Shown: piece by piece, positions 1-45,734 of the stretch
How positions within the stretch are numbered: the first letter of the stretch is position 1
Layout: each line of letters begins with the position of its first letter
DNA from: Candidatus Yanofskyibacteriota bacterium
GTDB lineage: Bacteria; Patescibacteriota; Minisyncoccia; 2-02-FULL-40-12; IGHO2-12-FULL-4
Direction of reading: 5' to 3'
DNA: 45,734 bases
Assembly (NCBI GenBank): GCA_016185525.1
Contig: JACPNK010000001.1
Coordinates: 1 to 45,734, forward strand
Made by a program: the position numbers and the translations under genes
The notes under the pieces: model-generated
What the model was told of the DNA's origin: nothing
The model's input: the letters and a program-made list of their open reading frames with translations, nothing else
The model's database searches: none

Positions 1-528
1 GATTAAAAAACCTCTTTCTAAAAACTTTTCTGCCGTTTCCCAGTTTGAAGTAAACGAATGCACCACACCTCTGACCGCCGAGCCGCTAAACAAAGTTGCC
101 GCCGCATCCAGCATCTCCAACATATCCATGTAAGCGTCCCGGCAGTGCAAGATCAAGGGCTTATTTGTTTCTCTGGCCAATTCCAAAAATTTTATAAAAC
201 GGTCTTTTTGTTTGGCAATCATGTCTTCGCCCGTAGTTCTGTAATAGTCCAGTCCGATTTCACCAACTGCAACAACTTTTTTCTCTTTCAACAATTCGCG
301 GTATTTTTCAATATCCGCCTCTTCGTGAAGATTGTCGTTAGGGTGCAACCCTACCGCCGCCCAGACACCTTCATACTTTTTTGCCAGTTCAACCGCTTTA
401 GCCGACATCTCAAAATCAGTGCCGACAGCGACCATTTTAATCCCGCTATCAAGGGTTCTTTTTATCATTTCTTCGCGGCCCTGATCGTATTGAGGAAATT
501 GTGGGTGAGAGTGCGAGTCAAAAAACAT
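1..528 (-). CDS. tatD: TatD family hydrolase (3' end outside window)
   Basis: Minus-strand translation from ATG at 528: MFFDSHSHPQFPQYDQGREE...GVWAAVGLHPNDN...VGEIGLDYYRTTGED...LILHCRDA; open to window edge, so absent from the ORF track. Confidence 0.85.
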   Translation of the reverse strand, partial: MFFDSHSHPQFPQYDQGREEMIKRTLDSGIKMVAVGTDFEMSAKAVELAKKYEGVWAAVGLHPNDNLHEEADIEKYRELLKEKKVVAVGEIGLDYYRTTGEDMIAKQKDRFIKFLELARETNKPLILHCRDAYMDMLEMLDAAATLFSGSAVRGVVHSFTSNWETAEKFLERGFLI

Positions 529-640
529 GTTTAAAAAAGTCCAAAGCTCAAATGACTAATGACAAATCAATGTCAAAATCCAAATTAAATTCTTCTTTTT
601 GGGCTTTGTCATTTGTCATTGAATTGTCATTTGGATTTAG

Positions 641-2194
641 TCATTTGTCATTGTTTAGTCTGGGGAATAACACTTGGCTTTTCTGAATTACCAACTTTTG
701 GTAACCTAGGTTCTCCAGCCCTTTTCCCAACGACCAGCCAAAAGATTTAAGAATTTTTTCTGCGGTCTCCGGCATAAATGGATAAATCAAAAAAGAAATG
801 TTTAAAATCAAAAAAACAAGGTTGGTCATTACTTCTAAAAAGTGGTCTGGGTCGGATTTAGCCAACTCCCAAGGTTTGTGTTGATTAACATATCCGTTGG
901 CGAAACTTACCAAACTAAAAACATCGGACAAGGACTCATGCAGTCTGAAGCTATTTATATTTTTTTCGTAAGATTCTTTTGTTTTTTTGATGAGTTCTAC
1001 AATCTCTTTGTCTTCCAAATTTTTCCTATAGTTTATTTCCCCAAGCAAACCATTTTCTATCAAAGTCAAAACTCTTTGCACCAAATTGCCTAAACCATTG
1101 GCCAAGTCCGCTTGATATCTTTCTTCCAATTTTTTGTATGAAAAGTCGCCATCCTCCCCCGAAGGAATTTCCCTCAAGAGATAATACCTAACCGGGTCAA
1201 CGCCGTATTTTTCTGCCAAAACAAAAGGATCAACAACATTGCCAATGGTCTTGGACATTTTCTGACCTTCAACGGTTATAAAACCATGCACAAAAATTGA
1301 CTTTGGCAAAGACAAACCCGCCGACAAAAGCATTGCCGGCCAAATCATGGCGTGGAAACGCAAAATATCTTTGCCGATTAAATGCACATCCGCCGGCCAA
1401 AATTTTTTGAACTGCTCTGTTTCGTCAAAATAGCCGACAACGGAAATATAGTTGGTAAGGGCGTCACACCACACATATACCGTAGAAGTTTCGTCTCCCG
1501 GCACCGGAATCCCCCACTTTAAATCTTTGCTTGGTCTGGAGAAACTCACATCTTCAGCGTCATCAAGCAAGTTTAAAATTTCATTCTGCCGGTGTTCGGG
1601 CAGAATTTTCATTTCCTGATTTTTTATGGCTTCACTAATCTGCCTTTTGTACTTGGTCAGCCTAAAAAACCAATTCTCTTCCTCAACAACTTCCGGTTTT
1701 TGTTTATGCAAAACACATTCACCGTCTTTCAGTTCGCTAGGCTTCATAAAAGCTTCGTGACCCACGCAATAAAGGCCTTTGTATTTGGCTTTGTACAAGT
1801 CGCCGCTTTTTTCCAAAGCCCGCCACATTTTTTCAACCGCCGGCCAGTGGCGCTGGCGGTCGGTAGTTCTTATGAAGTCGTTGTTTGAAATGTTAAGTGT
1901 ATCAGCCAATAACTGAAACTTCGCCGCAGTCTCGTCAACAAACTCCTGCTTATCTCTGCTTTCCGTTTCAGCAACTTTGGCAATTTTAGCGCCATGTTCG
2001 TCAGTGCCTGTTAAAAAATATGTCTCTTTGCCAAGCAAAAAATTATAGCGCGCCAAAACATCTGCCTGCAGCAACTCCAAAGCATATCCGACATGTGGCG
2101 AAGCATTAACATAGGCAATACTTGTTGTAATATAAAACTTGTCCTTCAGCATATCCCAAGAATACTCCAAAATTATACATAAATCTAGTAACAA
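641..2194 (-). CDS. metG: methionyl-tRNA synthetase (likely start internal, MLKDKFYITTSIAYVN, near 2152)
   Basis: YITTSIAYVNASPHVGYALE, TGTDEHGAK, KMSKTIGNVVDP motifs. Confidence 0.95.
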   Translation of the reverse strand: MLLDLCIILEYSWDMLKDKFYITTSIAYVNASPHVGYALELLQADVLARYNFLLGKETYFLTGTDEHGAKIAKVAETESRDKQEFVDETAAKFQLLADTLNISNNDFIRTTDRQRHWPAVEKMWRALEKSGDLYKAKYKGLYCVGHEAFMKPSELKDGECVLHKQKPEVVEEENWFFRLTKYKRQISEAIKNQEMKILPEHRQNEILNLLDDAEDVSFSRPSKDLKWGIPVPGDETSTVYVWCDALTNYISVVGYFDETEQFKKFWPADVHLIGKDILRFHAMIWPAMLLSAGLSLPKSIFVHGFITVEGQKMSKTIGNVVDPFVLAEKYGVDPVRYYLLREIPSGEDGDFSYKKLEERYQADLANGLGNLVQRVLTLIENGLLGEINYRKNLEDKEIVELIKKTKESYEKNINSFRLHESLSDVFSLVSFANGYVNQHKPWELAKSDPDHFLEVMTNLVFLILNISFLIYPFMPETAEKILKSFGWSLGKGLENLGYQKLVIQKSQVLFPRLNNDK

Positions 2195-2213
2195 AAAAGC
2201 CAGAAATTCTGGC

Positions 2214-3002
2214 TTAAACTTGCTGTTCTTCTTCGCTTAACACTTCTACCTCGTGAGGAGCCGGCGGCAAACATATCCTCTGCCTGATTTCTTCAATTTC
2301 TTTGCGAACTTCCGCTTGCTGCCTAAATTGCAAAAGTTTCTGACACCCGTTGTTTTGGACCATACCCAAGAGAGAATCGGACTTCAAGTCCTCGTGTTCC
2401 ACTTTCAAAAGAAGCTGTCCTATCTGCCCGCCAATTGTAAAACCGGCTTTTGCTTCAACATCCGATGTCAGCGCGTAAAGCTGTCTCTTGGCTTCGGTAA
2501 TCTGTGCAACGATTTTAACTGTCTCGGCCTTTGTCTTCAGGCTGTCAAACTCCATTTCCTTCAAGTCCAAGTTTTGGCGCAAGGCTTGAAGAATTCTCTG
2601 CTGGTCGCCAAGATGAGAGCCAAAACATTCTGCCCTTTTTCCTGCTTCAACCTTGGCAACAACGGCAACCGTCAAAGCTTCTTCGTCGCCAACCCGAGCG
2701 GCTTCTTCTGCTACTGAAGCATACTCGGAAGCAAGCAGAAATTGTTCTTGCTGGCGTCTTGTCGTTTGCGTCAAATTGGCGTCAACGGTAGCCACCGACT
2801 CTCTCAACAAACCCACCGCCCGAGCGTGTTCTTTAAGCAATCTGTCAATTTGTTCCGTAACATTTTCTTCTTTTTGCCTTAAAAGCCCGCGAACTACATT
2901 TGAACCCTTGTTCAAAAGAGACTTTGAAACCGGAAAACCATTCTTGTAGTCACCGTAAAAAAATAATCCTCCTCCAGCAAGCAGAATAAGTTCAAAAATC
3001 AT
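2214..3002 (-). CDS. coiled-coil protein, possibly PspA/IM30-like
   Basis: N-terminal hydrophobic stretch followed by long heptad-rich helical region. Confidence 0.35.
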   Translation of the reverse strand: MIFELILLAGGGLFFYGDYKNGFPVSKSLLNKGSNVVRGLLRQKEENVTEQIDRLLKEHARAVGLLRESVATVDANLTQTTRRQQEQFLLASEYASVAEEAARVGDEEALTVAVVAKVEAGKRAECFGSHLGDQQRILQALRQNLDLKEMEFDSLKTKAETVKIVAQITEAKRQLYALTSDVEAKAGFTIGGQIGQLLLKVEHEDLKSDSLLGMVQNNGCQKLLQFRQQAEVRKEIEEIRQRICLPPAPHEVEVLSEEEQQV

Positions 3003-3457
3003 TTTTCCCTCCTTTGTTTGTTTTCGTTGATTCTTTTCCTTAAAGAATTTATTTTTATCTGCCCTTGGGCAAGTTCGTCTGAAATGAGTCTTACCGACCC
3101 GCTTAACTTAAAATTGCCAAGAGTTTTTTCCACAACTTCCAAACCTTCTTCCTGTTTTATCTGCGTACTTCCGTCAATGTTAATTTCTTCAGACAAGTTA
3201 AGGCTCTCTTCGGGCAGAACAGCCGAGCCGTCAATTTCCGTCACAAAACATTTGAGTCCGGCAAACCCGCCGAATACTTCTGTTTTCTGCATTTCCACTC
3301 TCATCCTGACAACCCTTCCGCCAACTGAAATGTAAAATTCTCTGCTTAGTCTTTCCCTTGATTCTTCTTTTTTCCTTTGGATATTTTCTTCAAGCTCTGA
3401 AAAATCAGGAAGAACGGGCATGAAGAAATCAAAAAGAGAAAAGTTATTTTTAAACAT
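2999..3457 (-). CDS. hypothetical protein
   Basis: ORF overlapping start/stop with both neighbours (operon-like). Confidence 0.5.
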   Translation of the reverse strand: MFKNNFSLFDFFMPVLPDFSELEENIQRKKEESRERLSREFYISVGGRVVRMRVEMQKTEVFGGFAGLKCFVTEIDGSAVLPEESLNLSEEINIDGSTQIKQEEGLEVVEKTLGNFKLSGSVRLISDELAQGQIKINSLRKRINENKQRREK

Positions 3458-4346
3458 CGACTCTATCCTTTAATCTTTTCTGGAGCCTTTCCAAGACAAG
3501 CCTGCTTTCTTTCGCTTCGGGAAAATCAAGTTTGAAAGAGCCTAAGCTCATGTTTTTCTTTGCAGACTCTTCTTTTGCTTTCCGTCTGTTCTGAAACTGT
3601 TGTTTCCAGAAATCCGGCGACAAAAACACAACAAGGCCTCTGACGGCAAAAACAGGTACAGCCCCAGGGATGGTCGCCGCAAAAAGCAGATAAAGCCAGC
3701 CGCTTTTCCAGTCAAAACGGTACCAAACCGTTTCTTCTACAAAACAAGAAATAAAAAAACTAATAGCGCCGCCAAACTGGGTAATAAGCAAAACTAAAGC
3801 CAGAAAATCAGCCAGTCCGAACTTAGCAAACTCAACTTCCGGCGGTTTATTTCCTTTTTCAAGAATGCCTCTTATCGCCATTGTGTCTAAAAACTCCACT
3901 TTCAGAAAGTTACGGCTTATCATCTCAAGTCTCGCCGGCAGTTTGAGAGCTTCTTTGTCGGTTTGTCCGAGGGGAGCGTTGTCAATTTTTCTTTCCGTCT
4001 TGATCTTGGCCACGACACTTGCTTTTGCAAACAACTCTTCAAACACAACTTTTTCCTGATACGCTTCTCTGATAATAGAACCGTCGGTCACTCCCAACAA
4101 AACCCCATTTCTGACGCTCTCACTTTTTTCATCATACAGCAAAGGCTTCAGCTGTTCCTGGGCATCAGCAACCGAAAAAAATAACGCTTTTTTATAAATT
4201 CTGACTTTGTTTGTGTCGTTTCCTATCACCAGAAATAAGAAGCTTATTACAAAAGAAATAATGCATCCCACAAACCAGCCCGCACTGCTATAATCTGCAA
4301 AATCTGACGCTTCCATTTTTGGAACATCGTTATTGTAATATTTCAT
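3450..4346 (-). CDS. hypothetical multi-pass membrane protein
   Basis: Hydrophobic segments (FVGCIISFVISFLFLVIG, LADFLALVLLITQFGGAISFFIS, WLYLLFAATIPGAVPVFAV). Confidence 0.5.
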   Translation of the reverse strand: MKYYNNDVPKMEASDFADYSSAGWFVGCIISFVISFLFLVIGNDTNKVRIYKKALFFSVADAQEQLKPLLYDEKSESVRNGVLLGVTDGSIIREAYQEKVVFEELFAKASVVAKIKTERKIDNAPLGQTDKEALKLPARLEMISRNFLKVEFLDTMAIRGILEKGNKPPEVEFAKFGLADFLALVLLITQFGGAISFFISCFVEETVWYRFDWKSGWLYLLFAATIPGAVPVFAVRGLVVFLSPDFWKQQFQNRRKAKEESAKKNMSLGSFKLDFPEAKESRLVLERLQKRLKDRVDV

Positions 4347-4454
4347 TTTCCCCCTTTCTCAAGAAAAATATAAGATTTTTAAAAAACAGCCCACTCCTAA
4401 GGCTGTTGCAACAATATATTAAACTTTGGTTTTTGTCAATACACCAAAAAACCG

Positions 4455-5168
4455 TTATCGCGTGGTGGTATTTACGGCAATTGTTAACTCCCCTTTTGAC
4501 AATTCTTCTCCGGCTTTTGACAAAATCTCCGAAGCTGTACCGCGGTAAATTGTCTCAAATTTTTTGGTTAATTCTCTGGCAACAACCAACTGTCGATTCT
4601 TCAATTCTTCATGCTCGGACATTTCTTTGAGAGTCTTGATAATTCTGTGGGGCGATTCGTAAAAAACGACGGTATGTTCGGAATCGGCAATTTTTTGAAA
4701 AAAAGTTTTTCTGCCTTTTTTGTGAGGAGAGAATCCTAAAAACAAAAACCTATCAGTCGGAAATCCGGAAATGCTTAAAGCGGCAACAGCCGCGTTGGGC
4801 CCAGGAATCGGAACGATCTCCACTTCCAGTTCCGGAGTTTTTAGCACTTCCTCAAGCAACTTGCCGCCCGGATCGGAAATGCCGGGTGTTCCGGCATCTG
4901 TTACCAAGGCAATGTCTTTACCTTCTTTCAGTAAATTCAAAACTTTCTCAACTTCTTTTTGAGAACTATGGTGATGGTAAGAAATGAGAGGCTTTTCTAT
5001 CTGAAAATGAAAAAGGATTTTTTTTGTAACTCTGGTATCTTCGGCAACAATCAAGTCAACTTCCCGCAAAATTCTTAAAGCCCGTTGAGAAATATCCTCA
5101 AGATTGCCGATTGGGGTAGCGACTACAAATAATTTAGACATAAAAAAAGAAAAAAGCTTCGCGGACAC
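4455..5168 (-). CDS. rsmI: 16S rRNA (cytidine(1402)-2'-O)-methyltransferase (likely start MSKLFVVATPIGNLED, ~5141)
   Basis: LFVVATPIGNLEDISQRAL, VAEDTRVT, TDAGTPGISDPG, IPGPNAAVAALSISG. Confidence 0.95.
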   Translation of the reverse strand: MSAKLFSFFMSKLFVVATPIGNLEDISQRALRILREVDLIVAEDTRVTKKILFHFQIEKPLISYHHHSSQKEVEKVLNLLKEGKDIALVTDAGTPGISDPGGKLLEEVLKTPELEVEIVPIPGPNAAVAALSISGFPTDRFLFLGFSPHKKGRKTFFQKIADSEHTVVFYESPHRIIKTLKEMSEHEELKNRQLVVARELTKKFETIYRGTASEILSKAGEELSKGELTIAVNTTTR

Positions 5169-5313
5169 AGCTCTTTCAGTACGTTCGTCTGCTCCTGCGA
5201 CAGACTCACTCGCGCTGAAGTTGGGGTTTGCTCGCAGTTACAGAATAATTATACTGCTCGCAACCAAGCAACCCTCAACTTCAGAGCGACTTCAAGAGCT
5301 GTGTCCGCTGTGC
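5158..5313. repeat. nested-palindrome intergenic element 1
   Basis: Outer arms GCGGACACAGCTCTT (5161-5175) / AAGAGCTGTGTCCGC (5294-5308); inner arms CGCTGAAGTTG (5213-5223) / CAACTTCAGAGCG (5276-5288); apex contains AATTATACTGC. Confidence 0.75.
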
Positions 5314-5329
5314 TTTATCAATTCTCAAC

Positions 5330-6463
5330 TTATAGACTTTGCTCTGCCCCTTCTTCTATATGAATGTGATTCCTGTTTTTACTGAACTCATCCAGAATCT
5401 CCACAATAATCGCCGCCAGAGGCACGGACAAAATCATGCCCAAAATTCCGGCAAGTTTAAAACCTATAAGCAAAGCCAAGATAACTACGACCGGATTTAG
5501 TCCGACCGTTCTGCCCAGAACAATCGGCACCAATACGTGGTTCTCCAGCTGTTGAATTATCAGGTAAGCCAATATTACCCAAAGCCCCAAAGTTGTTGAC
5601 TGGGCAAAGGCCAAAATAACCGCCGGCACAGCCGCCAAAACCGGACCGACGTTAGGCACAAGTTCCAAAATCATGGCCAAAATTCCCAAAAGCAAAGCAA
5701 ATTTTATTCCCAGAAGAGAGAGGGTGATATAAACGGCCAGTCCGACGACCAGAGCAAGAAGCAATTGGCCTTGAATCCAACGCCCCACTTTTATTTCTGA
5801 TCTTTTCCAAACGCTCAAAATAGACGCCTCATATTCTTTCGGCACGACAGAACGGATGAAATTTTCTATCCCGCCCCGCATCACCGACAAATAGAAAGAA
5901 ATAACCACAACCGCCAAGAAAGAAAATATTCCGCCGAAAACGCTGACCACAAAACCAAAAGCTGAACTGGATGACGCCTGCAAGTAGCTGGAAAAAGTAT
6001 CCAGCAAGTTGAGCATTTCATTGAAAAAATCAACATAGCGGGACGAGCTTTCCTGCTGTGCTTTCTCCAGAGATACGGAAACCTTGTCTAAAAAAGTCGG
6101 CAAATCTTTAATCAGTTGATTTATTTCCCCGCTTACAAATGGCACCACCAAAGATAAAAGAAACAACGCTAAAACAAAAAGAGAGAGATACAGGAGCAAA
6201 ACACCGAGCAGCCTGGGAAACTTCTTCTGGTCCAGCCAGTTGGCAAAAGGCGTTACACCCGAAGCGATAATGATAGCAAAGAGCAGAATGATGATAATGT
6301 CCTTCAAAAGATACAGAAAAACAAAAAATAGCAAAATCAAAACAACCTTAAAAATGGCAAAGGTCTCGATATCGTGAAAAACTGTTTTTGGTCTTTCGTT
6401 ATTAGTCATCGTTAAAACGTAGCCAATGTTGCTTTTGTAGACGCTGTGGGCTGTGGATTGCAT
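5330..6463 (-). CDS. AI-2E family transporter/permease (likely start MTNNERPKTVF, ~6409)
   Basis: Multi-TM with LVPNVGPVLAAVPAVILAF and GRTVGLNPVVVILALLIGFKLAGILGMILSVPLAAI. Confidence 0.85.
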   Translation of the reverse strand: MQSTAHSVYKSNIGYVLTMTNNERPKTVFHDIETFAIFKVVLILLFFVFLYLLKDIIIILLFAIIIASGVTPFANWLDQKKFPRLLGVLLLYLSLFVLALFLLSLVVPFVSGEINQLIKDLPTFLDKVSVSLEKAQQESSSRYVDFFNEMLNLLDTFSSYLQASSSSAFGFVVSVFGGIFSFLAVVVISFYLSVMRGGIENFIRSVVPKEYEASILSVWKRSEIKVGRWIQGQLLLALVVGLAVYITLSLLGIKFALLLGILAMILELVPNVGPVLAAVPAVILAFAQSTTLGLWVILAYLIIQQLENHVLVPIVLGRTVGLNPVVVILALLIGFKLAGILGMILSVPLAAIIVEILDEFSKNRNHIHIEEGAEQSL

Positions 6464-6569
6464 GGTTGCGAGCAGTATAATTTTTCACTGCGAGCAAATC
6501 CACAGACCACAACGAGCGCAGTGTTTGTCGCTGGACAAACACAAGCGTTCGGAAAAAGTAACATTGGCG
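6422..6569. repeat. nested-palindrome intergenic element 2
   Basis: Outer GCCAATGTTGCTTTT / AAAAAGTAACATTGGC; inner CTGTGGATT...GCGAGCAGTATAATTTTTCACTGCGAGC...AATCCACAG; side hairpin GTGTTTGTC-GCTG-GACAAACAC. Confidence 0.7.
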
Positions 6570-6595
6570 AAGTTTTAAGCTACTTTTAAATTATA

Positions 6596-7873
6596 TCACA
6601 ATTTAAGCAAGTTGTAAATTTCAGGATCTTTTTCTTTAAATGGACCGATTACCGCCAGGTTTAATTTGTCAGTGCGGAATATGTCGTTTGCCACCTCAAA
6701 GATATCATCTACCGACACTTTGTTAAGTTTTTCAAACTTTTCTTCAGGAGTGAGCATCTCTTTTTGAAGTAACTCCTGTGAGGCGTAAAAAGAAGCTAAA
6801 TCATCAGAGGACTCAAAACTGATTGCCATTCTTCCTTTGATAGAATCCTTGGCTTTTTTTAGTTCTTTTTCCGAAACTTTTTCTTCTTTAAGTTTCCTAA
6901 ACTCTCCAAGAATAACTTCAATAGCCGGTTTTAGTTTTTCGCCTTCAAGTCCGGCAAAACTGCTGAAATCTCCGGTATCCATATAAAAATCGGCATCCGC
7001 GCCCACATAATACGCCAAACCTCTTTTCTCACGTACCTCTGTGAAAAGTCTTGAGCTCATACCGCCGCCTAAAATAACCGACATAATTTTTAAAGTTTCT
7101 CTTCTCGGGTCAAAAACATCATAACCTCTGACACCCAAGAAAACATGTGTCTGGTCTGTCTGTTTATTAAAAATTTTTAGCGCCGGTTCTTTTTGGTCAA
7201 TAATTACCCGTACAGGTTTCAATGTTTCCCTCTGTCTCATATTATCAAAATATTTAACAACCTCCTGCTTAGCCTTTTCTGAAGAAACATTACCGGCAAT
7301 AGCCACGACCGTGTTTTGAGCAAAGTAGTGAGAATCAAAATATTCTCTAAATTTTTCTACCGGCATTTTGAGGATATTTTCTTTTGGTCCGGCAATCGTC
7401 CAGCCCAGAGGCTGATCTCCATAAAGCAGTCCTTCGTGCACATCCATGATGTGCCTCATGGGGTTGTCAAAATTCATATTGATTTCCTGAATCACCACCC
7501 CTCTCTCTTTCTCAACTTCAGTTGGATCAAGCTTGGAGTTTAGAAAAATATCGGAAATTATTTCTAAAACAAAATCAAAATGCTCCATAGCGGCTTTGGC
7601 ATAGTAGCCGGTATATTCTTTTGAAGTAAAGGCATTATATTCTGCTCCTATAGCATCCAGTTCCAGTGAAATGTCCAAAGCATTGGGTCTCTTATCCGTG
7701 CCTTTGAACATCATGTGTTCCAAAAAATGCGAGATGCCGTTTATCTCTTTGGATTCATAGCGAGAACCGGTTCCGACCATGACCAAAACCGTAATCGTCT
7801 TGGTATGCTCCATAGGCACGATAATCAGGCGCAGGCCATTGCCAAAAGTGTGAAAATCAAAATGATTAACCAT
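6596..7873 (-). CDS. M16 family zinc peptidase
   Basis: HFLEHMMFKGT (HxxEH), YVGADADFYMDTG, GLAYYV; likely start MVNHFDFHTFGNGLRL at 7873. Confidence 0.9.
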   Translation of the reverse strand: MVNHFDFHTFGNGLRLIIVPMEHTKTITVLVMVGTGSRYESKEINGISHFLEHMMFKGTDKRPNALDISLELDAIGAEYNAFTSKEYTGYYAKAAMEHFDFVLEIISDIFLNSKLDPTEVEKERGVVIQEINMNFDNPMRHIMDVHEGLLYGDQPLGWTIAGPKENILKMPVEKFREYFDSHYFAQNTVVAIAGNVSSEKAKQEVVKYFDNMRQRETLKPVRVIIDQKEPALKIFNKQTDQTHVFLGVRGYDVFDPRRETLKIMSVILGGGMSSRLFTEVREKRGLAYYVGADADFYMDTGDFSSFAGLEGEKLKPAIEVILGEFRKLKEEKVSEKELKKAKDSIKGRMAISFESSDDLASFYASQELLQKEMLTPEEKFEKLNKVSVDDIFEVANDIFRTDKLNLAVIGPFKEKDPEIYNLLKL

Positions 7874-7906
7874 TACTTTAATTATATTATTTTCCATAAA
7901 AAACAA

Positions 7907-7943
7907 AAGGACTGTCCTTAAATCTTTAAAAAGGGCAGTCCTT
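7907..7943. terminator. intrinsic terminator-like hairpin
   Basis: AAGGACTGTCC...GGGCAGTCCTT stem with A/T-rich flanks. Confidence 0.6.
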
Positions 7944-7968
7944 GAAAAAATTTCAGGAGATAAGAGGT

Positions 7969-10272
7969 TTACTCCCTCGGTGCTACTTCCCTCCAGAACG
8001 GCACCGGTTTTTTGACTGTGATGGTCTTGGTGTTGGAACAAGTATAGCCGTCTTTGTCTTCAGCGATTAGATTAACATTATAGTTGTTTAGAACGGAATA
8101 GGTATGTTTAGGATTTTGCTTATTTGAAGAACCGCCGTCGCCAAAGAGCCAAGACCAGTTTCTTGAGCCGCCGCCGCTGTCAGAAAAAGTGGTCTGGTCT
8201 GTAAACTGAACTGATTGGTTGACATTGGGAGATAAAGGACTCCATATGAAGTTAACTTGAGGGTAAGCGTGCTTGGGCGTTTTCCAAGAGTCAGACACGC
8301 CCCAAGATGAGACACTGTCGTTGCTGTCCCACACTTTCACTCGAGCTTTGTAAGTCACATTAAATTGCAAAACACCGGCACCGGTAGAATAACTATTGCC
8401 GGAAGAAAGAATTTTACCGGTATCAAGAACTGGACTGCCAAAAGAACTACCCTCTTCATCTATCTGAAATTGATAAGCCGACTGCGGGTCACCGTTGGGG
8501 TCGGAGTATTGCCAAATTGCGGTTGCGGTTACGCCGGAACAGTAATCTCCGGGAAAGATATTAAGAGAAACTTCTGGATCACCGTTAGTGGAAGTAACCG
8601 TCTTCCTGTCTTCTTTTGCTAAAGAGCCTCTTTCAACGATAACTTTGGCAGTATAAGTGCCGACCGGATATGAATGAGGCACTGAATTTTTTGGGTTATC
8701 ATTTATACCGTCAAACTTGTTGCCATTAATGTTGCCCGCGACACCGTCAGGATCGCCGCACTGGGAAATTGCCGTAGCAACGCTTGTTCCCGTGTAAGCG
8801 CAGTTCCACCAGAAAGTGTAGTTGATAGTACCGGTGGCGGTACCGAAAACAGAGGCGGTCAGAGTTGATGTCAGAGGAGCAGGACCGGAAGAAGGATTGA
8901 CTGAAAGAGCAACATCAAGAGTTGGGGCCAGAGTGGTTGTTGTTGTGCTGGTGGTAGTAGAAGTGGTAGTAGTACTAGTAGTAGTCGTGGTAGGAGGAGA
9001 ACCGCAAGTAAAAGACGGACCAGCAACACCAGAACTATAACCGCTAGAGTTCTTGGAATGAATCCACCAAGTATATGGCGTGTTCGGATTAATGTCATGA
9101 TTTTTGTAAGATTTATTTACTCCGCTCCCTCCGGTAGTCTCGGTCATCAGGTCAGTACTGTTAGAACAATACCAGCCGTCTACCATACCGGTGCATGTGT
9201 TGGTTGTGTCGTTGATTCTAAGAAGATAGGAAGTGGCGCCGGCAACTTGCTTCCAAAAGACAGAGACTTTTTTGTTATTAGAACTGCATTCGAAACTTAA
9301 ATCTGTCGGGTTGGGAAGAGTACCAGGAGTGGTGGTGGTAGTTGTACTGGTAGTAGTAGTGCTATCACCAGTGACCAAAAAAGTCACATAATCTGAAACC
9401 GAGCCATCTTCATTTCTCGCCGTAGCGCTATAGGTATATGTTCCGGGCGCGTTGAAAGTAATGCTTTGAGATCCGGATATGCGTTCTCCGGGATAATAAT
9501 AGAGCCAATGTTGAATAGTTGGGTCAAAGACCCGGCACCCGGCGAAATTCGGCTGGGGCCGAGAAACCACTGGCCAGGACTGTACGGTCCAGGAATCAAG
9601 GGTATTCAAGCCGCAGATGATCTGCCAGTTCAGGGTTTGGGCCACCCCGGTCCTTGCTTCAAGTTGTTTGCATGTGTAGTACCAGGTTCCGTCGGGGTAT
9701 TGCGTATACTCAACAGATCCGCCCGAGCACGTTGAGCCAGGAACAAACGGCTCATTCCTGACCTGACCGGCTGCAGTGATCTCAATATCCGGAAGAGTTT
9801 GGGTATAGACCAAATTGGAATTGCTGTTGATAATAGCCGTTCTACTAAATATATATGTTCCTGGACGCGTATTGTCCGGGTAGATTACAGTATTAACTGT
9901 CATCGAAGTGCCGACATCAAAACTACAGCCGCCTTCAGAACCGCCATAGCTGGCAGTCCAATCAAAGGTTGCCAACGTATAAGAGGTCTGACTGCTTGGA
10001 CTCACTGATTGCAGGATCGTCGAGCCGCCTTGTGCCAAACTTTGAGTCAAATACAACGCATCGTTGATATCTAAGCCGTCCAAGTAACCAGCAGGCGCCG
10101 AACATGTTCCTCCCCCTAAATCTTTGTAGTACCCTGCTTTTGCCGGTCTCACAAACACAAAAAGCATTCCTACCACAAGAGAACTGATTGCAAAAAATAA
10201 AAGCTTTCTTCGTATCATAAAACCGTTGTCATTGTTGTGCATCGACAGGCACAATCCGTGCATTGTATTCAA
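7969..10272 (-). CDS. secreted PKD/fibronectin-like domain surface protein with Thr-rich linkers
   Basis: Signal peptide MIRRKLLFFAISSLVVGMLFVFV; PKD signature VQFTDQTTFSDSGGGSRNWSWLFGDGGSSNKQNPKHTYS; TTTTTSTTTT linkers. Confidence 0.8.
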   Translation of the reverse strand: MNTMHGLCLSMHNNDNGFMIRRKLLFFAISSLVVGMLFVFVRPAKAGYYKDLGGGTCSAPAGYLDGLDINDALYLTQSLAQGGSTILQSVSPSSQTSYTLATFDWTASYGGSEGGCSFDVGTSMTVNTVIYPDNTRPGTYIFSRTAIINSNSNLVYTQTLPDIEITAAGQVRNEPFVPGSTCSGGSVEYTQYPDGTWYYTCKQLEARTGVAQTLNWQIICGLNTLDSWTVQSWPVVSRPQPNFAGCRVFDPTIQHWLYYYPGERISGSQSITFNAPGTYTYSATARNEDGSVSDYVTFLVTGDSTTTTSTTTTTTPGTLPNPTDLSFECSSNNKKVSVFWKQVAGATSYLLRINDTTNTCTGMVDGWYCSNSTDLMTETTGGSGVNKSYKNHDINPNTPYTWWIHSKNSSGYSSGVAGPSFTCGSPPTTTTTSTTTTSTTTSTTTTTLAPTLDVALSVNPSSGPAPLTSTLTASVFGTATGTINYTFWWNCAYTGTSVATAISQCGDPDGVAGNINGNKFDGINDNPKNSVPHSYPVGTYTAKVIVERGSLAKEDRKTVTSTNGDPEVSLNIFPGDYCSGVTATAIWQYSDPNGDPQSAYQFQIDEEGSSFGSPVLDTGKILSSGNSYSTGAGVLQFNVTYKARVKVWDSNDSVSSWGVSDSWKTPKHAYPQVNFIWSPLSPNVNQSVQFTDQTTFSDSGGGSRNWSWLFGDGGSSNKQNPKHTYSVLNNYNVNLIAEDKDGYTCSNTKTITVKKPVPFWREVAPRE

Positions 10273-10681
10273 TAAGCAAAGCAGTGCCTTCGCTTTTTGT
10301 AGTAAAACTAAAGGAAACGCGCGCGCCGCCCTTTACATAACTTGCGGCATTCTCGGATTTGTATTCACTAAACCAGTCCGCGCCTTTCATTGCAGCTTCA
10401 GTAGCACTCATCAATTGATTCACCGACTTCTTGCTTAAAAAGATTCTGACCAAACTGTCACCCTGGGTGGTTGTCCTGATGGCTGGCGGGCCTTCTGTGG
10501 CTTCGGCATCAACAAGTGCTTCCTTGGGAAAAGACTTTGATAGATCATCAATTATCTCCTGGCCCGGAAGCTGGCCGGTGTTGTTCTGCAAGCCGATCTG
10601 TTTTTTCGGCGAAACAATGACGATCCAGAGAAGAACGATTACACAAACACCGAGAAATATGGAGAGAGTTTTATAATTCAT
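10229..10681 (-). CDS. hypothetical membrane-anchored protein
   Basis: N-terminal TM (LSIFLGVCVIVLLWIVIVSP); overlaps next gene start. Confidence 0.55.
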   Translation of the reverse strand: MNYKTLSIFLGVCVIVLLWIVIVSPKKQIGLQNNTGQLPGQEIIDDLSKSFPKEALVDAEATEGPPAIRTTTQGDSLVRIFLSKKSVNQLMSATEAAMKGADWFSEYKSENAASYVKGGARVSFSFTTKSEGTALLIEYNARIVPVDAQQ

Positions 10682-10830
10682 ATAGGAGGATTATAACACG
10701 ATAAAATAATATTTTTTAAAGCAAGTAATCCACATTTTGCATTTATACCGTTTTTGTGTTATAATTAGTGTATAGTAAAGCTCTTAAAAAAACAACACAA
10801 AAAGCCCTTAAGCGGGGCGGGAGAAAGAAA

Positions 10831-12150
10831 ATGAGACTAAAATTAGTGACCTACGAGGTCATTATGCTTGTGATTTTGAGCTTACTGGCTCTGACGCCGG
10901 TAAGCGTGCACGGGGCTCGCCGCTCCAACATCTCGGTGTCTTTTCTGACTCCGGGATATGAGGATGGGGTTTACTTTGTGGAGCAGGGAGGGAGTTATGT
11001 CTCCCGAGTCACGGGTAAACTTCCTGACAATACTGTTTTCGGAGTCGTCGTCAGGTTTAACAACGGCCCGGAAATAGTTGTCCCCAACTGGCAGATTGGG
11101 GCTCAAAAAATAAATCTTGTGCCAAGCAACTGCCCGCTTGGAGATTATACTCTGACCGAAATTTTTACGGAACAGCCCGGGTACAGAGAAACCCTTTGGC
11201 TCGGCGCGATGACCATCAGAGTTGTAGCTATGGGAAGCATTCCCAACAGTGCCAGAGGCAACGGCAACTCTCTGATTATCCCCGACTTTGGTCCGGGACA
11301 AGCGCCGACAAATGTTGTCGGTCTGCGGTACCACGTCCGCGTGGATCAGAACCAGACTGAAGCAATGCAGATAATTTTTGCAGGGAATACTCTGTATAGT
11401 CCGGGCAATCCGAAAAGCTACAACCTTGAGTACAACATTTTCTCAAGTCGGATTGTCTATCAGGACAACATCTGCACAACTTATCCTCCAGTCGGCCAGG
11501 TTGTGGATGGAGAAGCAAGCCTTCGGCTTAACTTCTCTGACTACAATCTGGAAGGACGTTTTGGCGGCAAAACTTCTGACCCGAAAGTATTGCCCCGACA
11601 GAGAATCCTGATAGACGGAATTGCCAACCTGCAAGCGTTGGGGATGATTCCCCAAGCTAGCATGAATGGCAAGGATATTACCGTTGAGGTTACTCGAGGC
11701 AGTCTGGTAACCGACAAATCAGGCTGGAAGCTCTGTTCCGGGGAAAAGCTAGGCGACGAAGCCTATCGGATGTGGAATCTGAAAGCCGCATTTGAGAGGC
11801 AAAGCTACACCGCCACGTTCGCCCTGCCGGCGGACGGGACAGAGTATTTCCGCGACCTCTTCGGAATTTGGACAGAATTTTTGTCCAACCCAGGCTACTG
11901 GAGGGTCTTCTACTGGGCCCCGGAATTTATCCGGGAAGAAAGCTCTCTTTGGGAGCCCATAAATAACTGGCGGGTTATTTATAACTTCGGCGGTTCCAAC
12001 AACACAAAAGGTTTTGGTTTCAGACTGGCATCCTACAAAGGCTGGTCGGCCATTGAAGTCAGTAATGACGAAACCGAAACCTACATGAAAGCCGGAGAAA
12101 CTTTGATGCTGAATCAGTTAAGCGTCGCTGTTCTCCCCGGCAAAAAATAA
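10831..12150 (+). CDS. hypothetical secreted protein (ORF opens at 10768)
   Basis: Signal peptide MRLKLVTYEVIMLVILSLLALTPVSVHG; followed by terminator hairpin. Confidence 0.7.
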   Translation: MRLKLVTYEVIMLVILSLLALTPVSVHGARRSNISVSFLTPGYEDGVYFVEQGGSYVSRVTGKLPDNTVFGVVVRFNNGPEIVVPNWQIGAQKINLVPSNCPLGDYTLTEIFTEQPGYRETLWLGAMTIRVVAMGSIPNSARGNGNSLIIPDFGPGQAPTNVVGLRYHVRVDQNQTEAMQIIFAGNTLYSPGNPKSYNLEYNIFSSRIVYQDNICTTYPPVGQVVDGEASLRLNFSDYNLEGRFGGKTSDPKVLPRQRILIDGIANLQALGMIPQASMNGKDITVEVTRGSLVTDKSGWKLCSGEKLGDEAYRMWNLKAAFERQSYTATFALPADGTEYFRDLFGIWTEFLSNPGYWRVFYWAPEFIREESSLWEPINNWRVIYNFGGSNNTKGFGFRLASYKGWSAIEVSNDETETYMKAGETLMLNQLSVAVLPGKK

Positions 12151-12163
12151 TTTGTTCCAACAC

Positions 12164-12207
12164 AAAACCGCACAAACCTATCGGTTCAGGCAAGTGCGGT
12201 TTTTTTA
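12164..12207 (+). terminator. intrinsic terminator
   Basis: AAAACCGCAC...GTGCGGTTTTTTTA. Confidence 0.75.
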
Positions 12208-12238
12208 TTCCACCAATCCAAGGTTTACTCTTGGATGA

Positions 12239-13555
12239 TTACACGGTATTTTCTTTTTTTGTCCAGAGGTTTTTTGACAGAAAAGAAGGTAAGTTGTCAA
12301 TTGGAACTCTCTCCTGTTTCATTGTGTCTCTGTCCCGCACTGTAACTTTTTTGTCTTCAAGTGAGTCAAAATCAAAAGTTATACAGAAAGGCGTGCCTAT
12401 TTCATCTTGGCTATAATATCTCTTGCCAATATTGCCCCTGTCGTCCCACGCCACACGAAAGTCTTTTTTTAATTCATCAAAAACTTCTCTGGCTTTTTTA
12501 ACCAGCTCGGGTTTATTGGCCACTAAAGGAAAAACCGCCGCTTGGTATGGCGCGAGTTTGGGATGCAGTTTCAACACTACTCTATCTTCGTCTTCATAAT
12601 AAGCGTCTAGAAGAAAGAACAAGGCTGCCCTGTCCACTCCGCCCGAAGTTTCAATTACCCAAGGAGTGTATTCTGTGTTGGTTTCCGGGTCTTTATATTT
12701 TAAGTTGTGCCGGCTCAAATCCCAGTCGCCCCGATGATGAATACCTTCAAATTCTTTCCAGCCGAAAGGCGAGTTGTATTCAATGTCTTCAGCCATGCGA
12801 GCATAATGCGCCAGTTCGTTGTCCGCATGTTTTCTAAATCTCAAATTCTCCGACTTAATGCCTAATTTTTTATACCAATCAAGTCTTTGGTTTTTCCAGT
12901 AGTCAAAAGTTTCTGCCGCTGACTTTTCGTCTGGTTTAACAAAATATTCTAACTCCATCTGCTCAAACTCCCGACTGCGAAAAGTAAAATTGCCCGGCGT
13001 AATTTCGTTGCGGAAGGCTTTGCCAATTTGAGCAACGCCAAAAGAAACCTTGACTCGGCTTGAAGAAACTACATTGGCAAAGTTTACGAAAACACCTTGA
13101 GTAATCTCGCCTCGCAGATAAGTTTTTTCTTTCGGTTCAGTAGCCCCCAAATAGACTTCGGTAAGCAGATTGAAAGTTTTGGGCTCGGTCCACTCCACTT
13201 TCTCTTTGTGTTCGCTCTCGTGTTCTTTGAGTTTATCCTCTTGGTCAGCCCGGACTCTTTTGTGGCAAGTTTTACACTCAACCAAAGGGTCAACCAAACT
13301 TTTTGTGTGGCCAGAAGCTTCCCAAGTTTGCGGATTCATAATTATCGCCGCATCCAGACCGACAACATCATCTCTTTGATAAACCATGTCCTGCCACCAT
13401 ATTTTTTTAATATTGTTTTTCAGTTCAACTCCCAGCGACCCATAATCCCAAAAACCGGCCAGCCCGCCGTAAATTTCAGAGCCCGGAAAGACAAAACCCC
13501 GCCTCTTGCAAAGCGAGACGACTTTTTCAAGCAAATTATCGTTGTTTTTTGTCAT
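12239..13555 (-). CDS. glyS: glycyl-tRNA synthetase (class II, single chain)
   Basis: SLCKRRGFVFPGSEIYGGLAGFWDYGSLGVELKNNIK, FRNEITPGNFTFRSREFEQMELEYF, WVIETSGGVDR. Confidence 0.95.
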   Translation of the reverse strand: MTKNNDNLLEKVVSLCKRRGFVFPGSEIYGGLAGFWDYGSLGVELKNNIKKIWWQDMVYQRDDVVGLDAAIIMNPQTWEASGHTKSLVDPLVECKTCHKRVRADQEDKLKEHESEHKEKVEWTEPKTFNLLTEVYLGATEPKEKTYLRGEITQGVFVNFANVVSSSRVKVSFGVAQIGKAFRNEITPGNFTFRSREFEQMELEYFVKPDEKSAAETFDYWKNQRLDWYKKLGIKSENLRFRKHADNELAHYARMAEDIEYNSPFGWKEFEGIHHRGDWDLSRHNLKYKDPETNTEYTPWVIETSGGVDRAALFFLLDAYYEDEDRVVLKLHPKLAPYQAAVFPLVANKPELVKKAREVFDELKKDFRVAWDDRGNIGKRYYSQDEIGTPFCITFDFDSLEDKKVTVRDRDTMKQERVPIDNLPSFLSKNLWTKKENTV

Positions 13556-13564
13556 GACATTCTA

Positions 13565-13745
13565 AAAAGCGTAGCAGATACAGCCTTTGAGGTCACTGTG
13601 AGCTCGCGGTTGGCTAGGTTGGAAGGAGTATAATGTTTCTTTAACTCCTTCCACAACCCGAGCGAACAGTGAGTGAGTCTGCCGCCTGCCTGCCGGCAGG
13701 CAGGCTGGAATCAGCGAAAGTACCGAAAAGGCTGTATCTGCGAAG
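13565..13745. repeat. nested-palindrome intergenic element 3
   Basis: Outer GCAGATACAGCCTTT (13574-13588) / AAAGGCTGTATCTGC (13727-13741); inner GGTTGGAAGGAGT...ACTCCTTCCACAACC; side palindrome GCCTGCCTGCCGGCAGGCAGGC (13684-13705). Confidence 0.8.
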
Positions 13746-13757
13746 CTTGAATAATAA

Positions 13758-15533
13758 TTACTCAACCACGCTTCCTTGCCCCGGAAAATCAGTCAAGTCA
13801 TTGCTGGTTATATCGTTTACTTTAACTAAAATTGCCTGTCTGGTAAAGCTGTCCTCGCCCTCAAGAGAAATGTTCTTTAATAAAGAAATCGCTGATCCGA
13901 CATTCAGTTGGGAAGGCGTAAAAGAAACTTGAAACCAAGCCTGATATTTAGGAAACTGTCCGCCCAGACCCGAAGGCAGTGAACCTATATCCCAAACAAC
14001 TTCCTGCGAGTTTGATTTGAGGGCAGGCAAACTTTGCTGGCCGTTAACTCTGGTCTTGTTTTCCCAGTTAACGCCGACGGGCAAAAGTCCTTTAACCCTG
14101 ACTTTGGAAAAATCGTTTGAAGAGTTGCTAATTTCCCAAACAATAGTGTAGAAAGTTTTGTTGCCTGCTTTGGGCGGCATTGGTCCGGTAGCCCCAAAAT
14201 CCTGATCACGATACAAACCCGACTGAACCAAAACCGGGATAGAGCTGACTTTGGTTGTTGTTTCTGACTCGGCAACCAAGCGGTCTAAGTCAAAACCGGA
14301 AGGGACGGTACTTGTTTCAGTCCTGGAACTTACCTTTACAACAAAATTTTTCGCGCCCAGACTGCCGCCGGGAAAGCTGTCTTTCAGCTTCAACCTGAAA
14401 TTGACGGCTCCCTCCTGTCCGGAAGACAGTCTGTTTAAAAGAGGTGAGACCGAAGCATTCCAGGTAATTGTTTTTGCGACGCCATCAAAAAATCCCTCGC
14501 TTTGCAAGCTGGAAAAATCAAACATTGAACCCTCCAGTTTTGCGGAAATAGTCAGCCCCAAAAGATTCTCGTCCGTATTATTTGAAAATTTAATCTGATA
14601 ATTAAGTTCCTCGCCAATTTGGGCGGTATGCTCGGTTTTGCCGTTAATCAGAATTTTGGTGGCCAGCGGCGGCGTGGAAATCGTGGTCGTTGAGACGGCT
14701 TTTTCGTAATCAATAAAAATGCCGTCAACTTTTCTCTGCAAAATGACCGAGACTTGCTTACTCTCCCTTTCTGCGCCACGCAAAATACCGGAGATAGTGA
14801 TTCTTTGGCCCTCATCGGGTTTTAACCTTTTTATTTCCCAGATGTCTTTAGCCAGAGAAGGAGCGGGCGACAAGCGTGTAACAGTAAAGCTGTCGGGATA
14901 AGAAAACTTCAGCTTAAGGTCGCTTAAATCCTCTTGCGACTCGTTACGGTAATCCAAGATATAACTTATCTCCTGTCCGGAAACTGTATTGGGCGGCGAA
15001 ACTAAAGTCAAAGATACGGGAAGAGTAGCAATATTTGTCCCCCTCTCCGATTCTTTTTGGAAAGTTGATTGCACCCCTTCCGGAGAATAAACCAATGTGG
15101 CTTTAGCTTTTTTTACATCTCCACGACTGCCGACAACATAGGCAGAAAATTCCACGACAGCCTCCTGATTCGGACCAAGATCATCTAACCTTAAGTTTTC
15201 AGTTAAAAACTCCCTGCGTACCCCGTTTTTAATTACCACGGAATCGTCGGGATAGAAAAAAGCCAGTTTCAAATCTCTAAGCGATATCTCGTTGCGGTTG
15301 GCATATTTAACTTTATAAACAACTTCTTCACCGGAAGAAATCTCCGCCGGAGCTTCAATATCAAATTCAACTTTGCTCTCGCTAAAAGAAGAGCGGCCGA
15401 GAAAAAAGAAAATTGCCCCGACCACCACCAAAAAGACGGAGAAAAAAAACAGCCATTTAGCCCACCTTTTTTTGCTTTTAAACTTTTGGTTCATAACAGA
15501 ACCGGACAAAGGAGTAACTTGAAAATTATCCAT
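13758..15533 (-). CDS. membrane-anchored protein with DUF11/CARDB-like repeats
   Basis: TM near N-terminus; repeated YxxxxxNxxxxxLxxLxLxFxYPDSF-type domains. Confidence 0.65.
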   Translation of the reverse strand: MDNFQVTPLSGSVMNQKFKSKKRWAKWLFFFSVFLVVVGAIFFFLGRSSFSESKVEFDIEAPAEISSGEEVVYKVKYANRNEISLRDLKLAFFYPDDSVVIKNGVRREFLTENLRLDDLGPNQEAVVEFSAYVVGSRGDVKKAKATLVYSPEGVQSTFQKESERGTNIATLPVSLTLVSPPNTVSGQEISYILDYRNESQEDLSDLKLKFSYPDSFTVTRLSPAPSLAKDIWEIKRLKPDEGQRITISGILRGAERESKQVSVILQRKVDGIFIDYEKAVSTTTISTPPLATKILINGKTEHTAQIGEELNYQIKFSNNTDENLLGLTISAKLEGSMFDFSSLQSEGFFDGVAKTITWNASVSPLLNRLSSGQEGAVNFRLKLKDSFPGGSLGAKNFVVKVSSRTETSTVPSGFDLDRLVAESETTTKVSSIPVLVQSGLYRDQDFGATGPMPPKAGNKTFYTIVWEISNSSNDFSKVRVKGLLPVGVNWENKTRVNGQQSLPALKSNSQEVVWDIGSLPSGLGGQFPKYQAWFQVSFTPSQLNVGSAISLLKNISLEGEDSFTRQAILVKVNDITSNDLTDFPGQGSVVE

Positions 15534-15560
15534 TGTATTATTTTAGCTTAAATACGCCGT

Positions 15561-16097
15561 TTAGGAAAACTGTAAAATTAACTCTGGAGATAAGAATTTT
15601 CTTGAACTAAGAGAATCTAAGAGACGATTTATGTCTTCCTCTTTAACTTCTTGCGAATAACCCAGCAGACTGATTAGTTCCTTTTGAATTTCAGCCAGAA
15701 AACCGCTGACTTCAGAAGAATTCAGAACACCTTCATTCAAACGATTTAACGAACTGTTGAAAAATCCCCACAAAGCCGGATCTTTTTCATGATCGTAAAC
15801 CAAGTTGTTGAATACTTCCAAAGCAAACATAGCCACAGCAGATTTAGGAAAAGACGATTTAATGCCGGCAAAAGTTTCAACGCTCTGGGCGCTGGTGATA
15901 ATCGGATAGTTTTTGCCAAAGACCAGCAAAAAATCAACGAGATTTAAAACGTCCAAATGCGCAGCCTGCCTGGAGTTTGGCTTCTTGATGCTCTTGGCCA
16001 CTGCGGTTATCTTGCCAAAATCTTTGGTATATAAACTAACCAGCTGATTGTATTCTCCGTTATCAACTTTTTTTATAACAATTCCTTGATAAAGCAT
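15561..16097 (-). CDS. recO: DNA repair protein RecO
   Basis: GIVIKKVDNGEYNQLVSLYTKDFGKITAVAKSIKKPNSRQAAHLDVLNLVDFLLVFGK. Confidence 0.85.
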   Translation of the reverse strand: MLYQGIVIKKVDNGEYNQLVSLYTKDFGKITAVAKSIKKPNSRQAAHLDVLNLVDFLLVFGKNYPIITSAQSVETFAGIKSSFPKSAVAMFALEVFNNLVYDHEKDPALWGFFNSSLNRLNEGVLNSSEVSGFLAEIQKELISLLGYSQEVKEEDINRLLDSLSSRKFLSPELILQFS

Positions 16098-16265
16098 AGG
16101 AATACTAAATTTCTAATTGCTCTAATTGACCTAATTACCCTAATCAGATTCCAATTACCAAATCCTAATACCTAAAAACTTACGTTTTTTAACATTCGGT
16201 TATTGGTGCTTGGTTGTTGGTTAGACTAATTAGAAATTAGGTTAATTAGGTTAATTTTAGTTAAG

Positions 16266-19200
16266 TTACCTCCTAACTCCTAACCAGATCTTCTTTTGCG
16301 GCGCCAGTTCAAATTCTTTTTGAATATCAAAGTGTTTGCTTTCGTCATGCTGTCCCGGTGAAAATCCTTTGAGCAAAGCGTTGTTTTTTATAAAATCCCC
16401 CCAGCGTTCAACGGCTGACTTCAACTCCCGGTCTTCCGTATGCCACCGGGCTAAAACTTTGTCGTTAAAAGCATAGCCAGCTTCTTTCCGCATGTCCTGA
16501 ATCTGCCTTATCAATTCTCTGGCCCAACCTTCGTAAATTAAGGCGTCGTCTAAATTCAGATCCAATTTGTCTGGACCCGTAACGACCTCTTTCACGTTAA
16601 CTTCATCTTTAATCAAATTTATATATTCTAATTTAAGTCCGGCAACAACCGAAGAAGATAGTTGTTGCAGTGGCTGACGAACTTTGATCTTAGCCTCTTT
16701 TCTTAAGGCAAGCCCCGCAGTAACAGCTTGCCTTACTTTGTCCATTTCTTTTTCCAAATCCGGGTTAATAAGTTTTTTATTTGACTTGGGCCAGTCATGC
16801 AGATGGACACTGTCGGTACCAGCTTTCGAGCCGCGATGCAACTCTTTGTGCAAATATTCCGCAACAAAAGGCGTGAACGGCGCAATTAATTTTGACATTT
16901 CCAAAAGTAAAAATCTCAACAAAGATAAAGATTCTTTGAGAGACTCTTCTGACTCCGGTTTTTGGAATTTAGACCTTGACCTCCTTAACCACCATTTGGA
17001 AAAATCTTCCACAACAAAACTTTCAATAGAGCGCGTAGCTGTTGTCGGATCATAACTTTCCATAGCCAAAGTGGCCGTTTCAACAGTTTGATTTAGACGA
17101 GAAAGAATCCACTGGTCTAGTAAAGATTTGGGCTGATTTTTATGAAAATTAACCGGAAAATCTTTATTATCCAAATTATACAATTCAAAAAACCTGAAGG
17201 AGTTCCACAAAGTCATGACAAAACCCCTCAAACGCAAAGCCACCTCATCTAAAGAAAAAAGGTTGGACTCGCCCGGGTTGTTTACCGAGTAAAAATACCA
17301 GCGCACAGCATCAACGCCGAATTTGTCCATCACCATCCACGGGTCAACCACATTGCCTTTTGACTTTGACATCTTCTGCCCTTTTTCATCCAAAACGTGG
17401 CTATAAGATAAAACATTTTTGTAAGCCGGGCCTTTGTCAAGCAGGGTTGAAACAGCTAGTAAGGTGTAAAACCAGCCGCGGGTTTGGTCTATTCCTTCAG
17501 CAATAAAGTCGGCCGGAAAGTTTTTTTTAAAAACAGATTTATTTTCAAAAGGATAATGCCATTGGGCATAAGGCATAGCCCCCGAATCAAACCAGACGTC
17601 TGCCACTTCTTTAACTCTCTGCATTTTACTCTTGCACTTGGGACAACTTAAAAATATTTCATCAATATATGGGCGATGGGGGTTGATATAGCCGTTTTCG
17701 TCCCAAGGCAAATTTTTAAATTCCGCCTTGTAAAACTTTCCTTTTTTGGGATACAAGTCTCTTTGCTCACCATTGACCACCTTAAGCAGTTTTTCATCCG
17801 ACCAGCCAAATAAACTGCCGTTAAGCATCGCCAGCGGGTCGCCATGGCTGACAATCAAAATGTTTTTGCCTTCGTGTTTTTTGTCAACTTCGGCAATAAA
17901 ATCCAACATTCTTCTCCGGACTTCGTTCCAGCTTTCACCATCGCCAAATTTATAATCAAAACCGGTAACAGGTCTGGGGCGCTGTGCCAAGCAAAAGGAT
18001 TCGCTCTTGCCCTCGCAAACCGTTCCATGGTTTATTTCCTTAAGCCTTTCGTCAAAGTATATTTTTGCGTCTGTCGCTTTGTTTATAATTTCCGCCGTTT
18101 CTTTGGCTCTCAAAAAGTAAGAGCTGTAAATAAAATCTATTTTTGCCTTCTTCAGTTTTTTTGCCTCCCGTTCGGTGTCTTTCCTTCCTTCATCGGTGAG
18201 GGGATATTTGTCGTTTTCCAGTCTGGTGTTTATTATTTTGTCGGCATTCTTAGTGCTAAAACCGTGGCGCATAAGAAAGTAGTTGTTTTTCTTGCGCCAG
18301 CGGTGTTTCTCTAAATCTTCAAAAGAGCCGACAACCAAAATGTTACCGCAACCTCCTTGACTTTTAACTTTGAACTTTGAACTTTGAACTTTGCCTATCT
18401 GGTTTTGGTCATAACAAAACCAGATAGGCAGTGGCGTGCCCCAGTATCTTTCTCTGGAAATCGCCCAGTCTTTAACCCCTCTCAACCACTCACCAAACCG
18501 GCCCTCTTTGAGATGTCCGGGGTGCCAATTTACTTTTTTGTTATTACTTGTCAGCTTCTTTTCCAATTTTGACATCCCGATAAACCACGAATCAGTGGCA
18601 TAGTACAAAAGCGGCGTGCCGCATCTCCAGCAAAAAGGATAGTCGTGTTCAAAGTTTTCAGTTTTGAAAACCAAATTTTTAGCCTCCAACTCCTTGAGTA
18701 TCAAGTCTTCAGTTGTTTTGTCTTTTACGTACTTGCCGTCAAGTTCTTTGCTAACTCCAACAAATTTACCCTGTTCATCAACTGTGTGGTTAGTCGGCAA
18801 ACCAACTTCCTTGCCCAATTTATAGTCGTCCTCACCATACATCACCGCCGTATGAACTATGCCAGTACCGTCAGTGGTGGTAACAAAATCAGCCGGATAA
18901 ATTTTGTACGATTTTTCTGATTTTAATTTCGGAATATCAAAGAGTGACTCATACTCCAGACCCAGAAGTCTGTCACCCTTAAAGATGCTTAAAGTTTTGA
19001 CCGCATGTCCGGCAAAAACTTTTTCAACCAAGTCTGTAGCAACAATCAAAAGTTCATCTACACCATCAATTAATACGGCGCTATACGAAATACTCTTGTT
19101 TACAGCCAGAGCAACATTCCCAGCAAGCGTCCACGGTGTTGTCGTCCAAGCAAGCAGATAGGTTCTAGGTTCTAGGTTATAGGTTATAGGTTCCGAAATT

Positions 19201-19862
19201 TTTAACTTTGAACTCCTGCCCGTCCGGCAGGCGGGTTTAATTTTGAACTTAACAATAACGGACTTATCTGTTATTGTGCGGTATCCTTGAGCTACTTCGT
19301 GGCTGGACAAGGGCGTGCCACAGCGAGTGCAAAACGGCACAACTTTGTGTCCCTTGAAAAGCATTTTTTTATCCCAAACTTTTTTCAAAATCCACCAGAG
19401 GGTTTCTATATATTTTGGATCGTAAGTGATATAGGGATTTTTCAAATCCAGCCAAAAACCGATGCGCTTGGTAAAACGCTCCCACTCTTCTTTATACTTC
19501 CAGACGCTCTCTTTGGCCTGTCTGTTAAACTTGGCAATCCCATATTCTTCAATTTCTTTTTTTGATTTAAGGCTAAGAGACTTCTCAACCTCAATTTCCA
19601 CCGGCAGGCCATGTGTGTCCCAGCCGGATTTTCTTTCAACATAAAAGCCCCGCATTGTTTTATAGCGGCAAAAAACATCTTTAAAAACACGGCCAATCAG
19701 ATGATGTATTGCCGGTTTGGCATTGGCCGTCGGCGGACCTTCAAAGAAAATGAAACTCTTGGACTTTTTCCGCCGTTCTAGACTCTGTTCAAAAACTTTG
19801 TTCTTTTCCCAAAAGTCCATTACCTCTTCTTCTATTTTTTTAAAGTCAAAATTGTCTGACAT
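16266..19862 (-). CDS. ileS: isoleucyl-tRNA synthetase with embedded histidine-phosphatase domain
   Basis: GPPTANAKPAIHHLIG, WERYWGTPLPIW-type motif, KMSKSKGNVVDPW; internal MRHGFST...SSYFLRAKETAEII...IVSHGDPLAML. Confidence 0.95.
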   Translation of the reverse strand: MSDNFDFKKIEEEVMDFWEKNKVFEQSLERRKKSKSFIFFEGPPTANAKPAIHHLIGRVFKDVFCRYKTMRGFYVERKSGWDTHGLPVEIEVEKSLSLKSKKEIEEYGIAKFNRQAKESVWKYKEEWERFTKRIGFWLDLKNPYITYDPKYIETLWWILKKVWDKKMLFKGHKVVPFCTRCGTPLSSHEVAQGYRTITDKSVIVKFKIKPACRTGRSSKLKISEPITYNLEPRTYLLAWTTTPWTLAGNVALAVNKSISYSAVLIDGVDELLIVATDLVEKVFAGHAVKTLSIFKGDRLLGLEYESLFDIPKLKSEKSYKIYPADFVTTTDGTGIVHTAVMYGEDDYKLGKEVGLPTNHTVDEQGKFVGVSKELDGKYVKDKTTEDLILKELEAKNLVFKTENFEHDYPFCWRCGTPLLYYATDSWFIGMSKLEKKLTSNNKKVNWHPGHLKEGRFGEWLRGVKDWAISRERYWGTPLPIWFCYDQNQIGKVQSSKFKVKSQGGCGNILVVGSFEDLEKHRWRKKNNYFLMRHGFSTKNADKIINTRLENDKYPLTDEGRKDTEREAKKLKKAKIDFIYSSYFLRAKETAEIINKATDAKIYFDERLKEINHGTVCEGKSESFCLAQRPRPVTGFDYKFGDGESWNEVRRRMLDFIAEVDKKHEGKNILIVSHGDPLAMLNGSLFGWSDEKLLKVVNGEQRDLYPKKGKFYKAEFKNLPWDENGYINPHRPYIDEIFLSCPKCKSKMQRVKEVADVWFDSGAMPYAQWHYPFENKSVFKKNFPADFIAEGIDQTRGWFYTLLAVSTLLDKGPAYKNVLSYSHVLDEKGQKMSKSKGNVVDPWMVMDKFGVDAVRWYFYSVNNPGESNLFSLDEVALRLRGFVMTLWNSFRFFELYNLDNKDFPVNFHKNQPKSLLDQWILSRLNQTVETATLAMESYDPTTATRSIESFVVEDFSKWWLRRSRSKFQKPESEESLKESLSLLRFLLLEMSKLIAPFTPFVAEYLHKELHRGSKAGTDSVHLHDWPKSNKKLINPDLEKEMDKVRQAVTAGLALRKEAKIKVRQPLQQLSSSVVAGLKLEYINLIKDEVNVKEVVTGPDKLDLNLDDALIYEGWARELIRQIQDMRKEAGYAFNDKVLARWHTEDRELKSAVERWGDFIKNNALLKGFSPGQHDESKHFDIQKEFELAPQKKIWLGVRR

Positions 19863-19895
19863 TGTGTTTTACCTAAAAATTGTTAAAATAGCCGA

Positions 19896-20312
19896 ATGCT
19901 GAAAAATCCCGGACTTTGGCTGTTGGTTTTCCTGCTCGTTGTTAACATAGTCTTTGGATTTGTGTTTGATTTCTATTTGAAATTCTGGTTTTTTGACTTC
20001 ATCCTTCATTTCTCCGGAGGGTTGGGCGTTGCTCTGTTTGCCCGCTACTATTTCGCCAAAGACCTGAAAAACATTTCCAAATTCGGTTCTCTCATTTTTT
20101 TGGTAAGCTTCGGAGTCGCCGTGGGAGTATTCTGGGAATTTTTGGAATACGGTATTTCTATAATTTCAAAATGGACCGCCGGCTCTTTAAACGCTATTGA
20201 TTTTTTCGGCGAAGTTGAAGACACGATAAGCGATTTAGCAATGGACACCTTGGGGGCTTTTGTCGTCGCCATACTACATCTTTTCGGGCAAAGAAATGCC
20301 GAGAAGAGTTAA
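19896..20312 (+). CDS. small multi-pass membrane protein (YjdF/DUF2238-like)
   Basis: DFILHFSGGLGVALFARYYF...GVAVGVFWEFLEYG...DTISDLAMDTLGAFVVAI. Confidence 0.55.
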   Translation: MLKNPGLWLLVFLLVVNIVFGFVFDFYLKFWFFDFILHFSGGLGVALFARYYFAKDLKNISKFGSLIFLVSFGVAVGVFWEFLEYGISIISKWTAGSLNAIDFFGEVEDTISDLAMDTLGAFVVAILHLFGQRNAEKS

Positions 20313-21884
20313 GCCATTTCTTAGTACAATAGCCGATGCCTGAACCAGCGTCAACCTAAATTTTTCAAGCTCTTTTTCAGCGCCAATCACTTTTTGGGTT
20401 TCGTAAAAACGGTTTATTTTGCCTGCCAAATCCAAAATATAAGCCGTCAAATGGTGAATCTGATAGTTCTCCCCCGTTTCCGCCAAAATTTCCGGAAATT
20501 TTATAAGCTCTTTCACCAGTTCTTCCTCCTCCTCTTTCCAAGGGTAAACCTTGGAAAGTTTTTTTTCTGTCTTTATACCTATTCCTTTGGCTTTTCTCAA
20601 GATACTCTGCATCCTGACAAAAGCATACTGAATGTAATAAACCGGATTTTTGTTTGATTCTTCTTTTGCCAAGTCCAAGTCAAACTCAACATGGCTGTCC
20701 ATTGATTTAGCCAAAAAGAAAAATTTGACCACGTCCGCCGGCACTTCTTTAACAAGTTCGTCCAAAGTAACAAACCGGCCGGCCCTTTTGGACATCCTCA
20801 CTTGTTCCCCTTTTTCAACCAAAGTCACCAGCTGATAGAGCAGGAACCTAAATTTTTCTTCGGGCAGTTTCATGGCCCTTAAGCCCGATTTTATCCTTGC
20901 CACATCTGCGTGGTGATCGGCGCCAAGAATATATATCATCTTATCAAAACCTCTTTTTAATTTGTTCTTGGCATAAGCGAAGTCCGACAAAAGATAGGTG
21001 GTAAAGCCGTTTGATTTTTTAATAACCGCATCGCTGTCCAAGCCAAAATCAGAAGATTTAAACCACAGAGCTCCATCTTTCTCATAAGAAAGATTATTAA
21101 TATTGAAATCGTGCAAAATCTTATCTATCTCGCCATGGTTTTCCAGCTCGCTCTCCGGAAACCAAACATCGTGCTTAACTCCGAAGCGCGCGAGAGAGTC
21201 TTTCAAAGAAGCGGTAATTTTTTCAACGGCATATTTTTGGGCCGACTTAATCAAACTCTCAAAGTCATCCAAAGAACCATGATAAGCGCCGTCTTCTTTA
21301 AATTTTTTGGCAATATCTAAAATATATTCTCCCTGATACATTTCTTCGGGATAATCCGTTTGCCGGCCGTTTAGCTCTAAAAATCTCCGAGCAACAGACT
21401 CACCCAGCAGAGCCACTTGTCTGCCAAGGTCGTTTAAAAAATATTCTTTGGTAACTTTGTGGCCAAGGAAGTTAAGCAGTCTTGCCAAACTTTCGCCGTA
21501 AGCCGCCGAACGGCCGTTGCCTAAAGTGAGAGGACCGGTGGGATTGGCTGAAACAAATTCTATGTTAATTTTTCTACCTTTGCCATTTTTCGCCGAACCG
21601 TACTTTTCTCCTTTTTTTAAAACTTCCTGCAGTTCTTCGCGCAAAACTTCGTCAGCCAAATAAAAATTGATAAACCCCGGCTTGGCCAGTTCAATTTTAG
21701 AAAAAAGCTTGCTGAATTTTTTGTCTTTTTTCAAATCCGACAAAATTTCCTCGCCCGCACTCATGGGGCTTGCCTGCTTCTCCCCCGCTAAAACAAGGGG
21801 CAGATTGCTTGAATAATCGCCAAATCCAACCGGCGCAAAAGACACCTCTCCGCCCAATTTCTTTTTTATTTCCAGCTTAACCAT
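20274..21884 (-). CDS. argS: arginyl-tRNA synthetase
   Basis: EFVSANPTGPLTLGNGRSAAYGESLARLL, ILGADHHADVARIKSGLRAM, MSKRAGRFVTLDELV. Confidence 0.95.
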   Translation of the reverse strand: MVKLEIKKKLGGEVSFAPVGFGDYSSNLPLVLAGEKQASPMSAGEEILSDLKKDKKFSKLFSKIELAKPGFINFYLADEVLREELQEVLKKGEKYGSAKNGKGRKINIEFVSANPTGPLTLGNGRSAAYGESLARLLNFLGHKVTKEYFLNDLGRQVALLGESVARRFLELNGRQTDYPEEMYQGEYILDIAKKFKEDGAYHGSLDDFESLIKSAQKYAVEKITASLKDSLARFGVKHDVWFPESELENHGEIDKILHDFNINNLSYEKDGALWFKSSDFGLDSDAVIKKSNGFTTYLLSDFAYAKNKLKRGFDKMIYILGADHHADVARIKSGLRAMKLPEEKFRFLLYQLVTLVEKGEQVRMSKRAGRFVTLDELVKEVPADVVKFFFLAKSMDSHVEFDLDLAKEESNKNPVYYIQYAFVRMQSILRKAKGIGIKTEKKLSKVYPWKEEEEELVKELIKFPEILAETGENYQIHHLTAYILDLAGKINRFYETQKVIGAEKELEKFRLTLVQASAIVLRNGLTLLGISLPEKM

Positions 21885-21955
21885 AACCTCAAAATCATAT
21901 CATTTTGCTTTTAACTTTTAAACTGGTAAAATACTGGATAGTTTGTATTGTTTGA

Positions 21956-22150
21956 CAAATCTTGCTTTTCTCCGAACGCTCGTTTTCCCCAGCGAGGAAA
22001 ACTTCGCTCGTATCAGATTGTGGATTCTGGATAAGAATCCAGACCCCGCTCCTCGCCGCTAGAAACAAAGATGTTACCAAATTATACAAGAACCATCACA
22101 GGAATACCTGTGAGTGGGGGTAAAGATGCGTCTTCAAAAATCAAGATTTG
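21956..22150. repeat. nested-palindrome intergenic element 4
   Basis: Outer CAAATCTTG (21956-21964) / CAAGATTTG (22142-22150) with flanking GTTTG/CAAAC; internal hairpins GTTTTCCCCAGCGAGGAAAAC, GGATTCTGGATAAGAATCC, CACAGGAATACCTGTG. Confidence 0.65.
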
Positions 22151-23239
22151 CCAAACCATCACACAAATATGCAATCTGAAGAAAAACAAACAATTGAAAT
22201 TGTAAAGAAGGTTACGCCGGCTGTGGTCAGCATTGGCGTCAGTAAAAGCTTGGCTCAAGTCAAAGAAATGGCGCTTGGCCCTTTTGGGCCCGGCTTAAGC
22301 CCTTTTTTGTTCGGCGGCCGCAATCCTGAAATTAAAAGCGACGAGGAAGAAAGCCAAAAAATAAAAATCGGCGGCGGTTCCGGATTTATAGTAGATTCTG
22401 ACGGAATCATTTTAACAAACAAACATGTTGTGATTGATACGGAAGCTGAATATACAGTCGTCACAAACGACGAAAAGGAATACCCCGCTAAAATCTTGAG
22501 CCGGGACCCGGTCAACGACATAGCCATATTAAAAATAGACGCCAAAGAACTACCGACGGTAAAACTCTCAAACGCTAAGATTGAACCCGGTCAGACAGTA
22601 TTGGCCATTGGCAACGCCTTGGGTCTTTTCTCTAACACGGTTTCCAAAGGAATAGTTTCCGGATTAGCCAGAAAAATTTCTGCCGCTATGGGCGGAGCTG
22701 AAAACGAAGGCCAGCCTCAAGTGGAAGAACTGCGCGGAGTGATCCAAACCGACGTTGCCATCAACCAAGGCAACTCCGGCGGACCGTTGATAAATACAGA
22801 GGGCGAGGTGGTGGGAATTAATACCGCCGTAATTTTCGGCGCCCAAAATATCGGCTTTTCCATCCCCGTAGAGTGGGCTAAAAGAGACTTAGACGACCTG
22901 CGTAAATTTGGCAGAATTATCCGGCCATATATCGGTCTCCGCTACATCATGCTTAACAAAGATATTCAAAGAAGATACAAGTTGCCGGTTGATTGCGGAG
23001 CTCTTATTGCCCAAGACCACATCCCCGGCAGCCACGCCATAGTCAAAAACTCTCCAGCCGACAAAGCCGGCCTGAAAGAAAACGATGTGATTTTAGAAAT
23101 AAACGGCAAAAAACTGGATGAAAAAAATGACCTCGGCGACATGATACAGCTTTTGAAAGCCGGTGATGAAGTTAACCTTGCCTATTTCCGTAAAGACGAA
23201 ACTCACAAGACAAAATTGACACTGGAGGAGAGAAAATAA
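22148..23239 (+). CDS. HtrA/DegP-like trypsin-fold serine protease with PDZ domain
   Basis: GGGSGFIVDSDGIILTNKHVV, DIAILKID, QTDVAINQGNSGGPLIN, PDZ SPADKAGLKENDVILEINGKKL. Confidence 0.93.
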   Translation: MPNHHTNMQSEEKQTIEIVKKVTPAVVSIGVSKSLAQVKEMALGPFGPGLSPFLFGGRNPEIKSDEEESQKIKIGGGSGFIVDSDGIILTNKHVVIDTEAEYTVVTNDEKEYPAKILSRDPVNDIAILKIDAKELPTVKLSNAKIEPGQTVLAIGNALGLFSNTVSKGIVSGLARKISAAMGGAENEGQPQVEELRGVIQTDVAINQGNSGGPLINTEGEVVGINTAVIFGAQNIGFSIPVEWAKRDLDDLRKFGRIIRPYIGLRYIMLNKDIQRRYKLPVDCGALIAQDHIPGSHAIVKNSPADKAGLKENDVILEINGKKLDEKNDLGDMIQLLKAGDEVNLAYFRKDETHKTKLTLEERK

Positions 23240-23267
23240 AAAATCCCGCCACCAGCGGAATTTAACT

Positions 23268-23732
23268 TTAATCCTTACTCTCACTACGAGGCAAAAAAGA
23301 TTTTAAAAAGTCTTTTTGTTCTTGAGTAAACCTACCGACCAAGATATTTTCGGCTTGCCCGATAAAACGCTCCCATGTTTTCCAAAAAACAACATGGCTC
23401 AACTCGTGAATAAGGGTTTCTGCTTCTTCGTCGCGGCTACAGTGGATGCTCTTAGAAGAATTAATAGTAATCTCTATACCGTGCCCACCCGGTCCAACCT
23501 GGGGTTGCATTAACCCCCGAATAACTCTCCTGTGCGGATTGTCCGGATCTAAAAGCCTCTTTTTTCTTTTAATAGCCAGGGTTTCTCTTCTTAGAAAAAA
23601 AACGAACTGCTTAAAAGTCCAATCAACCCAGTCGTCCCCGCTAAGAGGGACTTCGCGCAAGGAAATCATACGCCCCCCTTGTTTTTGCAAAAGAACTAAA
23701 ACATTTATAATAAAAACAAATGTCTTTTGCAA
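23268..23732 (-). CDS. putative zinc metallopeptidase-like protein
   Basis: HExxH motif: ETLIHELSHVVFWKTWERF. Confidence 0.5.
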   Translation of the reverse strand: MQKTFVFIINVLVLLQKQGGRMISLREVPLSGDDWVDWTFKQFVFFLRRETLAIKRKKRLLDPDNPHRRVIRGLMQPQVGPGGHGIEITINSSKSIHCSRDEEAETLIHELSHVVFWKTWERFIGQAENILVGRFTQEQKDFLKSFLPRSESKD

Positions 23733-24157
23733 CTAACCCCAAAGCATACTTTGACTACAACGTCCTTGAAACTTTTGAGGCCGGCTTAGTTTTGTCCGGA
23801 CAGGAGGTTAAATCAGTCAAAAATGGCAAGGTTTCAATCCGAGGCGCTTTCGTAAAAATTTTAAATGCGGAAGCTTGGCTTATTGGCGCCACAATTTCGC
23901 CATACCAACAAAATAACACTTCTCCCGACTACGACCCTCAAAGAACCAGAAAACTTTTACTAAAGAAAAAAGAGGTAAATTACCTCTTTGAAAAATCACA
24001 GGAAGCGGGACTGTCTATCGTGCCGCTTAAACTTTACGAAAAAAAGAACTTAATTAAACTGGAAATCGGCCTTGCCCGCGGAAAAAAGAAATACGACAAG
24101 CGGGAAAGCATAAAGAAAAAAGAAGAAGAAAGAAAAATAAGACGGGAGTTAAGTTAA
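23720..24157 (+). CDS. smpB: SsrA-binding protein
   Basis: NPKAYFDYNVLETFEAGLVLSGQEVKSVKNGKVSIRGAFVKI...GLARGKKKYDKRESIKKKEEERKIRREL. Confidence 0.95.
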   Translation: MSFATNPKAYFDYNVLETFEAGLVLSGQEVKSVKNGKVSIRGAFVKILNAEAWLIGATISPYQQNNTSPDYDPQRTRKLLLKKKEVNYLFEKSQEAGLSIVPLKLYEKKNLIKLEIGLARGKKKYDKRESIKKKEEERKIRRELS

Positions 24158-25231
24158 AAGTTTGTCTAACTTTTTTATGTTCTCTTCAAAAGGCTTGTTT
24201 TCTACCAAAGTCGGCAATTTTTCCAAAAGATATTTCAAAACCGCAACGAACATCTCTTCAGATTTCCCGGCTTTGACCTCATCTCTCTCATGTCTTGTGC
24301 CAAGCGGACTTCTGCCACGGGGAATATCTACCAGTAAAGCTCCAAAAACTCTCTCAAGCAACAAAACATAGAAAGCTTTGCCAAAGACTTCTCTTGTCTT
24401 TTCGTTGCGGCATTTTTCCATAAAAGCCCGCCGCCAGTGTTCAACGTCAACCAGAATGTCCAGATGCCTCCTGTCATAGCTGTACATTAGGACATTCCAG
24501 ACAAAATATGCGGCTCCGTAAAATTGCGGGAAAAAAGCTATATTAGGAGACGGCATATAAAATTTGTCGTCTTGTAACACAATATCCGTATTGCCGAAGT
24601 TTCTGAAAAAAAGCTCCATTTCCAAATAAGCAATTCTCTTGCCAATATCCGTTTCATAAAAAACAAAACTGAAGACCTCGTCGGCGACATTTCTAAAGAT
24701 TTTTTGCTTTTGTTCATTTTTTCTGCCCCTGGAATCTCTACCTATCTCGATCCACCTGTCTAACCTTTCCCTGATAAAATACTCGAAACCATCGACTGCA
24801 CGTTTTTCGCTTTTCACGTCAGAAAAAATCTTTACCGTGTTCCAGTACAACTCGGCAACTTTACGTTTTTCGGCCCACATAGAATAATCGCAAAAAAATA
24901 ACGGTCTTGAACCCTCAACTCTTTCTCTAGCCACCCAAGACCGGTCACTGTAATTTCCCAGATCCCAGACTTGAGGAAGAGTAATACATGGTTGGGTCTT
25001 TTTTTCCACTAAAGCGTAATCTCCGGCCAACTTTAGAGCTTCCATACCTACCGCCCCTTTTGGCCCGACAGTAAGAGTTACCGGCCCTTTTTTAGTAAAG
25101 CCGTGGACAATTTTGCACCTGTAATCGTTCGGACCAAGTTTTGGCATCCAACCTTCACGGACGGGATCTTTTTTAAAACCAATTTCTTCTGCCACCTTCC
25201 TGTAAATTTTTTCCAGCTCTGATTTTGTCAT
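24149..25231 (-). CDS. hypothetical protein
   Basis: Long ORF, convergent with smpB; no recognised family. Confidence 0.6.
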   Translation of the reverse strand: MTKSELEKIYRKVAEEIGFKKDPVREGWMPKLGPNDYRCKIVHGFTKKGPVTLTVGPKGAVGMEALKLAGDYALVEKKTQPCITLPQVWDLGNYSDRSWVARERVEGSRPLFFCDYSMWAEKRKVAELYWNTVKIFSDVKSEKRAVDGFEYFIRERLDRWIEIGRDSRGRKNEQKQKIFRNVADEVFSFVFYETDIGKRIAYLEMELFFRNFGNTDIVLQDDKFYMPSPNIAFFPQFYGAAYFVWNVLMYSYDRRHLDILVDVEHWRRAFMEKCRNEKTREVFGKAFYVLLLERVFGALLVDIPRGRSPLGTRHERDEVKAGKSEEMFVAVLKYLLEKLPTLVENKPFEENIKKLDKLLT

Positions 25232-25307
25232 ACTTAAATAAGACCTCTTTTATTTTTTAAAAAACATTGACAACAATCTAACATAGAAGTATAATCAGGT
25301 CAATCTC

Positions 25308-25654
25308 GGGGATGTAAGTTTCGATGGAGATAAAGTTCATTTAGAGGCAGGGGAAGGACGATTGTTACCTTCTCAATCACCAATCAAATAAGAAGTGCCA
25401 ATCAAAATTACGCACTCGCTTACGCTTAATATAGCTTGAGCCGTTTTGCCCTCAATTCTCGCTAGAGGGACAAGGCGTCATTAGCGAGATATATTGGCAG
25501 TCCACAGTCTTGAGGGCTGTCAATGAAATTAACCAAGACAATTGTCTGGTTATTTCGTTTGCTTCTACCCGGACAATTAGAAAAGCGAACTAACTCTGTA
25601 GTCTCTGACTGACTTAATTTCTAGACGGGGTTTCAATACCCCCATCTCCACACC
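25308..25654 (+). ncRNA. ssrA: transfer-messenger RNA (tmRNA)
   Basis: 5' GGGGATG pairs with 3' CATCTCC; T-arm GACGGGGTTTCAATACCCC; tag ORF GCC AAT CAA AAT TAC GCA CTC GCT TAC GCT TAA; adjacent to smpB. Confidence 0.92.
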
Positions 25655-25658
25655 ACAA

Positions 25659-25687
25659 AACAAAACCGCCGTTATGGCGGTTTTGTG
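25659..25687. terminator. intrinsic terminator of tmRNA / convergent gene
   Basis: CAAAACCGCC-GTTAT-GGCGGTTTTG. Confidence 0.75.
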
Positions 25688-25715
25688 ATTTAAAGCACTG
25701 TTAAGATGCCGGGAA

Positions 25716-27755
25716 TTATGGCTCTCCGGCAAATCCTTTTTCTAACTGAACTTTTATCCCAAACCGGGACAGGACCCTGTTTAAAATTGATTCTTGAGTT
25801 ACGCGAACCGGCAGAATCTCTATTTTAAAACCTATCGTCCGATTAACGTCCGCTCCGTCCGATAAAACAACGTCATAAAAACCGGGTTCAGTATTTGGAT
25901 CTACATTCAGTTTAAACCGGACCCTGTTTCTCTGTCTGCCTAAATTAGTAACTCTTAAACTATTCTCAACCAAGTTGAGGTCGCCGCTGGAAACATTAAC
26001 TTCTTTAATGGTTGACAAATTTTTACCCGCCACACTCAAACTTGCGACTCTGCCGGCTTTAAAGGAAAAAGGTGAGACAGATTCAATGGTCAAAGGATTT
26101 TCTTCTCCTTCTTGATAAATTGTCAGCCAATTGGAAGCGGGTTTTGATATCACACCGCCGTTGTTCTCAACCCCGACTCTGAACGCAAATGAGTTCTCTG
26201 CGAAAAAAAGATTTGAAAAACTTTCAATGCTAAATTCAATAATACTGCCGTTATCAGACTCCAAAGGGCCGGAATAATTTTCATCTAGCCAAACTTTATT
26301 TTCGTCCAGAGAAAAATTACTGCCCTTCAAAACTATGGTATCGCCAATTTTCCCGGCCAAAGGAGAGAAACTTTTGATCTTGGGCCTTTTGGTTACAATC
26401 GGCGCCTTAATGATAAAACCACCATCACACTCGGCCAGAACATTTTGATTAGAATCCACTATCTCGGTTTTATATGTTCCCACTTTGTACTCGTCCCTTC
26501 TGATTGTGGTCTGGTCATAGACGTCAAAACCGCCTTGAGCATTTACTGTTACCGGCGCTGATCTTGTTTCACTATTGTTAAGATTGGTGTTTTTGATAAC
26601 AACTGTCTGGTTGGGCGAAAAACCTGAAAGCAAAATTCTTACATTGGAATGCTCTCCGATACGGCGGATACCGTCTCCGTCGTCAGTTTTTGGATCATTC
26701 CAGACCAAACCGCAAATTAGATCTTCTGAACCCCCAACCTCGCCACTTACCATTTGAACATAAAAATCCATCAAGCCATTGCTTACTGTAATTTCTTTGG
26801 TTTTAGTAATAAGACCCTCTGGGCCTTGGTATTCGTAACGGGCCGTAAGTCCGCCAGGAATACCCGAAACGTTGCCGAATAAAGTAACAACACGACGGCC
26901 GTTGCTTACCTCAACTTTATCATACCGCCTGACTCCCCCGTTGGCAAAAAACTCATCGTAACTGCCCGGAAAAACGTTTTTCAAAAAATCCACAAATTCT
27001 TGGTCAAAAATAACTTCTCCAGAATTGTTAGTCTCACCGATTTTGAGAGTGCCTTGGCCCTCGTTAATGGTATTGTCTTCGCTAGCGACACCCGCCACCC
27101 GATTGTTGTCAAAAATCTCCACGTTTACCAGCGGTATACCGCTAGAATCAGTTATCTTTCCTGACAAGGTTACTCGTGGAGCACCTGTAAAAACAGTGGT
27201 AGTTGTCTGGTTGGTCTGCTGGCTTCTAGCCAAACACTGAAAGTAAGTACTGCGGGCTGTCTCCCAGCTAACACCCTGGGCATTGGTGCTGGTATTGCGG
27301 ACAGCATTTGGTTCCGGGTCTCCGGCATTAGGAGGACCGGTAAAATCTGCGGCACGCGGAGACACACATCCCCCACCACCGGACGACCTGCCAGCCACAC
27401 ACTGTAAATAGGAATTGCGGGCAGTTTCATACTGTCCTTGCTGGTTTTGGCTAGGAAAATAATTCCGTACAATCTCTTGAGCGGAAGGATCAATTTGACT
27501 ATACGACCTGCCGCCATACATGCGGCGTGCCAGATCATCATAAGAAAGAATGAAGTCCGTTGGCCGCACACTTGTACAACTAGCAGCCGAACCTTTGTTA
27601 AAATCTACTACGCCAAACCACGAAAGAACGCTGTCAAAGATATTAGCCTCGCCATCAACAAAAACTGCCTGACTTGGTTCAAAGTCAGAATTAAAAACAG
27701 CAGTAACGGACAAAGCAACAAACAAAACTAAAACAATATACGGGATGTATTTCAT
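25716..27755 (-). CDS. secreted IPT/TIG and Ig-like domain surface protein
   Basis: Signal-like N-terminus; PKIKSFSPLAGKIGDTIVLKGSNFS and IESVSPFSFKAGRVASLSVAGKNLS (IPT/TIG). Confidence 0.7.
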   Translation of the reverse strand: MKYIPYIVLVLFVALSVTAVFNSDFEPSQAVFVDGEANIFDSVLSWFGVVDFNKGSAASCTSVRPTDFILSYDDLARRMYGGRSYSQIDPSAQEIVRNYFPSQNQQGQYETARNSYLQCVAGRSSGGGGCVSPRAADFTGPPNAGDPEPNAVRNTSTNAQGVSWETARSTYFQCLARSQQTNQTTTTVFTGAPRVTLSGKITDSSGIPLVNVEIFDNNRVAGVASEDNTINEGQGTLKIGETNNSGEVIFDQEFVDFLKNVFPGSYDEFFANGGVRRYDKVEVSNGRRVVTLFGNVSGIPGGLTARYEYQGPEGLITKTKEITVSNGLMDFYVQMVSGEVGGSEDLICGLVWNDPKTDDGDGIRRIGEHSNVRILLSGFSPNQTVVIKNTNLNNSETRSAPVTVNAQGGFDVYDQTTIRRDEYKVGTYKTEIVDSNQNVLAECDGGFIIKAPIVTKRPKIKSFSPLAGKIGDTIVLKGSNFSLDENKVWLDENYSGPLESDNGSIIEFSIESFSNLFFAENSFAFRVGVENNGGVISKPASNWLTIYQEGEENPLTIESVSPFSFKAGRVASLSVAGKNLSTIKEVNVSSGDLNLVENSLRVTNLGRQRNRVRFKLNVDPNTEPGFYDVVLSDGADVNRTIGFKIEILPVRVTQESILNRVLSRFGIKVQLEKGFAGEP

Positions 27756-27849
27756 TATTTTAATTTTAGCTTAGTGAAACCATACCGGCAAACCGAAGTT
27801 ACCAACAGGTTAATTTTTGTGAAAAGACAAAACTGATATAATCAAGTTA

Positions 27850-28674
27850 ATGAAACTAAAAGAACCTTTTTTACAGCTCCCCGCATCTTTTGCGGTTCTT
27901 ACTCTCCCCTGCCAAGACAGCGCCAATTTGGGCGAGTGCGTTTCCGGAATTTATTCCTGGAGTTTAACTGTGGTAGGCATAGTTGCTTTTGTGCAGATAA
28001 TTTACGCCGGCTGGATGTATTTGACTGCGGCCGGCAATACCTCCAAGACTGGTGATGCCATGAAAAAAATATCCAATGCCGTCTTGGGTATTGTCCTGCT
28101 TTTTTCTTCTTATCTAATCCTGAATACTATTAACCCGGACTTGGTAGGAGGAAACCTTGGCTTACCAAACCTAAAAGGAAATGATGTAACCAAGATAGAC
28201 CACAAAGACAACGGCAGTTCTACCACCACTCTGCTCAATGAATCCAGCACAACAACTACGACAACAAAGACCAAAGACCCGAAAATTCCTGATTGGTCCA
28301 GTATTACTCCAAGCACACCATTAGTTGTCAGCTTCCGGGACTATCAACAGGCAGGAGAGATACTGGATCGCATCGGTCCCCAAACTGATGCTGAAATTTG
28401 TTTGGTTGGTTCCGGCTTTGCGCCGCCAAATATGGGAATGTACATAGGCGGACTCGGCACTTTTTCAATCACGCCTCACACCACCACCAAAGCAACACTT
28501 CGTCTTGACCCATCGCACCCCAGATTCTATCCGGCATGGCAAAACATAACACAAAGCGCCGGCGAAGCTGGCTACTTTGGCAGAGGGGAATATACGACCA
28601 ACTTTATCTTTGTTTATCTGGATTTAGAAAATGGCTTAGGCACAGTACGTCCCCAAAGACCCTGCACGGATTGA
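27850..28674 (+). CDS. pilin-like two-TM membrane module with C-terminal extracellular domain
   Basis: GIVAFVQIIYAGWMYLTAAGNTSKTGDAMKKISNAVLGIVLLFSSYLILNTINP, then STTTTTTKTK linker. Confidence 0.6.
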   Translation: MKLKEPFLQLPASFAVLTLPCQDSANLGECVSGIYSWSLTVVGIVAFVQIIYAGWMYLTAAGNTSKTGDAMKKISNAVLGIVLLFSSYLILNTINPDLVGGNLGLPNLKGNDVTKIDHKDNGSSTTTLLNESSTTTTTTKTKDPKIPDWSSITPSTPLVVSFRDYQQAGEILDRIGPQTDAEICLVGSGFAPPNMGMYIGGLGTFSITPHTTTKATLRLDPSHPRFYPAWQNITQSAGEAGYFGRGEYTTNFIFVYLDLENGLGTVRPQRPCTD

Positions 28675-28705
28675 AGTTAAATAAAAAATATGTCAGCATC
28701 TCAAA

Positions 28706-29251
28706 ATGCATAAAGGATTCTGGACTAAAAAACCACAGCAAGAGAAAAAACCAAGAGCCAACCTTCAGATCAAAGCTCCGCAACTGCGGGTTATAGACGA
28801 AAAAGGCGAACAGCTCGGCATTTTAGATACCCCAGCAGCCTTAAAAATAGCTCACGAAAAAGACCTGGACCTGATAGAAATAAACCCGCAAACCAGCCCA
28901 CCTATTGCCAAAATCATGGATTATGGTAAATATATGTATCAAAAAGAAAAAGGTGGTAAAGGTGTTAAAAGCAAGAAAACTGGTTCGCAGGAGACAAAAA
29001 CAGTCAGAATCGGCCTAAAAACTGGAGAACACGATTTGAGGGTTAAATCCAGTCTGGCCGATAAATTTTTAGAAAAAAACAATAAAGTCAGGCTTGAGAT
29101 TTTTCTCCGCGGAAGAGAAAAGGCTTTCCGGAGTATGGCGCGAGAAAAACTAAATTTTTTCCTAAGCTATATCACTCAACCACACATAATGGAAGAAGCT
29201 ATCAAATCAACCCCAACCGGTTTTACCTTAATGATTCGTCCTGAGAAATGA
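28706..29251 (+). CDS. infC: translation initiation factor IF-3
   Basis: APQLRVIDEKGEQLGILDTPAALKIAHEKDLDLIEINPQTSPPIAKIMDYGKYMY. Confidence 0.95.
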   Translation: MHKGFWTKKPQQEKKPRANLQIKAPQLRVIDEKGEQLGILDTPAALKIAHEKDLDLIEINPQTSPPIAKIMDYGKYMYQKEKGGKGVKSKKTGSQETKTVRIGLKTGEHDLRVKSSLADKFLEKNNKVRLEIFLRGREKAFRSMAREKLNFFLSYITQPHIMEEAIKSTPTGFTLMIRPEK

Positions 29252-29259
29252 CAAATTCT

Positions 29260-29451
29260 ATGAAACTAAAAACAAATAAATCAGCCCTGAAGAGATTCAA
29301 AATTGGTAAGAAAAAAATCATGCACAGAACAGTGCACCAAAACCATTTCAACGCCAGAGACACGGGAGAAGAAACTCGAAGCAAAAGGGGCTATAAACAG
29401 TTAACCGCAAATGATGAAAAAGACATAAGAACGATTCTTCCGTATTCTTAA
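29260..29451 (+). CDS. rpmI: ribosomal protein bL35 (ORF opens at 29248)
   Basis: MKLKTNKSALKRFKIGKKKIMHRTVHQNHFNARDTGEETRSKRG; between infC and rplT. Confidence 0.92.
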   Translation: MKLKTNKSALKRFKIGKKKIMHRTVHQNHFNARDTGEETRSKRGYKQLTANDEKDIRTILPYS

Positions 29452-29468
29452 GTCAGTCATTTTATTTT

Positions 29469-29813
29469 ATGCCGCGAGTCAAAAGAGGAACAACCGCAAA
29501 CAAAAGAAGAAAAAATCTGCTGAAACACGCAAAGGGTTTTATGTGGACCAGAAGCACCAAGTATCGCCAAGCCAAAGAAGCTTTGCTTCACGCTTGGTCG
29601 TTTCAGTTTGCCGACCGCAGGAAAAAGAAAAGCAATTTCCGCAGACTCTGGCAAATTAAAATAAACGCCGGAGCCAAAGAAAACGGCATATCATACAGCC
29701 AATTCATAAACCGCCTCACAAAATCCAAAATAGAACTAGACCGCAAAATCCTCGCTGACCTCGCCCAACACGAACCGGAAGTCTTCAAAAAAATAGTCGA
29801 GACCGCAAAATAA
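29469..29813 (+). CDS. rplT: ribosomal protein bL20
   Basis: MPRVKRGTTANKRRKNLLKHAKGFMWTRSTKYRQAKEALLHA. Confidence 0.96.
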   Translation: MPRVKRGTTANKRRKNLLKHAKGFMWTRSTKYRQAKEALLHAWSFQFADRRKKKSNFRRLWQIKINAGAKENGISYSQFINRLTKSKIELDRKILADLAQHEPEVFKKIVETAK

Positions 29814-29840
29814 AATCCGCTGTCAAGCGGATTTTATTTT
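29812..29840 (+). terminator. intrinsic terminator after rplT
   Basis: AAAATCCGCT-GTCA-AGCGGATTTTATTTT. Confidence 0.8.
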
Positions 29841-29883
29841 AGCAGTGCGAATCATGAACACCGCCCGCCTATTGGTCAAAATC

Positions 29884-30264
29884 CTATTGAGACTTCTTTA
29901 GTAAACCGCGAATCTTTTTAATTTCTCGAGCCATATCGTTGCGAAGCTGAACACGAGCTGGATCAACAGGTTCCTTTTCAATATTATCAGCGTCTTGTAT
30001 AAGCCAATCCAGGACATCTCCGAGATAATTAGGGTCATTAAAACCGGCATCAACATAGAGCTTGGTTTTTTCAAAATTAACTCTTTCGTCATCAGAATCT
30101 TCTTGATCCTGCCACTTATAAAACAAGTTGTTTGCTTCAACAACCTCGGGATCATTCAAGTCTAAATCGTCGGGACTGGTAATCCCTCTTTCTACAAACT
30201 TTTTATAGGCATCTAAAACCTGGGCCTTAGATACTCTTTCAAGTGAGGAAATCAATTCTTTCAT
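29884..30264 (-). CDS. hypothetical acidic protein
   Basis: ORF MKELISSLERVSKAQVLDAYKKFVERG...; start of accessory island. Confidence 0.55.
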   Translation of the reverse strand: MKELISSLERVSKAQVLDAYKKFVERGITSPDDLDLNDPEVVEANNLFYKWQDQEDSDDERVNFEKTKLYVDAGFNDPNYLGDVLDWLIQDADNIEKEPVDPARVQLRNDMAREIKKIRGLLKKSQ

Positions 30265-30313
30265 AATTAAAGATTATATAACCACTTATTATAAAACTTT
30301 CCCATTTGCAGGG

Positions 30314-30344
30314 CGAATCCTCTTTCGCTTCGAAGGAGGATTCG
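30314..30344. repeat. 31-bp near-perfect palindrome
   Basis: CGAATCCTCTTTCG-CTT-CGAAGGAGGATTCG (single T/G position). Confidence 0.75.
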
Positions 30345-30356
30345 GACGGACACAGT

Positions 30357-30444
30357 AGAGAACATTGCAGTGCACTCCATAGCTTTACGCGAAGGAGGGG
30401 AAAACTTTATTAGGTAGAATCTATGGGTATTTTATACAAAATCC
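30357..30444 (+). repeat. D-motif copy 1 (interrupted)
   Basis: AGAGAACATTG [about 31-nt insertion] GGGGAAAACTTTATTAGGTAGAATCTATGGGTATTTTATACAAAATCC. Confidence 0.5.
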
Positions 30445-30485
30445 TACCTTAATACTAGATTTTAACGATATTTATTAAAACAAAA

Positions 30486-30505
30486 GGGATTACTTTCGTA
30501 ATCCC
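30486..30505 (-). terminator. intrinsic terminator of 30512-31171 gene
   Basis: GGGATTAC-GAAA-GTAATCCC followed by TTTTGTTTT on the minus strand. Confidence 0.75.
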
Positions 30506-30511
30506 ATAATA

Positions 30512-31171
30512 TCAAACAATTCGACCAGTAAGGTACCCCTCCCTGTTTTCGTCCCAGAAAATCTTCCGTGGTGTAGTCTTGGTAACACCAGCTTGTGTCA
30601 CCACACTGTCAAGTCGCCCGTTGAAAAAAATCGGGACTCCTTCTCGCAAAGCAGAAGCGCTCACAGTGTCATTCGCTCTAACTCCATTTAGAAGTTGGCT
30701 GATGCCACGATTCACAAGATGGATTCCACCTTTTGCTACATACGCACCACCATAATTATCATGAACTAGATCTGGCTCAAGTACAGACTCGGGCATTAAA
30801 TTCCCTCCAGTTATTATGAGGAAATCAGCATCTCTCGGTTGAATTTCTTCCTGATAAACGCCTGTGACCATAGGTCCAAATAGGAAATACTTTCTTCGTG
30901 AATAAGGAATATCCTTAGGATGACGAACTGCGGATCCGAATGCGATAACCGCAACAATGTCACCAAGCGGAACTAGAGTATGGTTGACCCTCCACCCCGT
31001 TACGAGCTTGTATAGATCGTCGAGACGAATGAAAAATGGGTCATTCTGACTGAGTTCGTAGTGTGTATAGCATCTCCCATTCGGAAAATAAAGTCTCCCA
31101 AGACGCTTTGTTTCAAAGTATTTCGTGAAATCATCCATGTGCAAAACGGTCTCAACTGCTGTGCTTTTCAT
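30512..31171 (-). CDS. hypothetical protein, possible nucleotidyltransferase-like fold
   Basis: ATG at 31171 preceded by GGGAGAAAG; AFGSAVRHP...RDADFLIITGG resembles GS-x-DxD NTase motif; TTGACA-N17-TAAGTT upstream. The ORF-track start at 31291 runs through repeat A. Confidence 0.45.
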   Translation of the reverse strand: MKSTAVETVLHMDDFTKYFETKRLGRLYFPNGRCYTHYELSQNDPFFIRLDDLYKLVTGWRVNHTLVPLGDIVAVIAFGSAVRHPKDIPYSRRKYFLFGPMVTGVYQEEIQPRDADFLIITGGNLMPESVLEPDLVHDNYGGAYVAKGGIHLVNRGISQLLNGVRANDTVSASALREGVPIFFNGRLDSVVTQAGVTKTTPRKIFWDENREGYLTGRIV

Positions 31172-31257
31172 CGACTTTCTCCCTTTGTAAAGTACAGTAA
31201 ATAACGTTAGTAACTTATCATTAATAGTAATCTGTGTCAAGGGCAACAAAAACATCA

Positions 31258-31469
31258 GCATTTCTGCTGTTTTTTGATCAAAGTTTTCCATTCTCTTTGG
31301 GGGTCAAGGAATGCTGATTTCAGGAAAACATAAATAATTCAAATTCTAAGACAATCACTCATTTACTTGGCTCGCTTTTTATACTCGGCAGAGCGCATTG
31401 GACGACATTAGAACCCATTTAATACAATTAACTGGGTATTCTCCGTTCACCATAGTTAGGAGTTGGTAA
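31258..31469 (-). repeat. 212-bp shared 3' element, copy A (core hairpin 31389-31469)
   Basis: Direct copy of 32778-32989; same length, 9 mismatches counted by eye; starts 6 nt after stop of CYTH gene. Confidence 0.93.
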
Positions 31470-31475
31470 TTATTT

Positions 31476-32075
31476 TTATAGTTTTTTCCTTTTAACTTCC
31501 AACCAATCGGGCACAGGAACAAAAGTTATTGACTCCCAGCCATCAATTTCTTGTTCTGTAACATCATAATACTTTTGATAAGCGGTTTCTACGCTTCCAT
31601 GCATCGCTTGAGACCAATCAAATCCCAAATCTTTTGCTATATCCGTTAACCCATTTTCTGTTGACGACTCTATCTCAACAAAAGTTGGTATCCAGGGCCA
31701 GGTATCAATAGTTATTTCTGAACCGTCCAGTTCCCACTTCTCACGCTTGGTTTCCTGATAGGCATCCTGCTTCAATCCTATCGCTAAAAGAAAATTGGTC
31801 ATTGTGTCAAAATCAGCCACATCAAGAGTTATTTCTTTGGTGCCCTGTAAGGTTCTATCAACTAATCTTTTATAGCTAAGCGTTATTTTATTATCACCTT
31901 CGTCTCTTACACGAACCCAAGCACCCTCTTTTTCAAGCCGTTCATCTGGATAATCAAAAACATTACGCTTCATTAAGCGTTCTGGGTAAATAAGCTTAGC
32001 CCCTACTTCTTTTAACTTTTTCCTAAGGACTTCCTTATCAATATCAAGAAATTTTGCCTCAAGTTCAACTTCCAT
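31476..32075 (-). CDS. CYTH domain protein (class IV adenylate cyclase/thiamine triphosphatase-like)
   Basis: N-terminal MEVELEAKFLDID (ExExK), VRVRDEG, ITLSYKR, EITIDTWPWIPTFVEIE. Confidence 0.8.
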   Translation of the reverse strand: MEVELEAKFLDIDKEVLRKKLKEVGAKLIYPERLMKRNVFDYPDERLEKEGAWVRVRDEGDNKITLSYKRLVDRTLQGTKEITLDVADFDTMTNFLLAIGLKQDAYQETKREKWELDGSEITIDTWPWIPTFVEIESSTENGLTDIAKDLGFDWSQAMHGSVETAYQKYYDVTEQEIDGWESITFVPVPDWLEVKRKKL

Positions 32076-32169
32076 AGTTTAATTTAATTATCCAAAGAGT
32101 TCTAACGTCTCTTTAACATCACTTCAAAAAGTAGCATAAACATTGGCTTACTAAAAATGCAGGGACAAT

Positions 32170-32225
32170 AGAGAACATTGGGAAACTTTGTTCAATGAAA
32201 TCTATGATTATTTTATTAGAAATCC
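32170..32225 (+). repeat. D-motif copy 2
   Basis: AGAGAACATTGGGAAACTTTGTTCAATGAAATCTATGATTATTTTATTAGAAATCC. Confidence 0.55.
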
Positions 32226-32370
32226 AGTAATTATGCCGATTTTTGAATATCAGCTATAAAATGATGGTAATACTGGCATGTTGGCAAATTTAATTTAACA
32301 TGGTTTTTGCCAATTAAAAAGCGGATTTGATATAATCGCACCGCCACAGAACTTAGTTCTCCTCACAACA

Positions 32371-32658
32371 TCAAGGAACATGAATCGTTGGGTCACCCCA
32401 TAAACTGATACACACCGAGACAGTTTCTGCTTGTTCTATTCCTCTGTGTTTTGCATTAAATGTCAGTTGTGCGTACTCAGGGAAACTACAATCGGTCCTA
32501 AACTGTGCCGCAAACCTCACACGATCAACAACGGTAATTTGTTCATAACCTCGAAGTTGTAATTCTTGTATGGCAGTCAGCTTTTCTACCTGACCCTGAA
32601 GAATAAAACTAAAAATTGCAAAAATACCCACAACCAAGAGAAAACTCGAGAATTTCAT
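32371..32658 (-). CDS. small putative secreted/membrane-anchored protein
   Basis: Likely start MKFSSFLLVVGIFAIFSFILQGQVEKL; the ORF-track start at 32811 lies within repeat B. Confidence 0.5.
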   Translation of the reverse strand: MKFSSFLLVVGIFAIFSFILQGQVEKLTAIQELQLRGYEQITVVDRVRFAAQFRTDCSFPEYAQLTFNAKHRGIEQAETVSVCISLWGDPTIHVP

Positions 32659-32777
32659 TGTGTCTCCTTTGCTATTTTTAGGCATTGAGCCAGTGGCATA
32701 GCTGCCATTTTGGTTGTTTACGAACGTGCTTATATTATATCGTATCTTAAGGTAATAGCAAGCCCAACAAAAAACCG

Positions 32778-32989
32778 GCATTTCTGCTGTTTTTTGATCA
32801 AAGTTTTCCATTCTCTTTGGGGGTCAAGGAATGCTGATTTCAGGAAAACATAAATAATTCAAATTCTAAGACAATCACTCATCTACTTGGCTTGCTTTTT
32901 ATACTCGGCAGGGCGCATTGGACGACATTAGAACCCATTTAATGCAGTTAAATGGGTATTCTCCGTTCGCCGTTGTTAGGAGTTGGTAA
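32778..32989 (-). repeat. 212-bp shared 3' element, copy B (core hairpin 32909-32989)
   Basis: Begins 5 nt after RT stop codon; ACCCATTTAA-CTGCA-TTAAATGGGT stem perfect in this copy; ends in terminator-like hairpin CAAAAAACAGCAGAAATGCCGGTTTTTTG. Confidence 0.93.
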
Positions 32990-32994
32990 ATCTA

Positions 32995-33747
32995 CTACTC
33001 ACTATTTCCATAAACCAACTCCCCTATTTTCCACTCTAATCCCTTCGCATTGCCGTGGCTTAATAACCCGAGATATGACTGAATGCTCTCATCCTTCTTT
33101 CTGTTTCTTTGAACACCACGGAGCATCCTCTTTTTTGTTGTTGTCCGCACAGACCTGTAGTCTGGGAAGTGCACCCAACCGAGAAAATCAACGCCCGAGG
33201 CTAAGGTTTTAATTGATACCTTGTCTGCGTGCAGTTTAAGGCCGAGTTTGCTCTGTAAAAACTCACTGATTTTTGGAAGTATCTTCTCAAGCCATTTTTT
33301 ATCTTCAAACAATATCACAAAGTCATCAGCGTAACGAATATAGTACTTCGTTTTTATTTTATGCTTAACAAACTGGTCAAACTCATTCATATAGATATTA
33401 ACTAGCAGCTGGGAGGTAAGATTGCCAAGCGGCAAACCGATGCCAAGCCGATTTGAACTAAAACTATCGATAACCCCATCAAGCAGCCATAGAATATCCT
33501 GGTTTTTAATGTATCGGCCTAAAATTGCTAAAAGTATCTCGTGATCGATATTATCAAAAAACTTTCTAATGTCGCATTTTAGTATCCAAGCTGTTTGGGT
33601 GTGGTTTTTAGAAACCTTATAGGCAAAACTCTGAAACCTATTTATGGATTTATGCGTTCCCTTGTTTAGCCTGCAAGAGTAGGAGTCGAATATAAAAGTT
33701 CTATCAAAAAATGGATATAGATTTCTATAAATGGCGTGGTGGAGCAA
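32995..33747 (-). CDS. reverse transcriptase, apparently N-terminally short (non-ATG start)
   Basis: IGLPLGNLTSQLLVNIYMNEFDQF, YYIRYADDFVILF catalytic motif, LHADKVSIKTLASGVDFLGWV; first in-frame codon TTG, preceded by in-frame TGA at 33772-33774. Confidence 0.9.
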   Translation of the reverse strand: MLHHAIYRNLYPFFDRTFIFDSYSCRLNKGTHKSINRFQSFAYKVSKNHTQTAWILKCDIRKFFDNIDHEILLAILGRYIKNQDILWLLDGVIDSFSSNRLGIGLPLGNLTSQLLVNIYMNEFDQFVKHKIKTKYYIRYADDFVILFEDKKWLEKILPKISEFLQSKLGLKLHADKVSIKTLASGVDFLGWVHFPDYRSVRTTTKKRMLRGVQRNRKKDESIQSYLGLLSHGNAKGLEWKIGELVYGNSE

Positions 33748-33837
33748 CCTGTCCCTTAAAACTCCGAGAATTCAGGGTCTTATAGCTATGGCTGGATTCG
33801 CAAGTAATGCTATTAAGGTGCTATATCTTATACTTTA

Positions 33838-33866
33838 ATTATACTCTTTTTATATAGATTTGTCAA
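33838..33866 (-). promoter_or_regulatory. consensus sigma70-type promoter driving RT leader
   Basis: Minus strand TTGACA (33866-33861), 17-nt spacer, TATAAT (33843-33838). Confidence 0.75.
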
Positions 33867-33872
33867 ATATCC

Positions 33873-33954
33873 GCAGGGTGCATTGGACGACGTTAGAACC
33901 CATTTAATGAGCTTAACTGGGTATTCTCCGTTCGCCATAGTTAGGAATTGGTAA
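33873..33954 (-). repeat. shared 3' element, copy C (core hairpin only)
   Basis: TTACCAATTCCTAACTATGGCGAACGGAGAATACCCAGTTAAGCTCATTAAATGGGTTCTAACGTCGTCCAATGCACCCTGC; begins about 12 nt after stop of upstream kinase-like gene. Confidence 0.9.
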
Positions 33955-33966
33955 AGTGGAATATAA

Positions 33967-34542
33967 CTACAACAAGATATTACTAACAATATCATCTGCC
34001 AACTCTGTCCAATTCATTACTGTTGTATCAACCACTACGGTCTTTAATTTTGATTCCCGAGAGAGTTCAAGTAAATATCTTTGTTGGTTTGTATAGTACT
34101 CTATCTTTTCTTCTAGAGTTCCAGATTTTCCTTTAACCCACTGTTCTCCCCTAAGAATCCTAGCATGTTCTATCCTTTCTTGTATTTTACTCTCGTCCAT
34201 TTTTAATAAAATGATAAAGGGTTGGTAGTGTTCTAGTAAATAACCTTCTATGCTTTTAAAATCATTAACAGAACTTTTTGTCCTAAAAGCGTGGGTGAAA
34301 TGAAATCTGTCAATGATTACTACTGATGTTTTAATCTTTTTAACTCTTGAGTCAAGAAATTCTTTCAGAAACTTTAGAGCGGTTTTTTTTGAGATGTTAT
34401 CTACCAATGGCATCAGAGTTTCACCCTCACCAATTATTTCAACAGAAGAATTCTCTTTGAGTTTATTCGTCAGCTCTTTTACGATAGTTGTTTTCCCAGA
34501 AGAAGCTATACCTTCAAATATTAATAACTTAGATTTATTCAT
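33967..34542 (-). CDS. P-loop kinase, thymidylate kinase-like
   Basis: LLIFEGIASSGKTTIVKELTNKL Walker A; VVIIDRFHFTHAFRTK; RIEHARILRGEQW. Confidence 0.7.
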   Translation of the reverse strand: MNKSKLLIFEGIASSGKTTIVKELTNKLKENSSVEIIGEGETLMPLVDNISKKTALKFLKEFLDSRVKKIKTSVVIIDRFHFTHAFRTKSSVNDFKSIEGYLLEHYQPFIILLKMDESKIQERIEHARILRGEQWVKGKSGTLEEKIEYYTNQQRYLLELSRESKLKTVVVDTTVMNWTELADDIVSNILL

Positions 34543-34625
34543 TTAACTAATCTATATTCTAATACCCAAGACCCTGCTTAAAAAAGTGATTGTAAAATAT
34601 GGTGAACTTCGTTGGCGGGGCCAAT

Positions 34626-34681
34626 CGAGAACACTGGAAAACTTTGATGACCAGTATTTACGATTATTTTACACAAAATCC
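34626..34681 (+). repeat. D-motif copy 3
   Basis: CGAGAACACTGGAAAACTTTGATGACCAGTATTTACGATTATTTTACACAAAATCC. Confidence 0.55.
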
Positions 34682-34709
34682 GTTATTAATACTGGATCTG
34701 GATACATCA

Positions 34710-35327
34710 TTAACCTATTTTTCTAGCTAAAAGCTTAAACATTAAATTATGCAAGACCTCACCTTTGTCGCCACGAATTAAAAGTTTTGTATTTTTCTTA
34801 CTAAATTTTACGATTTTCCAATCCGAATATAGCTCCTTTAATGTTTTCTCCGAGGGAAAATAAAATCTATGTTTTGCTAGTTTATAAAAATCTCCTTTGT
34901 TGCCAAAAATATAAAAAGAATTGATGCCTCCTGGTAAAGTTTTATTTTTAAGATCATCAATAAATTCTAAAAAATTACTGCCTAAAAACTGAAAAACGCC
35001 ATAACTAACTATTATGTTATATTTACCTCCGATTTTAGATTTTGTTATATCCTTCGCTAGTCCTTTTAGCTTCAAACTATATTTTCCCGCTCGATCCAAC
35101 ATCTTTTTAATTACTGTTTTTGAAATATCTATACCCAGTGCATCATATCCTTTTTGAGCAAAGTAAAAGCAGTCATATCCTTCCCCCGAACCGATATCCA
35201 AAACTTTGCCATTTTTTACATATCCAGTAGCAAGTCGTGAATAAGTGTGGGCTTTTTGTTCCCAAAGTTTTCCCTCTGCTATTTTGTATTCTTTTTCCCA
35301 ATCTACATCTTCTTTTCTAGTTTTCAT
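34710..35327 (-). CDS. SAM-dependent methyltransferase
   Basis: GKVLDIGSGEGYDCFYFAQKGYDALGIDIS. Confidence 0.8.
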   Translation of the reverse strand: MKTRKEDVDWEKEYKIAEGKLWEQKAHTYSRLATGYVKNGKVLDIGSGEGYDCFYFAQKGYDALGIDISKTVIKKMLDRAGKYSLKLKGLAKDITKSKIGGKYNIIVSYGVFQFLGSNFLEFIDDLKNKTLPGGINSFYIFGNKGDFYKLAKHRFYFPSEKTLKELYSDWKIVKFSKKNTKLLIRGDKGEVLHNLMFKLLARKIG

Positions 35328-35641
35328 AATTCTTTACTATGTCTATCAATAATCTTCTCTTTTGTCTTTTCTATAGCCGAACTTAGATCGACATTATAGT
35401 GATTTGCTATTGTGGTTATGGCAATCAAAACATCGCCAATTTCTCCTTCCAAATCCGCCTCCATTTCTTTTCTTTCTTTGTTGCCACTCAATTTTCTTAT
35501 TGATTCTGCCACTTCTCCCAACTCTTCAAACAAATATATCAGCTGAAGATGAGGGTCTGGTTTTTCCTTAGAAAATTTGTCCCAGTCTTCTTTAACCCAT
35601 TTTTGTAATTCTTTTAAATCCATATTTAAATATTTAATCAC
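35324..35641 (-). CDS. MazG-like nucleotide pyrophosphohydrolase
   Basis: LIYLFEELGEVAESIRKL...EMEADLEGEIGDVLIAITTIANHYNVDL (EExxE...ExxD). Confidence 0.85.
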   Translation of the reverse strand: MIKYLNMDLKELQKWVKEDWDKFSKEKPDPHLQLIYLFEELGEVAESIRKLSGNKERKEMEADLEGEIGDVLIAITTIANHYNVDLSSAIEKTKEKIIDRHSKEL

Positions 35642-35676
35642 TGAAAAGTTATAGTGTCCACTATCTAACAGGCTTG

Positions 35677-35748
35677 CAGCGCCAAGGGGAGTCGAACCCC
35701 TCTTCTGTGATTGAAAATCACATGTCCTAACCGATAGACGATGGCGCC
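35677..35748 (-). tRNA. tRNA-Glu (anticodon UUC)
   Basis: GGCGCCATCGTCTATCGGTTAGGACATGTGATTTTCAATCACAGAAGAGGGGTTCGACTCCCCTTGGCGCTG folds as cloverleaf; loop TTTTCAA. Confidence 0.92.
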
Positions 35749-35823
35749 ATAACTTTAGAATTTTACTTTAAAACCTCGCGAAAATCAAAGAATTCCTTCT
35801 TCCAAGAATTTGTTTAGATTTTC

Positions 35824-36075
35824 TCATTCCTTACCAAGTTTTTTAAACACATCTCCATATTCTTTAACTCCCCTCTTAACGATATCATCAATTTTTGTCT
35901 TGCTTTTTTCACCTATAGTAAGACCGAGTGCTTTCAATACTTCGTCTTTCGATACAACATAGTTTCTGCCAACTTTCTCGGCTTTAATCTCACCACTTTT
36001 AATCTTCTTAAAAACAGCAACCCTACTGATTCTAAGAATCTTTGCAACTTCTAATGTGGACAATAGTTTATTCAT
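35824..36075 (-). CDS. excisionase/MerR-type helix-turn-helix protein
   Basis: LSTLEVAKILRISRVAVFKKIKSGEIKAEKVGRNYVVSKDEV. Confidence 0.8.
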   Translation of the reverse strand: MNKLLSTLEVAKILRISRVAVFKKIKSGEIKAEKVGRNYVVSKDEVLKALGLTIGEKSKTKIDDIVKRGVKEYGDVFKKLGKE

Positions 36076-36149
36076 GTTTACAGGTTAGCATATGTTAACC
36101 TGTAAAGTCAAAAACTGGTAAAAATTGCTGAAAATGATATTCTCCTACA

Positions 36150-37265
36150 ATGCTTATTCTTGGTATTGAGACATCTTGCGATGACACCGCGGTAGCGGTT
36201 TTAGAAGTTCACCCTGTCAAATCCCCCGATGGGGGAACCACAAAGTGGTTATTTGACAGGGTAAAAGTTAAAAGTAATGTTGTTTCCTCTCAAGTTAAAC
36301 TCCATGCAAAATATGGGGGTGTTTTTCCGTCTTTGGCGGCGCGGGAACATGAAAAAAATTTACCCAAAGTTTTAAAGCTGGCGCTTAAAGAAGCCAAAAT
36401 AAAAATTGAGGATATTGACTTAATTGCCGTTACCAAAGGACCGGGACTAGCGCCTTCTTTGTGGCGTGGAGTAAACTTTGCCAATGAGTTGGCAAAAAGA
36501 TTTAAAAAACCAATTACTGGAGTAAACCATTTAGAGGGCCACATCTACTCCAACTGGTTGAGACCAACTGGAGAAAAATCCAAAACCCAAATGACAAATG
36601 ACAAAATTTTTCCGGCATTAAACTTAATTGTTTCCGGAGGACACACGGAACTTGTTTTAATGAAGGGTCATGGGAGGTATAAAATAATTGGTGAAACTTT
36701 GGATGACGCTGTGGGCGAAGCCTTTGACAAAGTTGCCCGCATGTTAGGCCTGGGCTATCCTGGCGGACCGGCTGTTGCGCTACGCGCAACAAAGTTTAAA
36801 GTTGAAAGTTCGTCAAGTTATAAAATTAAATTTCCCAGACCAATGATAAACTCAAAAGACTTTAACTTTAGTTTTTCGGGTTTGAAGACCGCTGTTTTGT
36901 ACAAGACGAGAGAGTTTACCCGCCTGCCGGACGGGCAGGAAAAACTAAGCCCGAAAATCGTAAACCAAATTTGTTATGAGTTTCAGGAAGCGGCAATAGA
37001 TGTTTTAATTTCAAAAACGATTAAGGCTGGGGAAAAATACAAAGTAAAATCGGTAATGCTTTCCGGCGGAGTTTCGGCAAATAAGTCACTAAGAGAAAAA
37101 CTTGAGAAAAAAATAAGCGCAGAACTCAACAATGTTAAATTTTTCAAACCAGACATGACTTATACTTCCGACAATGCTGCTATGATTGCTTTAGCAGGTT
37201 ATATGAAAAAGAAAAACGCAAAACAGGGGTCGGTTAAAGTGGATGCTAACCTAAATTTGGGTTAA
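36150..37265 (+). CDS. tsaD: tRNA N6-adenosine threonylcarbamoyltransferase
   Basis: MLILGIETSCDDTAVAVLE, SNVVSSQVKLHAKYGGVFPSLAAREH, GVNHLEGH, VSGGHTELVLM. Confidence 0.95.
   Translation: MLILGIETSCDDTAVAVLEVHPVKSPDGGTTKWLFDRVKVKSNVVSSQVKLHAKYGGVFPSLAAREHEKNLPKVLKLALKEAKIKIEDIDLIAVTKGPGLAPSLWRGVNFANELAKRFKKPITGVNHLEGHIYSNWLRPTGEKSKTQMTNDKIFPALNLIVSGGHTELVLMKGHGRYKIIGETLDDAVGEAFDKVARMLGLGYPGGPAVALRATKFKVESSSSYKIKFPRPMINSKDFNFSFSGLKTAVLYKTREFTRLPDGQEKLSPKIVNQICYEFQEAAIDVLISKTIKAGEKYKVKSVMLSGGVSANKSLREKLEKKISAELNNVKFFKPDMTYTSDNAAMIALAGYMKKKNAKQGSVKVDANLNLG
36212..36261. repeat. perfect three-way-junction palindrome inside tsaD
   Basis: CCCTGTCAAAT / CCCCC-GAT-GGGGG / AACCAC-AAA-GTGGTT / ATTTGACAGGG, no unpaired bases between stems. 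Confidence 0.95.
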
Positions 37266-37274
37266 AATAAACAA

Positions 37275-39365
37275 ATGGAAAGCCCTAAAGCTTACAACCC
37301 AAAAGATGTTGAGGATAAAATTTACAAACTCTGGCTGGAGTCGGGTTTTTTCAGTCCCTCCTCCGCTAAAGCTACGGCGGGCAAACCAGAAAAAAAGTTT
37401 GTAACCTGCATCGCTCCGCCAAATATCACCGGAGAACTGCATATGGGCCATGCCCTGGAACTTACTCTGCAGGATATAATTGTCCGCATGAAAAGAATGC
37501 AGGGCTACAGAACTCTCTGGCTGCCCGGCACCGATCATGCCGGTATCGCCGCCCAAAATGTCGTTGAAAAACAACTGGCAAAAGAAGGGCTTAACCGCCA
37601 CGATTTAGGCAGAGAAAAATTTTTGGAAAGGATGTGGCAGTGGAAAGAAAAATACGGCAATGCCATTTTGGAACAGCTTAAAAAATTAGGTTTGTCTCTT
37701 GATTGGTCACGCACCAAATTCACTATGGACCCGGAATACCAAGAGGCCGTCAAGACAGCATTTTTGCACTACCATAAAAAGGGCTGGATTTATCAGGGAG
37801 AAAGAGTGATTAACTGGTGCGTAAGGTGTGCCACGGCAATCTCTGACTTGGAGGTAAACTATATTGCCGAGAAAAGCAAACTTTACTATATAAAATACGG
37901 TCCTTTCACTTTGGCTACGACCAGACCGGAGACAAAACTCGGAGACACCGCACTGGCTGTACATCCGGAAGACGGACGTTACAAAAATTACATCGGCAAA
38001 GAATTAGAGATTGAATCCGTAGACAACTTAATTCCCAACGACCAGCCGCCTCAAAAAAATAAAATCAAGATTTTGGTAGTGGCAGATGAGAGCGTAGATC
38101 CTAAATTCGGTACTGGCATAATTAAAGTTACGCCAGCTCACGATATTACTGACTTTGAGATCGGCCAGCGCCACAATTTGAAATCAATAAAAATTATAAA
38201 CGAACAAGGAAGAATGAATGAAAATGCCGGCATCCGTTATCAGGGTTTAAAAACTTCGCAGGTTAGAGAAAAAATTGTTGAAGACCTGCAAGCGCTTGGT
38301 TTAATTGAAAAAGTTGAAGAATATGAACACAATGTCGGCCGTTGCGACCGATGCAACTCTGTTATTGAACCCCTGCCGTCTAAACAGTGGTTCCTGAAAA
38401 TGAAAGATTTGGCGGAAATGGCCTTGAAAGCAGTCAGAGAGGGAAGAGTTAAAATACATCCCGAGCGATGGGCTGGTCCTTATGAAACCTGGCTTAAAAA
38501 CATACGCGACTGGAACATTTCCCGCCAACTTTGGTGGGGGCATAAAATACCAATTGACGGCGAAGAAGATGTTTTGGACACATGGTTTTCTTCAGCGTTA
38601 TGGCCTTTTGCCACACTCGGTTGGCCCGCCTCCGCTAAAGCTTCGGCAGGTAAACCTGATGATTTCCAAGAGTACTATCCCACTGATTTTATAACTTCAG
38701 ACCGAGGCATACTTTTTTTGTGGCAAGTTAGAATGATTTTTTCGGGTCTGGAATTTACCGGTGAAGCGCCTTTCAAAGATGTTTACATTCACGCAACGGT
38801 CTTAACCAAAGACGGCAAAAGAATGTCTAAATCCCTTGGCACCGGCATTAACCCGCTTGAGCTTATAGAAAAATATGGCACCGATGCTCTTCGCTTTGGC
38901 CTGACTTCACAGGCAACCGGCCTGCAGGACCTGCGTTTTGGCGAAGACTTGCTGGTGATGGGCAAAAAGTTTGCCAATAAACTTTGGAATGTCGCCAGAT
39001 ACACCCTGATCAAACTTGGAGAAAACTACGAACAGCAAGAAAAAACTCCTGACAACGAGATTTCAAGAAAAATGCGGGAGATTGCCAAGCTTACGACTGA
39101 AAGTATCGAAAGTTATGATTTCGCTGAAGCCGCTAACCGGCTTTACCATTTTGTCTGGCATGAAATTGCCGATAAGTTTATTGAAGAAACTAAAAATAAA
39201 GACGATCAAGAAACCAAAGACACTCTGGCCTATCTGCTTTTAACTTCGCTCAAACTCCTCCACCCTTTTATGCCTTTCGTTACCGAAGAAATATATGGCC
39301 AACTGCCTTGGCTTAAAGAAAAACAACTGCTCCTAGTTGAGAAGTGGCCCATAGATAAGTTATAA
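37275..39365 (+). CDS. valS: valyl-tRNA synthetase (compact)
   Basis: APPNITGELHMGHALE, WLPGTDHAGIAAQNVVEKQL, ISRQLWWGH, DVLDTWFSSALWPF, GKRMSKSLGTGINPLE. Confidence 0.95.
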   Translation: MESPKAYNPKDVEDKIYKLWLESGFFSPSSAKATAGKPEKKFVTCIAPPNITGELHMGHALELTLQDIIVRMKRMQGYRTLWLPGTDHAGIAAQNVVEKQLAKEGLNRHDLGREKFLERMWQWKEKYGNAILEQLKKLGLSLDWSRTKFTMDPEYQEAVKTAFLHYHKKGWIYQGERVINWCVRCATAISDLEVNYIAEKSKLYYIKYGPFTLATTRPETKLGDTALAVHPEDGRYKNYIGKELEIESVDNLIPNDQPPQKNKIKILVVADESVDPKFGTGIIKVTPAHDITDFEIGQRHNLKSIKIINEQGRMNENAGIRYQGLKTSQVREKIVEDLQALGLIEKVEEYEHNVGRCDRCNSVIEPLPSKQWFLKMKDLAEMALKAVREGRVKIHPERWAGPYETWLKNIRDWNISRQLWWGHKIPIDGEEDVLDTWFSSALWPFATLGWPASAKASAGKPDDFQEYYPTDFITSDRGILFLWQVRMIFSGLEFTGEAPFKDVYIHATVLTKDGKRMSKSLGTGINPLELIEKYGTDALRFGLTSQATGLQDLRFGEDLLVMGKKFANKLWNVARYTLIKLGENYEQQEKTPDNEISRKMREIAKLTTESIESYDFAEAANRLYHFVWHEIADKFIEETKNKDDQETKDTLAYLLLTSLKLLHPFMPFVTEEIYGQLPWLKEKQLLLVEKWPIDKL

Positions 39366-39368
39366 TAG

Positions 39369-40121
39369 ATGTATATGTCTATTATAGGGGCGTTTTCCTT
39401 GACAGTACTCGGCATTTTGCCAAGCCTTGTTTGGCTAAGCATTTTCATTAAAAAGGATATCCATCCCGAGCCGAGATACTTAGTAACAAGAACTTTTTTG
39501 ATGGGAATTATCGTAGCACCTATTGCTGTCGGTCTGCAATGGATTTTTGTAGGACTGGGTGAAAGCTTCCCCTCTCTTTCCAACGTCTTCTCTTTCCAGT
39601 CTACTCACTTCTTTTTGTGGGCCGCTTTTGTTGAAGAAATCGTTAAATTCTTGGCCGTAAAGTTTATAGTCTTAAACAACCCGGAGTTTGACGAACCAAT
39701 TGATGCCATGATTTACATGATTACCGCCTCGCTAGGTTTTGCCGCCATAGAAAATATATTGATACTTTTCAGATCAATTCCGGAAGGACTGGAAGGTGCT
39801 TTGCAGCTTTGGATGTTGAGATCAGTTGGCGCGACACTGTTGCACGCCTTAGCCGGAGCTTTAACGGGTTACTTCCTGGCAATTTCCTGGTTTTACCGTG
39901 AACACCAAAAAAAACTTATCGCTATGGGCATTATTTTAGCCAGCATATTCCACTTCGTCTTTAATATTTTTCTCTTCTCTTACCAAAACGACCTTTGGGG
40001 AATTGTTTTATCTCTTTTATTGCTGGTCATATTCGCGGGCTTGATTCAAACTTTATTTCATAAAATAAGAAACCGAATGATTTCCTCGCCAATGCCGGCA
40101 GAGTTAAAAGTTGAGTATTAA
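39369..40121 (+). CDS. PrsW-family intramembrane protease
   Basis: FLWAAFVEEIVKFLAVKF...EFDEPIDAMIYMITASLGFAAIENILIL...LLHALAGALTGYFL. Confidence 0.85.
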   Translation: MYMSIIGAFSLTVLGILPSLVWLSIFIKKDIHPEPRYLVTRTFLMGIIVAPIAVGLQWIFVGLGESFPSLSNVFSFQSTHFFLWAAFVEEIVKFLAVKFIVLNNPEFDEPIDAMIYMITASLGFAAIENILILFRSIPEGLEGALQLWMLRSVGATLLHALAGALTGYFLAISWFYREHQKKLIAMGIILASIFHFVFNIFLFSYQNDLWGIVLSLLLLVIFAGLIQTLFHKIRNRMISSPMPAELKVEY

Positions 40122-40144
40122 AATCTCTTTGTTATAATAATCAT

Positions 40145-40519
40145 ATGTTCACGGAACTTGATGAAACCTTGGCCGAACTAACGGCTTCAAAAAACAAATC
40201 CGACAAAACCAAACCCGCCGACGAAGGCCAGCTAACCGTTGATGTCTATCAGAATGAAGATGAGATAATTATTCAGTCAACGATTGGCGGTATTGACGGC
40301 AAAGATATGGACATTTCCATAGCCAAAGACATGGTTACCATCAAAGGCTCAAGGACGAAAACAGAAAAAATAAAACAGTCAGACTATTTTCACCAAGAAC
40401 TTTATTGGGGTTCTTTTTCAAGATCAATTATACTGCCGGTTGACATAGACGTAGATAAAGCGAGGGCCTCCATAAAAAACGGTCTCTTAACTATCCGCCT
40501 GCCAATTCTTAGAAGGTAG
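40145..40519 (+). CDS. Hsp20/alpha-crystallin family small heat-shock protein
   Basis: LTVDVYQNEDEIIIQSTIGGIDGKDMDISIAKDMVTIKGSR...SFSRSIILPVDIDVDKARASIKNGLLTIRLP. Confidence 0.9.
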   Translation: MFTELDETLAELTASKNKSDKTKPADEGQLTVDVYQNEDEIIIQSTIGGIDGKDMDISIAKDMVTIKGSRTKTEKIKQSDYFHQELYWGSFSRSIILPVDIDVDKARASIKNGLLTIRLPILRR

Positions 40520-40539
40520 GCGGCAGAACCAGAACTTTT

Positions 40540-41703
40540 GTGCAGTATAAATTTTTAGTTCCCATAATCGCTGTTTCTTTTTTGATTGGACAGGTTTCTT
40601 TGATTACTTTCAAAAAAGTAACCGAGGAAGAACTAAAGAAAAATTACAACACCAAGACCAACGCAAATGATAAATTTGCCTCTATTATCAGCTCCTTAGA
40701 GTCAGAAGAGTTAATTTTGTCTTGGGAAGACCAACAAAGCACGCGCATCAACTTATCCGATTTAATAATCGGATATTATCGCAACTACCACGCAAAAGAA
40801 AGTTTGCGCCTCAACTTTGAAAAATTGAGTGATTCTATAAAAGCTCTTGCTCCGGCCATCAATCAAGCTCCCATAGATGCCAAACTGGAATTTTCGGAAA
40901 AAGAGGTCAGAATCAAAGAATTCTCTCTGCCTCAAAACGGCAGACAGTTAAACGTAGAAAAATCTGTGTCTCAAACAGCCAAAAGTTTGGCCGAAGGCAA
41001 ACTGTCAGTATTTCTGGTGATTGATGAGATTCAACCGCAAATCACATCTGCCTCATTGGAAAGACTGGGCATAACAACTCTATTGGGCCGTGGGGAGTCA
41101 GACTTTAAAGGTTCTTCATCCAGCCGAATACACAACATTAAAACCGGATCGGCAAAATTCTATGGCCTCCTTTTAAAGCCGGGAGAAGAGTTTTCCTTTA
41201 ACTCCGCTTTGGGAGAAGTGGACGGCAAAAATGGCTATCTCCCCGAACTGGTTGTAAAGAGCGGAAAGTTAAGACCGGAGTTCGGCGGAGGCATCTGCCA
41301 AGTGTCAACTACTTTATTTCGCGCGGTTATGGCCGCCGGTCTGCCAATTTTAGAAAGAAGAGGCCACTCCCTGCCCGTGAAATATTACAATCCGCAAGGA
41401 TTTGATGCCACCATTTATCCCGGCGTAATAGACTTAAAATTCAAAAACGACACCCCAAACAACATTCTGATTCAAAACAAAATAGAGGAGACGAAATTGT
41501 CTTTTGAAATTTACGGATCAGAAAATGACAGAAAAGTTGAGATTGACGGCCCGAATATCTTAGAACAAAAGCCTGACGGTTCAATGAAAACCGTTTTAAC
41601 CAGAAAAATAACTCTGCCGGACGGTTCAGTCAAAGAAGATATTTTCAGATCAACCTATAAATCCCCCTCTCTCTTTCCCCTTGAAAAAAATCCTTTGGAG
41701 TAG
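40540..41703 (+). CDS. VanW-like protein
   Basis: LLKPGEEFSFNSALGEVDGKNGYLPELVVKSGKLRPEFGGGICQVSTTLFRAVMAAGLPILERRGHSLPVKYY. Confidence 0.9.
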   Translation: MQYKFLVPIIAVSFLIGQVSLITFKKVTEEELKKNYNTKTNANDKFASIISSLESEELILSWEDQQSTRINLSDLIIGYYRNYHAKESLRLNFEKLSDSIKALAPAINQAPIDAKLEFSEKEVRIKEFSLPQNGRQLNVEKSVSQTAKSLAEGKLSVFLVIDEIQPQITSASLERLGITTLLGRGESDFKGSSSSRIHNIKTGSAKFYGLLLKPGEEFSFNSALGEVDGKNGYLPELVVKSGKLRPEFGGGICQVSTTLFRAVMAAGLPILERRGHSLPVKYYNPQGFDATIYPGVIDLKFKNDTPNNILIQNKIEETKLSFEIYGSENDRKVEIDGPNILEQKPDGSMKTVLTRKITLPDGSVKEDIFRSTYKSPSLFPLEKNPLE

Positions 41704-41725
41704 TCAATTCCGACAAAGTTACATT

Positions 41726-41811
41726 TGGTGCGGGCAGGAGGACTTGAACCCCCATGGACTTGCGTCCGCTAGCTCCTAAAGCTAGTGTGTTTGCCATTTC
41801 ACCATGCCCGC
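41726..41811 (-). tRNA. tRNA-Leu (anticodon UAG, CCA encoded)
   Basis: GCGGGCATGGTGAAATGGCAAACACACTAGCTTTAGGAGCTAGCGGACGCAAGTCCATGGGGGTTCAAGTCCTCCTGCCCGCACCA; long variable arm. Confidence 0.95.
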
Positions 41812-41844
41812 ATTAAACACACACAAAAGATAAACTTAATATAC

Positions 41845-41887
41845 AACACTAAACCCCTCTTTTGAAGAGGGGTTTAGTGTTTTTTTT
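41845..41887. terminator. strong intrinsic terminator
   Basis: AACACTAAACCCCTCT-TTTG-AAGAGGGGTTTAGTGTTTTTTTT. Confidence 0.85.
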
Positions 41888-41897
41888 AAAGCTGGGG

Positions 41898-42281
41898 TTA
41901 TGTTCTAAAACTGCCAAAGAATGTTCTGGTAACCACACCCGCCAATGTCTGAAGGATAACTCCGACAGCTAAAACAACCAAGGCGCCGATAATACCATTC
42001 CAGACGATTGTTTTCGCTTTGCCAACCGCCTCTTCGTTACTTCCAGCGGCAATCCATCTGATACCGCCGTAAACTATAAATATAACCGCGATAACAATTG
42101 AAATTATGATCAAAAATCTAGCGATACCGTTAATCAACTTCTCAATTTCAGTCAGCGTAATCGGCTGGCCACCCAAAACTGGAGAAGGGTTTGTCAAAGC
42201 AGCCAAAGCAATTACCGGAAGCAAAAAACCCAAAGCCGGAACAATATATTTCATAGAAGATTTCACTCTATTCATAGACAC
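41898..42281 (-). CDS. pilin-like two-TM protein
   Basis: LINGIARFLIIISIVIAVIFIVYGGIRWIAAGSNEEAVGKAKTIVWNGIIGALVVLAVGVILQTLAG. Confidence 0.75.
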   Translation of the reverse strand: MSMNRVKSSMKYIVPALGFLLPVIALAALTNPSPVLGGQPITLTEIEKLINGIARFLIIISIVIAVIFIVYGGIRWIAAGSNEEAVGKAKTIVWNGIIGALVVLAVGVILQTLAGVVTRTFFGSFRT

Positions 42282-42380
42282 CCCCTTTCATAAGTTCATC
42301 AAGTTTATAAAGTCATAAAGTTCATAAAGTTCAGTTTTCTACTTTACGAACTTGACAAACTTTACAAACTTTCAACTTTA

Positions 42381-43052
42381 TTAACACACTAGTGGGATAA
42401 ATGAAAAATCTCTTATCCCCACTGCGTTAGCTACGGTAGCAATTATAACATAGACCCCGTAAATAACCAAAATGCCAAGCAAGACGGCTTTAAAGTTGTC
42501 CTTTGCGCTTTGGTATTTCTTGGGGTCACCTCCTGCTGTTACAAACTTCAATCCGGCCCAAATTACAAAAATCGCGGCCAATAGTGAAGCTGTCCTGGCC
42601 AGCCAGCAAGCCAAACCGATAACAATCTGGTTTACATCCTGAAAACTCAAATCTTCACCCGGAAAACCGCCTAAAGGGTTGTCCTCGTCAGCCTCGTTCG
42701 TTTTGGTTGTAGAACTTGAACCACCACGACAGATGCTTGTATTACTGTCACAAACACCGGAAACACACTGGTCGTTTGAAGCGCAAAGCTTGCCGACGCC
42801 GTTGCCGCCGGGAGATACGCAAACGCCGTCGTTGCACCTGCCGCCGTCCCGGTCATTACAAATCGTGGAATTGTAACACTCCACGCAAGTATTGCCGAAA
42901 CACTGCAGTCCAGCTTGACAGCTTCCCTTCCCGGAACAAGATTCGCCGAATTTTGCCACAGCCAAAACATCACCGCTTCCAAATAAAAACCAGACACCAA
43001 CAAAAGCAAGCAGAAGCAAAAACAGGTTTCTTTTTTTGGAGTTAGTCAACAT
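42381..43052 (-). CDS. Cys-rich ectodomain fused to pilin-like two-TM module
   Basis: Signal peptide; CxxxxxCQAGLQCFGNTCVECYNSTICNDRDGGRCNDGVC...CASNDQCVSGVCDSNTSIC; TASLLAAIFVIWAGLKFVTAGGDPKKYQSAKDNFKAVLLGILVIYGVYVI. Confidence 0.7.
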   Translation of the reverse strand: MLTNSKKRNLFLLLLAFVGVWFLFGSGDVLAVAKFGESCSGKGSCQAGLQCFGNTCVECYNSTICNDRDGGRCNDGVCVSPGGNGVGKLCASNDQCVSGVCDSNTSICRGGSSSTTKTNEADEDNPLGGFPGEDLSFQDVNQIVIGLACWLARTASLLAAIFVIWAGLKFVTAGGDPKKYQSAKDNFKAVLLGILVIYGVYVIIATVANAVGIRDFSFIPLVC

Positions 43053-43209
43053 GTTGTAACCTAATCTTCTTTTAAATTTCTAATTATTCTAATTTCTCTA
43101 ATTAACCTAAATAATAACTAATATCTAAATACCTAAAAAATTTAATCGTTGGGTCATTGGGGTTTGTCTAGGTCAATTAGGTTAATTAAAAATTAGGTCA
43201 ATTTTCTAG

Positions 43210-44280
43210 CTATTTTCCTAAATTAAGTATGCTCTCAATTAAGGCAATAAAGCCTTGGCCGATAAAAATGACTGCCAGACCGACTACCGCCCAAAGCAGA
43301 ATCTTTTTTCCCTTGGTAACTTTGGCCGGATCGCCTCCGGAAAGAAGAATCTGAATGCCTGAATAGATAATCATGATAACAGCAATCGGTATAGAAAGCC
43401 AAAAAATCCAGGACAATAGGGCGTCAATAAGTTCTTTAAAATCTTCGGCCGCCAAAGGATTCTTAAATTCAATCAAAGTAGACTTTTCTTCTGATGCGCC
43501 TCCGCCGCCGCCCTTACCCGGAGATATCTCACCGGAAACCGCTAGATCGCCATTGGGGTCAGGCACTCTGGCTTTGAAAAGATAATTATTGTCGCTAGTC
43601 ACCTTCCATCTTTTAATCACAGTAAAAGGCCCACTGCCTTGGGTTGGAAAAGTGGCATTTATAGTCGTCTCTATCCTGCTGAAAAGAGCCCTGCCTCCCC
43701 GCCAAAGTTCAAATGTAAAGTCTCGGCCTTTACATCCAAGAGTGCCGTCAACTGATATGTCCACATCTTCTCCCACCTTAACTGAAGTTGAGCTCCAGCT
43801 CGGATTGGACAAGTTGCACCTGCCACCAACCGTATCCTGGTCAAATCTTTCAGAACTAGTCCATTGTTTTGCCGTGCCGAGAGCTACTTCCGGCAAACTA
43901 CTGCTCCAGCAAAAGAATACCGGCCAGTAAATATTTTTTTGGCCAGACGGTCCGGAATTAAACTCAAATTCTACGTCATCTCCCTCTCCCTTGGCCAGAT
44001 ATTCTCTCTGACTTAAGTCGCCGTTTTTGGCGTGAGCCATCGTGTGAAAAAGTTTGTAACCGCTTTGACAAAGATCCGCAGAACCAGAGAAACCGGCAGT
44101 CAAAAAAACTTTAACTTGCGGCTCTAGCCCTCCTTCGGGAACTTGTCCGGCAAGCGGACCCTCAAGATAAGAGGCATCCAAAGTTACTTCTTCCTCCGCA
44201 TAAGAAGAGCTGCCAAATAAAAACAGGCTGACAATAAAAATTATATAAACAACTTTTTTAAACTTGAGGATAAGTTTCAT
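43210..44280 (-). CDS. secreted ectodomain fused to pilin-like two-TM module
   Basis: Signal peptide; C-terminal LSWIFWLSIPIAVIMIIYSGIQILLSGGDPAKVTKGKKILLWAVVGLAVIFIGQGFIALI. Confidence 0.7.
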   Translation of the reverse strand: MKLILKFKKVVYIIFIVSLFLFGSSSYAEEEVTLDASYLEGPLAGQVPEGGLEPQVKVFLTAGFSGSADLCQSGYKLFHTMAHAKNGDLSQREYLAKGEGDDVEFEFNSGPSGQKNIYWPVFFCWSSSLPEVALGTAKQWTSSERFDQDTVGGRCNLSNPSWSSTSVKVGEDVDISVDGTLGCKGRDFTFELWRGGRALFSRIETTINATFPTQGSGPFTVIKRWKVTSDNNYLFKARVPDPNGDLAVSGEISPGKGGGGGASEEKSTLIEFKNPLAAEDFKELIDALLSWIFWLSIPIAVIMIIYSGIQILLSGGDPAKVTKGKKILLWAVVGLAVIFIGQGFIALIESILNLGK

Positions 44281-44896
44281 TTTTTCTATTTCTTAACCAG
44301 CGAAACAAGGAGATTAAAATAATGACGGCTGCTAAACCAAGCAGATTCGTAAGTGAAAATATCCTGCCCAAAAGCGACGGCTGGGTTTTGGGGGTTTTGG
44401 TTGGCGCAACTTTGCAGTCACTTGGACAGTTTTGACTGCTTTCTCCGATATCGGCGTTACAGATTCCGTCTTCATTGCAAACGGAACTTTCAGATACCTG
44501 GATAGTCAATAACAATTCGCCTTTGTCATTATAAAAGTTAACTTTTTCCGCGTTGCTGAAATGCGGTCCCCTAACTGATATCTTGCCTTCGACAACCTCC
44601 GGTTCAAAATTAAAACCTCCAATGATACCACCCGACACACCGACAACTTCGCCCCTGTAAGGCGTGGCGGTATTTAACTGTGGCTGGACAAACTGGTCGG
44701 CAATAAGGTCATACTTAAATTCAAAATCTTTATCGGCAAGTAACCGGCCGTTGTCATAATAAAGATGAAAAAGATAAACGAAAGGAAACTCTTCCGCCGG
44801 CGGCAAAGAGTCAGCCCTTGAAAAAGAGCTTGGACTCATCAGCGCCAAAATTATCAGCATCGGTAAAATTACGTTTTTTAAATTTGCCAAATTCAT
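44258..44896 (-). CDS. type I membrane-anchored surface protein
   Basis: Signal peptide; CNEDGICNADIGESSQNCPSDC motif; C-terminal TM LLGLAAVIILISLFRWLRNRK. Confidence 0.6.
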   Translation of the reverse strand: MNLANLKNVILPMLIILALMSPSSFSRADSLPPAEEFPFVYLFHLYYDNGRLLADKDFEFKYDLIADQFVQPQLNTATPYRGEVVGVSGGIIGGFNFEPEVVEGKISVRGPHFSNAEKVNFYNDKGELLLTIQVSESSVCNEDGICNADIGESSQNCPSDCKVAPTKTPKTQPSLLGRIFSLTNLLGLAAVIILISLFRWLRNRKNETYPQV

Positions 44897-44899
44897 ATA

Positions 44900-45734
44900 T
44901 TAGAATCCTAAATTATTTATACAATAATTTACATAGGTAGCCCCCTGTTTAGTTTGCCACAATCCTAGTTCCCCCAGCGGTAATCCCACATTGCAAACCG
45001 TATGTTCAGGATTGTCGTAAGGACACTCCCACTTCTTTTTGACTCCACCTCCACAACTCTGTTCATTTCCGCAGTCTCTACTTGGAGCACAGTTGCCGGC
45101 ACCAGCATTGTAACCGGCGTATAGATTACGCGGTTCCGGTCCACAAGTACCAGCCGCCAGCGATCTTATATATGCGGCTCCAAGACAAATACTTTTGTCG
45201 GCATTGGCTGGGTTTGTCAGCCAGCTTCCAGTCACATTGCAACGGCCCACAGCTGAACTTGAACCCGACCAAGTACCGCCAGCCGCCGTACAAGACGCTT
45301 GCGCGCCCATACCGCAGTTTCTTGTAAAATCGCCTGCTGTTTCCGGCCGAAGCTGCATTAGTCCGTAAGAAGAAGTTGTACTCGCCTTAATATTACAATC
45401 CGACTCAATAACCAAAAAAGTTTTTAACACATCCACCGTGGCCGCTCCTCCGGCATACTTATTTATAGAAGAAAGATATTGAGCGCATGTTGAGTTGCCG
45501 CAACCCCCCGGTCTTCTCTGCTCACTGCAAAGATTGAAAGTACTGTAATTAACTCCGTGAAACATACAAGCCAAAGTTGCAGAAGTAGCCGTCGTTACAA
45601 TGCTCAAACTCTTTGTTGCCGAAAGTTTGGGTGAGGATGAGTCTTCAACTCTGACGGTAAAAGTGGCGGTGCCGGCTGTGGTTGGTTTGCCGGAGATTAC
45701 TCCGCCCGCAGACAGAGTCAGGCCGGCTGGCAGA
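44900..45734 (-). CDS. SLT-type lytic transglycosylase with upstream Ig-like (He_PIG-like) domain; 5' end outside window
   Basis: VIESDCNIKASTTSSYGLMQLRPETAGDF...ICLGAAYIRSL...NLYAGYNAGAGNC; same frame continues upstream as LPAGLTLSAGGVISGKPTTAGTATFTVRVEDSSSPKLSATKS. Confidence 0.8.
   Translation of the reverse strand, partial: LPAGLTLSAGGVISGKPTTAGTATFTVRVEDSSSPKLSATKSLSIVTTATSATLACMFHGVNYSTFNLCSEQRRPGGCGNSTCAQYLSSINKYAGGAATVDVLKTFLVIESDCNIKASTTSSYGLMQLRPETAGDFTRNCGMGAQASCTAAGGTWSGSSSAVGRCNVTGSWLTNPANADKSICLGAAYIRSLAAGTCGPEPRNLYAGYNAGAGNCAPSRDCGNEQSCGGGVKKKWECPYDNPEHTVCNVGLPLGELGLWQTKQGATYVNYCINNLGF

Follow-up and report, generated by a model that had tools for sequence, protein, structure and literature searches.

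A coding repeat in a Patescibacteria genome as the probable half-site of large serine recombinases that target tRNA genes

Main finding

The repeat of about 82–86 bp that occurs three times in the window (the whole 45,734-bp stretch of DNA analyzed here) is very probably the right half (P-right) of the attachment (att) site of large serine recombinases (LSRs), and the array that carries it was very probably built by tandem accretion, at a tRNA-Glu gene, of LSR-mobilized cassettes that mostly lack an LSR. The P-right half-site would overlap the LSR gene's own final 24 codons, so that in an autonomous circular form the gene would extend across the core at which crossover occurs (GCAG here) and end in this tail. 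Repeated integrations at a single tRNA-Glu 3′ end would have produced the tandem array, the integrated units being mostly small cassettes made up of a tail, one or more genes and a left half-site, with no LSR. By sequence comparison we document below the LSR identity, the junctions and their shared core, the empty and occupied sites, a 5-bp shift between half-sites and the in-frame restoration of an LSR gene. From these arrangements we infer catalysis by LSRs, the order in which the units inserted and mobilization in trans of the cassettes that lack an LSR.

The array between rplT and tRNA-Glu

The array occupies 5,862 bp between rplT and tRNA-Glu and comprises about seven cassettes of one or two genes. 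Its junction cores lie at 29842, 30308, 31388, 32159, 32908, 33873, 34615 (degenerate, GCGG) and 35676, with one or two convergent genes behind each. The features are as follows.

29469–29813 (+), rplT (L20), which borders the insertion site on the left
29842–29845 (+), GCAG core of the leftmost junction, immediately behind the rplT terminator; corresponds to the empty attB position in relatives
29884–30264 (−), cassette 1 cargo, 126-aa ORF, no family
30308–30460 (+), copy 1 of the second tail family (REHW type), which contains a palindromic insertion; GCAG core at 30308–30311
30512–31291 (−), cassette 2 cargo, 259-aa ORF, no family; true start probably near 31172
31249–31391 (+), proposed P-left half and promoter of cassette 2, 95% identical to 32769–32911
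31388–31469 (+), copy A, core GCAG and LSR tail; codons 31395–31466, stop TAA
31476–32075 (−), cassette 3 cargo, CYTH/CyaB-like protein; follows copy A
32159–32241 (+), second tail family copy 2; core GCAG at 32159–32162
32371–32811 (−), cassette 4 cargo, 146-aa ORF, no family
32769–32911 (+), proposed P-left half and promoter of cassette 4, 95% identical to 31249–31391
32908–32989 (+), copy B, core GCAG and LSR tail; codons 32915–32986, stop TAA
32995–33747 (−), cassette 5 cargo, reverse transcriptase (RT) of the diversity-generating retroelement (DGR) type, without its N terminus; follows copy B
33873–33954 (+), copy C, core GCAG at 33873–33876 and LSR tail (predicted P-right half-site); 24 codons at 33880–33951, stop at 33952–33954
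33967–34542 (−), cassette 6 cargo, P-loop kinase; follows copy C
34615–34697 (+), second tail family copy 3; degenerate core GCGG at 34615–34618
34710–35641 (−), cassette 7 cargo, TehB-like methyltransferase and MazG protein; adjoins tRNA-Glu
35676–35679 (+), GCAG core of the rightmost junction, at the 3′ end of tRNA-Glu
35676–35748 (−), tRNA-Glu (TTC), chromosomal target and predicted attB right half (ARAGORN, Rfam)
36150–37265 (+), tsaD homologue, right border; named from its N-terminal motif

The leftmost junction (29842–29845) has no clear tail. No cassette of the window contains a recombinase gene, and the genome's two LSRs have cores other than that of the window.

Several comparisons fit the horizontal movement of tail-plus-gene units. 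The CYTH cassette shares conserved left-half blocks (GTTCTAACGTC...GCTTnCTAAAAnTGCAG) with a cassette in another genome (G021), and 842 bp of the RT cassette match a cassette in a different family at 85% identity (rplT, 78%), the match ending near the core. The 226 bp upstream of ORF259 and of ORF146, up to the core, are 95% identical (31249–31469 and 32769–32989) and the gene bodies are unrelated, as would result from a swap of cargo behind a shared left half.

The second tail family (+ strand, NREHWxTLxxxIYDYFxxNP), which is not in the LSR frame, also marks junctions, and the palindromic insertion in its first copy (30308–30460) is common to G021 (L183). A promoter-like stretch, TTGACA-N17-TATAAT (33830–33866), precedes the RT cassette; a 37-bp match to it, 92% identical, lies elsewhere in the genome (contig C1, 84370–84406; L093).

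The repeat as the C-terminal tail of a recombinase gene

As the original prediction had it, the three copies are real: they align without gaps in one orientation (A, 31385–31470; B, 32905–32990; C, 33870–33955) with 88–91% mutual identity, and the roughly 82-bp intervals first proposed span the GCAG core through the stop codon exactly. They are the only strong full-length matches in the 812-kb genome, where a fourth copy, on contig C7 near 108248–108365, has a palindromic insert that splits it. The repeat recurs at 73–92% identity in further genera of the order, certainly above chance, and an exact pattern scan of viral contigs for the tail gave zero matches. At the inspected loci it lies near the stop codon of a gene converging on its + strand frame, usually within about 15 bp, L006 being the main exception.

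Each copy is, by sequence comparison, the last 24 codons plus stop of an LSR gene, read on the + strand. Its tail peptide there is [AG]LDDVRTHLMQLTGYSPFAIVRSW followed by a stop, and the copy adjoins the 3′ end of the convergent gene; the well-preserved copies have an open frame of 24 codons, [AG]LD[DE]VRT[HA]LMQ[LI]TGYSPFAIVRSW, and a stop. Degraded tails also occur, without a stop (L007, L013) or with an internal one (L029). In the + strand frame the minimum numbers of substitutions at codon positions 1, 2 and 3 are 21, 19 and 36 (permutation P = 0.0015); third positions thus vary most, which is the pattern of coding sequence. When 387 genomes of the class were searched with a profile of the tail peptide, one tail was found to end an intact 519-aa protein (G205) with Resolvase, Recombinase and Zn_ribbon_recom domains, a set that identifies it as an LSR. 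Pfam finds Resolvase, Recombinase and zinc-ribbon domains in the LSRs of L042, L185 (G015; gene at 4692–6329, minus strand) and L164 (G021), the zinc-ribbon match of L164 falling just below the cut-off.

Two other readings of the tail were discarded. The minus-strand frame (MANGEYPVNCIKWVL...) is open in some copies, has a stop in another and finds no protein support, and a degenerate tRNA-Asn, suggested by some likeness of motifs (GAACC, TTAA), lacks acceptor pairing.

The hairpin and the comparison with attC sites

The original prediction described the repeat as a hairpin element with invariant arms and a hypervariable loop, under selection on structure and resembling attC. Its description of the individual copies is accurate, in that the stem of copy B is a perfect 10 bp and the loops differ among copies. 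Selection on structure was not confirmed. RNAalifold on 13 copies gives zero pairs; folding z-scores range from −1.9 to −3.1 for minus-strand DNA and from 0.0 to −1.9 for RNA, so the hairpin is not convincingly above chance; and in the proposed 13-bp stem 78% of cells are paired and 3 pairs have changed on both sides, compared with 1–3 in slid controls. Some measures (cells paired, covariation score) exceed those of shuffled alignments, as related sequences can do without any structure. The palindrome ACCCATTTAAT..ATTAACTGGGT starts about 22 bp from the core, so the hairpin lies mostly outside the predicted half-site, and it is best explained as incidental to the coding tail. A hairpin or RNA element as such was likewise set aside, given the weak folding and covariation and the absence of any Rfam family at the repeat.

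The proposal of a recombination site behind cassette genes stands in its general part: nearly every copy directly follows a gene stop, and the copies mark the junctions of inserted genes. Its attC specifics do not. An integron-like site, recognized by a tyrosine recombinase through the structure of a single-strand hairpin, would account for the gene-plus-site layout, for the CCTAAC motif beside gene stops and for some hairpin potential in the DNA. However, of the attC boxes R′′ and R′ (RYYYAAC/GTTRRRY) the repeat has CCTAAC at its 5′ end and no complementary GTTRRRY at its 3′ end, and the conserved single-strand hairpin with extrahelical bases is not seen in the copies. No gene of the genome reaches the cut-off for an IntI integrase, its two tyrosine recombinases being Xer-like, and no attI was found; moreover, the array ends at a tRNA gene and the repeat sequence is that of an LSR C terminus. 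The missing R′/R′′ pairing and the tie to an LSR together refute the attC reading, to which we give practically no chance.

Copies B and C flank a DGR-type RT, and every variable column among A, B and C includes an A, as might be expected if the copies were template and variable repeats (TR and VR) of that enzyme. No single copy, however, has A at all variable positions, and the adenine-specific differences from one template copy that mark a TR/VR pair are not found; besides, the RT is absent beside most copies elsewhere, and these lie at tRNA junctions and behind unrelated genes. The probability of this origin is therefore close to nil. Mobilization by an RT through a 3′ tail, as in LINE/SINE elements, was also rejected: most copies have no RT nearby and sit at tRNA-type junctions or convergent gene ends.

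LSR genes that run into tRNA genes

The LSR relatives in named Patescibacteria MAGs can be aligned up to about residue 494 and diverge beyond it, the point of divergence being the start of an antisense tRNA 3′ end. One, for example, reads ...TIWLR and then G, a stop and DSNLQP at TGGCTCCG, which is complementary to the 3′ end of a tRNA-Asn. Of the 20 LSR loci that rank best in the order of the window genome, 14 abut or overlap a tRNA gene, for Gln, Ser, Ile, Leu, Arg, Glu, Ala or Gly. Thus, the 3′ end of an LSR gene appears to be one att half and the tail the other.

The element in G015 (12,436 bp) has a window-type tail at its left junction, after TTTGGCAG, and at its right end an LSR reading ...NPLMQ that is fused to tRNA-Glu(ctc) at GCAG. 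When the ends are joined the reading frame is restored, as ...NPLMQ continuing into GAMDDVRTALMQITGYSPFAIVRSW and a stop. Domain matches identify the LSR and, as cargo, a type III restriction-modification pair; the element also has a PF00589 gene. At a site of the same type in G021, a tRNA-Glu(ctc) beside a MurF-like gene, there is a 0.83-kb cassette with the same tail and one methyltransferase-like gene.

At 14 of the 20 LSR loci of the order an inverted copy (28–141 bp) of the LSR 3′ end lies just upstream of the LSR gene (L154–L169, L063–L070, L089, L090:640–1000). Where readable, it usually has an intact core and a different tail, which suggests that a full attP, inverted, stays with the LSR after integration; inversion of the LSR at such loci is possible. 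Contig C5 of the window's genome starts inside an inverted repeat of this LSR 3′-end type.

Empty and occupied insertion sites

The neighborhood rplT–tRNA-Glu(TTC)–tsaD is recurrent in the order. In four relatives the site is empty, with 33–60 bp from rplT to the tRNA (that of G033 reads ...TTTTTAGCAGCGCC). A single cassette is present in G001, a member of the window's own genus, in G037 and in G028; its tail is of the second family in the first two and of the family of copies A–C in G028, and the G001 cargo includes a HicA toxin. In G021 the occupant is a 4.6-kb element whose LSR sits on the tRNA side. Such use of a tRNA 3′ end, filled in some genomes and empty in others, is the arrangement of a tRNA-gene genomic island. 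The same layout is found at tRNA-Gln in G025, tRNA-Gly in G273 (two tails in tandem) and G175, and tRNA-Trp in G078. These sources are MAG and genome assemblies, in which contig breaks at inverted repeats blur some element ends.

Such an island could be of the ordinary kind, made by tyrosine recombinases, with the tails as displaced att fragments. tRNA 3′ ends are classic targets of tyrosine integrases (PMC4383910), the G015 element has its PF00589 gene, and a cassette at tRNA-Gln in G025 is flanked by a 26-bp direct repeat (L111:5079 and 6253), longer than LSR chemistry needs; that repeat may reflect a tail adapted to its tRNA. A joined-flank query for the empty site of G025 gave congener matches that span the tRNA side only. 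Against this origin, the gene fused to the junction is repeatedly an LSR and the tail is in frame with LSRs; the window array carries no tyrosine integrase, related junctions have an LSR (G015 having a tyrosine integrase in addition), and the two tyrosine recombinases of the window's genome are, as noted, Xer-like. Together with the half-site spacing described next, which is an LSR feature, this makes a tyrosine-recombinase island very improbable.

Architecture of the attachment sites

As in LSR att sites, tail and tRNA junctions share a short core (GCAG, GTGC or GCTG) between different flanks. For 21 of 23 junction pairs, many of whose cores were set by eye from the shared tetranucleotide, the tail has a GAAC-like motif at 19 bp from the core and the tRNA has it at 14 bp; nearly all LSR loci with a boundary fixed by an exact inverted repeat likewise show a 5-bp difference, L163 being the outlier. 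Rutherford et al. (PMC3783163) found that in attB the zinc-domain motif is closer to the crossover, by 5 bp, than it is in attP, and by that rule the 14- and 19-bp spacings correspond to the attB and attP half-sites of an LSR. A third tail family (ILEIVRTHFAA..GG) was seen in L017 to the left of the tail (reverse strand) and in the upstream tails of L164 and L161; several tail types therefore share the 19-bp spacing.

The 24-codon fragments might instead be decayed LSR genes with no role as sites, as the lack of an intact LSR in the window and the mutated tails of L013 and L029 would allow. Yet it is the core-to-stop part alone that is kept in every copy, with its boundary at the core; cargo begins immediately after the tail; and the same core recurs at the tRNA. 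Simple decay is thus very improbable indeed, and an LSR half-site remains the preferred reading.

Relation to known systems

The proposed recombinases share the Resolvase, Recombinase and Zn-ribbon domains of phage-type large serine integrases (A118/LI, phiC31, Bxb1, SPbeta SprA) and the same 5-bp shift of the zinc-domain motif between attP and attB half-sites (PMC3783163). They differ in that tRNA 3′ ends are targeted and small recombinase-less cassettes accumulate; and since the LSR gene's own 3′ end is one att half, its C terminus would change on integration, unlike that of phage-type integrases.

In staphylococci, Ccr recombinases target rlmH, and the SCC elements that they move are large and encode the recombinase. 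The present system would resemble them in forming composite arrays, with LSRs inserting one element after another at the 3′ end of a conserved gene, and NCBIfam reports similarity to SCC Ccr recombinases; here, however, the targets are tRNA genes and the cassettes have one or two genes.

Integrase-less elements (CIMEs, among ICEs and IMEs) retain their two att ends and accumulate in tandem at a single site (PMC5704250), with a tyrosine recombinase as the rule, whereas here the enzyme would be an LSR, the units are far smaller and the att halves are conserved. Serine-recombinase insertion at tRNA genes is known for phiRSM1 (at a tRNA-Ser 3′ end) and mycobacterial AICEs and has been called rare (PMC3218068). 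Those are isolated cases; here many tRNA types are used across one order and the recombinase reads into the tRNA. What is new is therefore confined to a combination: LSR sites located at tRNA genes and formed in one half by the 3′ end of the recombinase gene itself, together with arrays of very small passive cassettes. In the open-access literature (subscription papers lay outside the search) no paper joins "large serine recombinase" with "Patescibacteria", and the name of the radiation occurs with serine recombinase only in another context.

Integron gene cassettes (IntI/attC) are likewise single genes, each with one recombination site, in arrays; they differ in using a tyrosine recombinase, attC folding and an attI platform, in place of the serine recombinase and tRNA anchor found here. 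We suggest tentatively, and with slightly more doubt than conviction, that the system is a serine-recombinase counterpart of integrons, in which tRNA-targeting LSRs move and stack one-gene cassettes in trans and exchange their own C terminus at each integration. Each one-gene cassette would then have a conserved left half and a tail, and the LSR would end in the 24-aa tail in the circle and in an antisense-tRNA peptide in the chromosome, which could be a built-in direction switch.

Integration at tRNA genes is usually ascribed to tyrosine integrases, and here LSRs are found at many tRNA types throughout an order of reduced-genome Patescibacteria. Stacking of LSR-less cassettes at tRNA genes would be a concrete route of gene gain for tiny genomes, and the many natural attP/attB pairs with predicted targets should be useful for LSR tools and for tests of LSR C-terminus function.

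Cargo

Across the elements the cargo includes HicA-type toxin-antitoxin, type III restriction-modification and DGR reverse transcriptase genes. With diversity-generating retroelements the system shares only this RT among its cassette genes, the repeat being neither TR nor VR. The RT of the window (32995–33747) is without about 85 N-terminal residues; in G022 (L020:1–1760) the same tail is accompanied by a complete DGR-type RT of 338 aa, an apparent Avd gene and a template-like sequence. The cargo at the fourth copy of the repeat in the genome (L094, about 5150–5500; G000:C7:108248–108365) resembles that behind the copy in G023 (L010).
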